From Thermosipho sp. (in: thermotogales) (lineage in GTDB: Bacteria; Thermotogota; Thermotogae; Thermotogales; Fervidobacteriaceae), in the NCBI GenBank assembly GCA_030153605.1, contig JASKLO010000001.1, positions 62,001 through 126,000 on the forward strand: 64,000 nt of DNA, written 5' to 3'. Made by a program: the position numbers and the translations under genes. The notes under the pieces were generated by a model. It saw only the letters and a program-made list of their open reading frames with translations, searched no databases and had not been told where the DNA came from. Shown here piece by piece: positions 1 to 64,000 of the stretch (its first letter is position 1; the number at the start of each line of letters is the position of its first letter).

Positions 1-635
1 CAAGGGAAAAACTAATAAACGAAGGACCTGAAAATTTAAGTACTGAAGAGCTTATAGCAATTCTTTTGAGAACCGGAAGTAAAGGACAAGATGTTTTAAA
101 AACTTCTAAACTTTTATTGGAAACTTTTGATAATAGTCTAGTAAAAATAAGCAAAGCAACTATAAATGAACTAAATAAAATAAAGGGAATGGGAGAAGCA
201 AAAGCAACAACAATTTTTGCTGCAATGGAACTTGCCAAAAGATTCTTAAAAGAAGATAGATCTGGAAAAATGTTAAACACCCCAGAAAAAGTATATGAAT
301 ACTGTCTAGATATGAAACATCTAGATCAAGAAGTAGTTAGAGTTATTTTTTTGAATTCAAAACTATATGAAATTTCATTTAAGGATATTTCAATAGGTTT
401 AGCAGATTCAAGCTTAGCTCACCCTAGAGAAATATTTAAAGAAGCTATCAAAAATGGGGCAGTTTATATAATACTTGTTCACAATCATCCTTCAGGTGAT
501 GTATTACCAAGTAAAGATGATAAAATTCTTACACAAAAAGTAAAAGAAGCTGGACATATTATCGGTATAAAGCTTTTAGATCACATAATAATCGGAAACG
601 GTTTTTATAGTTTTAAACATAATAATCTAATTTAA
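1..635 (+). CDS. radC: RadC-family JAB/MPN domain protein (5' end outside window)
   Basis: The reading frame is open from base 3, before the first possible start codon. Its upstream residues (REKLINEGPENLSTEELIAI) match the N-terminal region of RadC proteins, so the gene begins left of the window. A helix-hairpin-helix-like stretch (around KIKGMGEAKA) comes before a C-terminal JAB/MPN metalloprotease-like domain. The hallmark HNHPSG plus downstream Asp (bases 480-521) supplies the predicted metal ligands. RadC was once linked to DNA repair, but the role of the family is unsettled. It may run into the following barrel gene, which has its own strong ribosome site. Confidence 0.92.
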   Translation, partial: REKLINEGPENLSTEELIAILLRTGSKGQDVLKTSKLLLETFDNSLVKISKATINELNKIKGMGEAKATTIFAAMELAKRFLKEDRSGKMLNTPEKVYEYCLDMKHLDQEVVRVIFLNSKLYEISFKDISIGLADSSLAHPREIFKEAIKNGAVYIILVHNHPSGDVLPSKDDKILTQKVKEAGHIIGIKLLDHIIIGNGFYSFKHNNLI

Positions 636-655
636 AATAATTAAAAAATTTATTT

Positions 656-694
656 GGAGGTGAAGTCTTTGCTTAAAACCTAGGAGGTGAAAAT
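656..694 (+). promoter_or_regulatory. Tandem ribosome-binding sites with a possible 4-codon leader ORF
   Basis: A strong SD (GGAGGTGA, 656-663) sits five bases before TTG CTT AAA ACC TAG (669-683). The TAG overlaps a second strong SD (GGAGGTGA, 683-690), which serves the ATG at 695. The first SD therefore has no obvious gene except this tiny frame. It could be a translated mini-leader that feeds ribosomes to the next gene, or a duplicated SD by chance. Confidence 0.35.
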
Positions 695-2149
695 ATGAAA
701 AAAATTGTTATTTTTATGCTATTCTTTTTCTCTGTCTTAACATTTTCAGAATTTATCTATAACTCTTATGTTTCACCTATACCCATAGAATGGCTTTCTA
801 CTGAACAAAACGATATATATAAAATCAACTTAAATTTTACACCTTGGGTTGCATATGGAAATTGGAATTCAACTTTCGTTACTAACAACCCATGGGGATG
901 GGGAAATCCTACAAATCCTGCCGAAAATGTTTTTTATTTATTTAATAAAATTCCTCCTCTAATGAATCTTTCTTTTGAATTTTCTAAAAATGGTTTTACT
1001 ATTTTTTCAGATGTAAAAATTCAAAAAGAACCCATCACTAGAACAAAGGATTTTGAAAACAACCTTATCATCCAGGGGTTTAATTTTGACACTTTTTCAT
1101 TTGATATGAACTTCCCTGAAATGTTTTACATTTATTATGCTAACCAGACTTCATTTATTTCAATTGGAAGATATCCTTTGAAATGGGGTGCATCAAAATA
1201 TCCAATTACAATTTCAGATACTACTTTCCAAGATAATTTAACTTTTTCTACCAAAATTGACAATTTCCGATATACCTATCATTTTATTTCTTCATTTCCT
1301 TTGCTTTCAGCCGAAGAACAGAATATACAAAGCACATATTCAGACGGACATACTCCGGGAGTTATATTTGACGAACCCTATAAATCAATTATTGCACATA
1401 GATTTGACTTTTCATTTGAAAAATTTAGATTTGGTATTGGTGAATTAAATGTTGTTGGAGGAAAGTTTCCAGATATCGTTGATATGAATCCACTTATGTT
1501 TTTCCATAACACATACGGAGAAGGATACTCAAATGTACTCGCATCCTTAGATTTTAATTATTCAATTAATGAAAATATTTCAATATACGGTGAATTTTCA
1601 ATGGACGATTTTGAAGTACCATGGACTGAGGGGGGTTCAAATTATAAACCAGGCGCAAATGGATATAACCTCGGAGGAAATTTTAAATTTGATAAATTGT
1701 CTTTCTGGATTGAATATGATCATACAAGTGAATGGATGTACATTACGAATTATCTTCCATATTTAAGAATTAATGTAAGACACTTCTATTTGGACAATTT
1801 AACTTCTCCAAAAAGAGCCCTTATGGATTTCCCATTAGGTTTTATTTATGGACCAGATGCTACCATGGTTTCTGCTGGTTTTAACTATTCTACAAATGAT
1901 TTTAATGTGGAATTTGAATATAATCTACTTTTCAAGGGAACTGTTATTGATAACGGAGTTCAGAGATGGAAATGGTTCTGGGATAGTTGGTATGGAAATG
2001 TTACACCAGAAGCAACTTACGCTGTTGAAGATTCCACTGATTTAACGTATAATATTATTAACGTAAATGCCAATTTCAAAAAGTGGTTTTTTAAATTTAA
2101 AACTATAAACTTTGAAAATTTCATAATTGGAGCATACTATAAATTTTAG
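695..2149 (+). CDS. Putative outer-membrane beta-barrel protein
   Basis: This 484-residue protein has a clear N-terminal signal peptide (MKKIVIFMLFFFSVLTFSEF). The body is rich in aromatic and Asn/Ser residues in alternating patterns, as in beta-barrel strands. It ends in Tyr-Lys-Phe; a C-terminal Phe is a known recognition mark for outer-membrane barrel assembly. I see no catalytic motif and cannot name a family. The ATG has a strong SD (GGAGGTGA). The gene lies directly before a glycosyltransferase cluster with an 11-bp gap, so co-transcription and a role in the cell envelope are likely. Porin-like or toga structural functions are both possible. Confidence 0.7.
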   Translation: MKKIVIFMLFFFSVLTFSEFIYNSYVSPIPIEWLSTEQNDIYKINLNFTPWVAYGNWNSTFVTNNPWGWGNPTNPAENVFYLFNKIPPLMNLSFEFSKNGFTIFSDVKIQKEPITRTKDFENNLIIQGFNFDTFSFDMNFPEMFYIYYANQTSFISIGRYPLKWGASKYPITISDTTFQDNLTFSTKIDNFRYTYHFISSFPLLSAEEQNIQSTYSDGHTPGVIFDEPYKSIIAHRFDFSFEKFRFGIGELNVVGGKFPDIVDMNPLMFFHNTYGEGYSNVLASLDFNYSINENISIYGEFSMDDFEVPWTEGGSNYKPGANGYNLGGNFKFDKLSFWIEYDHTSEWMYITNYLPYLRINVRHFYLDNLTSPKRALMDFPLGFIYGPDATMVSAGFNYSTNDFNVEFEYNLLFKGTVIDNGVQRWKWFWDSWYGNVTPEATYAVEDSTDLTYNIINVNANFKKWFFKFKTINFENFIIGAYYKF

Positions 2150-2160
2150 AGGAGGCAATT

Positions 2161-3306
2161 ATGTATTATTCTACAGGTTTATTTTACATTATATTTATCA
2201 TGTTATCGTTTATAATTGTCCTTATTGGAAAATATAAAAACGAAAAAAGGACAAATTATTTGCATGAAAATAGAGACCCAGATTATAGCCCTTTAGTTTC
2301 TGTAATAATTCCCACATGGAATGAAGAAAATGTAATAGAAAATACAATAAGAACAGTTGAAAATAGTAGCTACAAAAATATAGAAGTTATAGTTATTGAT
2401 GATAATTCCACTGACAATACTTACAAAATTGCTAAAAATCTTGAAAAAGAATTTCAAAACTTAAAGGTTATATTAAAAAAAGGAAGAAGAGGAAAACCTC
2501 AATCAATTAACGAAGCTATGGAAATCGCAAATGGTGATATTATTTTAATGATTGATGCCGATGCAAGAGTTCCAGTTAATTATATTTCTTCACATATTTA
2601 TTGCTTTTCAAATAAAAAAGTAAATATGATTTTCACTAATTTTGAAGCATATAATTTTAAATTAAAACCTGTTTTTATCCTTCAAGAAATTTATTTTAAC
2701 TTTGTAAAAGCAATATTTTATTCAAACATTTTTGTAAAAATGATATTCATGGGAAATGGTATATTTTTCAGAAGAAGCTTATTAGAAAAATTGCTTCCAA
2801 TTGATCCCGAAACACTTGTTGATGACTTCAGTATGGCAACAAAACTCTCAAAAATGGGTGTGAAAGAATTTTATTCTACTTATCCTTACATAGGAATCCA
2901 ATATGTTTCAAATTTTAGAGATCTTTGGAAACAACACAAAAGATGGTACATTGGTGGTTTTAGAGAGATGTTTAAAAGAATAAAAGAAGGTCATTATTTT
3001 TATCTATTAGTTTACATTATCATTGGAATAATAATTTTTTCTCCGATTTATACATTAGTTTTTGACTTTATTTTTAACACAAATACTTTTGTATACTTAT
3101 TTGGTGGTTTAATTATTAGTGTCTATATTTTAATGGCAATTAGCTCTTTTGACAGTAAAAAAATGGGATTTTTTTCGCTTTTATATGCCTTTGCTTTTAC
3201 TCCATTATTAATGTTATTTCAGTTGGGTGTTTTAATCGAAAGTTATATACTTGGACCTTTGAATAAGGTTACTGAATGGTATAAAGTCAAACGTGAAAAA
3301 CTGTGA
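2161..3306 (+). CDS. Processive family-2 glycosyltransferase, membrane-bound
   Basis: This 381-residue protein has one N-terminal membrane segment (about 5-24), a GT-A domain and about three C-terminal membrane segments (about 283-365). The nucleotide-sugar site shows VIDDNS (near 78-83) and DAD (132-134). The acceptor side shows VDDF (220-223) and QHKRW (258-262). This D,D,D,QxxRW set is typical of processive synthases of the cellulose/hyaluronan/poly-GlcNAc type. The product sugar cannot be read from the sequence. It is followed by a second glycosyltransferase and a flippase-like protein, which suggests an envelope polysaccharide or glycolipid pathway. Confidence 0.88.
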   Translation: MYYSTGLFYIIFIMLSFIIVLIGKYKNEKRTNYLHENRDPDYSPLVSVIIPTWNEENVIENTIRTVENSSYKNIEVIVIDDNSTDNTYKIAKNLEKEFQNLKVILKKGRRGKPQSINEAMEIANGDIILMIDADARVPVNYISSHIYCFSNKKVNMIFTNFEAYNFKLKPVFILQEIYFNFVKAIFYSNIFVKMIFMGNGIFFRRSLLEKLLPIDPETLVDDFSMATKLSKMGVKEFYSTYPYIGIQYVSNFRDLWKQHKRWYIGGFREMFKRIKEGHYFYLLVYIIIGIIIFSPIYTLVFDFIFNTNTFVYLFGGLIISVYILMAISSFDSKKMGFFSLLYAFAFTPLLMLFQLGVLIESYILGPLNKVTEWYKVKREKL

Positions 3307-3316
3307 GGGAGTAGTC

Positions 3317-4075
3317 ATGAATAAAAAACCTCTTGTTTCAATCATAGTTCCTGTTCTAAATGAAGAAAAAATTCTTGAAAGCACTTTGAAAAACATTAAA
3401 AAACAAACATATAAAAACTACGAACTTATTGTCGTAGATAATGGAAGCACAGATAAATCAGTAGAAATTGCAAAAAAATTTGCTGATAAATTATTATTTG
3501 AAGAAAAAAAGGGCTCAATAAATGCAATGGTTAAGGGTTTTGAAAATGCTGAGGGAGATATTTTGGTTACTTGCGATGCAGACAGTTTGTATCCTAAAAA
3601 TTATCTAAAAAAAATAGTTAATACATTTTGTAAAAATGAAAATATAGTTGCAATTTATGGCCCTTTTAAATTTATTGAAAATGGAAAAATTTCTAATTTT
3701 TTTGTTTGGTTAGGTTATGTAATTTCAGACTTTTTTTCAAAAATTTTCACAAAAACTTATATAGTTGGCGCAGCTAACTTTGCCATAAGAAAAGATGTTT
3801 ATAAAAAAGTTGGCGGTTATGACACAAAAAGCAATCTAGCTTCACAAGATTTTAGACTTGCAAAAAGACTTGCGAAATTTGGAAAAGTTAAATTTATCCC
3901 ATCACTTATAGTCTACACTTCTAATAGAAGGTTTAAAGAACAAGGAACAGTTTTCTCCTTGTTTCATGCATTTAGACTTTGGGCTGACGTTGCATTCAAC
4001 ATTAATAAAATCAAATATGATTCATATTATACGCACAAATATTATCAGAAAAAAGGAGCTGCTAAAGAGAAATGA
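3317..4075 (+). CDS. Family-2 glycosyltransferase
   Basis: This is a 252-residue GT-A glycosyltransferase. The N-terminal strand VSIIVPVLNE, the VVDNGSTD motif and DAD (about 87-89) are the nucleotide-sugar and metal-binding elements. A short hydrophobic patch near residues 130-150 may contact the membrane. I chose the ATG at 3317, placed after GAGGGAG, over a GTG at 3293 that overlaps the upstream gene and lacks an SD. Its stop overlaps the ATG of the next gene (ATGA), so the two are probably translationally coupled. Donor and acceptor are unknown. Confidence 0.87.
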   Translation: MNKKPLVSIIVPVLNEEKILESTLKNIKKQTYKNYELIVVDNGSTDKSVEIAKKFADKLLFEEKKGSINAMVKGFENAEGDILVTCDADSLYPKNYLKKIVNTFCKNENIVAIYGPFKFIENGKISNFFVWLGYVISDFFSKIFTKTYIVGAANFAIRKDVYKKVGGYDTKSNLASQDFRLAKRLAKFGKVKFIPSLIVYTSNRRFKEQGTVFSLFHAFRLWADVAFNINKIKYDSYYTHKYYQKKGAAKEK

Positions 4076-5079
4076 ATAAAAAGATATACGTAGGTATAAT
4101 TTTATCTGTTATAATTTCAGGTTTAGTTCTATTTGCTTACAGTGCAACGCTTAATAAAAACATTATTTTACATATATTAAAATCAATCTCTTTGTCTCAT
4201 TTTATTTTTGCAATTATTTTAACTATCTTTTCGTTTGTTTTTGATGGCATTAAGCATTATATTGTTTTTAGAAACCTTGGGCAGAAAATAACTCTCACTT
4301 CTGCTATTAATTCTTGTTTTATTACTGCATATTTTTCTGCAGTAACTCCTTTCTCAGTTGGTGGGCAACCGTTTCAAATACTTTATTTGAATAAAAAAGG
4401 TGTTAAATCATCTTACGCTACCCAGGTTGTATTCTTAAGGTTATTTGAAATGATATTTCTTATGTTTTTAATTGACCTCACTTATATCTTTGTCTTTTCA
4501 AAAAATGTTTTTGGTATTTCAAAAAACCTCATTTTTTTAGGTTTAATTTTGACTTTTTTAAGTTCTTTAACAATAATATTAAGTATAATATTTCCAAAAT
4601 TTATTTCAAAAATTGTACTTTTAATTTCTAAAATACCATTAATAAAGAAATTTATTAAAGCTGAAAAAATAGAAAACTGGTTTCATGAACTTGATGAAGT
4701 AATTAAAAAAATATTTAGAGAACACAAAATTTTATTATTTCTAGATATCATCATGATGTTCTTTTTATTAATGTTTCAGAGTTATGTTTTCTTTTATGCT
4801 CTAAATGTTTTTACTCCTTTAAAAGCAAGTTTCATTGAATTTTTTGCCACAGTTAATATAGTTAATGCTGTCGCATTTTTAGTTCCCACACCTGGTGCAA
4901 GTGGAAGTTTTGAATTAGTTTTTACAAATGCACTTACTCCATTTGCTTCTGATAAAGAGTTAATAATTAAAGGCGTTTTATTCTTTAGATTTCTATCATA
5001 TTATCTAGTTCTTGCAATTGGAACATTAATTTTATTTTTACCACTATTCAAAAAAACTGATAACTCTGTTGAAAATTAA
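4072..5079 (+). CDS. Flippase-like integral membrane protein (lysylphosphatidylglycerol synthase TM-domain family)
   Basis: This 335-residue protein has about eight membrane segments. It carries the family marks TPFSVGGQP (bases around 4350) and VPTPGASGSFE near the last third, typical of the UPF0104/PF03706 family (transmembrane part of MprF and AglD-like proteins). Members often flip or help assemble lipid-linked sugars. No soluble aminoacyl-transfer domain is present, so it is not a full MprF. It overlaps the preceding glycosyltransferase by 4 bp and ends the cluster before a bidirectional terminator. A role in moving a glycolipid made by the two upstream enzymes is inferred. Confidence 0.82.
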   Translation: MNKKIYVGIILSVIISGLVLFAYSATLNKNIILHILKSISLSHFIFAIILTIFSFVFDGIKHYIVFRNLGQKITLTSAINSCFITAYFSAVTPFSVGGQPFQILYLNKKGVKSSYATQVVFLRLFEMIFLMFLIDLTYIFVFSKNVFGISKNLIFLGLILTFLSSLTIILSIIFPKFISKIVLLISKIPLIKKFIKAEKIENWFHELDEVIKKIFREHKILLFLDIIMMFFLLMFQSYVFFYALNVFTPLKASFIEFFATVNIVNAVAFLVPTPGASGSFELVFTNALTPFASDKELIIKGVLFFRFLSYYLVLAIGTLILFLPLFKKTDNSVEN

Positions 5080-5110
5080 TTACTAAAGCTTTCATAAAAA
5101 TAATCAAAAA

Positions 5111-5132
5111 AACTGGCCATCGAAGGCCAGTT
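5111..5132. terminator. Bidirectional terminator between convergent operons
   Basis: An 8-bp perfect stem (AACTGGCC / GGCCAGTT) has a 6-base loop. A-rich sequence lies on its left and T/A-rich sequence on its right. It sits between the stops of the (+) flippase-like gene and the (-) RND gene and can serve both strands. Confidence 0.85.
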
Positions 5133-5154
5133 TAATTTAAAAATAAATTATTAT

Positions 5155-7479
5155 TCATACATGTTTTTCTTTTGCAATTGAATTTAAGTAAATAAATATG
5201 CTCACAAACCATGTTATAACTAGTCCAATCGATACTAATATACCGAATTCTTTAAGAAGTTCACCTTGAGCTACCATAAAACTACCAAATGCCATGATAG
5301 TTGTTAAAACTGATACTGTTACCGCCTTTTCTGTTTTTACAATACTTTCTTTTCCGTATTTAACACTGTGAGACAAATGAACCATGCTATCGACACCCAT
5401 ACCTAAAAAGATTGGAATTATTAAAAGATTCAAGAACGTAAGATCTATACCAAACGCTATATATCCCGTACCAATTGTAGAAAGAATAGCCAAAATAACT
5501 AAAAATAATATTTTCAAAGCTTTAAAAATATTTTTTTGATCAATTACTAAAATAATTAAGATTGAAGCAAATACAAAATACACTGCTTTACTTACAGAAG
5601 CAACTAAATAATTCATTACTTTATAAAACAAAGCAGGATAACCAAATACTGGATAATTTTTTAATACATTACCATAAATAATTTTTAAATTATTGTTTTT
5701 CCAAAGATTAATGCTTTCTTTAGCATAAATCAAATAGTACCTTTCCCCCTGTAAATCAGTAAAAAATAGTGAAGGTATATCCTTTTCTAAATTAGATAAA
5801 ACATCATCAAAAGTCTTTGTGTTTCTTAGCATTTTCAAAGTTTCAATCAAACTATCATAAAGACTATATTTTTGAAAAATTACGACTAATAAAGGCTCAT
5901 TAACCACATTAAAAATTTCCTTGTAAAATGTTGACTCAATCTCAGAAATTTTCTCTGGATTTTCAACAAAATTTAAAATTGAAAAAGTCTTTGAAAAATA
6001 TTTTGAATTTTCTAAGTATTCTTTTGCTTTTTTTAATTCATCAAAACTTTTTGCCCCTACAACTACTTGTCCTATTCCAAATTCTCCAAACTTTTCATTA
6101 GCCAAATTTAAAGCAACAATAGCTTCCGAAGTTTCAGGAACAAGACCAGGTGGTGTATAAGAGAAATTTTTAATAGCTAAATACGTGAAAGCACTTGAAA
6201 TAATTAAAACTATCCAAACAGTTATAGTCAAAGGTCTAAATTTTCTCAATATTTCTATAAAACGTGAAAAATATTCTTTTTTAGGGATTGAAATTCTATT
6301 TAAAAAGATATAATAAAAGGCAGGGATAAGAAAATTCATTACTAAATAAAAAATCATAACGCCAACTGCCGAAGAAATACCCATTTGCTTTAGTGGCAAA
6401 GAAGGACTCAAAGCTAGTGCTAACAACGCCAAAGCTGTTGTAATCGCAGATACTAACGATGGAACAAAATTTTCTTTTATAGCTTCTACAATACTTTCTC
6501 GCCTTTTGCCATATAAACGAATATTTTCATGAATTTTAGCTGTTATATGAATCCCATAATCAATTCCAAGTCCTAATAGCATAGCATTGACAAAAGAAGT
6601 TATAATATTTATTTCTTTAAAAGCCATGACTATAATTCCTAAACTTATTCCCATGCTCAGCAACATAGAGTAAAATAGGAAAAACATAGCAGACGTACTA
6701 CCGTAAGAAAGTAAAAGAATAAGAGAAATACCAATCAATGATATTATGGTTGTTGTCTGAAAATCTTTTTCTACTTGTTGATTTCCTATATAATTATTCA
6801 TTGCAGTACCGCTGAATAATATTTCTACATTCCATTTTTGTGAAATTTGTTCTGAAACTTTTTTAAGATTAGGTATAGCTTCATTAACAAAATCAACATC
6901 AGTAACTGGTTTAGCCATAGAAAAATTCATTAACAATACTTCCCCATCTTTGGAAAAAAGATAGTATTTTTTTATACCACTTCTTGAAAAGAAATCATCT
7001 GCATAATTAGAAACCAAACTTATTGTAACACCTAAATTTCTCCAAAATCTAAAATCTATAACTGATCTAGGTTCAACATTTATAACTGCATTATAATATC
7101 CAAGAATATTATTTAAACTACTTTCGTCGACAGAATAAATTCCATATTTAATCAATGCCTCAGGATTGTCAAATGGTTCCGCTTCAGAAACATATGGAGT
7201 TTCTTCAAAAGCATTTTTCAATTCCGCAGCAAATTCAGGAATATTTTGTAAGTCGTTTACTTTTACTACAACTAATAATGTGTTAGAAACAACCTTTTCT
7301 TCTGTAAATTTTATTAAATTGTCAAATTCAGGAATACCTTTAGGAGCAAGATCAGTTAATTCAGCATTAACCTTCATATTTAAAAAACTATATATTCCAA
7401 AAACTATACCCAAAATTGTAAGAATTAAAATTAAATATCTTGAATATTTTAAAATAATCTTAGCTACAAGATTTTCCAA
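5155..7479 (-). CDS. RND-superfamily exporter (MMPL/SSD type)
   Basis: This 774-residue protein has the two-fold RND layout: an N-terminal membrane helix, a large extracytoplasmic loop (about 35-240), a block of about five helices, then the same pattern again. The proton-relay-like motif GxGxD occurs in both halves (GLGIDYGI at about 303-310 and GMGVDSMVH near the C-terminus). The size fits the shorter MMPL/hopanoid-exporter-like group and not the ~1000-residue AcrB pumps. The substrate is unknown. It starts with TTG and overlaps the preceding gene by 16 bp, so translation is probably coupled. It is the last gene of the long minus-strand run. Confidence 0.88.
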   Translation of the reverse strand: MENLVAKIILKYSRYLILILTILGIVFGIYSFLNMKVNAELTDLAPKGIPEFDNLIKFTEEKVVSNTLLVVVKVNDLQNIPEFAAELKNAFEETPYVSEAEPFDNPEALIKYGIYSVDESSLNNILGYYNAVINVEPRSVIDFRFWRNLGVTISLVSNYADDFFSRSGIKKYYLFSKDGEVLLMNFSMAKPVTDVDFVNEAIPNLKKVSEQISQKWNVEILFSGTAMNNYIGNQQVEKDFQTTTIISLIGISLILLLSYGSTSAMFFLFYSMLLSMGISLGIIVMAFKEINIITSFVNAMLLGLGIDYGIHITAKIHENIRLYGKRRESIVEAIKENFVPSLVSAITTALALLALALSPSLPLKQMGISSAVGVMIFYLVMNFLIPAFYYIFLNRISIPKKEYFSRFIEILRKFRPLTITVWIVLIISSAFTYLAIKNFSYTPPGLVPETSEAIVALNLANEKFGEFGIGQVVVGAKSFDELKKAKEYLENSKYFSKTFSILNFVENPEKISEIESTFYKEIFNVVNEPLLVVIFQKYSLYDSLIETLKMLRNTKTFDDVLSNLEKDIPSLFFTDLQGERYYLIYAKESINLWKNNNLKIIYGNVLKNYPVFGYPALFYKVMNYLVASVSKAVYFVFASILIILVIDQKNIFKALKILFLVILAILSTIGTGYIAFGIDLTFLNLLIIPIFLGMGVDSMVHLSHSVKYGKESIVKTEKAVTVSVLTTIMAFGSFMVAQGELLKEFGILVSIGLVITWFVSIFIYLNSIAKEKHV

Positions 7480-7880
7480 TTCATTGACACCCCCATAATA
7501 AAAATGGCAAACCCCAATGTTCTGAATGTTATTATTAATTTCCGTTCTTCAAAATTTGATTTATAAAAATTAGAAATTAAAAAGAAAATTAGAAAAGCAT
7601 ATACTCTGCTTATATTAATATGAAATAAAACGCTTAAATTGAAGAAAACATACACAGTTATAGGGACAAAAGCATATACCCATAACCTATAAATTTCATC
7701 AAACAAAAAATATTTTCCTTTTAATGATGATATCAAACTCAAAACTAAAAAATATATGAAAAAATAGCTAATTTGAAATCTTCCCATTGTAAAAAGATTC
7801 ACATTTAAAATTCTAGAACTCCACGTATAGACAAGAAAAGAAAAAGCAGAAATAAAAATTTTTAGATCGTACTTTTTCAT
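7464..7880 (-). CDS. Small integral membrane protein, unknown function
   Basis: This 138-residue protein has about four predicted membrane segments and no motif I recognise. The ATG overlaps the upstream stop (ATGA) and its own 3' end overlaps the RND gene, so it is tightly embedded between them. That arrangement suggests co-translation with the upstream one-pass protein and the exporter. The layout (four short helices with few loops) is reminiscent of MreD-like or rod-shape accessory proteins, but nothing in the sequence proves this. Confidence 0.65.
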   Translation of the reverse strand: MKKYDLKIFISAFSFLVYTWSSRILNVNLFTMGRFQISYFFIYFLVLSLISSLKGKYFLFDEIYRLWVYAFVPITVYVFFNLSVLFHINISRVYAFLIFFLISNFYKSNFEERKLIITFRTLGFAIFIMGVSMNWKIL

Positions 7881-8404
7881 TTTATAACAACCCCATATCT
7901 CTTTAAAATTAGCATTTTTATTTTATCATTATAAATATCTTTAGAAAGCTCGACTGTCTTTCCTGATAAAACCTTTAATAGTGCTTTTCCAAAATCATCT
8001 TCACCGTTTTCTACAAAAGAAACGTGAGGTATATAATAAAATATATTATTTTCAAAAACAAGATAATATTCCTGTTTTTTACCCCACCAGTAATTTTCAT
8101 ATATTTCTTTTAAATAGTAATTAGCTTTTGTTATATCAAAATAGTATTTAACTTCAAAAAATTTTTCAACACTATCAAGAAGGAAAGGAGATTCACCATA
8201 TATTTTAGTTTCAGATAATACTTTTTGTAAGATCCACTTGTTCTTAATATTATGAATACCGGTATAAAATGGATTTTTAAAAATAAAAAGAGGGGGAGAT
8301 TGAATTTCTTCAATCTCCTGTTTACCTTGGGTAATTATAAAAAACATACTTAACATCACAAAACTAATAACTATTAAAATAAAACTTAAGAAAAGTAATC
8401 TCAT
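7877..8404 (-). CDS. Single-pass membrane protein, unknown function
   Basis: This 175-residue protein has one strong N-terminal membrane segment (about residues 3-25). The rest is a soluble domain rich in aromatic and charged residues, presumably outside the cytoplasm. No known motif is visible. Its ATG overlaps the stop of the protease gene upstream (ATGA), and its own stop overlaps the next membrane gene in the same way. The position between a periplasmic processing protease and an exporter hints at a role in the envelope. Confidence 0.65.
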   Translation of the reverse strand: MRLLFLSFILIVISFVMLSMFFIITQGKQEIEEIQSPPLFIFKNPFYTGIHNIKNKWILQKVLSETKIYGESPFLLDSVEKFFEVKYYFDITKANYYLKEIYENYWWGKKQEYYLVFENNIFYYIPHVSFVENGEDDFGKALLKVLSGKTVELSKDIYNDKIKMLILKRYGVVIK

Positions 8405-9606
8405 TTCTTTTCAATTATATATTGAAGCGCTCTTTTTACATAAGGATCATTGATATCGACTTCTGTAAATTCTTTTGTATAATCCACGACTTCCTCTTCA
8501 TGAGAAATTTCAGAAGCTTCATCAGTTACCCATATATCAGGTTCTATACCAACTTTATGTATGTCCCTTCCGCTTGGAGTCTTGTAATGTGCAATAGTAA
8601 TGTATGCAACTCCTCCATTACTTAATGGAAAACCACTTTGTACTGATCCTTTACCAAAAGTCTTTTGACCAATTATGACTGCTCTATTGTTATCTTTTAA
8701 AGCTCCTGTAATAATTTCAGATGCTGAAGCAGAACCACCATTTACTAATACTACTAAAGGAACTTTTGGAAAGTTATTTCCTTTGCTTTCATATCTTTCA
8801 ACAGGCCCCACACGTGGCTCTACAGTTACAATTAACTTTCCAGCATCCAAGAACATACTTCCAATCTCAACTGCACTGTCTAAATAACCACCCGGATTAT
8901 CTCTTAAATCGAAAATTAAAGCTACAACTCCTTTATCATAGACCTTTTTCAATATTTCTTCAAGTTTAGAAGCTGAAGGTTGGTTAAAACGTGTTAGCCT
9001 TATATATCCAATTCTTCCAATTTCACTTTCAATATACCCGTACTTAACAGGTATAATTTTTATAATTTCTCTTACTATCTCAAATTCAATTATTTCTTCC
9101 CCTCTTAGGACTGTTATTTTAACCTTTGTTCCAGGTTCGCCGCGCATCATATTTACTGCTTCAATGTAAGAAACATTTTTTACAGGAGTACTATCAATTT
9201 GAATTATTAAATCTCCAGCTTTTAAACCTGCTCTCCAGGCTGGAGTTCCATACATTGGACTAATTACTTTTATAGCTTTATACTCTGAATCATAAGTAAC
9301 CTCTATTCCTAAGCCACCATATTCTCCTTGATTTTCTATAGACTGTTCCTCATAAATTTCTTTGTTGTAATAGTAACTAAAGTCATCGCCAAGACCTTTT
9401 ATAAGTCCATCAATTCCATAATCTATCACTTTATCAACATCAACATTTTCAATGTCGTAGTAATAATTTAAAATATAATACAACGTCTCAGCAAGTGGTG
9501 TCATTTTTTGCTGAAATTCTTTATCAGTTGCACCTGTTAAAACTACACTTCCAAGAAGCACAAAAATTAATAGTGAAACTATCGTTATAAATCGTTTTTT
9601 AGTCAC
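8401..9606 (-). CDS. ctpA: C-terminal processing peptidase, S41 family
   Basis: This is a carboxyl-terminal processing serine protease of about 401 residues. It has an N-terminal signal/anchor helix, a PDZ domain (GGLGIEV through GDLIIQIDSTPV) and the S41 catalytic core. The nucleophile lies in GGSASASE and the general-base Lys in GQKTFGKGSVQ, the usual Ser/Lys dyad. A peptidoglycan-binding tail is absent. I chose the GTG at 9606, six bases after GGAGGTG; an in-frame TTG at 9621 lies inside that SD. It overlaps the 3' end of trmI by 8 bp. It probably trims or degrades exported proteins. Confidence 0.93.
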   Translation of the reverse strand: MTKKRFITIVSLLIFVLLGSVVLTGATDKEFQQKMTPLAETLYYILNYYYDIENVDVDKVIDYGIDGLIKGLGDDFSYYYNKEIYEEQSIENQGEYGGLGIEVTYDSEYKAIKVISPMYGTPAWRAGLKAGDLIIQIDSTPVKNVSYIEAVNMMRGEPGTKVKITVLRGEEIIEFEIVREIIKIIPVKYGYIESEIGRIGYIRLTRFNQPSASKLEEILKKVYDKGVVALIFDLRDNPGGYLDSAVEIGSMFLDAGKLIVTVEPRVGPVERYESKGNNFPKVPLVVLVNGGSASASEIITGALKDNNRAVIIGQKTFGKGSVQSGFPLSNGGVAYITIAHYKTPSGRDIHKVGIEPDIWVTDEASEISHEEEVVDYTKEFTEVDINDPYVKRALQYIIEKK

Positions 9607-10390
9607 TAAAAACACCTCCAATTTTTCTTAACACTTTCGTTGCAAATACCAAATAAGTTGTATGAGCTACCATTCTATCAAAAGGTCTCAATCTATCTGG
9701 TACTGGTTTGTACCTTCTCATCAAATTTTCCCAAACTTCAATATCAATAAATGGATATTCATATAATTTTTCAAGAACTTCCTGAACCTGATTAGTGGTA
9801 GGACAAATAATTCCCATTTTTCCTCCACCTTTTAGTGCTGACCAACATTGTTGAATATAATTGTATGGATCAGGCACATCTAACATTAATGCATCTACTT
9901 CTGTTTCATCAAAACCATTTGCTATATCTCTTAATTTTAAATCAACAAAATCAATTAAACCCCACTCTTCAAGATTCTTTTTTGCTAGATTATAAAAATC
10001 TTCTCTTCGTTCATAACCATAAACTTTTCCAGTACTACCAACAATTCTAGCAAATGCTCCACACATTGCACCACTACCAACACCTGTATCAATTACTCTA
10101 TCTCCAGGTTTTATATCTAATTTAAAAAGTATATATGAGGCATCTTTAGGATAAATTATTTGCGTTCTTCTTCTCATATTGAAAATCAAATCGATATAAG
10201 TTGGTTTTAATAAATAAAACACTCTCTTTTTCTTACCTAAGATAATCTGATCACCAAATTCTTTTCCAATTATCTCATTCATATCAACATGACCTAAATG
10301 AGTACCTTTCTTTTTATTAGCTTCAACTTTCAATATAATTTTACTACCATCTTCGCCGTATAATAAAACTTTATCTCCTTCTTTAATCAA
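9599..10390 (-). CDS. trmI: tRNA (adenine-N1)-methyltransferase, TrmI type
   Basis: This SAM-dependent enzyme of about 263 residues makes m1A58 in the T-loop of tRNAs, a modification linked to thermal stability. A small N-terminal beta domain (about 1-75) comes before the Rossmann fold. The SAM motif DTGVGSGAMCGAFARIVG and the catalytic DVPDPYNY are clear. The TTG at 10390, seven bases after AAAGGAGG, is the best start; a frame extending to 10420 would overlap the upstream gene and lacks an SD. T-loop modification is a common feature of thermophiles. Confidence 0.93.
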   Translation of the reverse strand: MIKEGDKVLLYGEDGSKIILKVEANKKKGTHLGHVDMNEIIGKEFGDQIILGKKKRVFYLLKPTYIDLIFNMRRRTQIIYPKDASYILFKLDIKPGDRVIDTGVGSGAMCGAFARIVGSTGKVYGYERREDFYNLAKKNLEEWGLIDFVDLKLRDIANGFDETEVDALMLDVPDPYNYIQQCWSALKGGGKMGIICPTTNQVQEVLEKLYEYPFIDIEVWENLMRRYKPVPDRLRPFDRMVAHTTYLVFATKVLRKIGGVFSD

Positions 10391-10403
10391 CTTTTTTCCT
10401 CCT

Positions 10404-10865
10404 TTAAAAACTATAACCAAATTGAATTGGTATAGCGTCTATCTTAATATTATCGTACAAATAAATTACTTCATATGAAAAACCTATAAAGAATTTCTGG
10501 AAATAATATCTAATACCTGCAAAAATTGCATATCCAATTGATGAAAACTCCATATTTAATGGAAAAACAGCTCCGCCTTTTCCAAATACAGAAAATATTC
10601 CTGAAGAAGTTTGAGTATCATATTTTCCAAAAGACATTAATGAAAAGAACAAGTTATCTACATCTGTATTAATCGTCAACAAACTCAAAGAAAAACCAAA
10701 TTGCGTGTTGTTATTATCACTCAACGGGAAATCTAGTGATATATCAAAAAAACTGTTTAATGTACTTTCAGGAGTAAAAACATAGTCGAAACCACCATAA
10801 ATATCAAATGAAAATGCAAAAGTTCCCAAAAGAATTAAACTGAAAATAAAAAGTATTTTTCTCAT
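10404..10865 (-). CDS. Small putative outer-membrane beta-barrel protein
   Basis: This 153-residue protein has a signal peptide (MRKILFIFSLILLGTFAFSF). The alternating hydrophobic pattern, rich in Phe, Tyr, Gly and Ser, looks like about eight short strands. The C-terminus is Tyr-Ser-Phe, the aromatic end expected of outer-membrane barrels. No enzyme motif is present and no family is recognised. The ATG has a strong SD (GGAGGTGA). It lies 3 bp after an LCP-like gene inside the long minus-strand run. Confidence 0.65.
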   Translation of the reverse strand: MRKILFIFSLILLGTFAFSFDIYGGFDYVFTPESTLNSFFDISLDFPLSDNNNTQFGFSLSLLTINTDVDNLFFSLMSFGKYDTQTSSGIFSVFGKGGAVFPLNMEFSSIGYAIFAGIRYYFQKFFIGFSYEVIYLYDNIKIDAIPIQFGYSF

Positions 10866-10868
10866 GGT

Positions 10869-11597
10869 TCACCTCCTAATTTCCTCTTTCATTTGATTTA
10901 ATTTTTCTAAATCTATATATAGTCTATGAATTGTTTTATTAAGTACTTTTATCTCAAGAGGATTTTCAGTCATAGTTGGTAAATCTAACATCCTTACACT
11001 GTAAGTTCCAAATGAATAAATAAGTTTTGCAAGCCCTTCAGAAGTAAGTGATGTTTCTGGGCGTAATTTTTTTACTACTCCATCTAATTTCAAATAATCT
11101 AAAACTTTTAAACCTCTTTGTGAAAGTTTATCAAATAAATCCTCAAAATTACTTGCATTAATTCCAAGACTTGATGCAAATTCATTAAATTTTTCATGGT
11201 TGAACACTACATAATAGTCATAAATAGCTTTTATACCCAACATATCAGCTAGTAAACTTTCAGATAACTTTGGATTACTAAAATCTATTTGTTGTTTAGT
11301 TTGAGAATTATATGAATGGTCCTTCACTCTAGTAATATAAACACTTCTTTTACTACCATCTACTATTATAAAATATCCTATATTATTCAAATTAGAACTA
11401 CCCAAATTATCTGATTCATCATTTCCAAACTTAGATGAATTTATAAAAAAGTAGATGCTAATTGTTGACGGATTAAACTCGGCTGAATTTTTAACTGAAT
11501 AAATTTTCCAAAAAAATAAACCGCCAACTATAAGGAGAGCTATTACAATAACTGATATCCATAAGCCTAAACTACTTCTTTGTTTTCTTCTTCTCAT
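10869..11597 (-). CDS. LytR/CpsA/Psr-like membrane protein, degenerate
   Basis: This 242-residue protein has a basic N-terminus, one membrane helix (about 12-32) and an extracytoplasmic domain. The stretch YDYYVVFNHEKFNEFASSLGI resembles the D-Y-Y-V-x-V-x-x-x-x-F-x-x-L-I-x-x-x-G-G region of LCP proteins, which attach polymers to peptidoglycan. The usual Arg/Asp catalytic pairs are not apparent, so activity is doubtful. The position directly after yqeK matches the yqeK-LCP order seen in many Firmicutes and supports the assignment. It could also be a Thermotogales-specific relative without transferase activity. Confidence 0.55.
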   Translation of the reverse strand: MRRRKQRSSLGLWISVIVIALLIVGGLFFWKIYSVKNSAEFNPSTISIYFFINSSKFGNDESDNLGSSNLNNIGYFIIVDGSKRSVYITRVKDHSYNSQTKQQIDFSNPKLSESLLADMLGIKAIYDYYVVFNHEKFNEFASSLGINASNFEDLFDKLSQRGLKVLDYLKLDGVVKKLRPETSLTSEGLAKLIYSFGTYSVRMLDLPTMTENPLEIKVLNKTIHRLYIDLEKLNQMKEEIRR

Positions 11598-11598
11598 A

Positions 11599-12183
11599 TT
11601 ATATTCCTCCTTTTTTCTTAAAAATTAAACTATTCCAGCTTTCAACACTTTCAGGTAAAATTAACAAATCTCTTGAAAGAGCGTAAATTATTTTATTCCT
11701 TAAAACTTCAAAATAAGCAATATCGATATCTTTAAAAGCTAGTTTTCTTAATTCGTTTACATTGGGATAAGTTCTAGTTTCTTCCAAAGAATCTGCTAAA
11801 AATAAAACTTTTCCATATATACCAAAATCCTTATATCCTGATGTATGATATGCAATGCCTGAAAGTATATCTACATCATATATTTTGAATCTTCTTTTAA
11901 CAAATTCAGCTGCAACTTTGCCGTGCAAAAGGATTGGATTTGTTTTATCATGTAATGTAATTTCAATTGAATAAACCTGAGAAATTTTAAAAAGCTTATC
12001 ATATTTAATATCTCTAAATAAATCGTGTGAATAACCCATAAATTCAGCAATTGTTTGATCAAGATTATGTATTTTAGCTAAAGCCTTTGCAAACTTTGCA
12101 GTTCCTTCAACGTGAGGTTGCCTTTCTTCTTTAACCATTATTTTTGCAATTTCTTTAATCTCTGCAAGATCTTTATATGTCAA
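11599..12183 (-). CDS. yqeK: HD-domain hydrolase, YqeK family
   Basis: This 194-residue metal-dependent HD protein has the N-terminal His in QPHVEGT, HD in YSHDLFRD, and downstream His residues in KTNPILLHG and AYHTSG, the expected ligand order. YqeK members hydrolyse diadenosine tetraphosphate (Ap4A) symmetrically. The start is a TTG that overlaps the stop of the DUF503 gene (TTGA) and follows AAGGAGGTG. In other bacteria yqeK sits beside nadD and rsfS; neither is here, but the LCP-like neighbour is kept. Confidence 0.88.
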   Translation of the reverse strand: MTYKDLAEIKEIAKIMVKEERQPHVEGTAKFAKALAKIHNLDQTIAEFMGYSHDLFRDIKYDKLFKISQVYSIEITLHDKTNPILLHGKVAAEFVKRRFKIYDVDILSGIAYHTSGYKDFGIYGKVLFLADSLEETRTYPNVNELRKLAFKDIDIAYFEVLRNKIIYALSRDLLILPESVESWNSLIFKKKGGI

Positions 12184-12458
12184 TCATACACCTCCTTTAT
12201 TACATTTTCTACTGTATAGAATTTTTCTAAATAATCCTCTAAACTTTCCATTGTTTTATAAGCAGAGTTTTTATTAATACTAACAAATGAAATAGCCAAA
12301 TTAATATATTGCTTAGAATCTTGCATATCATTTTCTATAACTGAAATATTAAATTTGTTTTTTAAATCGGAAATTAATCTTTTTACAATTGAACGTTTTT
12401 CTTTCAAAGAGTTTACTCCAAAAAGTTTTATGTCAAATTCCATATAACAAACAGGCAT
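12180..12458 (-). CDS. DUF503 family protein
   Basis: This small protein of 92 residues matches the DUF503 family. It has the marks SLKEKRSIVKRLI, FNISVIE and a hydrophobic strand NLAISFVSI. Members fold as a ferredoxin-like alpha/beta sandwich and often sit near rbfA or translation genes, but the function is unproven. I chose the ATG at 12458, which follows GAGGAG and begins one base after the hslV stop; a longer frame to 12509 lies within hslV and has no SD. Likely co-translated with hslV. Confidence 0.82.
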   Translation of the reverse strand: MPVCYMEFDIKLFGVNSLKEKRSIVKRLISDLKNKFNISVIENDMQDSKQYINLAISFVSINKNSAYKTMESLEDYLEKFYTVENVIKEVYD

Positions 12459-12459
12459 T

Positions 12460-12996
12460 TTACAGCTCCTCAATAGTAAAATTATCATTGGTATATATAC
12501 ATATTTCACTTGCGATTTTAATGGCTTCTAAAGCTATTTCTTTAGCACTTAAATCAGTGTGTCTCAAAAGAGCTCTTCCCGCAGCAATTGCATATGGAGA
12601 ACCTGATCCTATTGAAGCTATATCATCTTCAGGTTGAATCACTTCACCTGTTCCAGATACTATTAATGTATAATCTTTATCAGCAACAAGAAGCATTGCT
12701 TCAAGTCTCCTTAAAATTCTGTCAGTCCTCCAATCTTTAGCAAGTTCTACAGCAGCTTTAAGAAGATTTCCACCCCATTCTCTATATTTTGCTTCAAATC
12801 TATCAAAAAGTGCCATTGCGTCAGCAACTGAACCTGCAAATCCAGCCAAAACTTTTCCGTCGCCCATTTTTCTAACTTTTTTAGCATTACCTTTCATAAC
12901 TGTATTTCCATATGTTACCTGTCCATCAGAAACCATTACAACAGAATTATTTCTTCTAACACAAACTACGGTTGTGGATTTCCAATTATTTTCCAC
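12460..12996 (-). CDS. hslV: ATP-dependent protease proteolytic subunit HslV
   Basis: This 178-residue peptidase subunit belongs to the proteasome-like HslUV (ClpQY) complex. A short propeptide (MENNWKS) is removed before the catalytic Thr of [28 protein letters not shown] and GFAGSVADA are strong family marks. It starts at GTG behind GGAGGTGA. The partner ATPase gene hslU usually lies next to it but is not in this window; the downstream gene is DUF503 instead. An unlinked hslU, or use of another unfoldase, must be assumed. Confidence 0.95.
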
Positions 12997-13000
12997 AATT

Positions 13001-14005
13001 TCACCTCCATAACTTTGCAGCTTTTTTTAATCTATTCATTACTGAAAATAGTATACCACTTTCTTGAAAAGCTTCTATAAAACCAATGTCAAAATTACTT
13101 TTATCAAAATCTCTTAAAGTTTTAAACAAATTTTGTGCAATAGAAAATGGTTTTTCAAGAGTGCCAATAACTATAAATCTATTTTTAGGATAAAATCTTG
13201 TATGTTCTTTAGGGGCTATAACCACACCATTTTCTTTTTCTAAAATCTCTAAAATTTTATCTCGATCTTTTTCAAAAAACATATAAAGTGGTTTTTCGGG
13301 AGCATAATGTCTATATTTCATACCAGGAGCTTTTGGATTTTCAACCTGTTTAGCTGTTCTTATAAATTCAGGAATTTCAACTTTACCAAATATATTTTCC
13401 AATTCTTCAACTGTAATAGGACCAGGTCTTAAAATTATAGGAATATCAGCAGATAAATCTATTATTGTAGATTCAAGTCCAAAAGGAGTTTTGCCTGAAT
13501 CTATAATACACTCAATTTTTCCAAATAAATCTTCAATTACTGCATTACTATCAGTCGGACTTGGCTTACCAGAAAGATTAGCACTTGGAGCTGCAATAAA
13601 ACCAACTTCTTTACAAAGTAAATTTGCAACTGGATGCGCTGGTATTCTAACACCTACAGTATCCAAACCAGCTGTAACAACATCGGGAATTTCACTTTTC
13701 TTCTTTAAAACAAATGTTATCGGTCCAGGTGTAAGCTTACGAATAATAGATTCATATTTTTCTGGAACTTCTGCTATTTCTTTCATTTTTTCAAAACTAG
13801 AAACATGCACAATTAAAGGATTATCTTGTGCTCTTCCTTTAACTTTGAAGATTTTCTCCACTGCTTTTGGATCAAAAGCATTTGCTCCTAAACCATAAAC
13901 AGTTTCAGTAGGAAAAGCTACTAATCCTTCATCTTTTAAAATTTCGGCTGGTATTTTTACATCTATTTTTCCAAGTGGATTAATTTTTAAGACAATCGTC
14001 TTCAC
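13001..14005 (-). CDS. tsaC: Threonylcarbamoyl-AMP synthase, Sua5 type
   Basis: This protein of about 334 residues makes threonylcarbamoyl-AMP from Thr, bicarbonate and ATP, the first step of the t6A37 modification of ANN-decoding tRNAs. The YrdC domain shows [27 protein letters not shown] and [11 protein letters not shown]. The extra C-terminal Sua5 domain marks the long form, unlike short TsaC. The GTG at 14005, placed after GGGGGT, is the likely start and overlaps the end of the preceding gene by 26 bp; an ATG-like extension to 14029 is less likely. Expected to work with TsaB/D/E encoded elsewhere. Confidence 0.93.
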
Positions 14006-14858
14006 AATTATACCCCCAAAGAAAATCAAAAACCTCTAAGTAATCTTCAAGATAATCTTGAGTTATATAAACCATTTCAAAATTTTTATTCAAACCATTT
14101 AAAGTGAAATTGGCAGAACCTAAAATAACCTTATTATCAATTATCATAAATTTATGATGAAGCATCGGTTTGTCAATAATTTTAATATTTCTAATAGGAT
14201 ACTTGTTTAATTTAGAACTATAAAACCAAGAATCTGTTATTATTTTTATATCAAGTCCCTTTGATTCTTTATATTTTAAAAGCGCAAAAATTTTTTCATT
14301 AGTAAACGCAAATACAGACAGATAAATCCTATTCTTGGCATTATAAAGATGCTCTAGAATCTTTTCTTCTACATCATCATATCCTACTACTAGAAATGGT
14401 TTACAATCAACAACTTTTCCTTCTTCCCAAAGATTTAAGAACAAATTTTTGAATTGATCAATGTAATCTGAAAAAATTATCACATCATTAAATCCTGTTT
14501 TAAGGCCACTTTCTGTGAAATTTGCTGAACCGAACAAAACCCCACTATCATTAACTATAAATTTTGCATGATGTAAAGATTTTTCTCTATCAATTTTTAT
14601 AAGATCTCCAAGTTTAGGACTAGGATTTTCTAATAATATCTTTACGTCAATTCCTGATTCGTATAATCGCAAAATTTCAGTTATTATCTCTTCTTTATCT
14701 AAGCTATATGATGAAATATAAAGAAAAGTTTCCGATTTTCTTAAAAATTCAATTACTACGTTCGTCAAATCTACAAATTCAGTAAAATAAACTTGAGAAA
14801 TTCCTAAAGAAGTTAGTACTATAACAAAAACCAAAGCTATCAATTTATTTATTTTCAT
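13980..14858 (-). CDS. Secreted phospholipase D-like (HKD) protein
   Basis: This 292-residue protein has a signal peptide and two HKD repeats. The first is HHAKFIVNDSGVLFGSANFT and the second HHKFMIIDNKVILGSANFT; both have the HxK(x4)D core followed by GSxNFT. This is the minimal two-domain PLD fold seen in Nuc-like endonucleases and in some phospholipases. Signal peptide and size suggest an exported nuclease or lipase; the substrate is unclear. It starts 14 bp inside the lepA stop region, behind AGGAG. Confidence 0.85.
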   Translation of the reverse strand: MKINKLIALVFVIVLTSLGISQVYFTEFVDLTNVVIEFLRKSETFLYISSYSLDKEEIITEILRLYESGIDVKILLENPSPKLGDLIKIDREKSLHHAKFIVNDSGVLFGSANFTESGLKTGFNDVIIFSDYIDQFKNLFLNLWEEGKVVDCKPFLVVGYDDVEEKILEHLYNAKNRIYLSVFAFTNEKIFALLKYKESKGLDIKIITDSWFYSSKLNKYPIRNIKIIDKPMLHHKFMIIDNKVILGSANFTLNGLNKNFEMVYITQDYLEDYLEVFDFLWGYNCEDDCLKN

Positions 14859-16656
14859 CTTCTCCTACCTTTAAAAGAGCCAAGAATGCTTCTTGTGGTA
14901 TACTTACATTTCCTATTTCTCTAAGTTTTTTCTTTCCTTCCTTTTGTTTTTCAAGTAATTTCATTTTTCGTGTGATATCTCCACCATAACATTTTGCTAA
15001 AACATCTTTTCTTAAAGCTTTAACAGTAGATCTAGCAATAATCCTTCCACCTGCTTTTGCCTGAATTGGTATTTCAAACTGATGCTGAGGAATAAGTTCA
15101 GCAAGTTTGTCAACTAATTTTCTCGCCATAGTATATGCTTTATCCCTATGGGCAATTATTGATAGAGCATCTACTGGTTCTTTGTTTACTAAAATAGTAA
15201 CCTTCACCAGATCACTTTTTCTGTATCCAATTAATTCGTAATCCATTGAAGCATAACCTCTACTCAAAGCCTTCATTCTATCAAAAAAGTCAAAAATTAT
15301 CTCAGCAAGAGGCACTTCAAAATTAAGTACTACTCTTTCAAAACCAGCATTTTCTGTAGAGATCATGGTCCCTCTTTTTTCATTTTGTACCAAATTCATT
15401 AATTTGCCAAGATACTCAGGTGGCGTTATTATTGAAAGTTTTACATATGGCTCATATACTTCCAAAATTTCACTCTCATCAGGAAACTTTGCAGGGTCAT
15501 TAATTAACAACTCTTCTCCATTTTTCAAAATCACCTTATATTCAACGTTTGGAGCAGTTAAAATTACAGACATTTCAAATTCTCTTTCAAGCCTTTCTTT
15601 TACAACATCCATATGTAAAAGTCCAAGAAATCCGCATCTAAAACCGAAACCTAAAGCTGGAGAATGATCTGGTTTAAATACTAGTGCCGAATCATTCAAC
15701 TTTAGTTTTTCTAAAGCTTTTCGAAGCTCTTCATAATATTCAGGAACACCTGGATACATTCCCGCAAAAACCATTGGTTTAACTTCCTTGTAACCAGGTA
15801 AAGGCTCTTCTACTGGATTATTTGCATCTGTAATTGTGTCTCCAATTCTTGCATGTGAAACTTCTTTTATACCTGCAATTATATAACCAATATCTCCTGC
15901 AGTTAATGATTCAGTTGGACTCATTTCAGGTGTAAAAGCTCCAACTTCAATAACTTCATAAACCTGTTTATTTGAGAAAGTCATTATTTTATCTCCTGGT
16001 TTTACCTTCCCATCAAACACTCTAACATAGACAATAACTCCTCTATATTTATCGTACTTTGCATCGAAAATTAAAGCTTTAAGTTTTTCTTCATCTTTGC
16101 CAATTGGAGCAGGAATTTTTTCTATTATTGCTTCCAAAAGTTCTTCTACTCCTGTACCTTCTTTAGCACTAATTTTATAAATCTCCTCACCTGGGATTCC
16201 AATTAAATTTTCTATTTCTAATTCTGTTTCTACAATATTTGCATTTGGTAAATCAATTTTATTTATAACGGGAATAATCTCTAAATCGTGCTCAATAGCT
16301 TTATATGTATTTGCAACAGTTTGAGCTTGAACACCTTGAGTAGCATCAACTAAAAGTATTGCACCTTCCACCGCTGCCAAACTTCTATCTACCTCGTAAG
16401 CAAAATCTACATGACCTGGAGTATCAACGATGTTGATTTCATAAATTTGACCATCTTTTTTGGATTTGTAAAACACTCTTAGAGGGTGAGATTTTATAGT
16501 AATACCTCTTTCTCTTTCTATATCCATACTATCAAGATATTGTTCTCTCATTTTTCTTGGTTCAATTGCTCCAGTTATTTCAAGAATTCTGTCACTAAGC
16601 GTTGTTTTTCCGTGGTCTATATGAGCAATGATACTTATATTTCTAATATTCTTCAA
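14845..16656 (-). CDS. lepA: Elongation factor 4 (LepA), translational GTPase
   Basis: This 603-residue GTPase has the normal length and domain order. G1 is AHIDHGKTTL, G3 is DTPGH and G4 is NKID; after domain II come the EF-G-like domains and the LepA-specific C-terminal domain. LepA acts on ribosomes in initiation and back-translocation. It begins with TTG behind AAGGAGGG and overlaps the murD stop by 4 bp, so coupling is likely. Confidence 0.97.
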   Translation of the reverse strand: MKNIRNISIIAHIDHGKTTLSDRILEITGAIEPRKMREQYLDSMDIERERGITIKSHPLRVFYKSKKDGQIYEINIVDTPGHVDFAYEVDRSLAAVEGAILLVDATQGVQAQTVANTYKAIEHDLEIIPVINKIDLPNANIVETELEIENLIGIPGEEIYKISAKEGTGVEELLEAIIEKIPAPIGKDEEKLKALIFDAKYDKYRGVIVYVRVFDGKVKPGDKIMTFSNKQVYEVIEVGAFTPEMSPTESLTAGDIGYIIAGIKEVSHARIGDTITDANNPVEEPLPGYKEVKPMVFAGMYPGVPEYYEELRKALEKLKLNDSALVFKPDHSPALGFGFRCGFLGLLHMDVVKERLEREFEMSVILTAPNVEYKVILKNGEELLINDPAKFPDESEILEVYEPYVKLSIITPPEYLGKLMNLVQNEKRGTMISTENAGFERVVLNFEVPLAEIIFDFFDRMKALSRGYASMDYELIGYRKSDLVKVTILVNKEPVDALSIIAHRDKAYTMARKLVDKLAELIPQHQFEIPIQAKAGGRIIARSTVKALRKDVLAKCYGGDITRKMKLLEKQKEGKKKLREIGNVSIPQEAFLALLKVGEDENK

Positions 16657-17930
16657 CTTTTTCCCTCCTTAAGCTGCATTACAATTTGTTTAAAATATTC
16701 TCCTCTGTCTTCAAAATTTTTAAACGCATCAAAACTAGCTCCTCCAGGGCTTAACATAATAACATCGCCTTTTTCGGCAATGGAAAATAATTCCTCAACT
16801 GCTTCACCTAAACTTTTGAATTCAAAAAAACTTATATTTTCCTTTTCTAAATATGGTTTTAAATCTTCAATTATTGGGCCAACAACTGCCAAAGTTTTAA
16901 CATGCTTTTCAAGGACTTTAACAAGATCACTATAATCTTCCCTTTTACCAATACCTGCCATTATCAGATGAAGATTTTCATCGAAATTTTCTATTGCCCT
17001 TATTACAGCAATAGCATTAGTTGCCTTAGAATCATTGAAAAATTTAATTCCATTAATTTCTGCAACAAATTCCATTCTATGTGGTAATTTTTCAAAATCT
17101 TGTAAATAATCTATTCTAAATTCAAAACCCAAAGTTTCAATTACTGTTTGGGTTGCTGCTACATTTTCTAAAGTTTGTTTATATCTTAAGTGTTCTGGTA
17201 ATTCATCTAATCTTAGAGCCTTTTTAAACGGTATTTTCTTTGATTGAACTAAATTCAAATTTTTAATTATATACGGATCATCTGGATTGTATATAAAGAT
17301 ATCTTCTTTTTCTTGAAACTTTGCTATTTTAAATTTTGAATCTACGTAATGCTCCATATTTGGGTGCCAATTTAAATGGTTTGGATAAATATTCAAGATA
17401 ACTGATATATTAGGTTTGAAAAACTTTGACCAGTAAAGTTGAAAGCTACTAACTTCTAAAATTAAGTAATCAGCTCTCAAGTTCCCATTTAAAAGTGTTG
17501 CAACAGGAATTCCAATATTTCCGGCTAGTAATGATCTTGAATGTTTATTTAAAACATGATGTATCATTGATACTGTTGTGCTTTTACCGACTGATCCGGT
17601 AACAGCAATTATAATTGGATTCCAACCAAGCTTCTTAAATTCATTCGTACAGAATGAAATTTCAGTATCAATTGTAATGCCAAGTTTTCTAGCTTTTTCT
17701 ATTAACGGATTTTCAAAATGTATGCCAGGGCTTACCAAAATAACATCACTTTCTAAAATTTTTTCAGTATGTCCTAATTCCTCAAAATCCACATTATTTT
17801 CAATTAAAAACTTCCTATCAATTTCATTAAGTTTATTTTGATCACTAACAAAAACACTTTCTCCCTTTTTTAGGAGATATTTAAGAATCTCTTTATTACT
17901 AATTCCAAAACCTAGTAAAGCATATTTCAA
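16653..17930 (-). CDS. murD: UDP-N-acetylmuramoylalanine--D-glutamate ligase
   Basis: This Mur ligase of about 425 residues adds D-Glu to UDP-MurNAc-L-Ala in peptidoglycan synthesis. It shows the N-terminal Rossmann-like UDP-binding domain (LLGFGISN), the ATP loop VTGSVGKSTTV, the Mur motifs NIYPNHLNWH and FFNDSKATNA, and a C-terminal domain (LSPGGASFD). It is slightly shorter than average but complete. I place the start at TTG 17930 behind GGGAGTGA; a frame to 17945 starts within that SD. No other mur gene is in this window. Confidence 0.94.
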   Translation of the reverse strand: MKYALLGFGISNKEILKYLLKKGESVFVSDQNKLNEIDRKFLIENNVDFEELGHTEKILESDVILVSPGIHFENPLIEKARKLGITIDTEISFCTNEFKKLGWNPIIIAVTGSVGKSTTVSMIHHVLNKHSRSLLAGNIGIPVATLLNGNLRADYLILEVSSFQLYWSKFFKPNISVILNIYPNHLNWHPNMEHYVDSKFKIAKFQEKEDIFIYNPDDPYIIKNLNLVQSKKIPFKKALRLDELPEHLRYKQTLENVAATQTVIETLGFEFRIDYLQDFEKLPHRMEFVAEINGIKFFNDSKATNAIAVIRAIENFDENLHLIMAGIGKREDYSDLVKVLEKHVKTLAVVGPIIEDLKPYLEKENISFFEFKSLGEAVEELFSIAEKGDVIMLSPGGASFDAFKNFEDRGEYFKQIVMQLKEGKS

Positions 17931-17947
17931 GTCAATCACTCCCAAGT

Positions 17948-19249
17948 TTATTTTAGCATATCTATAAATTTTTGCATTTCCTCAATGCAAATATTAGCTA
18001 TATATCTTCTTCTTTCTCTTTTGTTTTTTATCTTACTTTCTACTTTTATTAATCCAAAATTTGCATACATTGGTTTTAATTCTTCTGCAGTTGTAACATA
18101 TTTAATTAAAGCACCAATCATAGTTTTTTCTGGAAAATTAATTAATTCTTTACCCATTAATAGTCTTGCAATATTCATTCCTACATAAATTCCACTTGCT
18201 GCAGATTCTAAATATCCCTCAACACCTACAATTTGTCCAGCAAAAAATAAATTTCGATATCTTTTATGTCTCAAATACTCATCTAATATTTTTGGTGAAT
18301 TAATAAAGGTATTCCTATGCATTACACCATATCTTAAAATTTCTGCATTCTCAAGACCTGGAATTAATCTAATGATTCTTTCTTGCTCTTTCCATTTTAA
18401 TCTTGTTTGAAATCCTACCAAATTATACATACTACCTTCTTTATCCTCTTTTCTCAATTGAACAATAGCATACGGCATTTTACCAGTTCTTGGATCCACA
18501 AAACCAACAGGCCTAAGAGGTCCAAATGAAAGAGCCTTTTCGCCACTTCTCGCTATTTCTTCAATTGGCTGACATCGTTCAAATAACAATTTTTTATCAA
18601 AATCTTTCATTTCAATTTTTTCGGCATTTATTAATTCATTATAAAATCTTTCATATTCTTCCTTTGTCATTGGACAGTTTATATAATCACCTTCGCCTTT
18701 ACCATATCTATCTCCTGGAAAACAAATATCAAAATTTATACTTTCACCAGAAATGATAGGAGCAACTGCATCAAAAAAACTAAGAAATCCATCTGTAATT
18801 TCAGAAAGCCAATTAGCAAATTCACCATCCGTTGTCGGCCCAGTTGCAACCACCCAGATCTCATCATTATTTAAATTAATAGATTTTACTTCTTCATTAA
18901 CAATTTCTACATTTGAAAGTGATTTTATTTTTTCTGTTACACACTCTGAAAATTTTTCTCTTTCAACTGCTAGAGCTTTACCAGCAGGCACTCTGGTTTT
19001 TTCCGCACAATCTAAAATCAATGAGTTTAGTAACTTCATTTCCTTTTTCAAAACACCTTCAGCATTTTCAATACTTTCAGATTTTAAAGAATTACTACAA
19101 ACAAGCTCGGCAAAATTCTTCGATTTATGAACAGGAGAAAATTTTTTCGGTTTTTGTTCAAACAATCTTACCGGAATTCCAGTTTGTGATAGCTTCCATA
19201 CAACTTCAACGCCTGCAAGTCCCGCACCAATTACATTAACTCTTTTCAA
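17948..19249 (-). CDS. trmFO: Folate-dependent tRNA-U54 methyltransferase TrmFO
   Basis: This flavoprotein of about 433 residues makes m5U54 in tRNA using methylene-tetrahydrofolate and FADH2. It has the N-terminal FAD motif NVIGAGLAGVEVVW, then CSNSLKSE and CPMTKEEYERF; the C-terminal GYLESAASGIYVG closes the FAD site. Start codons TTG 19249 (after AAGGTGA) and GTG 19258 are both possible, and the first has better SD spacing. It overlaps fmt. With trmI nearby, two T-loop modification enzymes share the same run. Confidence 0.94.
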   Translation of the reverse strand: MKRVNVIGAGLAGVEVVWKLSQTGIPVRLFEQKPKKFSPVHKSKNFAELVCSNSLKSESIENAEGVLKKEMKLLNSLILDCAEKTRVPAGKALAVEREKFSECVTEKIKSLSNVEIVNEEVKSINLNNDEIWVVATGPTTDGEFANWLSEITDGFLSFFDAVAPIISGESINFDICFPGDRYGKGEGDYINCPMTKEEYERFYNELINAEKIEMKDFDKKLLFERCQPIEEIARSGEKALSFGPLRPVGFVDPRTGKMPYAIVQLRKEDKEGSMYNLVGFQTRLKWKEQERIIRLIPGLENAEILRYGVMHRNTFINSPKILDEYLRHKRYRNLFFAGQIVGVEGYLESAASGIYVGMNIARLLMGKELINFPEKTMIGALIKYVTTAEELKPMYANFGLIKVESKIKNKRERRRYIANICIEEMQKFIDMLK

Positions 19250-20150
19250 AAAACTCACCTTCTTTTACTAACTTACCATTTTTAGCATCCTGAAATGTAA
19301 TTTTCTTCTTCCCAGGAAACTGGATGTATTTTACTGCAACCACTCCATTACTACAGCTTATTATTGCACCCTTATCTGTAATTTCCAAAATCTTTCCTGG
19401 AGAGTTATTAGTTGATTTTTCTGCAAGATACACGCCAAAGAGTTTAACAAAATTACCCTTAAACTTAGTTCTAGCTCCTGGTAATGGATCGTATGCCCTA
19501 ATCTTATCCTTCACCGTTTCAAAATCTCTAGTAAAATCAATTATTAAATCTTCATTTGTTATTTTAGGTGCAAAAGTTGGTTCTCCACTTTGAGGAATTA
19601 GCTCCATCGGATATTTATTCAAAAATTCAATTAAAGTTTTTTTACCTAAATTTAATAACTTTTCATACAAATCACCAAAAGTTTCATACTCACCAACTTC
19701 AATTTCTCTTTGGATAGCAATAGGGCCATCATCCATACCAATACCTATCTTAAATATAGTAATTCCCGTTCTACTTTCACCATTTTCCAAAGCCCTTTGA
19801 ATAGGAGCTGCACCTCTGTATTTCGGTAGGAGAGAAGCATGAATGTTAAAAAAGGGAATTGCATCTAAAAAGGGAGGTTTTAACAACTTCCCATATGCAA
19901 CCACAATTCCTATATCAGGTTTAAATTCTTCGATTATTTTTAAACCTTCTTTATTAAGTTTTTGAGGCTGAAAAATAGGTATATTGTACTTTAATGCAAC
20001 CTGTTTAACAGGAGTCGGTAAAAGCTTTTTTCCACGACCTTTTGGTTTATCAGGTTGAGAAATAGCTGCAACTATTTCAAATTTATTTTTAATTAAATAT
20101 TCTAAATGTTCACTTGCAAATTCTGGAGTACCTAGGAACAAAATTTTCAT
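19236..20150 (-). CDS. fmt: Methionyl-tRNA formyltransferase
   Basis: This 304-residue enzyme formylates initiator Met-tRNA using 10-formyl-THF. The N-terminal formyltransferase domain shows FLGTPEFASEHLE, the catalytic FNIHASLLPKYRGAAPIQ and GITIFKIGIGMDDG. The C-terminal OB-like domain binds tRNA. ATG start behind AAGGAGAG. The usual partner def (peptide deformylase) is not adjacent. Confidence 0.96.
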   Translation of the reverse strand: MKILFLGTPEFASEHLEYLIKNKFEIVAAISQPDKPKGRGKKLLPTPVKQVALKYNIPIFQPQKLNKEGLKIIEEFKPDIGIVVAYGKLLKPPFLDAIPFFNIHASLLPKYRGAAPIQRALENGESRTGITIFKIGIGMDDGPIAIQREIEVGEYETFGDLYEKLLNLGKKTLIEFLNKYPMELIPQSGEPTFAPKITNEDLIIDFTRDFETVKDKIRAYDPLPGARTKFKGNFVKLFGVYLAEKSTNNSPGKILEITDKGAIISCSNGVVAVKYIQFPGKKKITFQDAKNGKLVKEGEFFEKS

Positions 20151-20184
20151 TTGAATCTCTCCTTTATCAATTTTTAAAATTTAA

Positions 20185-20199
20185 GCCCCTAATTGGGGC
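20185..20199 (-). terminator. Small hairpin over the ksgA stop codon
   Basis: A 5-bp GC stem (GCCCC / GGGGC) with a 5-base loop spans the ksgA TAG stop. The sequence after it on the minus strand (TTAAATTTT) has only short T runs. It may be a weak terminator or an mRNA-stability element between ksgA and fmt. Confidence 0.3.
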
Positions 20200-20980
20200 C
20201 ATTTATATCTTCAAATATTTTTAAAAACGTCTTTTCATCTACTTGTTCTGGCCTAAGATTCAAATCATATTTCTCTTTTAGTGGTTCCAAATCTTTAACA
20301 AAATTTTTTAAGTTATTATTTAAAGTTTTCCTTTTTTGTCCAAAGCATTTTGATATAAACTCCCAATATTTTTGAATATTATAAGCTTTATAAATTTGTT
20401 CGTTCTTTTTGATTTTTAAAACAATACTGTCTACTTTTGGATTTGGAACAAAATTACCTTTTGAAACAGTTAAAATCTTTTCCACAGAACAAAAAGTTTG
20501 AATAACCACTGTTAAAAAACCCCTATTAGAGTCTCCAACAGGAGCAAGTAATCTTTCTCCAACTTCTTTCTGAACCATCAAATAAGCTTCAGAAAATTCA
20601 GAAAATAACAATTTTTTCAATATAGGCCCTGTTATCGAATATGGAATATTAGAAACAACTTTAAAGTCTTTTGGCAAAAATGATATATCAAGTTTTAAAA
20701 AATCTTCAAAAATTAAAGTAAAATTTTTGTATTTTTTTAACCTTTCAAGCAAAACTTCTAATCTTTTATCAATTTCAACTGCAAAGACTTTTGCACCAGT
20801 CTTCAATAATTCTTCCGTTAATGTCCCCGCGCCCGGACCAATCTCTAAAACTACATCTTTATCACTTATATTTGCAAGCTCAACTATTTTTTCTGCAATA
20901 GATGAATTAGAAAGAAAATTTTGCCCCAAATTCTTGTTCAATTTTATTCCATACTTTTTCAATAAATCAGAGGTTTTCAC
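20189..20980 (-). CDS. ksgA: 16S rRNA dimethyladenosine transferase KsgA/RsmA
   Basis: This protein of about 263 residues dimethylates A1518/A1519 in 16S rRNA helix 45. It has NLGQNFL, the SAM motif EIGPGAGTLTEEL, and the catalytic SNIPYSITGPI (NxPY type). Start codons GTG 20980, TTG 20986 and TTG 20998 are all in frame; the family N-terminus (KTSDLLKKYGIKL) favours 20980 or 20986. It overlaps the end of the preceding secreted-protein gene. It is co-linear with fmt, trmFO and smpB, a translation-rich block. Confidence 0.95.
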   Translation of the reverse strand: MKTSDLLKKYGIKLNKNLGQNFLSNSSIAEKIVELANISDKDVVLEIGPGAGTLTEELLKTGAKVFAVEIDKRLEVLLERLKKYKNFTLIFEDFLKLDISFLPKDFKVVSNIPYSITGPILKKLLFSEFSEAYLMVQKEVGERLLAPVGDSNRGFLTVVIQTFCSVEKILTVSKGNFVPNPKVDSIVLKIKKNEQIYKAYNIQKYWEFISKCFGQKRKTLNNNLKNFVKDLEPLKEKYDLNLRPEQVDEKTFLKIFEDINGPN

Positions 20981-21587
20981 TATCAACCAGCTCCACAATA
21001 ATTGAAGAACTTGGATATTCTATTTTTAAAATTTTTCCATTTTTAAAAGTAATCAAAATTTTTTCTTCTTGATATGAAATTTCAAATATATCACCATCTT
21101 TTTTTAGTGAAGCTTTACCAACAGCATATTCTGTTTTTGAAGGATTAAATAATAATTGGGGAATTACCAATTCAAAAGTTGGTGCAGGGTATTCTATTAT
21201 CTTTAAAAAGTGCGAAAGAATAAAATTATTGTCTAAAATTACCAATTTTTGCCTATTTATGGAAACAGTATTTGATCCCACTTGGGATTCAAATACAAAA
21301 TTTGCTACTTTTCCATCATAATTGCCTGTAATTTCTCCTGTGAGTGTTCCATCAACGCTAAAAGAAACCACATAATCCTTAAAATATGGGCCTTCAAATG
21401 TTGTGGTAGATTCAACTACAAACTCAGTCCCATATTCTATAGTAGTTATAACCTTATAAATATCAGAAGAAATTTCAAGTAAAACAGATGTGCCAAGAGA
21501 AGTTTCTCCCATCTTTATAGAATACACGTCATTTGCAAAACTAAAAATTGAAAATAAAATCAAAAATACTAACAATATCCTTTTCAT
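20967..21587 (-). CDS. Secreted protein of unknown function
   Basis: This 206-residue protein has a clear signal peptide (MKRILLVFLILFSIFSFAND). The mature part is rich in beta-strand patterns with repeated polar/hydrophobic alternation (for example EISSDIYKVITTIEYGTEF). This resembles outer-membrane or periplasmic lipid-binding beta proteins, but no family is recognised. It does not end in an aromatic residue, so a barrel is less likely than for the two others in the window. It lies between the ispF fusion gene and ksgA and overlaps ksgA. Confidence 0.62.
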   Translation of the reverse strand: MKRILLVFLILFSIFSFANDVYSIKMGETSLGTSVLLEISSDIYKVITTIEYGTEFVVESTTTFEGPYFKDYVVSFSVDGTLTGEITGNYDGKVANFVFESQVGSNTVSINRQKLVILDNNFILSHFLKIIEYPAPTFELVIPQLLFNPSKTEYAVGKASLKKDGDIFEISYQEEKILITFKNGKILKIEYPSSSIIVELVDSENL

Positions 21588-21605
21588 ACTACTCCCACCT
21601 CTTCT

Positions 21606-22601
21606 TTATATGACTATTAAATTACTTACACAGATTGAAGTTATTCCAACACCTTTAGATTCAGGATAAACATCATTTCCAGTTTTAAACTTCAAACTAA
21701 CTTCACAATTTAATATATTTGAAAGGTTTTCAGAAATTTTTTCTCTAAACTGTCCAAGCTTGTGTTTAGTTATAACAACACAATCCACATTTGTTGGAAA
21801 ATAGCCTTTTTCTTTTATCATCCTTAAAGACTCTTTTAACATATCTACACTACTAATTCCCTTGGGAACAACACTTTCTGGAAAAACTTTCCCTATATCA
21901 ACTTTTAATGAGACTCCCAATAAAGAATCAATAATACTATGGATAACCACATCTGCATCAGAATGGCCTTTCAATCCAAAGTTATATGGAATTTCTATTC
22001 CACCTAAAATTAATCTTCCTCCTTCTTCAATTGCATGTGTGTCCCAACCAATACCACTGACTGTTTTATAACTCATTTTTTTATGCATTCTAACAATTTT
22101 GTCGTTTAAAATCTGACTTTCAGAAAACCCAAATGTCTCATATTTCTTTAATATTGTTTTCGGTACATCTGCAATAATTTTTGAATGGTCATGAGAAATT
22201 ATAAACCTATACAATAATTCATATTCTATATCCAAAGATTTTCCAGAAATAGAAATTATATAAACATCATCCAACGAAAAATTTATTAGTATTTGTCCTA
22301 TTATTGATGATAACTTTAATCCCGTTCCAAAAACTTTAAGCCCAAGAATTTTAAACCATTTTTCATATCCATGCCTAAAAGCACTTTTAGGAGCAAATAA
22401 CAATACTCCTAAAACTTTTCCATTATCATCTTCAAAAACAATTGAATTTTCTGGAAGAAATGGTGGAATAGATTTAGAAATTGCTTTTTCTAAAATCTTT
22501 TCGGGATTTTTAAAAAGAAAATCAAAATAATCCTTTTTTTCAAGGTAGATTAATTTTACACATTCTTTATAATTTTTTTCATTTATTGTTGTTATTCTCA
22601 A
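21606..22601 (-). CDS. ispF: GNAT-like domain fused to MECDP synthase IspF
   Basis: This protein of about 331 residues has two parts. The C-terminal ~152 residues are 2-C-methyl-D-erythritol 2,4-cyclodiphosphate synthase: GIGWDTHAIEEGG with the metal-binding D-x-H, GHSDADVVIHSIIDSLLG, VDIGKVFP, and a later TGNDVYPESKGVGI. The N-terminal ~170 residues look like a GNAT acetyltransferase (GKVLGVLLFAP core strand and KKYETFGF near its end). IspF is usually a lone ~155-residue protein, or fused to IspD. There is no stop or SD at the junction (near 22064). I chose TTG 22601, placed six bases after GAGGTG; a GTG at 22610 lies inside that SD. The GNAT substrate is unknown. Confidence 0.88.
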   Translation of the reverse strand: MRITTINEKNYKECVKLIYLEKKDYFDFLFKNPEKILEKAISKSIPPFLPENSIVFEDDNGKVLGVLLFAPKSAFRHGYEKWFKILGLKVFGTGLKLSSIIGQILINFSLDDVYIISISGKSLDIEYELLYRFIISHDHSKIIADVPKTILKKYETFGFSESQILNDKIVRMHKKMSYKTVSGIGWDTHAIEEGGRLILGGIEIPYNFGLKGHSDADVVIHSIIDSLLGVSLKVDIGKVFPESVVPKGISSVDMLKESLRMIKEKGYFPTNVDCVVITKHKLGQFREKISENLSNILNCEVSLKFKTGNDVYPESKGVGITSICVSNLIVI

Positions 22602-22625
22602 GACGGACACCTCATTACTTTCAAA

Positions 22626-23870
22626 TTATATAAATTCACCAGAATCTAATTTTGTGTTTGAAGGCAATACTTTATCAATTCCAATAACGCAATTTTTGCC
22701 AATGGTTACGTTATCTTCAATAATACTGTCCATTCCTATTACTGTGATTTCACTGTTATAAATATCTTTATTTAACTTATTTTCTGCAAAATCTCCAATT
22801 CCTATTTTTACAGAATTTCCAATTATTACATTCTCAGCCACTATTGCATTTTCAATATAACAATTTTCACCTATTTTAACCTTTGACATTATTACTGAGT
22901 TTTTTACAATAGTTCCTTTACCTATTTCGACCCCTTGTGAAATAACTGAGTTCTCTATATTTCCATATATTTCACAGCCCTCACTAATAAGAGTGTTTTT
23001 AATTTTTGAATCAAAAGAGATATACGCTGGTGGCATCTCTTCAGAATGAGTATAGATTCTCCAATTCTCATCGTATAAGTTGAAAGCTGGAATTGGTCTT
23101 GTTAATTCCAAATTTGCTTCCCAATATGAGTAGATTGTTCCAACATCTTTCCAATAACCTTCAAATGGAAATGCAAAAACTCTCTTAGTTTGAATAATTT
23201 TTGGAATTATATCTTTACCAAAATCATGTGAACTTTCTGGGTTTTTAGCATCTTCAATCAAAATCTCCCTAATAAAGTTCCATTGAAAAACATATATACC
23301 AAGGGAAGCTAAATTAGATTTAGGCTCACTTGGTTTTTCCTGAAATTCAATAATCCTATTTTCCAAATCTGTTACCATAATACCAAATCTATTAGCTTCA
23401 GAAAGAGGAACTTCCATACATGCAACGGTTGCTAAAGAACTTTTTGAAATATGATAGTCGATTAATTCATTGTAATCCATTGAATAAACATGGTCTCCAG
23501 ATAATACAACTACATATTCAGGAGAATATTCATCAACAAATTCAATATTTTGATAAACTGCATCTGCTGTTCCACTAAACCATACCTTTTCTTTTTCAGT
23601 GAAATATGGTTGCAATATTGTTACACCACCATCTTTTCTATCCAAATCCCATGGTTTTCCAATACCAATATGCTTATTCAAAAGATGAGGTTTATATTGA
23701 GTTAAAACCCCAACCTTGTATATTCCCGAATTCACACAATTGCTAAGTGTAAAATCAATTAAACGATATTTCCCACCAAATTGGACAGCTGGTTTTGCAA
23801 TTCTTTCAGTCAAAACACCCAATCTTGTTCCTTGCCCTCCAGCAAGAATTAGAGCTACAACATTTCTCAT
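22626..23870 (-). CDS. glgC: Glucose-1-phosphate adenylyltransferase, catalytic GlgC
   Basis: This 414-residue enzyme makes ADP-glucose from glucose-1-phosphate and ATP for glycogen synthesis. The nucleotidyltransferase signature [23 protein letters not shown] and [10 protein letters not shown] are clear, and a C-terminal left-handed beta-helix (hexapeptide-like repeats, about 290-400) follows. It lies 12 bp after a GlgD paralogue. The pair forms a heteromer in several Gram-positive and Thermotogales species. No glgA or glgB is in the window. Confidence 0.95.
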
Positions 23871-23882
23871 AACTATCAGCCC

Positions 23883-24998
23883 CTAAATAATCATTCTTTT
23901 TTCTAAAACAACTGGTTCAAAATCACCAATAAGTGTTTGGCCCTCTCTGACAACACAATCTTTATCTATAATTGCATTTTTTACCACAGCACCTTCTTCT
24001 ATCAAACTCCCTTGCATTATAATTGAATTTTCAATTTTTGCACCTGCTTTAACAGTTACACCCCTAAAAAGAACTGAATTTTTCACAGTACCTGAAATGA
24101 TACATCCATCGGCGATAATTGAATTTTCAACATTTGAAGTTGAACCAAACTTTGCAGGAGGAAAATCTTTCAGTTTTGTAAAAACTTTACCGTTTCTAAA
24201 AAACAATTCATCACGAATTTCCCTGTTTTCGATAATTTCCATATTTATCTTATAATATTCATTTATTCCTTTCTTAACGTTCCTCCAATAACCTTTAAAA
24301 TCATAAGCATAAACTTTAAGTTCGTTTATTCTAGGTAAAATAACATCTAAAAGAAGGTCATTCCCACCATTTGGAACAGTGGAATATAAAAGTTCCATAA
24401 GCAAATGCTTATTTATAAAGTAAACTCCCAAAAAAGCCCTTCTAGAAGGAGGATTTTCAACTTTTTCATAAAATTCGTTAATCTTCATGTTTTCGTCTAC
24501 TACAACCGTACCATATTCTTTTATATTATAAGTTTCATCGAGTTCTTTGGTTAATAATGTAATATCTGCTCCTTTTGAAAAATGAAACATATAAAGATCA
24601 TTATAAAGCATTTTATATATATGATCCCCAGATCCAATTAAAACGTAATCTTCATCGCCTCTTCTTAAAATAGTCATGTTTTGAAAAATTGCATCTGCAG
24701 TTCCTTTATACCAATATTGCCCATCCAAACCCACATATGGTTGTAATATAAATAGACCACCCTTTTTTCTGTCCAAATTCCATTCCTTCCCAGAACCAAG
24801 ATGGTCCATTAAACTTCTCGGGTTATATTGAGTAAGAACTCCCACCTTTATAATTTCTGAATTGACCATATTGCTTAAAGTAAAATCTATAGCTCTATAT
24901 TTTCCAGCAATGGGTAAAGCTGCACTTGCTCTTTTATAAACCAACTTTCCAAGCCTTTCACTTTTCCCCCCAGCTAATATTAAACCTAATACTTTCAA
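23883..24998 (-). CDS. glgD: Glucose-1-phosphate adenylyltransferase, GlgD-type subunit
   Basis: This 371-residue paralogue of GlgC retains ILAGGKSERLGKLVYKRAS and GSGDHIYKMLYND but is shorter and diverged at key sites (KSERLGKLVYKRASAALP instead of [18 protein letters not shown]). In GlgCD pairs GlgD is a regulatory or catalytically weaker subunit. The C-terminal beta-helix is present. It is upstream of glgC in the same direction and probably co-translated. Its role in raising activity or changing allostery is inferred from known GlgCD systems. Confidence 0.9.
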   Translation of the reverse strand: MKVLGLILAGGKSERLGKLVYKRASAALPIAGKYRAIDFTLSNMVNSEIIKVGVLTQYNPRSLMDHLGSGKEWNLDRKKGGLFILQPYVGLDGQYWYKGTADAIFQNMTILRRGDEDYVLIGSGDHIYKMLYNDLYMFHFSKGADITLLTKELDETYNIKEYGTVVVDENMKINEFYEKVENPPSRRAFLGVYFINKHLLMELLYSTVPNGGNDLLLDVILPRINELKVYAYDFKGYWRNVKKGINEYYKINMEIIENREIRDELFFRNGKVFTKLKDFPPAKFGSTSNVENSIIADGCIISGTVKNSVLFRGVTVKAGAKIENSIIMQGSLIEEGAVVKNAIIDKDCVVREGQTLIGDFEPVVLEKRMII

Positions 24999-25002
24999 AG
25001 TA

Positions 25003-25722
25003 TCACCTCTTTACAATAGAAATCCCTGAACTAGTTCCTAAACTATTTGCTCCGGCTTTAATCATATTTATTGCATCTTCATAGGTTCTTATTCCCCCTG
25101 AAGCTTTTACACCTAAATCTTTTCCCACAACCCATCTCATTAAGCTTACATCTTCAACCTTTGCACCATGGGTTCCAAATCCAGTAGAAGTTTTAACAAA
25201 TGCTGCTCCTGCTTCTTTGGAAATAAGACATGCTGCAATTTTCTCTTCATCGGTTAAATAACAGGTTTCAATAATAACCTTAACTGGTACTTTTGCAGCA
25301 TTTACAACTGCAGAAATATCTTCAAAAACATAATCATAATCACCAGACTTTAAATATCCAATATGAATAACCATATCAACTTCATCAGCTCCATCTTCAA
25401 CAGCTTTTTTTGCTTCAAAAGCTTTTGATTCAGTTGAAGTTGCTCCTAAAGGAAAACCTACTACTGTTACAACTTTTACATCTGTACCTTCAAGATTACT
25501 TTTTACAAGAGGAACAAAAGAAGGATTGACACAGACACCTCTAAAATTATATTCTTTAGCTTCTTCACAGAGTTTAAGTATGTCTTCTTCAGTTGCAGTT
25601 GGTTTTAAATTAGTATGTTCTATGTATTTATTTACCTCAATATCTGCTACTTCTATTAATTGCGGTTTATAGCTTTCTTTAAATTCTTTAATTTTCTCTT
25701 CAACCTTTTCAAATAAACTCAT
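25003..25722 (-). CDS. deoC: Deoxyribose-phosphate aldolase
   Basis: This 239-residue enzyme cleaves 2-deoxyribose-5-phosphate to glyceraldehyde-3-phosphate and acetaldehyde. The TIM-barrel family marks are present: [14 protein letters not shown], the Schiff-base Lys in FVKTSTGFG, and [14 protein letters not shown]. The length matches bacterial DeoC with a short N-terminal helix. No other deo gene is nearby. The ATG follows AGGAGGAG. Confidence 0.95.
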
Positions 25723-25734
25723 ACGCTACTCCTC

Positions 25735-26184
25735 CTATCTATTTCTTTTTAAATATTCGCTTATTTTTCTATTTATTTCTTTCTTTTTAATATCTTCTCT
25801 TTTATCATATTGCTTTTTACCTTTAGCAACAGCAATTTCAACTTTTACAAGTCCTTTTTCGTTGAAATATATCTTTGTAGGTACTATTGTTAAACCTTGT
25901 TCCTTTACTTTTCCAAGTAATCTATGAATTTCTTTCTTGTGAAGCAAAAGCCTTCGAGGCCTTTCAGGATCATGGTTGTATATATTTCCGTTTTTATAGG
26001 GTGGAATATTTAAATTTAATAAAAAAACTTCTCCATCTTTTATTCTACAAAAACTATCCTTAAAATTAGCTCCCATTTCTCTCAAAGACTTCACTTCGGT
26101 ACCTTTTAATTCTATACCAGCTTCGTATGTCTCAAGTATATTATAATCAGTATATGCCTTTTTATTTGTTGCAATTACCTTCAT
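25735..26184 (-). CDS. smpB: tmRNA-binding protein SmpB
   Basis: This 149-residue OB-fold protein delivers tmRNA to stalled ribosomes in trans-translation. Family marks include [28 protein letters not shown] and the basic C-terminal tail ([15 protein letters not shown]), which reads the empty mRNA channel. The tmRNA gene ssrA, often near smpB, was not seen in this window. ATG start behind GGAGGAAG. Confidence 0.97.
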
Positions 26185-26193
26185 ATCTTCCTC

Positions 26194-26475
26194 CTATTTA
26201 TGAATTCCAGGAATTTTTAAATAATTTCCTTCTCTACTTGGAAAATTCCTGCGAATATCCTCTACATCATCAAATCCTTTAACTTCACCATTTCGAAGTT
26301 TTGCACTATTTTCAATGGGAGTATACATTGGTTCAACTCCTTCAGTGTTAACCTCTTCAAGAATTTGAAAGTAATCAACTATTTTCTGCATTTCTTTTAT
26401 AAACCTTTCTTTATCTTCAATTTTTAACCTTGCGAGCATAGCTACATTATCAACTAATTTTTCATCTATTTTCAC
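26194..26475 (-). CDS. gatC: Glutamyl/aspartyl-tRNA amidotransferase subunit C
   Basis: This 93-residue GatC stabilises the GatCAB enzyme that amidates misacylated Glu-tRNA(Gln) or Asp-tRNA(Asn). NVAMLARLKIEDKER, the ILEEVNTEGVEP loop and the C-terminal LRNGEV...FPSREGNYLKIPGI are typical. gatA and gatB are not here, so it is an unlinked subunit. It starts with GTG behind GGAGGTGA and overlaps the end of the upstream hydrolase gene by 14 bp, in another frame. Confidence 0.94.
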   Translation of the reverse strand: MKIDEKLVDNVAMLARLKIEDKERFIKEMQKIVDYFQILEEVNTEGVEPMYTPIENSAKLRNGEVKGFDDVEDIRRNFPSREGNYLKIPGIHK

Positions 26476-27250
26476 TTAAATCACCTCCAAAATTTTCAAA
26501 CCAATCAAATATCTGCTGATAGAAATCTCTATGATGTTCTTGATCTTCAAAAATTTCGTGAAAAGCTCCTTCAAATTTTTTCAATACTTTTTGGCTTTCT
26601 GGTGTTCCTAATTTTTCAAAAAATGAATATGAACCTATTGGAGGTGTCACCTTATCCTCTGTACCTACTAAAATTAATGTAGGAATTGTTATAAATTTTG
26701 CTTTTTCATGAGCAAGCTGTATGTTATTGAGTAAACTTTTTCCAAGTTTAACGCTTATTTTATCGTGAACTAATTCATCATTAACGTACTTTTCAACAAC
26801 TTCTTTGTTTCTTGAAAGAAGGTTGGGATCAATTCCGTTTCTTACAGTAAGAAACGGATATATAACTGTAAAAATATTCATCAATAACTTCTGTGTAAGT
26901 GACGGCTTTAAATATAAAGCTGGAGAAGATACTACTAGCGATTCTAGTTTTTTCATAAATTCTTGTGTATATCTAATTGCTATTAAACCACCTAAACTGT
27001 GACCAAAGATATGAAACTTTTCTATATCATTTGTCAATTCATTAATTAATTCAATTGCTTCTTCGATGCTTAGATGACCTCTTTTCCCCTCACTTTTTCC
27101 ATGACCTTTAAGATCAAACCCAATAACCCCAAAATCCCTTTCTAAAAGTCCATTCACTAATTTTTCATATCTTCCTATATGTTCACCTAGTCCATGAACA
27201 ATTACAATCCACCCCTTTTTTCCGCTACCCTTTTTAAAGGAATAAATCAC
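26462..27250 (-). CDS. Alpha/beta hydrolase, monoacylglycerol-lipase-like
   Basis: This 262-residue serine hydrolase has the oxyanion HGLGEH motif, the nucleophile elbow GHSLGG, an acid in GTEDKVTPP and the final His in GAFHEIFED. The sequence GFDLKGHGKSEGKRGH is typical of lysophospholipase/monoacylglycerol-lipase-like hydrolases. It lacks a signal peptide and so acts in the cytoplasm. It starts with GTG overlapping the RseC-like stop (GTGA). The location next to fakA suggests a link to fatty-acid salvage; this is inference. Confidence 0.88.
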   Translation of the reverse strand: MIYSFKKGSGKKGWIVIVHGLGEHIGRYEKLVNGLLERDFGVIGFDLKGHGKSEGKRGHLSIEEAIELINELTNDIEKFHIFGHSLGGLIAIRYTQEFMKKLESLVVSSPALYLKPSLTQKLLMNIFTVIYPFLTVRNGIDPNLLSRNKEVVEKYVNDELVHDKISVKLGKSLLNNIQLAHEKAKFITIPTLILVGTEDKVTPPIGSYSFFEKLGTPESQKVLKKFEGAFHEIFEDQEHHRDFYQQIFDWFENFGGDLSENR

Positions 27251-27651
27251 ATAATCCCCCCTTGGTTATGTTTGACATCAACAACTTCGGGCTTGAATTT
27301 TTTATCCAAAAAATAATTAATAAGAAAAGAAAAACTCATAAAAACTATTCCTATAGCAAAACTTACATAATCAGAAAAATCAAAATAAGTACCAATCCCA
27401 ATTCCAATTATTAAAAAAATTATCGGCAAACCGTACAACAAAAAAGCAATAAAAGCAGGTCTGATTTTCATATCTATAATTAAAAAATCTCCAGGGAAAA
27501 TTTCTAAATCATTTTTCTTTTCGATTTTCATTTCATTAACTTTTTGGACACTACAACTACCTGAAAGAGCACAAGTACCACAAGCTACAGCATCTCTTTC
27601 AAGGTAAACGTATTTATTATCAACTCTTGTAACTTTAAAAACTTCTTTCAT
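27247..27651 (-). CDS. RseC/MucC-like Cys-containing membrane protein
   Basis: This 134-residue protein has an N-terminal Cys-rich part (ACGTCALSGSC) followed by a small beta region and two membrane helices (about 70-92 and 97-115). This matches the SoxR-reducing/RseC family, where the cysteines may hold an iron-sulfur cluster or take part in redox signalling. Classical rseA/rpoE or rsx genes are absent from the neighbourhood. It probably assists a membrane redox complex such as Rnf, which Thermotogales have; that link is inferred. Confidence 0.8.
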   Translation of the reverse strand: MKEVFKVTRVDNKYVYLERDAVACGTCALSGSCSVQKVNEMKIEKKNDLEIFPGDFLIIDMKIRPAFIAFLLYGLPIIFLIIGIGIGTYFDFSDYVSFAIGIVFMSFSFLINYFLDKKFKPEVVDVKHNQGGIM

Positions 27652-27661
27652 CTACCTTCAC

Positions 27662-29284
27662 CTACTCAATTAAAATCAAAAATGGATAATGAACTTGTTC
27701 GCCTTCATATTTTTCTAGTTCCAAGTTTGGATATTTCTCATTAATTATCTTTTCCAAGATATTCATTTCAATTGGCGTTGCATCCTTTCCAATTAGTATT
27801 GTCATGATTTCTCTATCTTCTAAATCTTTAATTTTTGAAAGAGCTTTTTCTAAAGCTTCTCCAAAGTCTAAATCATGTGCTTCTAGAGAATTGTTAATAA
27901 AAATTAAATATTCGTTATTTTTTATCTTTTCTTTACCAATCTTTGCGTTTCGTACTGCTCGTGTAATAGAAACTGTTACTACCTCAGAAATTGCTTCTTC
28001 ATACATTTTAAGTAAATTTTCTGGTTCTTCATCTGGCACATGTCTAATTAAAGCTGCAATAGCTTCTTGAACATTTTTTGTATTAACTACATAAACATTT
28101 TTATCTTCAATTGTTTCTGCTACTTGCCTGGCAGTTAAGATTATATTTGAATTGTTTGGGAAAATAAATACATTATCTGCATTCAATGCTTCAACCGCAA
28201 CTTTTAAGTCCGCTGTGCTTGGATTCATAGTTTGCCCACCTAAAACTATCATATCTGCACCTAAATCTCGCAAAATCCTTGAAATTCCTTCACTTGGAGA
28301 AACAGCAACAACTGCATTTTTCTTTTTTGGAGCATTTTCTTTATATCCAGTTTCAATAAAATGTTCATGTTGCTCTTTCATATTATCAATCTTTACTTTT
28401 AATAATTCTCCTACTTCTAAGAGTTTTTCTATTACTGTTCCTGGATTGTTTGTATGAACATGAAGCTTAACTATATTATCTTGAACAAAAAATACAACTG
28501 AGTCACCTATTTCATGTAAAAAACTTCTTATTTGTTCTTCCTCTCCATTATTCAATTTATCTTTTGTTCTTACTATTAATTCAGTACAGTATTGATACTT
28601 TAAATCTTCAGGAATAAATTGAATTTCATCAACTGGCAAACTAGTAGTTTTAACATCTAAATTTATAGTTTCATCACCTTGTAAATATTTATAGAAACCT
28701 TCTGCGATATAATAAAGGCCTTTAGCACCTGCATCAACAACTCCTGCATCCCTCAGTTTTTTCAACAACTTTGGTGTATCTTCAACAGCCTTTTTCAAGA
28801 TTTTAAGCATTTTATCGAAAAATTCATCAAAATCACTTGAACTTGCAAGCTCTTCAACATTTTCAGCTAAATATCTAACTGCTGTCAAAATTGTTCCTTC
28901 TACAGGTTTCATAACAGCTCCATATGAAACTTCTTTAGCTGATTTCAATGCATAGGCAAAATCAGATACTGTAATCTGTTTTTTACCTTTTAAATATTCA
29001 CAAAAACCCCTAAAAATTTGAGAAAGAATTACTCCTGAATTTCCTCTTGCACCCATTAATGTTCCATTTTTTATTGCTTCTAAAACCTTTTCCATCGTAA
29101 TCTTGTCATCAATGCTTTCTAGATATTTACATCCTTCTAACATAGTAGCAGACATATTAGAACCAGTATCTCCATCTGGTACAGGAAAAACATTTAACGC
29201 ATTTATCTCATCTTTATGTTTTAGAAGATTTTCTGTACCTTTTATAAAACAAAATTTCAGCTTTTCAGCTGTAAGTTTTTTCAA
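27662..29284 (-). CDS. fakA: Fatty acid kinase catalytic subunit FakA (DAK2/YloV family)
   Basis: This 540-residue protein has an N-terminal DhaL-type kinase domain (NVFPVPDGDTGSNMS, then GARGNSGVILSQIFRGF), a middle domain, and a DegV-like C-terminal part (VSPSEGISRIL, LGGQTMNPSTADL). In Gram-positives FakA phosphorylates FakB-bound fatty acids. The gene follows an Asp23-family gene with a 14-bp gap, the yloU-yloV order of Firmicutes. A DegV/FakB candidate lies at 59838-60662 in this window. Fatty-acid substrate is inferred from family knowledge. Confidence 0.92.
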   Translation of the reverse strand: MKKLTAEKLKFCFIKGTENLLKHKDEINALNVFPVPDGDTGSNMSATMLEGCKYLESIDDKITMEKVLEAIKNGTLMGARGNSGVILSQIFRGFCEYLKGKKQITVSDFAYALKSAKEVSYGAVMKPVEGTILTAVRYLAENVEELASSSDFDEFFDKMLKILKKAVEDTPKLLKKLRDAGVVDAGAKGLYYIAEGFYKYLQGDETINLDVKTTSLPVDEIQFIPEDLKYQYCTELIVRTKDKLNNGEEEQIRSFLHEIGDSVVFFVQDNIVKLHVHTNNPGTVIEKLLEVGELLKVKIDNMKEQHEHFIETGYKENAPKKKNAVVAVSPSEGISRILRDLGADMIVLGGQTMNPSTADLKVAVEALNADNVFIFPNNSNIILTARQVAETIEDKNVYVVNTKNVQEAIAALIRHVPDEEPENLLKMYEEAISEVVTVSITRAVRNAKIGKEKIKNNEYLIFINNSLEAHDLDFGEALEKALSKIKDLEDREIMTILIGKDATPIEMNILEKIINEKYPNLELEKYEGEQVHYPFLILIE

Positions 29285-29298
29285 GGCTTTTACCTCCC

Positions 29299-29628
29299 TT
29301 ATTTTACGTCTATTACATGTACATTTACTTCGACTGCTTCACAGCCAGCATATTCTTTTAATTTATGTTTAACGTTCTCAATTATATTTCTTCCAACTTC
29401 AGAAATCTTAGTTCCATATTCAATTTCTACATATGCATCCACTTTAACATGACCGAATTCATCTTCTTGAATTTTAACTCTACTTTCTTCGCTTCCAACA
29501 ATTTTTGAAAGCCAATTTTCGGTAGAAATACTAACAGGACCATATGTTTCTAAAATCGCCAAATATACTAACTTTCTGATTGCATTCAATGTAATATCAA
29601 GTTCGCCAAATTCAGTTTGTATTTTCAT
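29299..29628 (-). CDS. Asp23/Gls24 family protein (YloU-like)
   Basis: This 109-residue protein belongs to the Asp23 family. It has the pattern ITLNAIRKLVYLAILETYGPV followed by alternating strands (KVDAYVEIEYG) and ENVKHKLKEYAG. Members are abundant, membrane-associated or stress-induced, and YloU regularly comes before YloV/FakA. I chose the ATG at 29628 behind AAAGGAGGAG; the longer frame to 29655 overlaps dxs and contains the SD. It overlaps dxs by 17 bp. Confidence 0.88.
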   Translation of the reverse strand: MKIQTEFGELDITLNAIRKLVYLAILETYGPVSISTENWLSKIVGSEESRVKIQEDEFGHVKVDAYVEIEYGTKISEVGRNIIENVKHKLKEYAGCEAVEVNVHVIDVK

Positions 29629-31444
29629 ATCGACTCCTCCTTTCGATCTTTTCAAATATTTGCCTTTCTATTCCATTTTCATCTAAACCAACTAACTTTA
29701 AAAGTTCTTTTCGACTACCATGAGTTATAAATCTATCGGGTATACCTATATTTGCTATATTGCCATAAATATTAATTGACTCACCAAATCCACCTGCTAT
29801 TGAGCCTTCTTCTACAGTAAAGACATATTCATGATTTTTTATAACCCAATTTAAAGTTTCAAAATCTATTGGTTTAATATTTCTAGCAAAAACTAATGTC
29901 CAGTTATTCTTTTTTGCTACATTTAAAGCATTTTTTGTTATTGTACCCGTTGAAATAATTGCAATATTATTTCCTTCATTTAAAATTTCCCATCTTGAAA
30001 GGTTAACCATTTTTATTTTATCATAAATTTCTTCAAAATTTCCGAATTCTGACTCTCTTGGATATCTTATAGAAACAGGACCTTCCAAAGGAAAACTGAA
30101 AATTGTAAACAAAGTGTTTGCAAGATCCTGGACACTCATTGGAGCATAAATCTTCATGTTAGGAACCATTCTTAAATAAGAAATGTCAAATACACCATGA
30201 TGTGTTGGACCGTCTTCTCCAACAAGTCCAGCTCTATCAATAGCAAAAACAACAGGAATATTTTGAAGAGCAATATCATGAATTATTTGATCAAATCCTC
30301 TTTGTAAGAAAGTAGAATAAACAGCAAAAACTGGTTTTAAGCCCACTCTTGCTAATCCACCAGCAAAAGTGACACATGCCTGCTCCGTTATACCCAAATC
30401 AAAAAATCTATCCGGAAATTTTTTAGCAAATTCACTTAACCCAGTTCCTTTTGCCATTGCTGCAGTTATTGCAACTATTTTTTCATCTTTTTCCGCTATT
30501 TTTGAAAGAGTTTTTCCAAAAGTTTCACTAAATGATATAAATCCTGGTGTTTTCAAAAATGTACCTGAAACGGTATCAAATTTCCCAGCACTATGATAAT
30601 CCTCTGGATTACCTTCCGAAGAGTGAAACCCCTTTCCCTTAATAGTGTTTACAGTTATAGCTACTGGATAATCATAATCTTTTATTCTTTTAAAAACTTC
30701 TTCCATTTCTCTTAAATCATGGCCATTTACAGGTCCCAAATGTTTTATAGAAAGTGCTTCAAAGAAATCATCTCCTGTAATTGATACCTTTAATGCTTCT
30801 TTTAATCTTCTTAACTCTTCTTCAAAGCCACCCTTCACAGTTTTTTTCATAACGTTTTTCATTTCTAAATAAATTTTGCTTGTTCTTAGTCTATCAAAGA
30901 AATGCGATAATGCACCCACATTCTTTGATATTGACATGGAATTATTGTTAATAATTATCTTAATTTTTGAGTCTAGAGTTTTAATCTGATTAAGTGCTTC
31001 AAGTGCTTCTCCTGAAGTTAATGCACCATCACCAATAACAACTACAACATTAGCTTTTTTCCCTTGAGATTTTAATCCTTGTTCAATTCCTAGAGCTGCA
31101 GCTATTGATGTTCCAACATGACCGGCTCCAAATCTATCGGCCTGGGATTCAAAAATATTTGTATATCCACTTATGCCATTATATTTTCTAATTGTAGGAA
31201 ATAAATCCCATCTTCCTGTCAAAAGTTTGTGAGTGTAAGTTTGATGTCCTGTATCCCAGATTATGTAATCTTCAAATGGATCAAATACCCTGTATAAAGC
31301 GAGTGTTAATTCAACAGTACCAAAATTTGATGCAAGGTGCCCTCCGTTTTTTGAGATAATATCAATTATGTATTCTCTAATTTCTCTTGCAAATTTAGAA
31401 AGTTCTTTATAATTCATTTTTCTTATTTTTGCTATATAATCCAC
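29612..31444 (-). CDS. dxs: 1-deoxy-D-xylulose-5-phosphate synthase
   Basis: This 610-residue thiamine-diphosphate enzyme condenses pyruvate and glyceraldehyde-3-phosphate in the first step of the MEP isoprenoid pathway. The ThDP/Mg site GDGALTSGEALEALNQ, the WDTGHQTYTHKLLTGR region, and the transketolase pyrimidine domain with DRAGLVGEDGPTHHGVFD are clear. The length is close to the usual ~620. It starts with GTG after GAAGGTGAAA and heads the long minus-strand run. ispF lies downstream in the same run and ispG elsewhere in the window. Confidence 0.97.
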   Translation of the reverse strand: MDYIAKIRKMNYKELSKFAREIREYIIDIISKNGGHLASNFGTVELTLALYRVFDPFEDYIIWDTGHQTYTHKLLTGRWDLFPTIRKYNGISGYTNIFESQADRFGAGHVGTSIAAALGIEQGLKSQGKKANVVVVIGDGALTSGEALEALNQIKTLDSKIKIIINNNSMSISKNVGALSHFFDRLRTSKIYLEMKNVMKKTVKGGFEEELRRLKEALKVSITGDDFFEALSIKHLGPVNGHDLREMEEVFKRIKDYDYPVAITVNTIKGKGFHSSEGNPEDYHSAGKFDTVSGTFLKTPGFISFSETFGKTLSKIAEKDEKIVAITAAMAKGTGLSEFAKKFPDRFFDLGITEQACVTFAGGLARVGLKPVFAVYSTFLQRGFDQIIHDIALQNIPVVFAIDRAGLVGEDGPTHHGVFDISYLRMVPNMKIYAPMSVQDLANTLFTIFSFPLEGPVSIRYPRESEFGNFEEIYDKIKMVNLSRWEILNEGNNIAIISTGTITKNALNVAKKNNWTLVFARNIKPIDFETLNWVIKNHEYVFTVEEGSIAGGFGESINIYGNIANIGIPDRFITHGSRKELLKLVGLDENGIERQIFEKIERRSRYENTN

Positions 31445-31509
31445 ACTTTCACCTTCTTCGATTCATATTAAACATATTTCATATCTATTTTAACATATAA
31501 AGAAATAAC

Positions 31510-31532
31510 GCGCACAGCTTTTCGCTGTGCGC
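31510..31532 (-). terminator. Terminator after serS
   Basis: A 9-bp perfect GC-rich stem (GCGCACAGC / GCTGTGCGC) has a 5-base loop and is followed on the minus strand by GTTATTTCTTT. It separates the mtnA-serS unit from the dxs-led run. Confidence 0.85.
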
Positions 31533-31537
31533 CTATA

Positions 31538-32812
<1,275 letters not shown>

Positions 32813-32817
32813 TTAAA

Positions 32818-33858
32818 TCACTCCTCAAAGAGTTTTTTTAAGTTTTCTTCATATGGAGGATAAACAACTCCTTTTTCAGTGATAATTGCAGTTATAAGTT
32901 CTGCATCAGTAACATCAAAGGCCGGATTAAATACTTTTACATTATCAGGTGCAATTTGAGTACCACCGCAATGAGTAACCTCAGTATGTCTTCTTTCTTC
33001 AATAGGAATATCTTTTCCAGTTTTTGTATTTAGGTCTATTGTACTTGTAGGCGCTGCAACATAAAATGGTATTCCATGTCTTTTTGCAAGAACAGCAACC
33101 ATGTAAGTTCCAATTTTATTTGCAACATCTCCATTTGCAGCAACCCTATCAGCTCCAACAATAACCGCATTTATTTTACCTAGTTTCATAGACCAACCAG
33201 ACATGTTATCGCTTATTAAAGTTACATCTATTCCATCTTTCATTAGTTCCCAGGCAGTAAGTCTTGCTCCTTGCAAATATGGTCTTGTTTCATCTGCAAA
33301 AACTTTGATTTTCTTTCCCTGTTCAACAGCAGCCCTTATAACACCAAGTGCCGTTCCATAATCCACAGTTGCAAGAGCTCCAGCATTACAGTGAGTTAAA
33401 ACCGTATCACCATCTTTTAAAAGTTCTGCTCCATATCTACCCATTCTTTTATTTGCTTCAATATCTTCATTTGCAATTGCCATCGCTTCTTCTTCAAGTC
33501 TATCAACAATTCCTTCTAACTTTCCATATTCTTGAAGCGTTTTTTCCATTCTTTCAAGTGCCCAAAATAAATTAACAGCTGTAGGTCTTGTATTAGCTAG
33601 AACACTTTTAACGTGAGCCATTTTTTCTTTTAATTCTTCAAATGAATTTGCATTTATATTTTTTGCACCCAAAACATATCCAAAAGCTGCAGAAGCTCCA
33701 ATTGCAGGTGCCCCTCTAACTACCATCTCTTTTATTGCAACTGCAACATCTTCATATGTTCTACAATGCATATATTCCTCTTTCAAAGGAATTTTTCTTT
33801 GATCAATTAAAATTAATTCATCGCCTGTCCACTCCATAGTCATTGTTTTAAGCTTCAT
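32818..33858 (-). CDS. mtnA: S-methyl-5-thioribose-1-phosphate isomerase
   Basis: This 346-residue enzyme of the eIF2B-alpha-like fold isomerises methylthioribose-1-phosphate to methylthioribulose-1-phosphate in methionine salvage. [25 protein letters not shown], the catalytic Cys in [10 protein letters not shown] and the Asp in [19 protein letters not shown] are all present. No other mtn gene is nearby. It is the first gene of a two-gene unit with serS and has a possible own promoter (TATAAT at 33891-33896). Confidence 0.95.
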
Positions 33859-33890
33859 ACAACAGCCTCCTTTATTTTTTAATCACAATA

Positions 33891-33896
33891 ATTATA
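33891..33896 (-). promoter_or_regulatory. Probable -10 element before mtnA-serS
   Basis: A perfect TATAAT on the minus strand lies 33 bp upstream of the mtnA start, between the terminator of the leuS unit and mtnA. A clear -35 hexamer is not visible at 16-18 bp, so the call rests on the -10 and the position. Confidence 0.5.
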
Positions 33897-33939
33897 TCAT
33901 AAGCAAAAAAAGACTTAAAATTTTTCATATAACAAAAAA

Positions 33940-33962
33940 ATGGGGGAAATAATTTCCCCCAT
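33940..33962 (-). terminator. Terminator after the leuS-foldase unit
   Basis: A 10-bp perfect stem (ATGGGGGAAA / TTTCCCCCAT) has a 3-base loop and is followed on the minus strand by a run of seven T. It is a strong intrinsic terminator right after the foldase gene. Confidence 0.92.
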
Positions 33963-33983
33963 TCTTAATTAAATTTTTTTAAA

Positions 33984-34988
33984 TTATTCAACGTTATAAA
34001 AAATCTGGATATCACTTTCATTTTTAAATTTTTCAAATTCTTGATCTATAAATTCTGCCCAAAGATCTGATTGCTTTTGACTTAACAATTGTTGTTCAAT
34101 TTCTTCTTTGACTTCTTCTAAGCTTTTTACCTGCGGTGGTATTTTATTAACAACCTTAACAAGATAATAAGTATTATCAATGTTAATTGGACCTAAAATT
34201 GCTCCAGTTATTGTATTTTCAATATAATCCCACAATTTTGATGGGAAGGTTTCTCCTTTTGCTAATCCTTGAAATCTATAATCACTTAAATTATATTCTT
34301 TTGCCACAGATTCAAAATCAGCTCCTGTAACTACTTTATCCTTCGCTGCTTTTGCTTGTGTTTCGTTATTGAAAGTTAACACATACAAATCATATGTTGA
34401 AGGCGTTGAAAAGCTATCAATGTTATCATTATAATAAGTTTTAATTTCTTCATCTGTGACAGTTGCATTTTTAGAAATGTAATCAAATAAGTTTTGTATA
34501 GACATATTAACTAGGGCATTGAAGAATAATTTCTTTTTGAAATCTTCTAATGTTCCCATATTCGCATATTGCAAATACATATCAAATGTTTCTTCATCAA
34601 TTCCCTGTGAAGATAAATAATCAGCAATTTGTTTATTTACAAAATCTTCAACTTCTTCATCAGATGGTCTTTGACCATACTTTTCGGCAAACTGGACAAT
34701 TAAAAGTTTATCTATAATTTGGTCCAATATTGCTCTTTTGTACCTCATAAGAAGTTTTACTCCTTCTTCTGTGTTGGACAAAACATTAAAAAATGTTTGA
34801 TCTACTTCAGAAATTTTAATTAGTAGACCATTAACATCAGCCTCAGAATTTAACAATTCAAGTGTTATTTCCTCGCCATTAACAATTGCAACTACACTTG
34901 TTGCAGGTAAACTTGTTGGTGTTGAATCTTCAGCAAAAACCAAAAACATGGAAACTACAACTAAAAGCAAAACAAATAGTTTCTTCAT
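33984..34988 (-). CDS. Secreted SurA/PrsA-like peptidyl-prolyl isomerase
   Basis: This 334-residue exported foldase has a signal peptide (MKKLFVLLLVVVSMFLVFAE), an N-terminal chaperone domain rich in helices, and a parvulin (PpiC-type) domain (about residues 200-300, TYDLYVLTFNNETQAKAAKDK). A final acidic helix follows. It resembles SurA in Gram-negatives and PrsA in Gram-positives; no lipobox Cys is present, so it is probably periplasmic. The ATG at 34988 follows AAAGGAGGAG. It is co-transcribed with leuS and ends at a strong terminator. Confidence 0.88.
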   Translation of the reverse strand: MKKLFVLLLVVVSMFLVFAEDSTPTSLPATSVVAIVNGEEITLELLNSEADVNGLLIKISEVDQTFFNVLSNTEEGVKLLMRYKRAILDQIIDKLLIVQFAEKYGQRPSDEEVEDFVNKQIADYLSSQGIDEETFDMYLQYANMGTLEDFKKKLFFNALVNMSIQNLFDYISKNATVTDEEIKTYYNDNIDSFSTPSTYDLYVLTFNNETQAKAAKDKVVTGADFESVAKEYNLSDYRFQGLAKGETFPSKLWDYIENTITGAILGPINIDNTYYLVKVVNKIPPQVKSLEEVKEEIEQQLLSQKQSDLWAEFIDQEFEKFKNESDIQIFYNVE

Positions 34989-35001
34989 AAACTCTCCTCC
35001 T

Positions 35002-37479
35002 TTATTTAACAACAATATTCAAAAGCTTATTTTTAACATATATAACTTTAACTATCTCTTTTCCTTGAACATAAGAAGCTATTTTTGGTTCATTCAATGC
35101 AAGTTCTTTTACTTTTTCTTCATCTTCATCAACAGAAACATTTATTTTTCCTCTAACCTTTCCATTTATTTGAATAATAATTGTTACTTCATCTACCTTT
35201 AATGCTTCCTTATCATACTCTGGCCATGTTTCGTTAACAATTAAAGTATCTTTGCCAAGGTCATGCCACATTTCTTCCGCCATATGAGGAGCAAATGGTG
35301 AAAGAATGAGAATAAGATTTTCAGCAAGCTCTCTAAGTAAAGGAAGATTTAATTTATCTCTTTCCGTTGAATTCAAGTAATCACTTAAACTGTTGTTAAG
35401 TTCCATGAGGCCAGCAATAGCAGTGTTAAATTTAAATCCACCTTCAATATCTTCTGTAATTTTCTTTATTGATTGATGAAGTTTTCTTCTTAAATCCTTT
35501 TCTTTTTTATCTTTTAAAATTATCTTTTCATCTTTTACGTCTTTAATAAGAGGTAAGATACTATAGAAATTATTCCACAATCTCTTTAAGAATCTATTAA
35601 CGCCTTCAATTCCTGCATCGCTCCATTCTGCATCTTTTTCAGGTGGTGCCATAAATAAAATATATGTTCTCAAGGTATCTGCACCATATTTTTCAATCAT
35701 TTCATCTGGTGAAACCACATTGCCCTTTGATTTACTCATTTTCCAACCATCTTTGTAAATCATTCCTTGAGTAAAGAGATTTGTAAATGGTTCGTCAAAA
35801 TTCACATATCCAAGATCATGTAAAACCTTTGTTATAAATCTTGAATAAAGTAAGTGCAAAATTGCATGTTCTACTCCACCAATATATTGATCAACTGGTA
35901 ACCAATAATTCACATCATTTGAATCAAAAGGTTTATCATCCAAATCTGGATTAACATATCTCAAATAATACCAAGAACTATCAACAAATGTATCCATTGT
36001 ATCAGCATCTCTTTTTGCAGGACCTCCACATTTTGGACAAGTTGTATTCAAAAATTGTTCGTTTAAAGCGAGAGGAGATTGTCCTGTTGGTAAAAATTCT
36101 ACATCTTTAGGCAATTTTACTGGTAAATCTTTTTCTGGAACAGGAACTACTCCACAATTTTCACAGTATACAACTGGAATAGGTGCTCCCCAATACCTCT
36201 GCCTTGAAATAAGCCAATCTCTTAATTTATATTGAACACTTCTTTTTCCAATTTTCTTTTCTTCAAGATATTCAATTACCTTATCAATAGCATCTTTACT
36301 ATTTAAACCATTAAATGGTCCAGAATTCACCATTATCCCTTCATCTTCATATGCTTTTTCCATTGTTTCAGGATTCAAAGGATTTTCTGGATTGTCAATG
36401 ACAACCCTTATTGGTAAGTTATATTTTCTTGCAAAAGAAAAATCTCTTTGATCATGTGCAGGAACAGCCATTATTGCTCCTGTACCATATTCATACAAAA
36501 TATAATTTGCAACATAAATTGGAATTTTTTCACCATTTACAGGATTAATTGCATATCTTCCAAGGAAGAATCCTTCTTTTTCTGCATCTATACTAGTTCT
36601 TTTAAATCTATCTTCAAGAGAAATTTTCTGTAAAAATTTGTATAATTCTTCTTTTCTATCTTCGGTTACAAGTTGCTCAACAAGTGGAGATTCTGGAGCA
36701 ATTGCCATGAATGTTACACCCCAAAGAGTATCTGGCCTTGTTGTAAAGATCCTAATTTTCATATCAAGGCCATCAACAGGAAAATCAACTTCTGCCCCTG
36801 TGCTTTTTCCAATCCAATTCTTTTGCATTATTTTTACATTTTCAGGCCATCCGGTTAATTTATCTAAATCATTCAAAAGTCTTTCTGCATAATCGGTTAT
36901 CTTAAAATACCATTGTTCAAGATGTTTTATAGTAACTTCTGTTCCACATCTTTCACACTTTCCATCCACTACTTGTTCATTTGCTAGAACAGTTTGGCAA
37001 TTTGGACACCAGTTAACTGCTCCTTTTTTCTTATAAGCGAGTCCATTTTCATATAACTTTAAAAATAGCCACTGAGTCCATTTATAGTAATCTTCCTTAC
37101 ATGTAGCTATTTCTCTTGTCCAATCATAACTAATCCCAATTTTCTTTATCTGATTTCTTATTATCTCAATATTTTTAAACGTCCATTCTTCAGGGTGGAT
37201 TTTATTCTTAATTGCTGCATTTTCTGCAGGAAGGCCAAAAGCGTCATATCCAAAAGGATGCAGCACATTAAATCCTTTCATTCTCTTATACCTTGCAACT
37301 ATATCTCCAATAACATAATTTTTGACGTGACCTACATGTAAGGTACCAGATGGGTAAGGAAACATTACAAGATCATAAAACTTTGGTTTTTCTGAATATT
37401 GAGGAGTAACAAATACTTTCTTATCATCCCATTCTTTTTGCCATTTGCTTTCAAATTCTTGAGGCTTATATTCTTTCAT
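35002..37479 (-). CDS. leuS: Leucyl-tRNA synthetase
   Basis: This 825-residue class I synthetase has the HIGH variant HVGH (in YPSGTLHVGHVKNYV) and KMSKS (in GWKMSKSKGNVVSP). The editing domain with TTRPDTLWGVTFMA and zinc-binding Cys pairs are intact. The length is typical. A minus-strand promoter (TTGTTG - 17 bp - TATAAT) lies 38 bp upstream, so leuS starts a two-gene unit with the foldase. Confidence 0.98.
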   Translation of the reverse strand: MKEYKPQEFESKWQKEWDDKKVFVTPQYSEKPKFYDLVMFPYPSGTLHVGHVKNYVIGDIVARYKRMKGFNVLHPFGYDAFGLPAENAAIKNKIHPEEWTFKNIEIIRNQIKKIGISYDWTREIATCKEDYYKWTQWLFLKLYENGLAYKKKGAVNWCPNCQTVLANEQVVDGKCERCGTEVTIKHLEQWYFKITDYAERLLNDLDKLTGWPENVKIMQKNWIGKSTGAEVDFPVDGLDMKIRIFTTRPDTLWGVTFMAIAPESPLVEQLVTEDRKEELYKFLQKISLEDRFKRTSIDAEKEGFFLGRYAINPVNGEKIPIYVANYILYEYGTGAIMAVPAHDQRDFSFARKYNLPIRVVIDNPENPLNPETMEKAYEDEGIMVNSGPFNGLNSKDAIDKVIEYLEEKKIGKRSVQYKLRDWLISRQRYWGAPIPVVYCENCGVVPVPEKDLPVKLPKDVEFLPTGQSPLALNEQFLNTTCPKCGGPAKRDADTMDTFVDSSWYYLRYVNPDLDDKPFDSNDVNYWLPVDQYIGGVEHAILHLLYSRFITKVLHDLGYVNFDEPFTNLFTQGMIYKDGWKMSKSKGNVVSPDEMIEKYGADTLRTYILFMAPPEKDAEWSDAGIEGVNRFLKRLWNNFYSILPLIKDVKDEKIILKDKKEKDLRRKLHQSIKKITEDIEGGFKFNTAIAGLMELNNSLSDYLNSTERDKLNLPLLRELAENLILILSPFAPHMAEEMWHDLGKDTLIVNETWPEYDKEALKVDEVTIIIQINGKVRGKINVSVDEDEEKVKELALNEPKIASYVQGKEIVKVIYVKNKLLNIVVK

Positions 37480-37516
37480 AAAATCCCTCCTGTATTTTTT
37501 ATTATCTCTTTAAGAA

Positions 37517-37545
37517 ATTATACTACAAATGTTAAAGTTCAACAA
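37517..37545 (-). promoter_or_regulatory. leuS promoter
   Basis: Reading the minus strand, TTGTTG (37545-37540) is followed after 17 bp by TATAAT (37522-37517). The leuS ATG lies 38 bp further. It shares space with the divergent rsmE promoter. Confidence 0.72.
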
Positions 37546-37559
37546 ATGTATTGTATAAT
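37531..37559 (+). promoter_or_regulatory. rsmE promoter
   Basis: A perfect TATAAT (37554-37559) lies 18 bp before the rsmE start. The best -35 at 17-bp spacing is the poor GTTAAA (37531-37536). The transcript would begin within about 12 bases of the start codon, so the SD must lie near its 5' end. Confidence 0.65.
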
Positions 37560-37576
37560 AATAATGAGGTGATTTA

Positions 37577-38257
37577 ATGCCCAACATCTTTTATTGCACT
37601 ACTAAAAACGAAATAGCATACTTTGATGAACATGAAACTAACCACCTAAAAGTTGTTAGAAAAACAGTTGGGGATTTGATTTTTTGCACAGACGGAAAGG
37701 GCCATCAATACTCTGTTAAACTTGCCGAAATTGGGAAAAAAAAATCTTTTGGCACAATTTTAGAGTCTAAATATATAGAAGACAAAAATCCTTTTAAATT
37801 GATTTTATTTGCACCATCTGGAAAATGGGAAAGACTTAGATTACTTATAGAAAAATCTGTTGAACTTGGTGTTGATAAAATTTATATTACTAAAACAACT
37901 TTTTCTAACAGGGATTATTCACAAAAAAAAGAAAAAATTGAGCTTGTAATTAGAGAAAGCTGCAAACAGTGCATAAGATACACTTTTCCTGAATTTGAAA
38001 TAATTAAATTTGAAGAGATTTTCAGACTAGCTCCTAAAAACACCTATTTTTTAGACTTTAATGGCGAAAAATTTCCGGAAAATATTGCAGATGATGTTGC
38101 ACTAATTGTTGGTCCAGAAGGTGGTTTTACAGAACAAGAAATTATTAAACTTAAAGAAAATTTTAAAAGTCTGGTTTTAGGAAAGAAAATTTTACGTTTT
38201 GAAACAGCAGCAATTGTCAGCCTTAGTTATTTTGCAATAAAACTATCTAAAATTTGA
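37577..38257 (+). CDS. rsmE: 16S rRNA m3U1498 methyltransferase RsmE
   Basis: This 226-residue SPOUT-class methyltransferase has an N-terminal PUA-like domain and the C-terminal knot with the hallmark LIVGPEGGFTEQEI and LGKKILRFETAAI. It methylates U1498 of 16S rRNA. The length is slightly below the E. coli protein but complete. ATG start behind GAGGTGA. A small unknown gene follows 13 bp downstream. Confidence 0.95.
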   Translation: MPNIFYCTTKNEIAYFDEHETNHLKVVRKTVGDLIFCTDGKGHQYSVKLAEIGKKKSFGTILESKYIEDKNPFKLILFAPSGKWERLRLLIEKSVELGVDKIYITKTTFSNRDYSQKKEKIELVIRESCKQCIRYTFPEFEIIKFEEIFRLAPKNTYFLDFNGEKFPENIADDVALIVGPEGGFTEQEIIKLKENFKSLVLGKKILRFETAAIVSLSYFAIKLSKI

Positions 38258-38270
38258 AAGGAGTGGTTGT

Positions 38271-38627
38271 ATGATTAAAGGCGAAAAGATTGTTTCATAT
38301 GTAAAATATTACAATGAAATTGAAGCTGAATACCGCGAAAAACTTGTTGAAGCAAAAAGAAAAGCTGATGTTAGAGAGGTTTTCATTTATATTTTATTAA
38401 AATTCCTTTCAAAAATTGATGATTCGATTGATCAATCATATTCTGAGTTCATAAAATTCGAAGGTGAATCATTTGAAATTCTATCTCCTTTAAAAGAAAA
38501 AGTTGAAAAGCTTGCTGAAAAAAGCGACCTTCATGCGATTATTGAAAGAATTTTCGAAGCAGCAAGAAACAGATATATAAAAATAGAACATGATGAAAAT
38601 ACTGATTATTTCAATCTTCAAAAATAA
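38271..38627 (+). CDS. Small helical protein of unknown function
   Basis: This 118-residue, charged, mostly helical protein has no motif I recognise and no signal or membrane segment. It has a clean SD (AAAGGAGTGG) and ATG, follows rsmE in the same direction, and ends in a good terminator, so it is a real gene. Acidic helices near the C-terminus (IERIFEAARNRYIKIEHDEN) could mediate protein contacts. It is probably a conserved Thermotogales protein; that cannot be tested here. Confidence 0.65.
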   Translation: MIKGEKIVSYVKYYNEIEAEYREKLVEAKRKADVREVFIYILLKFLSKIDDSIDQSYSEFIKFEGESFEILSPLKEKVEKLAEKSDLHAIIERIFEAARNRYIKIEHDENTDYFNLQK

Positions 38628-38630
38628 AAA

Positions 38631-38650
38631 AGAGCGGGTCATCCCGCTCT
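38631..38650. terminator. Bidirectional terminator between convergent genes
   Basis: An 8-bp perfect stem (AGAGCGGG / CCCGCTCT) has a 4-base loop, with T-rich sequence on both outward sides. The stop codon of the minus-strand GNAT gene (38639) lies in the hairpin, so one element ends both units. Confidence 0.9.
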
Positions 38651-39076
38651 TTCTTCTTTCATTAAACCATATATTAAAATATCGTGATATTTTCCGTCAT
38701 GATACTTTCCTTTCCTAATTCTTCCCTCAAGCTGAAAGCCAAACTTTTCCAGAAGCCTAATTGACTTTTCATTGTATTCATATACTTCAGCTGTAATCCT
38801 TTCAAGGTTCAATTCTTTAAAGGCAAAATCAATGGCTAAATTTAGTATTTTCTTTCCTTTTCCTTTGTTTCTTTCTTCAGGTATTAGATAATAAGTAATG
38901 TATGCGTTTTTATTAAAATACCTCATTTCAAACGATACAAAACCAATTACTTTTTCTTTATCGAAAAAGTTTAAAACTATTTTTCTTGGTAAATTTATCA
39001 TTCTTGTTTCAGAAAAATTATTTAAATCTTCAAATGAAACTTCCACAAGTTCTCTGTCTAAAATTTTTACTTCCAT
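38639..39076 (-). CDS. GNAT-family N-acetyltransferase (RimJ/RimL type)
   Basis: This 145-residue protein carries the GNAT acetyl-CoA motif RNKGKGKKILNLAIDFAF and the C-terminal pattern NEKSIRLLEKFGFQLEGRIRK of RimJ/RimL-like enzymes. It acetylates an amine on an unknown substrate, often a protein N-terminus or polyamine. It lies 12 bp after the site-2 protease gene and probably shares its transcript. Confidence 0.9.
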   Translation of the reverse strand: MEVKILDRELVEVSFEDLNNFSETRMINLPRKIVLNFFDKEKVIGFVSFEMRYFNKNAYITYYLIPEERNKGKGKKILNLAIDFAFKELNLERITAEVYEYNEKSIRLLEKFGFQLEGRIRKGKYHDGKYHDILIYGLMKEERAG

Positions 39077-39088
39077 TTTATCAACCCC

Positions 39089-40582
39089 TTAGAAAAACCT
39101 GGTAATATCGGCAAACATGAAATAGAATAGAAGTATCATTAAAATAAAGAAACCAATTGTATGGATTATTGCTTCAATCCTCCTATCTATCTTTCGTCTC
39201 AAAATAATCTCTATTAAAGAGAAAATAATTCTTCCTCCATCTAACGCTGGTAAAGGTAGTAAATTAAAAATACCCAAATTCAAAGTGAAAAATGCTACAA
39301 CAGTTAGCATCATTTCCCAACCAGCTTTTGCTGCATCGCCAATTATTACTGCAATTCCAATAGGTCCTGCAACATTTTGTACTCCTTGACCTGTAAAAAA
39401 TAATTTTTGAAATGCCTTCCAAATAATTACTGCAGCTGAATTACACCTTTGAACCGCTAGTGAAATTGTTTCAATAAAATTCGCAGGTTTTAACACATAA
39501 TTTTCACTTTCGAAGATTCCAGGTTCTGTTATGATTTTATAGAACTCTTCTTTAACCATTTGAAAGGTATGCAATTCATTATCTCTAATTATTTGAATTG
39601 TTAAATTTTCATCAAATGGTAGTATAAAATCATTTAATTTTTCACCCCAAATATCAACATATGCTTGATCTTTTGAAAGTCCCATAGCTGTAGCAAGTCT
39701 AACAATTGAAAAATAATCAACTATTTCCAAATCGTTGACTTTAACTAATCTATCTCCTTTTTTAAAAGGAGAAAAATCTTTTGTGATAACAGGCTTCAAA
39801 CCTGCGTAATAAAAACCAATTGTATATCTTTCAGGCACAAATGAATAACTAACAACCGCTCCAGAAAGTGTATTTCCAAATTCATCAACAATTTCAACAA
39901 ATTGACCAGCATTTAATTTTAAATCAGTTCCTATTAAATAGCCATTAATTTTTGAAATTTTTCCTTCAATTTTTCCAGAAACATCGTCAAGAACAAAAAT
40001 ATATTCGGGAGGTGATAACTTTGGAGTAATTGTTAAGTCCATTTTTTCATTGTTTCTTAAGACTGTCAATTTAACAACTTCACCTTTAGAAATTATTTCG
40101 CTTACCTCGGCTGAATCAAAAACTCTTTTTCCGTTTATTTTTAAAATTACATCCCCATCTTGAAGTCCTGCAATCTGAGCAGGACTATTTTCCATTACTT
40201 TACCAACAGTAACAGCCGGAACTCCCCAAATTGAAACTATTGGAATAAATAAAATATAAGCTGCTAAAATAGAAAACAATGGACCTGCAAAAGCTATTAA
40301 AAGCCTTTGCCAGGCAGGTTTTGAATATAATGAATTTTCACCTTCTTCATCAAGCTGCTCTCCTTTAAGCTTGACATATCCACCAAATGGTATGAGATTA
40401 ATTCTTAAAAGGGTTCTACCAATTTTCTTTTTATACAAAACTGGTCCAAAACCAATTGCAAATTCTAAAACATCAACTCCAAAGATTTTTGCAAACAAAA
40501 AATGACCAAATTCATGAATTATTACGACAAACATGAAGACAGCAATGAATGCAAGTATATATATAATATTAACCACCTCCAT
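39089..40582 (-). CDS. rseP: Site-2 intramembrane metalloprotease RseP
   Basis: This M50 zinc protease cleaves membrane proteins inside the bilayer. HEFGHFLFAK in the first membrane helix gives the zinc His residues and the catalytic Glu; the C-terminal LPALDGGR gives the third ligand. PDZ-like sequence lies between (PAQIAGLQDGDVILKINGKRV), and a second PDZ-like copy (KGDRLVKVNDLEIVD) explains the length of about 497. In-frame TTG at 40603 and ATG at 40582 are possible starts, but a consensus SD (GGAGGTGG, 40580-40573) lies just inside the frame. The true start is therefore uncertain. Confidence 0.93.
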   Translation of the reverse strand: MEVVNIIYILAFIAVFMFVVIIHEFGHFLFAKIFGVDVLEFAIGFGPVLYKKKIGRTLLRINLIPFGGYVKLKGEQLDEEGENSLYSKPAWQRLLIAFAGPLFSILAAYILFIPIVSIWGVPAVTVGKVMENSPAQIAGLQDGDVILKINGKRVFDSAEVSEIISKGEVVKLTVLRNNEKMDLTITPKLSPPEYIFVLDDVSGKIEGKISKINGYLIGTDLKLNAGQFVEIVDEFGNTLSGAVVSYSFVPERYTIGFYYAGLKPVITKDFSPFKKGDRLVKVNDLEIVDYFSIVRLATAMGLSKDQAYVDIWGEKLNDFILPFDENLTIQIIRDNELHTFQMVKEEFYKIITEPGIFESENYVLKPANFIETISLAVQRCNSAAVIIWKAFQKLFFTGQGVQNVAGPIGIAVIIGDAAKAGWEMMLTVVAFFTLNLGIFNLLPLPALDGGRIIFSLIEIILRRKIDRRIEAIIHTIGFFILMILLFYFMFADITRFF

Positions 40583-40628
40583 TTTCAAATTTAATTTTAT
40601 CAAATAACATACCTTTTTACAAATGTTT

Positions 40629-40657
40629 TTGACAAAGAGTTAATTAAGAGGTATATT
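40629..40657 (+). promoter_or_regulatory. ispG promoter
   Basis: A consensus TTGACA (40629-40634) is followed after exactly 17 bp by TATATT (40652-40657), then GGGAGTG and the ispG ATG. It is among the best promoters in the window. Confidence 0.85.
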
Positions 40658-40676
40658 ATTCACGGGAGTGAAAAAC

Positions 40677-41711
40677 ATGACTAAAGAAATATTAATTGGA
40701 AATGTTAAAATTGGTGGAGACAATCCAGTTGTTATTCAATCAATGACCAATACAAAAACAGAAGACTACATGGCAACATTAAATCAAATTAACCAGCTTT
40801 TCAAAGCTGGTTGTGAGTTAGTAAGAGTTTCTGTCCCAACAATTGAAGCTGCAGAAAGTTTGAAAGTTATTACTAAAAATTCCCCAATACCAATCATTGC
40901 AGATATCCATTTTGATTACAAACTTGCCATTAAAAGTATACAAAATGGTGCAAAAAAAGTTAGAATAAATCCTGGAAATATTGGAAGTGAAGAAAAAGTA
41001 AAAGAAGTTGTAAAAGTTGCTAAAGAATATAATGTTCCAATAAGAGTTGGGGCAAATTCTGGTTCTATACCAAAAGAATTAGAACATCTAGATAAAGTTG
41101 ACGCTCTTTGTGAAGCTGCTCTTAAAGAAGTTAGAATTCTTGAAAAATATGGTTTTAATAATATAGTTATTTCTGTAAAAAGTTCAGATGTTAAAGAAAC
41201 TATTAAAGCATACGAAAAAATTTCAACTTTGACAAATTATCCTCTTCATATAGGAGTCACTGAAGCAGGAACTTATGAATGGTCAATTGTAAAGTCTTCA
41301 ATTGCCCTCGGACATTTACTATATAAAAACATTGGAGATACAATTAGAGTTTCTATTGCTGGAGATCCCATTTATGAAGTAATAATTGCTAAAAAAATTC
41401 TTATTTCTCTTGGATTACGTCAAGGTTTGGAAGTAATTGCATGCCCAACATGTTCACGAACAGAAATTAACGTTGAAAAATGGGCAAAATTAGTTGAGGA
41501 AAGATTTTCAAACATTAATAAAAATATCAAAATAGCAATTCTAGGTTGTGTTGTAAATGGGATTGGCGAAGGAAAAGACGCCGATATCGGTATCGCAGGA
41601 GTAAAAAATGGTTTCGTATTATTTTATAAAGGAAAAATTATTAATGAATATAAAGAAGAAGAAATTTTAGAAAAAATAGAAGCACTTATTGAACAAGAGG
41701 TAAAAGAATAA
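40677..41711 (+). CDS. ispG: 4-hydroxy-3-methylbut-2-enyl diphosphate synthase (flavodoxin/ferredoxin)
   Basis: This iron-sulfur enzyme of 344 residues turns MECDP into HMBDP in the MEP pathway. [26 protein letters not shown] and IRINPGNIG-type sequence (RINPGNIG) mark the TIM barrel; the [4Fe-4S] Cys residues are in CPTCSRTE and [12 protein letters not shown] chose the ATG at 40677 after GGGAGTG; a GTG nine bases upstream is inside that SD. Its 3' end overlaps the convergent DnaN-like gene by 26 bp. Confidence 0.97.
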
Positions 41712-42726
41712 ATCTTCTTTTCTGTACTGTTGAAATTATTAAATGACTCTTCCCTAAAAATATCTGCAAATTTTCTCCACCTATTCTATTCAAAGCACTT
41801 CTAAAAAAGTATGCATTTACTATTGTAGTAAATGGAGATTCAATTTTTGTTTCAAGAACACCTTTATATTCCATTCCTCTTGAAAAGGTATAAAAGAAAA
41901 TACCGTTTCTTGATCCACTGATTTTTACTTGTGAATTTCTTCCGAGTATCATTGATCGTCTTAAATAATGTTTAAAATGACTTGCTCCTATTTTTGCAAT
42001 TATTTTTCCATTTTTTATTTCTTCTTCAATAAAAATCAATTTGTTCTCTTTTATCTCTTCGCCACAAAGGTTATATAAAAATTCTCCTTTGAAAATAAGA
42101 TAGTTAAGACCTTTTCCAACGAGTAATTCACGTACTGAATCGTCCTTTAGAGATTTTACAATATGTCTAGAAGAATAATAAGGTATACTCCAAAAAATAG
42201 AACTGTTATTTTCAATTGCATCTCTTGAAACATAACAAATTATATCCCTAGATTCTGCGGCCATCTTTGTTTTATTACCAAAAAATAAATCGACCATACT
42301 TCCTTCTTCTAAATGTGAAGAAACAAAATCTAAATCTTTAATGAAAAATGTATTGCTTATCTTAGAAATTACATCAAACCTATCTTCAAATTTTTCAAAT
42401 CTAAATTTTCCTACTCTAATTTTCAGATTTTCTTCTTTAACTTTAAAGGTTACAAAATTACCATCTGAATAAATTAGAACATTACCTTTTAGTTCCGAAA
42501 TGAAATATTTGAGAATATCTAATGATGTTGAAAACCTAAGCGATGTGGGATTCATTTCAGATACTTCGGCCTTAACTGAAAAACAACCATCTCCTCCATA
42601 AAATACTAAATTTCCATTATCGTAAGAAACACCAACCAATCTATTTATTGGTTCCACTGTTCCACACACTTTATCAATATGTAAAACAATTCTTTTTAAT
42701 TTTTCTGCATTTACAATAACTTTCAT
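41686..42726 (-). CDS. Divergent DNA polymerase III beta-like (sliding-clamp) protein
   Basis: This 346-residue protein has no standard DnaN signature at first sight but follows its layout. The N-terminus ([14 protein letters not shown]) and the later [18 protein letters not shown] resemble clamp domain 1. A conserved-looking end ([13 protein letters not shown], then strands, then FILLPLVQ) resembles domain 3, including the end that in DnaN is a MPxRL-type motif. Length fits a three-domain clamp (about 366). The usual housekeeping DnaN must be elsewhere, so this would be a second clamp-like protein. Its stop overlaps ispG by 26 bp on the other strand. A role in repair or as a clamp decoy is speculation. 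Confidence 0.6.
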
Positions 42727-42755
42727 GTTTCACCTCAAAAAATCAAACTAATAAT

Positions 42756-42761
42756 ATTATA
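42756..42761 (-). promoter_or_regulatory. Probable -10 element before the DnaN-like gene
   Basis: A perfect TATAAT on the minus strand lies 29 bp upstream of the ATG, just after the terminator of the solute-binding gene. No good -35 is seen at 16-18 bp. Confidence 0.5.
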
Positions 42762-42780
42762 TCAACTAAGCAAAAATAAA

Positions 42781-42808
42781 ACCACCCCTTGAAAAACCAA
42801 GGGGTGGT
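42781..42808 (-). terminator. Terminator after the solute-binding protein gene
   Basis: A 10-bp perfect stem (ACCACCCCTT / AAGGGGTGGT) has an 8-base loop and is followed on the minus strand by TTTTATTTTT. It is a strong intrinsic terminator 20 bp past the stop codon. Confidence 0.93.
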
Positions 42809-42828
42809 AAATTACTCTTTATAAATTT

Positions 42829-44094
42829 TTATTCGTTTCCATATTCTTCAGCAAGGTATTTGTTAATTTGATCGTTTGCTGTCTTAATTGCGGTTTCCAT
42901 GTCAACTTTTCCATTTACAAAATCAGAGAACATGTTACCAACAACTATTCTGATTTCATACCATACACCGATTTGTGGATCAAATACTGCATTTTCAATT
43001 TGTGATAATGGAACTTCTGCAAGAGGATCTGTTTTAAGATATTCTTTCCAAATATTTGTTTCAAGTGCAGATCTTCTTGCAGGAATATATCCTGTATTGA
43101 TTGACCAGAATGCTGTAACTTCTGGAGATATCAAGTATTTCATAAATTCCCAAGCTGCTTTCTTTTCTTCTTCAGAAGCATTTGCAAACATAATTATATC
43201 AGTACCAGCAAATGGAACATTTCTTGTTTTCCATACTGGAACAGGAGCCCATGCCCATGTAAATTTACCTGCAGAACTCTTATTCACATATGGTTTACTT
43301 GCAATTGTTTCAATAAACATAGCAATTTTTTGCTGACCAAATGGACCATCCATATATCCACCTTGATAGTATGCAATTCCATCATCAATCATCTTTTTAA
43401 CAAAGGAAAGAACTTCTCTGGTTTCTACACTATCAATATTTGAAACCCATTTCCCATTTTCAAATCTCAAAATTGAGCCGCCCCTTAAAGTAAGGAGTAT
43501 ATTGAAGAAATCAACTGTTGTCCTAAAGCCTAATCCATATTGATCTACTTTACCATCACCATCAATATCTTCTGTTAATACTTTTGCTGCATAATAAAGT
43601 TCATTTATTGATTTTGGAACATCTACACCATACAAGGAGAAGAGATCAGCGTTATAGTAAAGTACATATAAGCTCTTGTTAAACGGTACAGCGTATACTG
43701 TATCGCCCCACATACAATTTTCTCTAAGTGGTCTGAAAACATCTTCCCATTCTTCTTTTGTAAGTCCAATTTTTGGATCATTTAAAAAGTCATTTAAAGG
43801 TTGTACTACTCCACTTTGAATAAGCTTTGCTGTCCAGTTTGAATATGCTTGTGAAATAGTTGGAAGTTCACCTGCTTGAGCACCAGCAAGCAATTTTTGA
43901 CTTAAAGCACCATAATTTCCAACGTATACAGCCTCAACTTCAATATCTGGATGTGTTTCATTGAAATTTTTAACTATTTGTTCGAGGGTCTTACCATGGC
44001 CGCCACCCATAGCATGCCAAAATACTACTTTGGTTTTTGGAAAAGCAAAAACTACTAAACTTAAAACTAAAAGAATTACTAAAAGTTTCTTCAT
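42829..44094 (-). CDS. ABC-transporter extracellular solute-binding protein, sugar/G3P type
   Basis: This 421-residue protein has a signal peptide (MKKLLVILLVLSLVVFAF) without a lipobox Cys. The mature start (TKVVFWHAMGGGHGKTLEQI) resembles UgpB-like binding proteins for glycerol-3-phosphate or sugars, and PFNKSLYVLYYNADLF is typical of the cluster. No permease or ATPase gene is adjacent, so it is an orphan binding protein. It has a likely own promoter and terminator but lies right after a three-subunit dehydrogenase in the same direction, which may act on the transported compound. Confidence 0.92.
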   Translation of the reverse strand: MKKLLVILLVLSLVVFAFPKTKVVFWHAMGGGHGKTLEQIVKNFNETHPDIEVEAVYVGNYGALSQKLLAGAQAGELPTISQAYSNWTAKLIQSGVVQPLNDFLNDPKIGLTKEEWEDVFRPLRENCMWGDTVYAVPFNKSLYVLYYNADLFSLYGVDVPKSINELYYAAKVLTEDIDGDGKVDQYGLGFRTTVDFFNILLTLRGGSILRFENGKWVSNIDSVETREVLSFVKKMIDDGIAYYQGGYMDGPFGQQKIAMFIETIASKPYVNKSSAGKFTWAWAPVPVWKTRNVPFAGTDIIMFANASEEEKKAAWEFMKYLISPEVTAFWSINTGYIPARRSALETNIWKEYLKTDPLAEVPLSQIENAVFDPQIGVWYEIRIVVGNMFSDFVNGKVDMETAIKTANDQINKYLAEEYGNE

Positions 44095-44137
44095 AACCTT
44101 TCCCCTCCTTATTTAGAGATTGTCCCACGCTTAATTT

Positions 44138-44143
44138 ATTATA
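44138..44143 (-). promoter_or_regulatory. Probable -10 element before the solute-binding gene
   Basis: A perfect TATAAT on the minus strand lies in the 56-bp gap between the DAO-type subunit and the solute-binding gene, 43 bp before the start. No clear -35 is seen, so co-transcription with the upstream genes is also possible. Confidence 0.5.
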
Positions 44144-44150
44144 CCATAAA

Positions 44151-45287
44151 TTACACAACATTTTTCTCTTGAACGATACCTTTTTTAAATCTATCTTTAT
44201 CCAAATATGAAATATCACTATGAACAGGCTTACCTAATAAAATCATTTCAGCGATTGCTTCACCAACGGCAGGAGCAAGCATAAATCCATGTCCAGAAAA
44301 ACCAACAGCATAATAGAAATTTTCTACTTCATTTGATTTACCAAGAATGGGTTGAGCATCTGGAGACATATTGTATTCTCCTGACCAGTGTCTTAAAATC
44401 CTTACATTTTCTAAGAATGGAAAAATTTTTGTCATTTTTTTGGCCATTTCTTTTTCAAATTTAAATGTTACATTTTCATTTATTCCAGGTTTTTCATCTT
44501 TATCGCCTTGCCCCATTATAAATTGTCCATGAAGTGCTTGCCTAATGTAAAAATTCTTTGAGAAACTTATAGCCATAAAAGGAAAGAAATATTTAAGAGG
44601 TTCGGTCACAAAAATCTGATGTCTATAACTTTCAGTTGGTAGTTCTACTCCAGCCATCTTTCCGACTTCTCTTGACCACGCACCTGCAGCGTTAACAAGT
44701 ACATCACATTCAAAATATCCTTTAGAAGTTTGTATGCCTTTTACCTTTCCATTTTCCACATCAATTTCATTTACTTCCGTATGAGTGTAAATCTCAATTC
44801 CCATTTTTTCAGCTGCTTTTGCGTATCCAAAAGTCGCTTTATGAGGATTTGCATGTCCATCAGTGGGACAAAATGTCGCAAGTACAACCCCTTCAGTATT
44901 TATGTAAGGATATTTCTCTTTTACCATTTTTGGACTTAAAATTTCAACTTCTAATCCTTGTTCTCTTTGCATTTTAACATTCTTTTCAAATTGCTGGGCT
45001 TCTTCCTCAGAATATGACAAAAGAAGATATCCGCCCTGTCTGTATTCAATATCCATTCCAACTTCTTCTTTGAACCTTTCGAAAAATTGAACACTTCTCA
45101 TTGCAAGTCTTACGTTTGCTTCTGTACTCCATTGTTGTCTAATTCCTCCACCACATCTGCCAGTCGCCCCTGATGAAAGGTATCTTTTTTCGAATACTGC
45201 TACAGATGTTTCGCCCATTTTTCCTAAAAAATATGCGATTGCTGTTCCAATAATCCCTCCACCAATTATACAGACTTTATATTTCAT
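44151..45287 (-). CDS. FAD-dependent oxidoreductase, DAO type (beta-like subunit)
   Basis: This 378-residue flavoprotein of the glycine/sarcosine/D-amino-acid oxidase group has the Rossmann motif IIGGGIIGTAIAYFLGK and the GRCGGGIRQQW loop. The C-terminal GFSGHGFMLAPAVGEAIAE completes the FAD site. It resembles the beta subunits of bacterial multi-subunit sarcosine, proline or opine dehydrogenases. I chose the ATG at 45287 behind GGGGAG; an ATG nine bases upstream abuts that SD. It overlaps the large subunit by 11 bp. The substrate is an amine or hydroxy/amino acid of unknown identity. Confidence 0.88.
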   Translation of the reverse strand: MKYKVCIIGGGIIGTAIAYFLGKMGETSVAVFEKRYLSSGATGRCGGGIRQQWSTEANVRLAMRSVQFFERFKEEVGMDIEYRQGGYLLLSYSEEEAQQFEKNVKMQREQGLEVEILSPKMVKEKYPYINTEGVVLATFCPTDGHANPHKATFGYAKAAEKMGIEIYTHTEVNEIDVENGKVKGIQTSKGYFECDVLVNAAGAWSREVGKMAGVELPTESYRHQIFVTEPLKYFFPFMAISFSKNFYIRQALHGQFIMGQGDKDEKPGINENVTFKFEKEMAKKMTKIFPFLENVRILRHWSGEYNMSPDAQPILGKSNEVENFYYAVGFSGHGFMLAPAVGEAIAEMILLGKPVHSDISYLDKDRFKKGIVQEKNVV

Positions 45288-47085
45288 CTTTTTCATCTCC
45301 CCTGATTATTGCTTTAAAGGAAATTGGTATACTAGGTGGCCTAAATCTTCCAGACTCAAGTTCAGAAATTGGTATACCTGTTTTCATGGAAATAATTGAT
45401 AAGGTTTGAAGTCTACATACTCTTCCACCACAAGGTCCCATACTAATTCTTAAATATCTTCTTAATTCTTCAAAATCTGTAAAACCTTCATTAATTGCTT
45501 CTTCAATTTGACTTTTGGTTATTTCTTCACATCTACATACAATTTCATCATCTTCAAGCTTAATTTTTGAAAAATGCCTAACTTCATTTTCAAGACCTTT
45601 TGGAATTTTCAAAAATACTATATGAGTTTTCCCTTTATTATTTTTTACAACCTTTTCTACTTCACCTTCTCCTACGATTTCTCCATTTTTGTTTAGTAAT
45701 AAAACTCTTTCTTGAGCTTCCGGAAGTTCAAATTCATATGGTATTCCTACTATTGAATGTTTTTCCTGCTCTTGTATCAGGAAAATTGCAAGTCCAGGAC
45801 ACTTCATTACACACACTCCACAACCTATACATTTGTCATAATTTACGTGTGGAATACCGTTGATATTGCCTCCAACTGAAATTGCACCTGTCGGGCAGGA
45901 AGTCTCACATGGATTACAGGGAATATTCTGAGGACACTCAATTTTTACCCTTAGTTTTCCAGCAGGACCATCATCTTTTTGTTGTTCAGTTCTATAACCA
46001 CCTTCAGGATAATTAATTCCAAATTTCTTAAGCCCTCTTCTAACCTTTAAAGAAAACGGCCCTCTTCTAAACTCTTCAAGTTCAATTTTCATTTTCTCAA
46101 TTTTTTCACTTAAATCTTTACCTGTAACTTTTTGAGCAATATTATACCCAGCAATATAACCTTCAATCATTGCAGTAGACGCTTCTTCAATACTTGCTAT
46201 ATCACCTGCAATATAAACATTGTCAACACTTGTTTTCATGTTTTCGTCTCTATACGGAACATAGCCGCCTAGCTCTGGAATGTATTCTATTTTTGCTCTT
46301 GCTTGCGCTGCAAGTTCTACACTTGGTTGAAGACCAACAGCAAGGCAAATATTATCAACAACAAGTTCTTTTTCCGTCCCTTTTATTGGCCTGAACTTTT
46401 CGTCAACTTCGCTAATAACAGCTCCTCTTACTTTATCTTCACCTATAGCCTCAACTATTGTATGTCTAAGAAGAATTGGAACTCCCATTTTTTTTACTTT
46501 GTTAGCATGAACAAGATATCCTCCAACTTTATCGCTTGCTTCAACTATTGCTTTTACATTTGCCCCAGCCTGTAAAAGTTGATAGGCAACAATAAGGCCT
46601 ATATTCCCAGCACCTACAATTAAAAAATCTTTACCTGGTAGAACTCTGTATTGATTCATAAGAGTTTGAACGGCACCAGCACCATATACACCTGGCAGAT
46701 AATTTTTCTTAAAAGAGATAAATCTTTCAGAGGCTCCCGTTGCAATTAATATAAAATCAGCTTTTATATCATAAGCTTCTTCCTTATCTCTATCATAAAG
46801 AACTATTCCATCTTCATATATTCCACTTACTGTTGTTTTCATTTTAAACTTTACTTTTAAATCAATTGCTCTTTTATATAATTTATCCCCTATTTCAAAA
46901 CCCCTAATTGAAGCAAAAAAACCTTCATGTCCAAAAAATTTATGTGTTTGCTTTGGTAATTGCCCACCAGGTTTTATCCCTTCATCAACTACTAAAACTT
47001 CTACCCCGCTTTCAGCCATTGCAATAGACCCACACAAACCTGCTGGACCTGCGCCAATGACTAAAGCTTGAACTTTTTTTACCAT
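45277..47085 (-). CDS. FAD/NAD-type oxidoreductase with 4Fe-4S and BFD-like domains (alpha-like subunit)
   Basis: This 602-residue subunit has an N-terminal FAD site (VIGAGPAGLCGSIAMAESG) and a second nucleotide site (LIVGAGNIGLIVAYQLL). A ferredoxin-like insert follows with CPQNIPCNPCETSCP and CIGCGVCVMKCP, and a C-terminal BFD-like [2Fe-2S] domain (CRCEEITKSQ ... GPCGGRVCR). It matches the alpha subunits of multi-subunit amine/opine/proline dehydrogenases, enlarged with a two-cluster ferredoxin. It probably passes electrons from the DAO subunit to ferredoxin or NAD. ATG start overlapping the small subunit by 7 bp. Confidence 0.9.
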   Translation of the reverse strand: MVKKVQALVIGAGPAGLCGSIAMAESGVEVLVVDEGIKPGGQLPKQTHKFFGHEGFFASIRGFEIGDKLYKRAIDLKVKFKMKTTVSGIYEDGIVLYDRDKEEAYDIKADFILIATGASERFISFKKNYLPGVYGAGAVQTLMNQYRVLPGKDFLIVGAGNIGLIVAYQLLQAGANVKAIVEASDKVGGYLVHANKVKKMGVPILLRHTIVEAIGEDKVRGAVISEVDEKFRPIKGTEKELVVDNICLAVGLQPSVELAAQARAKIEYIPELGGYVPYRDENMKTSVDNVYIAGDIASIEEASTAMIEGYIAGYNIAQKVTGKDLSEKIEKMKIELEEFRRGPFSLKVRRGLKKFGINYPEGGYRTEQQKDDGPAGKLRVKIECPQNIPCNPCETSCPTGAISVGGNINGIPHVNYDKCIGCGVCVMKCPGLAIFLIQEQEKHSIVGIPYEFELPEAQERVLLLNKNGEIVGEGEVEKVVKNNKGKTHIVFLKIPKGLENEVRHFSKIKLEDDEIVCRCEEITKSQIEEAINEGFTDFEELRRYLRISMGPCGGRVCRLQTLSIISMKTGIPISELESGRFRPPSIPISFKAIIRGDEKDEI

Positions 47086-47393
47086 ACAGGATTCCCCTTC
47101 CCCTTTTGCCTCTCAACCTTCATACCATCCTCAACTAGTGTTATACAAGCCCTAATATTTGGAACACCATTAACTATTACAAGACATGATGAACACTTAC
47201 CAATTGCACAAAAAAAACCTCTTGGTTTTCCACTATCTGTAAAACCAAAAATATCCAATCCATTATCAATCAATGCACTTGCTATAGTATCCCCTTTAAA
47301 TGCTTTTAACTTTTGACCTTCAAATTCAAATTCTATTTCGTTTGTTTCTTCCAAATCGCCCAAAATAGGATGTTTCGCGACCCTTCTTGGCAA
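47079..47393 (-). CDS. [2Fe-2S] ferredoxin-like small subunit (SoxA N-terminal type)
   Basis: This 104-residue protein has the Fer2_4 fold with FKGDTIASALIDNGLDIF and cysteines in GFFCAIGKCSSCLVIVNG plus a later RACITLVEDG. In octopine/opine and sarcosine dehydrogenases this part is the N-terminus of the alpha subunit or a separate small subunit. It starts with TTG after GGGGGA and is the first gene of the three-gene dehydrogenase unit. The promoter upstream is good (TTTTGA-17-TATAAT). Confidence 0.88.
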   Translation of the reverse strand: MPRRVAKHPILGDLEETNEIEFEFEGQKLKAFKGDTIASALIDNGLDIFGFTDSGKPRGFFCAIGKCSSCLVIVNGVPNIRACITLVEDGMKVERQKGKGNPVW

Positions 47394-47426
47394 AAAAATC
47401 CCCCCTTTAGTAAGTCTACAAGTTTA

Positions 47427-47455
47427 ATTATACATTTTTAAATTTCTATTCAAAA
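47427..47455 (-). promoter_or_regulatory. Promoter of the dehydrogenase operon
   Basis: On the minus strand TTTTGA (47455-47450) is followed after 17 bp by TATAAT (47432-47427), 34 bp before the TTG start of the small subunit. Confidence 0.65.
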
Positions 47456-47522
47456 ATAATATAAAAGTCAATAAAAATTCAAATCTTAGCATTAAAGACT
47501 TTAAATTTTATTTAATCAGTAA

Positions 47523-47550
47523 TTTTGAATACCAAAAATTCTGTTATAAT
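47523..47550 (+). promoter_or_regulatory. tex promoter
   Basis: TATAAT (47545-47550) is preceded at 16 bp by TTTTGA (47523-47528). The SD AAGGAGGG and TTG start of tex follow. The region between this and the divergent promoter is AT-rich and holds nothing else I can name. Confidence 0.65.
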
Positions 47551-47573
47551 TTGCATAAAAAGGAGGGATCTAA

Positions 47574-49685
47574 TTGAATATTATCAATTTAATTTCAGAG
47601 GAATTAAACTTAAAGCCATGGCAAGTTGAAAATACTATAAATCTTTTAAATGATAATACGGTTCCTTTCATAAGTAGATATAGAAAAGAAGCAACCGGAG
47701 CACTAAATGAAGAGCAAATCAGAACAATTAAAGAAAAATATGAATATTACCAAAATCTAGAAAAATACAAAAACACTGTTTTAAAATCAATAAAAGACCA
47801 GGGAAAGCTTACTGAAGAACTTGAAAATAAAATAAAAAGTTGCAAAAAATTAAATGAACTTGAAAATATTTACCTTCCATTTAAAAAGAGGAAAAAAACA
47901 AAAGCAGATATAGCTATAGAAAATGGACTTGAACCATTAGCAAAATTGCTATATGAGCAAAAGATCAATTTTGAAATAGTTGCAAAAGATTATTTGTCCG
48001 ATAAATTTGACTCTATTGAAAAAGTTAAGGAAGGAGTTTCATATATTATAGGACAATGGTTTGCACACGATTCAAAAGTTAGATCGAAACTTTTAGAATT
48101 CCTTTTAAATCATGGTTTCATTCATACTTCAAAGAAAAAAGAATATGAAAATGTAAAAACTAAATTTGAAATGTTCAACGGCTTTTCGCAAAAATTAAAC
48201 AAAATTCCCGAATATAGAATTCTTTCAATTAACAGGGGCGAAAAAGAAGGAATATTAAAAGTTAATATCTCATTAGAAGATAGCTTTAAGCAAAAACTTT
48301 TTAATAAATATCTCACAAAATGGGATGAAAATAACCAAATTATTCTCCCAGGTCTTGAATATGGTTGGAGTAATATGCTATATCCTTCAATAGAAAATCA
48401 AGTAAGAAATTTATTAAATGAAAAGGCAGAAAATAGAGCAATAGAAATTTTCGCAAGTAATTTAAAACAAATTCTACTTACTCCACCTATAAAGGGGAAA
48501 AGGATTTTAGCAATTGATCCGGGGTATAGAACTGGTTGTAAAATTGTAGCACTCGATGAATATGGAAAATTTTTAGAACACAATACAATTTATCCAGTAC
48601 CCCCAAAAAACGATTATGAAACTTCTGAAGAAATTGTTTTAGACTTTATAAAAAAATACAATTTAAATTTAATTGCAATAGGTAATGGAACTGCATCAAG
48701 GGAAACACAAAAGTTTGTTGCCTGGCTTTTAAAAAAGCACAATTTAAAGATAAAATATCTGTTTGTTAATGAAGCTGGAGCCTCAGTTTATTCAGCTTCA
48801 AAACTTGCTAAAGAAGAATTCCCTGATCTAGATGTGACAATAAGAGGGGCAATAAGCATAGGTAGAAGGGTACAAGATCCTTTGGCAGAATTTGTAAAAA
48901 TTGATCCAAAATCTCTTGGAGTCGGCCAATATCAACATGATGTAAATCAAAAAAAATTAAAAGAAAAATTAGATAATGTAGTAGAAGATGTGGTAAATTT
49001 AGTCGGTGTTAATTTGAATACTGCTTCAGCTAAACTTTTAGAATATGTTTCAGGTATTACACCAAAACTATCTAAAAAAATAGTTGAATATAGAGAAAAA
49101 AATGGGAAATTTAAAGAAAGAAAGGAATTATTAAAAATCAATGGATTTGGAGAAAAAACTTTCGAGCAATCTGCTGGGTTTTTAAGAATTTTTGATGGTA
49201 TAAATCCTCTTGAAATGACAGGTATTCACCCTGAAAATTACGAAACTGCTGAAAAGCTTCTTAAACTATATGGATTGAAAATTGAAGATATTAAGAAAAA
49301 CAAAGTAAAAGAAAATTTTGAAAAGATTTTAAACGATAAAGAAAAACTGACAGAACTCTCAGAATCATTAAATGTTGGAATTTATACTTTAAAAGACATT
49401 ATCTTTGATCTTTTAAAACCTGGAAGAGATCCTAGAGATGAACTTCCTCAACCAATTTTGTTTGACGATATTTTAACATTTGAAGATTTGAAAATTGGTA
49501 TGAAACTTCAAGGAACTATCACCAACATTACAGACTTTGGAGCATTTGTAGATCTTGGAATAAAAGAAAGTGGGTTAATCCATAAAAGTAAAATCAAAAG
49601 TAAGTTAAAAATAAATCAAATTGTAAACGTTAGAATCATAAATCTTGACTATGAACTAAAACACATTCAATTAGAACTTGTTTAA
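47574..49685 (+). CDS. tex: Tex-family transcription accessory protein
   Basis: This 703-residue nucleic-acid-binding protein has the Tex order: helical N-terminus with SRYRKEATGALNE, a YqgF-like RNase H fold (ILAIDPGYRTGCKIVALD), helix-hairpin-helix segments (NGFGEKTFEQSAGFLRI) and a C-terminal S1 domain (GTITNITDFGAFVDLGIKESGLIH). Tex acts in transcription or RNA handling and helps resist some toxins. It starts with TTG behind AAGGAGGG. Its stop is one base from the convergent priA stop, with no terminator between. Confidence 0.95.
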   Translation: MNIINLISEELNLKPWQVENTINLLNDNTVPFISRYRKEATGALNEEQIRTIKEKYEYYQNLEKYKNTVLKSIKDQGKLTEELENKIKSCKKLNELENIYLPFKKRKKTKADIAIENGLEPLAKLLYEQKINFEIVAKDYLSDKFDSIEKVKEGVSYIIGQWFAHDSKVRSKLLEFLLNHGFIHTSKKKEYENVKTKFEMFNGFSQKLNKIPEYRILSINRGEKEGILKVNISLEDSFKQKLFNKYLTKWDENNQIILPGLEYGWSNMLYPSIENQVRNLLNEKAENRAIEIFASNLKQILLTPPIKGKRILAIDPGYRTGCKIVALDEYGKFLEHNTIYPVPPKNDYETSEEIVLDFIKKYNLNLIAIGNGTASRETQKFVAWLLKKHNLKIKYLFVNEAGASVYSASKLAKEEFPDLDVTIRGAISIGRRVQDPLAEFVKIDPKSLGVGQYQHDVNQKKLKEKLDNVVEDVVNLVGVNLNTASAKLLEYVSGITPKLSKKIVEYREKNGKFKERKELLKINGFGEKTFEQSAGFLRIFDGINPLEMTGIHPENYETAEKLLKLYGLKIEDIKKNKVKENFEKILNDKEKLTELSESLNVGIYTLKDIIFDLLKPGRDPRDELPQPILFDDILTFEDLKIGMKLQGTITNITDFGAFVDLGIKESGLIHKSKIKSKLKINQIVNVRIINLDYELKHIQLELV

Positions 49686-49686
49686 A

Positions 49687-51939
49687 CTATATTGAATATG
49701 TAAGAAGAGAAGGTGGATTTACTCGAATTTGATATTTTGTAGGATATTTTTTTAAAACATTATTCAGTATTTTATTTACCTCTTTTACATCATTAGTTTT
49801 TACTAAAAAATGGTAAAGAAAGTTATTTCGCATCTTTGGAATTAAATATTCTGTAGGACCAATTATTTCTTCATTAATAACTTTTTTTAATTCTTCGACC
49901 AATTTATCTGTTGTAATATATCCTAACTCCTTATCAGCAGAATATGTTATCACCTGTACTATATCAGAATATGGTGGATATTTTAAAACTTTTCTTTTTT
50001 CAAGTTCTAGTTCGTAAAAACTTTTAACATCCTGTTTCACAGCATATTTTAACACTTCACTTTCTGGATTAAATGTTTGTATCAAAGCCTTTCCTTTAGT
50101 TCTTCTTCCCGAACGTCCTACAACCTGGACAAGTAATTGAAAAGCTTTAATTTCAGAATTATAATCTGGAAGCTTGTAAATTGCATCAATATCTGTTACA
50201 ACAATCAAAGAAATTGTAGGAACATCAAGCCCTTTTGTAATCATTTTTGTGCCAACTAAAATATCAAGTTTCCCGTTTAATAAATCTTTAATTACTTCAT
50301 TGAATAAATTTGGCTTTCTAATGATTTCAGTATCTGCCCTTGCAATTTTCCTTCCCTGGAAAAACTGAATAAGTTCTTTCTCCATTCTTTCAGTTCCAGC
50401 ACCTTTTTCTAGAAGCATTACAGAACCGCAAGATGGACATACATTAATAACGCTTTGTGAATGCCCACAAATATGACATTTTAACTTCCCTTCATCTTTG
50501 TGATAAGTTAAAGCCACATCACAACTTGGGCATTTTACAAAATATCCACATCGTTGGCACATCAAAAGAGAAAAACCTTTTCTCCTAACAAAAGTAATAA
50601 CACTATTACCCTTCTCTAACTCTTCTTTTATTTCATCGAACATCTTTTTAGATACATGAGGGGTTATCTTTTCTTCATTGTTTAGATCAATAATTTCAAC
50701 ATCTGGTAAAACTGTTCCAAACCTTTCGGTAAGCATATGAAAATGAAACTCTCCATTTTTTGCTTTAAAGTAGTGTTCAAGCCTAGGGGTAGCACTTCCA
50801 AAAATAACAGTTTTTGGATATTTTTCTAAAATACTTATTGCATCATATATTGGATCTGTATCCTGATAGTAGCTATCGTCATGCTCTTCATCAACAATTA
50901 CTAAGTTTAGATCTTTTAAAGGAACAAAAATTGCGCTTCTTGTCCCAATTAATACATCAATTTCTCCAGTTACACTTTTTAACCAAATATCTGCTTTTTT
51001 TGACTTAGTTAAATAACTGTGATATATACCTATATTTAGATCCGGAAACCTTGATTTTATTCTTGAAAATGTCTGTTCAATGAGAGATGTTTCAGGCACA
51101 AGGTACAAGGTTCTACCAAACTTTAAATAATGTTCCATTACAGAGAGATAAATTTCTGTTTTTCCACTACCAGTTACTCCCATTAAAAGGTGTTTTCCTT
51201 GTTTATTAATTATATCTCTTACAATTTCCTTTTGCCTTTGTGTAAGTTCAATCTTTCTTTCTTCAAAGTCAAGTGGAGTTTCAGAGAGTAATATTATTTT
51301 TTTTCTTTCAAGTTGTAATAAAACATCTTTGTTAATACCAAAAATTTCTCTCAACTCACTATACGTACAACTTCCTCTTGAAAGTAAGTAATTTAGAACA
51401 TTTTGTTGCCTTTTAGTTAATCTTTTCTCAGAGATTTCTAAAACATCTGCATCCAAATATACATAAAGTTCTCTTTGAGGTCTCGGTTTTTTTACTTTTA
51501 AATCTTTTTCTATTTTTACAATTCCATTTTTTACAAGCTCATTTAGCTTTGCTTCACCATATTTTTCAATAAATTCTTTTTTAGATAACTCTTCAACAGG
51601 ATATAAAGGACTCAGAGCTTTTACTTTATCTTCAAAATAATCCTCTATTCCTTTGGGGAAGGAAAGATCAAGAAGCTTACCGAGTGGTGAATTGAAAAAG
51701 GAAGAAATTTCTCTAATTATTTTGACATACCAATCTTGAAGAAAACTTCTTCCATCTATTCTATTTAAAATTTCTTTAAAATTGCCTGTTTCATTTTTTA
51801 TGTCTATTACATACGCAACTGTTTTCTTTCCGTTATAATTAACATAAACTCTTTCACCAATTTGTAGGTCAGAATTATATGAATATAAAAATGTTTTATT
51901 TAGCGAAGTTCCAGACAATACTACCTCATACAACATCAT
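49687..51939 (-). CDS. priA: Primosomal protein N' (replication restart helicase PriA)
   Basis: This superfamily 2 helicase of about 750 residues restarts stalled forks. It has Walker A GVTGSGKTEIYL, the DEEH box IVDEEHDDSYYQ, and helicase motif VVGRSGRRTKGKALIQT. Zinc-binding Cys pairs are in CQRCGYFVKCPSCDVAL and CHICGHSQSVINVCPSCGS. The ATG at 51939, five bases from GAGGTGAA, is the likely start. The possible promoter shares a palindrome with the divergent fmdB-like gene. Confidence 0.96.
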   Translation of the reverse strand: MMLYEVVLSGTSLNKTFLYSYNSDLQIGERVYVNYNGKKTVAYVIDIKNETGNFKEILNRIDGRSFLQDWYVKIIREISSFFNSPLGKLLDLSFPKGIEDYFEDKVKALSPLYPVEELSKKEFIEKYGEAKLNELVKNGIVKIEKDLKVKKPRPQRELYVYLDADVLEISEKRLTKRQQNVLNYLLSRGSCTYSELREIFGINKDVLLQLERKKIILLSETPLDFEERKIELTQRQKEIVRDIINKQGKHLLMGVTGSGKTEIYLSVMEHYLKFGRTLYLVPETSLIEQTFSRIKSRFPDLNIGIYHSYLTKSKKADIWLKSVTGEIDVLIGTRSAIFVPLKDLNLVIVDEEHDDSYYQDTDPIYDAISILEKYPKTVIFGSATPRLEHYFKAKNGEFHFHMLTERFGTVLPDVEIIDLNNEEKITPHVSKKMFDEIKEELEKGNSVITFVRRKGFSLLMCQRCGYFVKCPSCDVALTYHKDEGKLKCHICGHSQSVINVCPSCGSVMLLEKGAGTERMEKELIQFFQGRKIARADTEIIRKPNLFNEVIKDLLNGKLDILVGTKMITKGLDVPTISLIVVTDIDAIYKLPDYNSEIKAFQLLVQVVGRSGRRTKGKALIQTFNPESEVLKYAVKQDVKSFYELELEKRKVLKYPPYSDIVQVITYSADKELGYITTDKLVEELKKVINEEIIGPTEYLIPKMRNNFLYHFLVKTNDVKEVNKILNNVLKKYPTKYQIRVNPPSLLTYSI

Positions 51940-51981
51940 TTTCACCTCAAATAAATTTTACCATATTAATTTATTGTTTAC

Positions 51982-51998
51982 TTGACTTAAATAGTCAA
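51982..51998. promoter_or_regulatory. Palindrome between priA and the fmdB-like gene, possible operator
   Basis: TTGACT-5 bp-AGTCAA forms a perfect 6-bp inverted repeat. Each arm equals a -35-like hexamer (TTGACT) for one direction. On the (+) strand AATAAT/TATAAT follows at 14-17 bp; on the (-) strand an AATAAA lies at 17 bp. A dimeric regulator bound here could affect both genes. Confidence 0.45.
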
Positions 51999-52010
51999 AT
52001 ATATAATAAT
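51982..52010 (+). promoter_or_regulatory. Promoter of the fmdB-like gene
   Basis: TTGACT (51982-51987) with AATAAT at 17 bp (52005-52010), or TATAAT at 14 bp (52002-52007), precedes the GGAGGTGA SD of the small zinc-ribbon gene. Confidence 0.6.
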
Positions 52011-52054
52011 ATAAATTAGAAAAAAATTATCAATCAAATATTGGAGGTGATAAA

Positions 52055-52270
52055 ATGCCAATGTACAGATATGTCTGCAAAAACTGTGGAACCGAAAAAG
52101 TAGAACTTCATGGAATTAATGACAACCCAGAAATTATATGCGATATTTGTGGAAATGAAATGGAAAAAACAATTGGAAGGGTAGGAATCGTTTTTAAAGG
52201 AAGTGGTTTTTACATTACCGATAGTAAAAAATCTTCAAATACAAAATCTGAAACTTCTTCAAATAAATAA
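52055..52270 (+). CDS. FmdB-type zinc-ribbon protein
   Basis: This 71-residue protein has two Cys pairs (CKNCG and CDICG) that form a zinc ribbon, preceded by MPMYRYV, the FmdB/CxxC_CxxC_SSSS family start. GVIFKGSGFYITD-type sequence (IVFKGSGFYITD) and a Ser/Lys-rich tail are also typical. Named after a regulator of formamidase, its molecular role is unknown in most bacteria. It has its own promoter and terminator and stands alone. Confidence 0.9.
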   Translation: MPMYRYVCKNCGTEKVELHGINDNPEIICDICGNEMEKTIGRVGIVFKGSGFYITDSKKSSNTKSETSSNK

Positions 52271-52276
52271 ATTAAA

Positions 52277-52296
52277 AGCCCCCATTTCTGGGGGCT
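52277..52296. terminator. Bidirectional terminator between fmdB-like gene and cspA
   Basis: An 8-bp perfect stem (AGCCCCCA / TGGGGGCT) has a 4-base loop. T/A-rich flanks lie on both sides, and the stops of both convergent genes are within 20 bp. Confidence 0.9.
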
Positions 52297-52313
52297 TATT
52301 ATTGGTCTACGGA

Positions 52314-52511
52314 TTAAAGAGGTTTTACATTTGCAGCTTGAGGACCTTTTTGGCCATCTTGAACTTCAAATTCGACTTCTTGACCTTCCTTTAATGTTTT
52401 GAATCCATCTGTCTGGATTGCACTCCAGTGAACAAAAATGTCTTCTCCGTCTTCCTTAGTGATGAATCCGTAACCTTTCTTTGCATCAAACCATTTAACT
52501 GTACCTTTCAT
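52314..52511 (-). CDS. cspA: Cold-shock protein, CspA family
   Basis: This 65-residue single-domain OB-fold protein binds single-stranded RNA/DNA. RNP1 is [12 protein letters not shown] and RNP2 is DIFVHWSAI. In thermophiles such proteins act as RNA chaperones. It has a strong own promoter and a leader of about 50 bases with two hairpins before the GAGGAGG SD. The long poly-T/A tract between SD and ATG is unusual. Confidence 0.97.
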
Positions 52512-52528
52512 AAAAAAAACGCCTCCTC

Positions 52529-52560
52529 GTAAATCATTTTACTTTCCCCGCCATCCGGGG
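52529..52560 (-). promoter_or_regulatory. cspA leader with two hairpins
   Basis: Reading the minus strand, CCCCG-GATGG-CGGGG (52560-52546) forms a 5-bp GC hairpin at what is predicted to be the 5' end of the mRNA. A second small hairpin GTAAA-ATGA-TTTAC (52542-52529) abuts the SD. This could set stability or temperature response of the message. Confidence 0.5.
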
Positions 52561-52568
52561 TTAATCTA

Positions 52569-52596
52569 AGTATACACCTTTTAAATTTTTTGTCAA
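52569..52596 (-). promoter_or_regulatory. cspA promoter
   Basis: A perfect TTGACA (52596-52591) is followed after 16 bp by TATACT (52574-52569) on the minus strand. The predicted mRNA start is near 52562, just before the leader hairpin. The -35 overlaps the 3' end of rsmI. Confidence 0.82.
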
Positions 52597-53300
52597 TCAT
52601 TTTTTTTAATTTTTTCATCTCTAATTTTTGATGTATTTAATATTACTGTGATCTCACCTTTGACGCCATTTTCAAAATACTCAATAGCCTCACTAACAAA
52701 ACCTTTAAAAAACTCCTGAAATTTTTTAGTTAATTCCCTAGCCACAAAAATCTCAATATCTCCAACGATATTCAAAATGTCCTTTAAAGTTTTTATAAGC
52801 CTTTCAGGACTTTCGAAAAATATAAAAATATCTGTTAATTCAATACCTTCTTTAATTTTCCTTAATAACCTTCGCCTTTTTTTGTCTCTCGGCATAAAGC
52901 CTAAGAATAAAAATCTATTCCCATAATACCCACTTGCTGCAAGTGCTGTTAAAACTGCACTTGGACCTGGTATTATATCAACCTCAATATCATTCTCATG
53001 ACACATATTAACAAGATCTGTTCCTGGATCAGAAATAACGGGCATACCTGCATCACTAACATAAGCAATTTTTTCTCCATTTTTCAATCTTTCTAATATC
53101 TTTTCTTTTTTCTTCATTGAACTGTGCTCATTAAATGAATCTATAGGTTTCGATATTGAATAGTAATTCAATAATTTCAAAGTTCTTCTAGTATCTTCTG
53201 AAAGAATTAAATCAACTTCTTTTAATACTTTTAAAGCTCTAAGAGAAATATCTTCTATATTACCAATAGGAGTACCAATTAAAATCAATTTTCCTTGCAA
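52593..53300 (-). CDS. rsmI: 16S rRNA 2'-O-ribose C1402 methyltransferase RsmI
   Basis: This 235-residue tetrapyrrole-methylase-fold enzyme methylates the ribose of C1402. LIGTPIGNIEDISLRAL, SEDTRRTLKLLNYY, VSDAGMPVISDPG and the later FLGFMPR are family hallmarks. It is shorter than E. coli RsmI (~286), lacking the extra C-terminal domain, as in many thermophiles. It starts with TTG after GGGAG and overlaps the previous gene by 16 bp. Confidence 0.96.
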   Translation of the reverse strand: MQGKLILIGTPIGNIEDISLRALKVLKEVDLILSEDTRRTLKLLNYYSISKPIDSFNEHSSMKKKEKILERLKNGEKIAYVSDAGMPVISDPGTDLVNMCHENDIEVDIIPGPSAVLTALAASGYYGNRFLFLGFMPRDKKRRRLLRKIKEGIELTDIFIFFESPERLIKTLKDILNIVGDIEIFVARELTKKFQEFFKGFVSEAIEYFENGVKGEITVILNTSKIRDEKIKKND

Positions 53301-54004
53301 ATGAATCTCTCCCTTGCGGTTTTAGCCTTTTCTATTATTTCATCAATTTTTTCAAGTTTTTCAATATTAAAATAATTATTAAACGTTTCTAAAAGAGTAT
53401 TCTTTAGCTTTTGTAAATCTACCTTCATATGTTGATCAAGTCCATACTGTATAACATCTGTTTTAATATCTTTAAAACAATATTTTATTTCATTATTTGT
53501 CTCTAGTATTATTGAACCATGTTGAAGAATAAAATCTTTTGTTCGCATTTGCGCGCTTCCCACTACCTTATAATTATTTAATGTTATTTCATACCATGAA
53601 GGAGCATCAAAACATGCAGAAGTATTGCCTTTTTTACCTCTTTCAGTTAATTCCACTGGAAAACCTAACCTTTTTAGCCCTTCAACTATTATTTGAGAGA
53701 TTACTTTATAAAACTCTAAAACTGAAAGATTAAAAAATTCGTGAGTGCTGGGAATAACTATGCTGTAAGTTAGTTCGTTAAAATGAAGAACAGCCCTACC
53801 ACCTGTAGGTCTTCTAACACAGTCATAACCTATTTCTTTCAAAAATCTGAAGTTTATGTTTTTAGGTCTTTGATTGACTCCTAGCGATAAGGTGGGAACT
53901 TTCCACGTATAAAAACGAAGGAAGGGCTCTCCAAAACTGCCCAAAATATAATCAATTGCCATATTTAAATCTCCAGGATAATTCCAGGTTTCAAAATATT
54001 TCAT
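53285..54004 (-). CDS. Lipoate-protein ligase / octanoyltransferase family protein
   Basis: This 239-residue BPL/LplA/LipB-fold protein has RRPTGGRAVLHFNELTYSIV (lipoyl-binding loop), SACFDAPSWYEI, and the Lys in NNYKVVGSAQMR with QHGSI. These suit LplA- or LipM-like acyl transfer to lipoyl domains. Whether it activates lipoate with ATP or moves octanoyl groups cannot be decided here. No lipA or target E2/GcvH gene is adjacent. ATG start. Confidence 0.88.
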   Translation of the reverse strand: MKYFETWNYPGDLNMAIDYILGSFGEPFLRFYTWKVPTLSLGVNQRPKNINFRFLKEIGYDCVRRPTGGRAVLHFNELTYSIVIPSTHEFFNLSVLEFYKVISQIIVEGLKRLGFPVELTERGKKGNTSACFDAPSWYEITLNNYKVVGSAQMRTKDFILQHGSIILETNNEIKYCFKDIKTDVIQYGLDQHMKVDLQKLKNTLLETFNNYFNIEKLEKIDEIIEKAKTARERFICKEN

Positions 54005-54019
54005 ATTTGTCCTCTCTAA

Positions 54020-54622
54020 TTAAATTCTTCTAAAAGCATCAAGTACACTTTCAGCAATAGCTCTAAACTTGTCGTTTTCAACCTCAGCTGCACCTATGAT
54101 ACTTTCTTCCTTTGCGTTATATTCTTTAGTTAAATGTGTAATAATAAATTTCTTTCCTGCAAGGTACACTTCAATTGTGTCATCAATTGAGAGAGCATAA
54201 TCATGAATATCAGAAAGTGCATTTAATATAGCATTACCAATAATTATCGGCACATTCCGTGAAGTCTTTGGCCCTGAAGCATCTCCATAGAATTCTTCAT
54301 TACCATGTTCGATAACTACTGAAACTTTTAATGTTCTTGAATCTGGTTCTTCAACTTTTAGATTTGTTAAAGAATATGGTAATATTCTTGCTTTTTGAAG
54401 ATCACCTTTTATTTGTGCAACGCTTATAATTCTACGATCAATCTTGAGGCCTGTACTTGCAAGAAGAACAGTTTCAATATCCCTTACAACTTGTTTGGGA
54501 CTCTTTTCACTATCAGCTACAATGTGTATTTCAACGATCTCATCACCTTCACTTACAATTTTAGCAGCTTTAACACCAGGAACCCTTGTTAACAGGGCTT
54601 CTACACTCTCAAGGTTAATCAT
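54020..54622 (-). CDS. Conserved protein of unknown function
   Basis: This 200-residue protein is rich in strand-helix alternation. The N-terminal part (LLTRVPGVKAAKIVSEGDEI ... KQVVRDIETVLLASTGLKID) resembles ACT- or ferredoxin-like small folds. The C-terminal part contains IIIGNAILNALSDI and a final helix. No motif points to an enzyme. It overlaps the next upstream gene by 4 bp and lies in a cluster with panD and a histidine kinase. Confidence 0.7.
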   Translation of the reverse strand: MINLESVEALLTRVPGVKAAKIVSEGDEIVEIHIVADSEKSPKQVVRDIETVLLASTGLKIDRRIISVAQIKGDLQKARILPYSLTNLKVEEPDSRTLKVSVVIEHGNEEFYGDASGPKTSRNVPIIIGNAILNALSDIHDYALSIDDTIEVYLAGKKFIITHLTKEYNAKEESIIGAAEVENDKFRAIAESVLDAFRRI

Positions 54623-55407
54623 TCTATCCCCCCTAATTCATCAACAAACCTTTTGAATTTATTAAAATCTTTTACAAAATTATTTATCTTTTCAAAAACT
54701 TTTTCGTTAGTTATATCGTTAAGCTCAATTTTGAACATCCCAACGACTTTTTCCTTAATACCTGAAATTGGGAAAAATTTACCAGGTAAAAAACCATATT
54801 TATTTCTCAATACTGAAAAAAACTCAGCGTATAAATTTCTAAATTTTCCACTTCCTATACCAACAAAATAAACTCCGTCATCTGTTACAAAAGATTTTAG
54901 AAAATCTATTTGACCATTAGACAAGGTGTTAATTTTTTCGAACAACTCGTCGTCTACCTTTTTTGCAAAATTTAACCATGTTTTTCCAGTTACCTCTTCA
55001 TTAAACATTTCCTTTGAAACAAGAGACTTATCTCCACCTACAGCTAAGAAATGTGTTTGAATTGGAAACTTTAAGATCCCCGCCTGAATTTTAGGAATTT
55101 TGGAACTTTTAAAAATCACATCATAAAAATTTGCAAGTGCTTCGTCATAAAAATCTTTTATTTTGTATAGTGATGGAGTTCTTTCAAATGGATTAGCTAA
55201 AGTAACTCCATATATAATTTTCCCTTCCGGATTAGAACCAATCACAAGGGCAAAATTATCTTGGTTATAAATAGAAATAAGAATTAGATGTTTATGAAAA
55301 ACATCTAACTTGTCTTTATAACTATGCAAAAACTCTAGCAAATACTCTTTTTGAGGCAATGATATCTCAGAAATCTTCTTTAATTTCTCTGGACCATAGT
55401 ATACCAT
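54619..55407 (-). CDS. Conserved protein of unknown function
   Basis: This 262-residue soluble protein has no family that I recognise. It has no signal peptide or membrane helix, and its residue make-up is typical of the host. It lies between the DUF6485 gene and the 200-residue protein; stop and start overlap by 4 bp with the latter, so the pair is probably co-translated. Only a structural or profile search could place it. Confidence 0.65.
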   Translation of the reverse strand: MVYYGPEKLKKISEISLPQKEYLLEFLHSYKDKLDVFHKHLILISIYNQDNFALVIGSNPEGKIIYGVTLANPFERTPSLYKIKDFYDEALANFYDVIFKSSKIPKIQAGILKFPIQTHFLAVGGDKSLVSKEMFNEEVTGKTWLNFAKKVDDELFEKINTLSNGQIDFLKSFVTDDGVYFVGIGSGKFRNLYAEFFSVLRNKYGFLPGKFFPISGIKEKVVGMFKIELNDITNEKVFEKINNFVKDFNKFKRFVDELGGIE

Positions 55408-55409
55408 AT

Positions 55410-55601
55410 TTACCTTCTTTTCACAAAATATTCTATACTTCTATTCCAAGTTCTTTCTTCTTCATCTGTAAAATAACAAGCAGGGAGCTCTCCCCGTTTC
55501 CTATGATAAGCTAAACACTCACAACATTTTCCCTTTCTAGGGCAACCAGGGTAGCTACAATTACAATTTTGAAGGTTTTTTTCAAAATTTTCACAATGCA
55601 T
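55410..55601 (-). CDS. Small Cys-rich protein (DUF6485)
   Basis: This 63-residue protein has eight cysteines (near residues 3, 13, 15, 20, 26, 27, 29, 42), many in the stretch [19 protein letters not shown]. The Cys pattern and [12 protein letters not shown] tail fit the DUF6485 family. Likely binds zinc or an iron-sulfur cluster. It directly follows panD with a 1-base overlap and is translated with it. Confidence 0.82.
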
Positions 55602-55960
55602 TAAAGGCCCTCCCTGATTTCTAAAATGTTGTTTTCATCATCCATTATCAACACTTTTGGACCTTTATATTCTCCTTCTTCAAACATTGCAAATGCCATT
55701 ATAATAACTTTATCACCCTTTTCTACTAATCTTGCTGCTGCTCCATTTACAACTATTTTTTTACTCCCTCTTTCTTCTGGTATAGTATAGGTGACAAACC
55801 TCTGCCCATTATTTGCATCGGCAACTAATACCAACTCATTAGGTTTTATCCCTGCTTTTTCCATTAATTCTATATCTATTCCAATACTTCCCATATATTC
55901 AATACTTTTGTCAGTTACCGTTGCCATATGAATCTTAGATTTTAATAAAATCTCTTGCAT
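55601..55960 (-). CDS. panD: Aspartate 1-decarboxylase
   Basis: This 119-residue pyruvoyl enzyme makes beta-alanine from aspartate for pantothenate synthesis. It is self-cleaved at the Gly-Ser in [33 protein letters not shown] and [13 protein letters not shown] are family marks. The ATG at 55960, behind GAGGAGG, is preferred over a TTG at 55966. Its start overlaps nothing; the histidine kinase stop at 55963 lies just upstream. panB and panC are not in this window. Confidence 0.93.
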
Positions 55961-55962
55961 TT

Positions 55963-58644
55963 TCAAACCTCCTCATTTTCTTTAATAGGCAATTCAAAGA
56001 TAAATGCGTTTCCATTCTCTCTTGGTTCAACCCAAATTTTTCCTCCATGTTCTTCTTCAATTATCTTTTTACAAATTGAAAGTCCAAGTCCTGTACCATG
56101 AACCTTTGTTGTAAAAAACGGTGTAAACATTTTTTCAAGAATTTCATTTGGAATTGGTGTTCCTTCATTCCATATTTCTACTTTAATAGTTTTTAATTCG
56201 CGCCTAACCCTTATTTCAATTTTACCACCTTCTGGTGTCTCATCAATAGCATTTTGTAATAAGTTGATTAAAACCTGTTTTATTCTCGATTTATCTGCAT
56301 AAACTTCCATTTTTTCACTATCAGTTTTAAATTCAAATAAAATATTTTTAAGCCTTATTTTATCTTCGTGAAGTAAAAATACCTCTGAAATTAACTCGTT
56401 AATATTAAATTCCTCGTAATTTAAAACTCTTCTATCTCTACTAAACTCAAGAATTTCAGAAACAATATTTTCAAGTCTTAATATTTCATCTGAAATAATT
56501 TTCAAATATCTCTTTCTTTTATTTTCATCATCGGAATATTTTTCTAACCTTTTAACAAAACCACCCAACACTGAAATTGGATTCCTCAGTTCATGCACAA
56601 CTCGAGCTGACATCTCTCCTAAAGCTGCCAATTTTTCTTGTTTTTTCCTTTCTCGCTCAAGAAAAACTCTTTCGGTAACATCTTCAAATGTAATTATTGT
56701 ACCTCTTAATATAATTCTTTCAGAATCCCACAAAGGAGAAATCGAAACATCGAAAAATCTCTCTTGATTTAATAGATGTATTTTATAATCTCTCAATTTT
56801 ATTTCCTTTTTTTCTTTTAAAACCTGAAATGACAAGTTTTCAATTTCAACAAATTGATTTCCCAAAGTCTCTAGTTTTTTCCCGATAATCTGTTCCTTTG
56901 TAATTTTAAAATACTTTTCTGCTTTTCTATTCCATTCAGATATTTTGCCTTCCTTATCTAAAACTACAATAGCAGCAGATAAATTTTGAAGAATAAGCTC
57001 TGAAAAATCCTTTAAATATTCTATAACATATTTCTGTTTTTCTAAATTTAGGGTCTTTTCTTTTAATTCAGCATAATTAATAGCATTTTCTATTGCAAGA
57101 CCAGCACTGTCAGAGATAATTCTTAAAATTTCAATATCTGTAGCAGTAATAGGATGCCTTGAAAATTTGTTGTCTAAAATAACCACACCAATTGTGTCAG
57201 TCTTACCTATCAAAGGTACAATAACAAACTCATCAGTTTCAAGTAGTGGTAAGAGAAAATCTGGTGTACCAGTCTCATATATTACCCTCTTGTTAACATG
57301 AACTATCTTTCTTCTCACTACAGCTCTTTCTAAAAATCTATGAGATTTATAAGGAAAAATCTTATTCAAAATTTTTTGTGTAAGCTCATTATCAAGTGTC
57401 AATGACATTGATTCTTCTCTCAAATATTGAACAACATCACCGTATCTCATAGCTCTTTGATTAGCTTCTTTCCATTCATTTATAACTTCTTCATCGTTTG
57501 CTGGGCCCAACCAAGCTTTTCCAACCAAGACTTCTTTTTCATCATCTTTTAATAAAAGAAGGGCTCTATTAAACCCTAAAGTTCTTCCTGATGTAAGACC
57601 GATTAGCAGAATTTTTAAAACCTCTTTTGGATCATAACTAGATCTCATAGCTTGGCTTATATAATGAACCATATTCATTTTTCTTAATTGCTCTTTTTGA
57701 TTTTCAATTAATTTTTCATGTTCAATTTTTAAACTTTTTAATTTGTCAATTTCGTTTTTTAACTTTTGAAAATATAATAACCTAGAATAAGCAAGCGAAA
57801 ATCTTTTTACAGCATCTACAGCTATTTCTAAATCAAAACTTTCAAAACTCTTTTCTGGAATATATCCGCTTCCGTGTGTTTTGTTTACAAAAACAATCCA
57901 ATATTTTTCCTTTTCATCATTTAACATAAAAGGCACCGTTATTAATGATTTAAGTTTAATATTTAAAAAATTACTCTCAATTTTCGGTTTTAAAATTATT
58001 TTAGGCATTTCTAAAAAAACGTTTAAACTAAAGTCGGAAAAACCAGGAATAAATGTTCCTTTAAAATCTTCTGGAATTGATTGAACAACAACATAATCTT
58101 CATTCTCTTTCCTTGCAATGAAAATAACTTCACTTTTAATATGATCAAACATTAATTTTACAAACTGTACAAACAAATCATCTATAGATACTACATTACC
58201 AAAAACATCAGTCATTTCAAGCAATTTTTCCATTCTCTGCATTCTCTTTTTTGTCATAAATAAGTTGTATGAATGATACAATAAATTTGAAAACTCTTCT
58301 AAATATTCTTTGTATTTTTTATACTCTATTTCAGAATCTATTAGAAATGCACCAACTATATTTTCTTCAAATTCAAGTAAATAAACAAAATATCTTTTTC
58401 CATCAATAATTACATTACGGGAATTTTCAAGTAATTCCTTTTCTATTTTCTTTGATATTAAATTTTCTTCTCCTGCAATTATTCTCAAAACATTTCTGTT
58501 TTCTTCATAAATAGCTAAATTCACAAAATTAACACCAAAATTTTTAGCAATTTCTTCAACAAGTAATTGCAACTTTTCGTTTGGAAAACCTTTTTCAAAT
58601 AAATCTGAGACACATTCATATACTACTTTGGGTGAAAAAAACAT
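55963..58644 (-). CDS. Soluble multi-GAF/PAS sensor histidine kinase
   Basis: This 893-residue kinase has no membrane segment. GAF-like domains fill the first ~530 residues (two to three copies). A PAS domain follows (about 545-650, IVVLDKEGKISEWNRKAEKYF), then HisKA with the phospho-acceptor His684 in VVHELRNP. The HATPase domain shows NLLQNAIDETPEGG, then FTPFFTTKVHGTGLGLSICKKI. No response regulator is adjacent, so it is an orphan. The GAF ligands (cyclic nucleotide, redox or small molecule) cannot be read from sequence. It precedes panD by 2 bp. Confidence 0.93.
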   Translation of the reverse strand: MFFSPKVVYECVSDLFEKGFPNEKLQLLVEEIAKNFGVNFVNLAIYEENRNVLRIIAGEENLISKKIEKELLENSRNVIIDGKRYFVYLLEFEENIVGAFLIDSEIEYKKYKEYLEEFSNLLYHSYNLFMTKKRMQRMEKLLEMTDVFGNVVSIDDLFVQFVKLMFDHIKSEVIFIARKENEDYVVVQSIPEDFKGTFIPGFSDFSLNVFLEMPKIILKPKIESNFLNIKLKSLITVPFMLNDEKEKYWIVFVNKTHGSGYIPEKSFESFDLEIAVDAVKRFSLAYSRLLYFQKLKNEIDKLKSLKIEHEKLIENQKEQLRKMNMVHYISQAMRSSYDPKEVLKILLIGLTSGRTLGFNRALLLLKDDEKEVLVGKAWLGPANDEEVINEWKEANQRAMRYGDVVQYLREESMSLTLDNELTQKILNKIFPYKSHRFLERAVVRRKIVHVNKRVIYETGTPDFLLPLLETDEFVIVPLIGKTDTIGVVILDNKFSRHPITATDIEILRIISDSAGLAIENAINYAELKEKTLNLEKQKYVIEYLKDFSELILQNLSAAIVVLDKEGKISEWNRKAEKYFKITKEQIIGKKLETLGNQFVEIENLSFQVLKEKKEIKLRDYKIHLLNQERFFDVSISPLWDSERIILRGTIITFEDVTERVFLERERKKQEKLAALGEMSARVVHELRNPISVLGGFVKRLEKYSDDENKRKRYLKIISDEILRLENIVSEILEFSRDRRVLNYEEFNINELISEVFLLHEDKIRLKNILFEFKTDSEKMEVYADKSRIKQVLINLLQNAIDETPEGGKIEIRVRRELKTIKVEIWNEGTPIPNEILEKMFTPFFTTKVHGTGLGLSICKKIIEEEHGGKIWVEPRENGNAFIFELPIKENEEV

Positions 58645-58712
58645 TTATAAACCCCCTTTTTCTATTTCAATTTTACCACAACTACTACAACATAGATTTT
58701 AAAGCAAAAAAA

Positions 58713-58738
58713 ATGGCCGCCTATTAAAAGACGGCCAT
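58713..58738 (-). terminator. Terminator after hpf
   Basis: A 7-bp perfect stem (ATGGCCG / CGGCCAT) with a 12-base loop, in which extra pairs can form, is followed on the minus strand by a run of eight T. It ends the atp-degV-hpf unit. Confidence 0.88.
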
Positions 58739-58756
58739 AAAATGTTTAATTATTTT

Positions 58757-59290
58757 TTATTCTACAAATTCATACAACACCAGTTTTCCATCTTTACCTT
58801 TTATCAACATATTAATTTCATTTGTATCCATATTTCTGAAAACAAAAAACTCGTGATTCATAACTTCCATTTGAGCTATTGCCTCATCAATACTCGTAAT
58901 CATTAAATTTACTCTTTTTACTGAAACTATTTTTTCATTTAATTCTTCATCTTCGGGCATTTCTTCAACAAATGTTTCGCCTAAACCTTTATTATTAGCC
59001 TTATGTCTCGGCCTAACGTACTCTTTTTCTCTTTTTAGTTTTTTTTCAAAAGCATCAGTAAGTTTATCAATTACAACATAAATATCTGGATCAGATTCAG
59101 TTACAACAATATCTTTCCCTAAATATCTTGCAAGCATCTTTCCAATATAGTTTATGGCATCTTTCTCAAATTTAATATCAATATGAACATTGTCCTCCAA
59201 AAATCGATCAACCTTTTCAAGCCTTTTCTCGAGGTAATTTTCCATAGCCGTTGTAAATACAAATCCTTTAGTTGATACCTTGAAATCCAT
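58757..59290 (-). CDS. hpf: Ribosome hibernation promoting factor, long form
   Basis: This 177-residue protein has the N-terminal RaiA/HPF domain (about 1-100, with FEKKLKREKEYVRPRHK) that fits the ribosome's decoding region. The C-terminal domain (about 115-177, VKRVNLMITSIDEAIAQMEVMNHEFFVFRN) makes the long-form homodimer that pairs two 70S ribosomes into 100S. ATG start behind GGAGGTGAT. It follows a membrane-protein gene and ends in a strong terminator. Confidence 0.96.
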   Translation of the reverse strand: MDFKVSTKGFVFTTAMENYLEKRLEKVDRFLEDNVHIDIKFEKDAINYIGKMLARYLGKDIVVTESDPDIYVVIDKLTDAFEKKLKREKEYVRPRHKANNKGLGETFVEEMPEDEELNEKIVSVKRVNLMITSIDEAIAQMEVMNHEFFVFRNMDTNEINMLIKGKDGKLVLYEFVE

Positions 59291-59307
59291 AACATCACCT
59301 CCTGTTT

Positions 59308-59802
59308 TTAAGTATTATATTTACTACTCATTCTCTCGTTTATATCCGGTGCTAGCTCTACTAAATAAAATGTAAAAGTTAAAACAACGTATATTATTTT
59401 CAACCATGTATCAGATAAAAGTGTTTCATCTTCGTTAACAACATTGCCTAATTGTTTATTTATTGTTAATATTAATGATATCACAAGAATGGCAGAAATT
59501 AGAAATACCCAAGGAAGGAAATATGATACAAAACAAAATAAAATAAAAAGGATGATGTACAAATAAAAAGCTGACTTAATTTTTTCATCATTTTTAAGTA
59601 AAATTGAATCCCATTTCCAAATTATTAAAGCAAATCCTAAAACTCCAATAGTAAAAATTGTATTAGATACTAATACAAAAGAATAAAATAGGTTGGAAAA
59701 AACGTTGGAAGTAAAGCCAATTGAAAAAAAGACCGAAACAAACACAACTAAATCAGAACTAGGTAAAGATTTTGAAAATAACCTTGTTAAATTTTTTTCC
59801 AT
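59308..59802 (-). CDS. Integral membrane protein, unknown function
   Basis: This 164-residue protein has about five predicted membrane helices and no motif I recognise. It sits between the DegV gene and hpf with short gaps. The nearest strong SD-like run (GGGGGGAAGGAG, about 59829-59818) is 16 bp from the ATG, and the sequence between can pair part of it (GGAG with CTCC), which is odd for a start. The ATG given is the best I can support. Confidence 0.6.
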   Translation of the reverse strand: MEKNLTRLFSKSLPSSDLVVFVSVFFSIGFTSNVFSNLFYSFVLVSNTIFTIGVLGFALIIWKWDSILLKNDEKIKSAFYLYIILFILFCFVSYFLPWVFLISAILVISLILTINKQLGNVVNEDETLLSDTWLKIIYVVLTFTFYLVELAPDINERMSSKYNT

Positions 59803-59837
59803 AATTTTGGAGGTTTAACTCCTTCCCCCCTTTTAAG

Positions 59838-60662
59838 TTAATATTTACTCACTACAACCCCGTACACTTCTGGACCTGTATGCACACCCACAGCTGCACT
59901 AATCTGAGCAACAACTCCCTCTATTCCAAAATGATTAATAATATCATCAACATACTTTATAAATTTTTTACTTCCATACCCTGCAAGAAGATATGGATTT
60001 TCTATTTTTCTTTCCTTTATAAACTCTTCAACTTTTTCAATAATCTTACTTGAAAGCGATGATAGTGTCCTTGCACTACCAACTGATTCAACTTCACCAT
60101 CATCATTTACTACAAGTATTGGCTTAATTTTTAGTAGCTTTCCAAGCAATGCTTTTGCTTTACCAATTCTTCCACCTTTTTCAAGAAAATCTAGGGTAAT
60201 AACTCCAAAAAATATACGTGTATCTTTTTTTATTTCATCCACAAGCTTTTGTGTTATTTCTACACCTTTTTCAAAATAATGAACAATTCCACGATAAACT
60301 GCATAAGATTCAAAACTAGCTGTTTTTAAATCTAAAACAGATACTTTATCTTTATATGGTTCACAAATAGTCTTAAACATATTATATGTTCCACTAAGTT
60401 TAGAAGAAAGTGCTAAAGCATATATATGATCGTATTCATCATACAACTTCTTAATTAATTCTTCTGTTTCTTTTGGATTTGGAAGTGAAGTAGAAAAATC
60501 TTCTGCTGTTTCAAGCATTTCATAAAATTTTTCTATAGTTAAGTCTTTTTTATCAACATATTCTTTTCCATCAATATAAATTCTCAAAGGAGCTACATAC
60601 ATAGGATATTTTAATTTAACGTCGGGCATATCAAAGGATGAATCAACTACAAATGCAATCAT
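59838..60662 (-). CDS. DegV family (FakB-like) fatty-acid-binding protein
   Basis: This 274-residue protein has the DegV layout: N-terminal FVVDSSFDMP, then TSLPNPKETEELIKKL, ALSSKLSGTYN and a C-terminal IGVHTGPEVYGVV (AAVGVHTGPEVYGV). Members bind a fatty acid, and FakB proteins hand it to FakA for phosphorylation. FakA is encoded in the same window at 27662-29284. The gene directly follows atpC by 3 bp; its link to ATP synthase is probably transcriptional only. Confidence 0.92.
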   Translation of the reverse strand: MIAFVVDSSFDMPDVKLKYPMYVAPLRIYIDGKEYVDKKDLTIEKFYEMLETAEDFSTSLPNPKETEELIKKLYDEYDHIYALALSSKLSGTYNMFKTICEPYKDKVSVLDLKTASFESYAVYRGIVHYFEKGVEITQKLVDEIKKDTRIFFGVITLDFLEKGGRIGKAKALLGKLLKIKPILVVNDDGEVESVGSARTLSSLSSKIIEKVEEFIKERKIENPYLLAGYGSKKFIKYVDDIINHFGIEGVVAQISAAVGVHTGPEVYGVVVSKY

Positions 60663-60665
60663 TTT

Positions 60666-60947
60666 TTAACCTCCCATAAAGTTATGAGGATCAACCTCAT
60701 TAGGAGTTTTTACTTCTTCTGTTATAATTATAACATTTTTTCCATCACAATGTACAAAACCATCTTCTAGCATGTATACATATTCATTATTTTCATCTTT
60801 AGCAATTAATTTGCTAACTTCAAGTTTTCCAATAATCGGAGCTCGACCATCTAAAACACCCATTTCACCTTCAACTGTTCTAAAAGAAACTATTTTAACT
60901 TCCTTTTCAAAAACAAGACCTTTAGGAGAAAAAATTTTTAAAATCAA
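60666..60947 (-). CDS. atpC: ATP synthase epsilon subunit, short form
   Basis: This protein of about 93 residues keeps only the N-terminal beta-sandwich (LKIFSPKGLVFEKEVKIVSFRTVEGEMGVLDGRAPIIG). The usual epsilon is ~130-140 residues and has a C-terminal helical pair that can inhibit the enzyme; that part is missing here, with a clean stop. TTG 60947 follows GGGAGGTG; a frame to 60962 lies inside that SD. A hairpin lies between atpD and this gene. Confidence 0.93.
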   Translation of the reverse strand: MILKIFSPKGLVFEKEVKIVSFRTVEGEMGVLDGRAPIIGKLEVSKLIAKDENNEYVYMLEDGFVHCDGKNVIIITEEVKTPNEVDPHNFMGG

Positions 60948-60968
60948 GTCAACACCTCCCAATAAAAG

Positions 60969-60989
60969 GCGTGAGCCATGGGCTCACGC
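60969..60989 (-). terminator. Hairpin between atpD and atpC, possible attenuator
   Basis: A 9-bp perfect stem (GCGTGAGCC / GGCTCACGC) has a 3-base loop and is followed on the minus strand by CTTTTATT. It looks like a weak intrinsic terminator inside the operon or an mRNA-processing/stability element, placed right before the atpC SD. Confidence 0.6.
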
Positions 60990-60997
60990 TGTCATTA

Positions 60998-62422
<1,425 letters not shown>

Positions 62423-62430
62423 TTATTAAA

Positions 62431-63252
62431 TTATTCCTCCTGCAAGGCCTGGGCACCTGCAACTATTTCAATTAATTCTTGCGTGATCGATGCCTGTCTT
62501 TCTTTGTTGAATGCCAGAGTTAATTCTCTAATAACTTCTTCAGCATTTTCTGTGGCATTTCTCATTGCATTCTGCCTTGCATATAACTCACTAACTTTTG
62601 TTTCGTAAGCAAGAGAATAAATGTTTGCAGAAACAAAAAACTTTAAAATAGAATCTGTTAATTCTTCAACATCAGGTTCATATTCATATCTTGACTCTCT
62701 AATCGTCTTTTTTTCAAGTGGAACAATTTTAACAAGTTCAGGTTTTTGTATTAATTTATTCTTAAATTTACCATATACAACAAAAACACTTCCAACACCA
62801 TCTTCTAATAGATCGTGCATAACTGTTTGTGCAAAGTCAAAAGTTGGAATATCATAAACCCTGTCATAAATTCTTCTAGTTTTTTCATATTTTCTAAAAT
62901 AAGGAATTGTTTTTGCACCAACTGCATAAACATAATCAATATTTTCTTTTTCAACAACATGTAAGGCATATCTGGCAATTTCAGTTGGAAAAGCTCCACA
63001 AAGTCCCATATCAGTTGACAAAACAACAAGACCCTTTTTTCCATTTCCAGTTAAAAATGGATGATTTCCTTCAAGTTCTACATTTTCAATTAGCCTTTTA
63101 GACTCGTTTAAAAATTCTCTGATATTTTGAAGGTTTCTTTCAACCTTTTTTACTCTTGCGGTTGCAACCATTTCCATTGCTTTAGTGATCTTTTTTAGAG
63201 ACTCAGTAGACTGGACTCTTCTTTTAATTTGTAAAAGCTTTCCTCTACTCAT
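62431..63252 (-). CDS. atpG: F1 ATP synthase gamma subunit
   Basis: This 273-residue rotor subunit has the long N-terminal helix with RRVQSTESLKKITKAMEMVATARVKK and the C-terminal helix ATENAEEVIRELTLAFNKERQASITQELIEI, which form the coiled-coil shaft. LVVLSTDMGLCGAFP marks the middle domain. It is slightly shorter than the E. coli gamma (~287). It lies 6 bp after atpA. Confidence 0.96.
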   Translation of the reverse strand: MSRGKLLQIKRRVQSTESLKKITKAMEMVATARVKKVERNLQNIREFLNESKRLIENVELEGNHPFLTGNGKKGLVVLSTDMGLCGAFPTEIARYALHVVEKENIDYVYAVGAKTIPYFRKYEKTRRIYDRVYDIPTFDFAQTVMHDLLEDGVGSVFVVYGKFKNKLIQKPELVKIVPLEKKTIRESRYEYEPDVEELTDSILKFFVSANIYSLAYETKVSELYARQNAMRNATENAEEVIRELTLAFNKERQASITQELIEIVAGAQALQEE

Positions 63253-63258
63253 TTTTTA

Positions 63259-64000
63259 TCACTTCCCAAGAAGTTTGAGAAATTCTTTTCTAAATTCTTC
63301 AATTGCTTCTCTTAATTTTGTTTCTGTTTCTTCGGTTATTACTTTTTCCTCTTTTATCTTATCTAGTATTTCTTGTTTACTTTCATGCATAAATTGTAAT
63401 AATCTTTTTTCGAATGTTCTTACACTTTCAACAGGAATATCATCTAAATAACCGTTAATTCCTGCAAAAAGAACTACTACTTGCTCTTCTACTTCAAGAG
63501 GTGAATATTGCTCTTGCTTCATTAATTCCATAAGTCTTTGACCTCTAGTAATTTGTGCTTGTGTGGCTGGATCAAGTTCTGTTGCAAATTGCGCAAAAGT
63601 TTCAAGTTCTTGATACTGTGCTAAATCTAGTTTCAAAGAACCTGCAACTTGTTTCATTGCTTTTACTTGAGCTGCTCCACCAACACGAGAAACAGAAAGA
63701 CCTATATTTACTGCTGGCCTTTGACCTGCATAAAATAGTGACGGTTCCAAATAAATCTGTCCATCAGTAATAGAAATAACATTTGTAGGAATATAGGCAG
63801 AAATATCATTTGCCTGTGTTTCAATTATTGGAAGAGCAGTTAATGAACCTCCGCCGTATTTTTCATCAAGCCTTGCAGCTCTTTCAAGGAGTCTAGAGTG
63901 AAGATAAAATACATCTCCTGGATATGCTTCTCTTCCAGGTGGTCTTCTTAAAAGCAAGGAAAGTTGCCTATATGCTACAGCATGCTTTGATAAATCGTCG
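63259..64000 (-). CDS. atpA: F1 ATP synthase alpha subunit, C-terminal part (5' end outside window)
   Basis: The frame is open to the window edge ([20 protein letters not shown]) and includes the alpha signature [21 protein letters not shown]. About 247 C-terminal residues are visible. This part contains the alpha/beta barrel end and the C-terminal helical bundle ([20 protein letters not shown], then [17 protein letters not shown]). It heads the F1 genes in this window; the preceding genes (likely atpH and Fo) lie outside. Confidence 0.98.

Follow-up and report, generated by a model that had tools for sequence, protein, structure and literature searches.

A GNAT-Derived, Putatively Inert Domain Is Fused to the Sole IspF in a Family of Thermotogota

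Introduction

IspD is the established partner domain of IspF, the MEcPP synthase. In the window, that is, the whole stretch of 64,000 nucleotides of Thermosipho DNA that was analyzed, ispF appeared to be joined in one reading frame to a GNAT-like domain, and no description of such a fusion was found in the open-licence papers searched. The locus therefore raises the question of whether the two halves truly form one protein, and what a GNAT-like domain might do on an essential enzyme of isoprenoid synthesis.

Results and Discussion

The Fused Gene and Its Distribution in Thermotogota

The gene and its translation signal were located as follows.

21606..22601, minus strand: fused GNAT/IspF gene, 331 aa, with a TTG start at 22601 and the stop at 21606-21608
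22608..22613, minus strand: ribosome-binding site GAGGTG, 6 nt 5′ of the TTG, with its placement kept in relatives

The initial annotation had given the locus as 21606-22601 without stating a strand. These coordinates were correct, and the gene was found to lie on the minus strand, the plus-strand frame over the same interval being riddled with stops. The mechanical ORF, 21606-22610 (minus), encodes 334 aa from a GTG at 22610. Because GAGGTG lies 6 nt upstream and the start region of relatives is organized similarly, the TTG at 22601, which is also the annotated end, is the likely start, giving a predicted protein of 331 aa.

No internal stop interrupts the fused frame. The comparison set comprised 103 genomes of the phylum, in which the window's family (f1) is represented by 20 genomes from five genera. 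IspF was present in 97 of the 103 genomes, and in every f1 genome it lay inside an open frame of 329-359 residues. A frameshift or missed stop between the domains was thus ruled out, and the fusion is neither a chance event nor a sequencing artefact. Each of the 20 genomes carries one IspF, the fused protein being the sole copy, so that the annotated GNAT–IspF fusion, upheld by profile, fold and comparative evidence, is fixed in this family. The nearest named relatives, the two close ones found by a single-sequence search, were Thermosipho MAGs, 83% and 79% identical.

In the other families, the IspF frame was mostly 155-190 residues long. Longer frames occur there as well, with a start codon at most a few residues ahead of IspF (except in family f11 and in one unclear case, L031 of G092), and are considered open run-ons because a start codon well ahead of IspF is missing. 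The N-terminal domain was detected among the 103 genomes only in the 20 of f1, and always within the IspF frame (E <= 0.001); additional matches of its profile (A2) were weak only (E 5e-4 and higher), with real GNATs among them. A fusion of former neighbors was also considered and provisionally rejected, as no obvious GNAT lay beside stand-alone ispF in the ORF lists of the other families.

Separately, the sole IspF match of genome G041 (C7:407989-408445, minus) is split over three frames, probably because the gene has decayed or because of errors in assembly or sequencing.

The N-Terminal Domain Has a Predicted GNAT Fold

Three features of the N-terminal half are referred to below.

22071..22601, minus strand: pseudo-GNAT domain, residues 1-177 (hhalign 98.4%, AlphaFold2 pLDDT 88, Foldseek GNAT matches)
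22281..22388, minus strand: inserted helical segment, residues 72-107, including FRHGYxKWFxxLG (72-88)
22194..22268, minus strand: beta4-alpha3 region, residues 112-136, lacking R-x-x-G-x-G (a 10-residue gap in 20/20 fused domains)

Residues 1-177 gave no significant match in Pfam, NCBIfam or PDB sequence searches, and no curated GNAT model scored above its cut-off, with Acetyltransf_7 appearing in only 2 of the 20 members (best E 0.016). The GNAT nature proposed in the initial annotation was therefore not supported by Pfam or NCBIfam, but it was supported by profile-profile comparison and by the predicted fold. In detail, hhalign aligned the fused domains (A2) with 24 stand-alone Thermotogota GNATs (A3) over 160 columns (98.4%, E 6e-15). 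AlphaFold2, supplied with the 20 family sequences, returned a monomer model with a pLDDT of 89 (full length) or 88 (N-terminal domain by itself), in which the predicted order of elements, beta1-alpha1-alpha2-beta2-beta3-[helix 79-107]-beta4-alpha3-beta5-alpha4-beta6-beta7, is the GNAT topology. The two stretches that had suggested a GNAT in the initial annotation were placed accordingly, GKVLGVLLFAP as strand beta3 and KKYETFGF in the alpha4/beta6 region. A Foldseek search of the domain against the PDB yielded 225 matches with E <= 0.001 (best E 3.8e-7), and the 50 matches listed were all acetyltransferases or HAT-like domains.

Further, the fused domains share with the A3 stand-alone GNATs (e.g., L096 and L082) a common element order, an F-x-x-LFG-type start and a long beta3-beta4 insert. 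Based on the hhalign match together with the predicted GNAT fold and its structural matches, the N-terminal domain is judged to derive from this GNAT group of the same phylum.

Catalytic Features of GNATs Are Lost From the Fused Domain

In GNATs, the P-loop holds the CoA pyrophosphate (PMC4964394). The acyl-CoA phosphate loop R-x-x-G-x-G is kept in 24/24 of the stand-alone relatives, as are Asn161, Ala164, Tyr168, and Gly172. In contrast, R-x-x-G-x-G, Asn161, and Ala164 are absent from the fused domains, and Tyr168 and Gly172 are variable. The joint alignment showed that the VDxxxRGxGx of the stand-alone enzymes corresponds to a 10-residue gap in 20/20 fused domains, none of which has a Q/R-x-x-G-x-G/A motif between beta4 and alpha3. 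Ten of the fused sequences match a loosened form of the motif at other places in the fold, nine with KVxGTG and the tenth with KNFGFA, and these are regarded as chance matches. The Asn that is invariant at the start of alpha4 in stand-alone GNATs is also deleted, while the position of the general-acid Tyr is occupied by Tyr in 14 of the 20 fused domains and by Phe in six.

Because the P-loop is deleted, the domain is described here as GNAT-derived and is not classed as a GNAT acetyltransferase. The loss of the CoA phosphate loop from all fused domains, as against its presence in all stand-alone relatives, makes acyl transfer unlikely, and we infer that the domain is catalytically inert. The loss of CoA binding falls short of proof, since some GNATs, such as AAC(2′)-Ic and PseH, bind acyl-CoA with atypical P-loops (PMC4964394).

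The Fused Domain Is Under Purifying Selection

Across the five genera, 29 positions of the N-terminal domain are invariant. Its most conserved element is FRHGYxKWFxxLG (residues 72-88), with 7 of 17 positions invariant, which lies at the edge of the stretch that has the lowest confidence in the monomer model; alpha4 and beta6 are more variable than the remaining domain. The dN/dS values, simple Nei-Gojobori counts that are rough where dS exceeds 1, were 0.04-0.12 for the N-terminal domain and 0.03-0.14 for the IspF half (pairs with estimable dS). The N-terminal domain is therefore under strong purifying selection. The conserved segment 72-88 may provide a contact site for something beyond the monomer, be it a subunit, a partner or a ligand.

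The IspF Half Retains the Zinc Ligands and Lacks the Acidic Second-Metal Ligand

The C-terminal half and its metal sites were assigned as follows.

21609..22070, minus strand: IspF (MEcPP synthase) domain, residues 178-331 (PF02542, TIGR00151, Foldseek 3esj with E 2.4e-17)
22035..22043, minus strand: D187-T-H189, Zn ligands (E. coli D8, H10), invariant
21939..21965, minus strand: H213-S-D-A-D...H221 (E. coli H34, S35, D38, and Zn ligand H42), invariant
21675..21686, minus strand: K306-T-G-N309, replacing E. coli T132-T133-T134-E135, with Asn at the Mg2+ ligand position

PF02542 matched residues 183-326 with E 6e-40 and 137.6 bits (cut-off 26.7), and TIGR00151 scored 120 bits (cut-off 116.45). 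As in stand-alone IspF/YgbB proteins of these families, the fold, the Zn ligands and the substrate-binding H-S-D motif are present; D8, H10, H42, and H-S-D are intact in 20/20 f1 IspFs. The IspF half had been called complete, which holds for the Zn ligands and the fold but not for the second (Mg2+) metal ligand, as the acidic residue at position 135 is replaced by Asn in 20/20 f1 IspFs. This position, a Mg2+/Mn2+ ligand, was reported to be Glu or Asp without exception across 450 sequences (PMC2151065), or Glu in 81% and Asp in 18% (PMC3927217), so the Lys132/Asn135 pair departs from a published near-universal Glu/Asp.

Among 93 Thermotogota IspFs, Lys132/Asn135 was present in 80/80 from f1, f2, f3, f9, f10, and f11, whereas Thr132/Glu135 was kept in 13/13 from f7 and f8. 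Thus, five families besides f1 have Asn135 in their stand-alone IspFs, each of these being the only IspF found in its genome. Because fused and stand-alone IspFs alike carry the swap, it is not tied to the fusion, and loss of Glu135 as a result of the fusion was ruled out. These substitutions suggest that the Lys132/Asn135 IspFs may do without the second metal.

Besides the added N-terminal domain and the Lys132/Asn135 pair in place of Thr/Glu, the fused protein differs from stand-alone IspF by having Tyr-Pro at positions 138-139, close to the central cavity, a pair that is invariant in f1 and restricted to it; E. coli has Gly-Phe there, its Phe139 forming part of the wall of the cavity in which isoprenoid diphosphates bind (PMC2151065). 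IspG and IspE were encoded in 20/20 f1 genomes, and IspD was encoded in all but one (19/20), a genome that is 60% complete. The IspF half should be active as an MEcPP synthase, despite the replaced Mg2+ ligand.

Two other sequence features were noted outside the window's family. At the position of E. coli Asp56, 33/34 of the f9 and f10 IspFs (e.g., L077, L075, and L076) have Asn or Ser, and f9 IspFs are four residues shorter after position 139.

Possible Roles of the Fused Domain

We consider it probable that the pseudo-GNAT module serves the sole MEcPP synthase as a scaffold or as an allosteric control element. An A3-type GNAT acetyltransferase would have become fused in frame with ispF no later than in the f1 ancestor, and would have lost the acyl-CoA phosphate loop as well as the CoA-contacting start of alpha4, with strong purifying selection then retaining the domain. 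As a trimer, the C-terminal half would convert CDP-ME2P to MEcPP and CMP in the usual IspF manner, and the N-terminal half, most likely without acyl transfer, would be a structural or allosteric module that acts, probably via segment 72-88, by setting the oligomeric state of IspF, binding a partner or tying its activity to a ligand. Of the classes of mechanism considered, that of a scaffold or regulator, which we infer, is best supported. The initial annotation had offered a non-catalytic regulatory or oligomerization domain beside acylation of a protein or small molecule; the former accounts for the data better, and the latter is disfavored by the deleted loop and the variable general-acid position. 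A more elaborate version, that the domain senses a metabolite or partner to set MEP flux and that Lys132 substitutes for the charge-neutralizing role of the second metal, yielding a regulated one-metal MEcPP synthase, appears rather unlikely.

A narrower form of the scaffold or allosteric explanation, tenable but somewhat doubtful in our estimate, confines the domain to oligomerization or thermostability: pseudo-GNATs would pair across IspF trimers to build larger assemblies, as IspD does in IspDF, with no regulation involved. GNAT domains often dimerize, the pseudo-HAT of O-GlcNAcase forms inert homodimers (PMC12494797), and the uncertainty of the conserved segment 72-88 in the monomer model is what an interface would produce; the organisms are also presumably thermophilic, judging from the genus. 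However, the stand-alone IspFs of other Thermotogota families work without any such domain. That the domain is instead a functionless relic of the fusion, kept since its deletion would disturb IspF translation or folding, would agree with the lost catalytic features and the higher variability of alpha4 and beta6, but the 29 invariant positions over five genera, the low dN/dS and the invariant positions within segment 72-88 make this improbable. Still less credit is given to the idea that the domain is an active acyltransferase whose CoA site is atypical and whose target is IspF itself, a small molecule or a protein of the MEP pathway. The GNAT fold kept in the predicted structure, the Tyr that most members have at the general-acid position and the existence of active GNATs with atypical P-loops (PMC4964394) favor it, whereas the whole loop is gone in all members, the alpha4-start Asn is deleted, and Tyr has changed to Phe in six members.

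Known systems offer partial parallels to a scaffold or allosteric module. In the bifunctional IspDF of Campylobacter jejuni (1w55) and Helicobacter pylori (8xhu), IspF is likewise C-terminal, but the partner here is a GNAT-fold domain, and the gene for IspD lies at another place in the genome; the fused chain contains no IspD domain, as PRK09382 scored 119 bits versus 417 and matched the IspF part only. The pseudo-HAT of O-GlcNAcase is also a GNAT-fold domain on an unrelated enzyme, does not bind acetyl-CoA, and has been proposed to play an allosteric role (PMC12494797); since it is C-terminal, eukaryotic, and attached to a different enzyme, it is an analogy and not a fusion of common descent. 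Eis and MshD similarly retain a non-catalytic GNAT domain in a larger chain, that of Eis lacking the P-loop Gln/Arg (PMC4964394), but their partner is another, active GNAT domain, unlike IspF here. Isoprenoid feedback via the central cavity of IspF is so far an unproven proposal (PMC2151065; PMC3927217), and a fixed, selected pseudo-acetyltransferase on the sole MEcPP synthase provides a natural system for studying IspF regulation. Likewise, the natural Lys132/Asn135 variants make the role of the second metal directly testable in IspF, an antimicrobial drug target.

A Second Extended IspF and the Gene Neighborhood

The IspFs of family f11 (L079:4131-4925, plus; L078:4436-5290, minus) carry about 115-125 extra N-terminal residues, the end of which resembles the C-terminal half of a GNAT by eye. 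Alignment of this extension with the fused GNAT domain gave hhalign E values of 0.24 and 0.08, and HMM scores were no better than those of shuffles, so that it is possibly a shortened GNAT, without profile support. In the IspF tree, f11 was placed beside f1 (support 88/92) on long branches, a placement compatible with, but not decisive for, a common origin of the two extensions.

The fused gene lies 24 nt downstream of glgC, in the order smpB-deoC-glgD-glgC-GNAT/IspF. This upstream order was kept in the genera compared, with a DUF4899 gene intervening after glgC outside the window's genus; its product has a C-terminal membrane segment (L070:3955-4938, plus; L072:6366-7355, minus), and a search of the window's genome gave no match to it. 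Directly downstream of the fusion, 20967-21587 (minus) encodes a 206-residue protein with an N-terminal signal-like stretch and no significant Pfam family, its position being kept in some genera. A small exported-looking protein gene, ksgA, fmt, and trmFO followed the fusion in three of the five genera examined. Co-transcription of the fused gene with its neighbors is likely.
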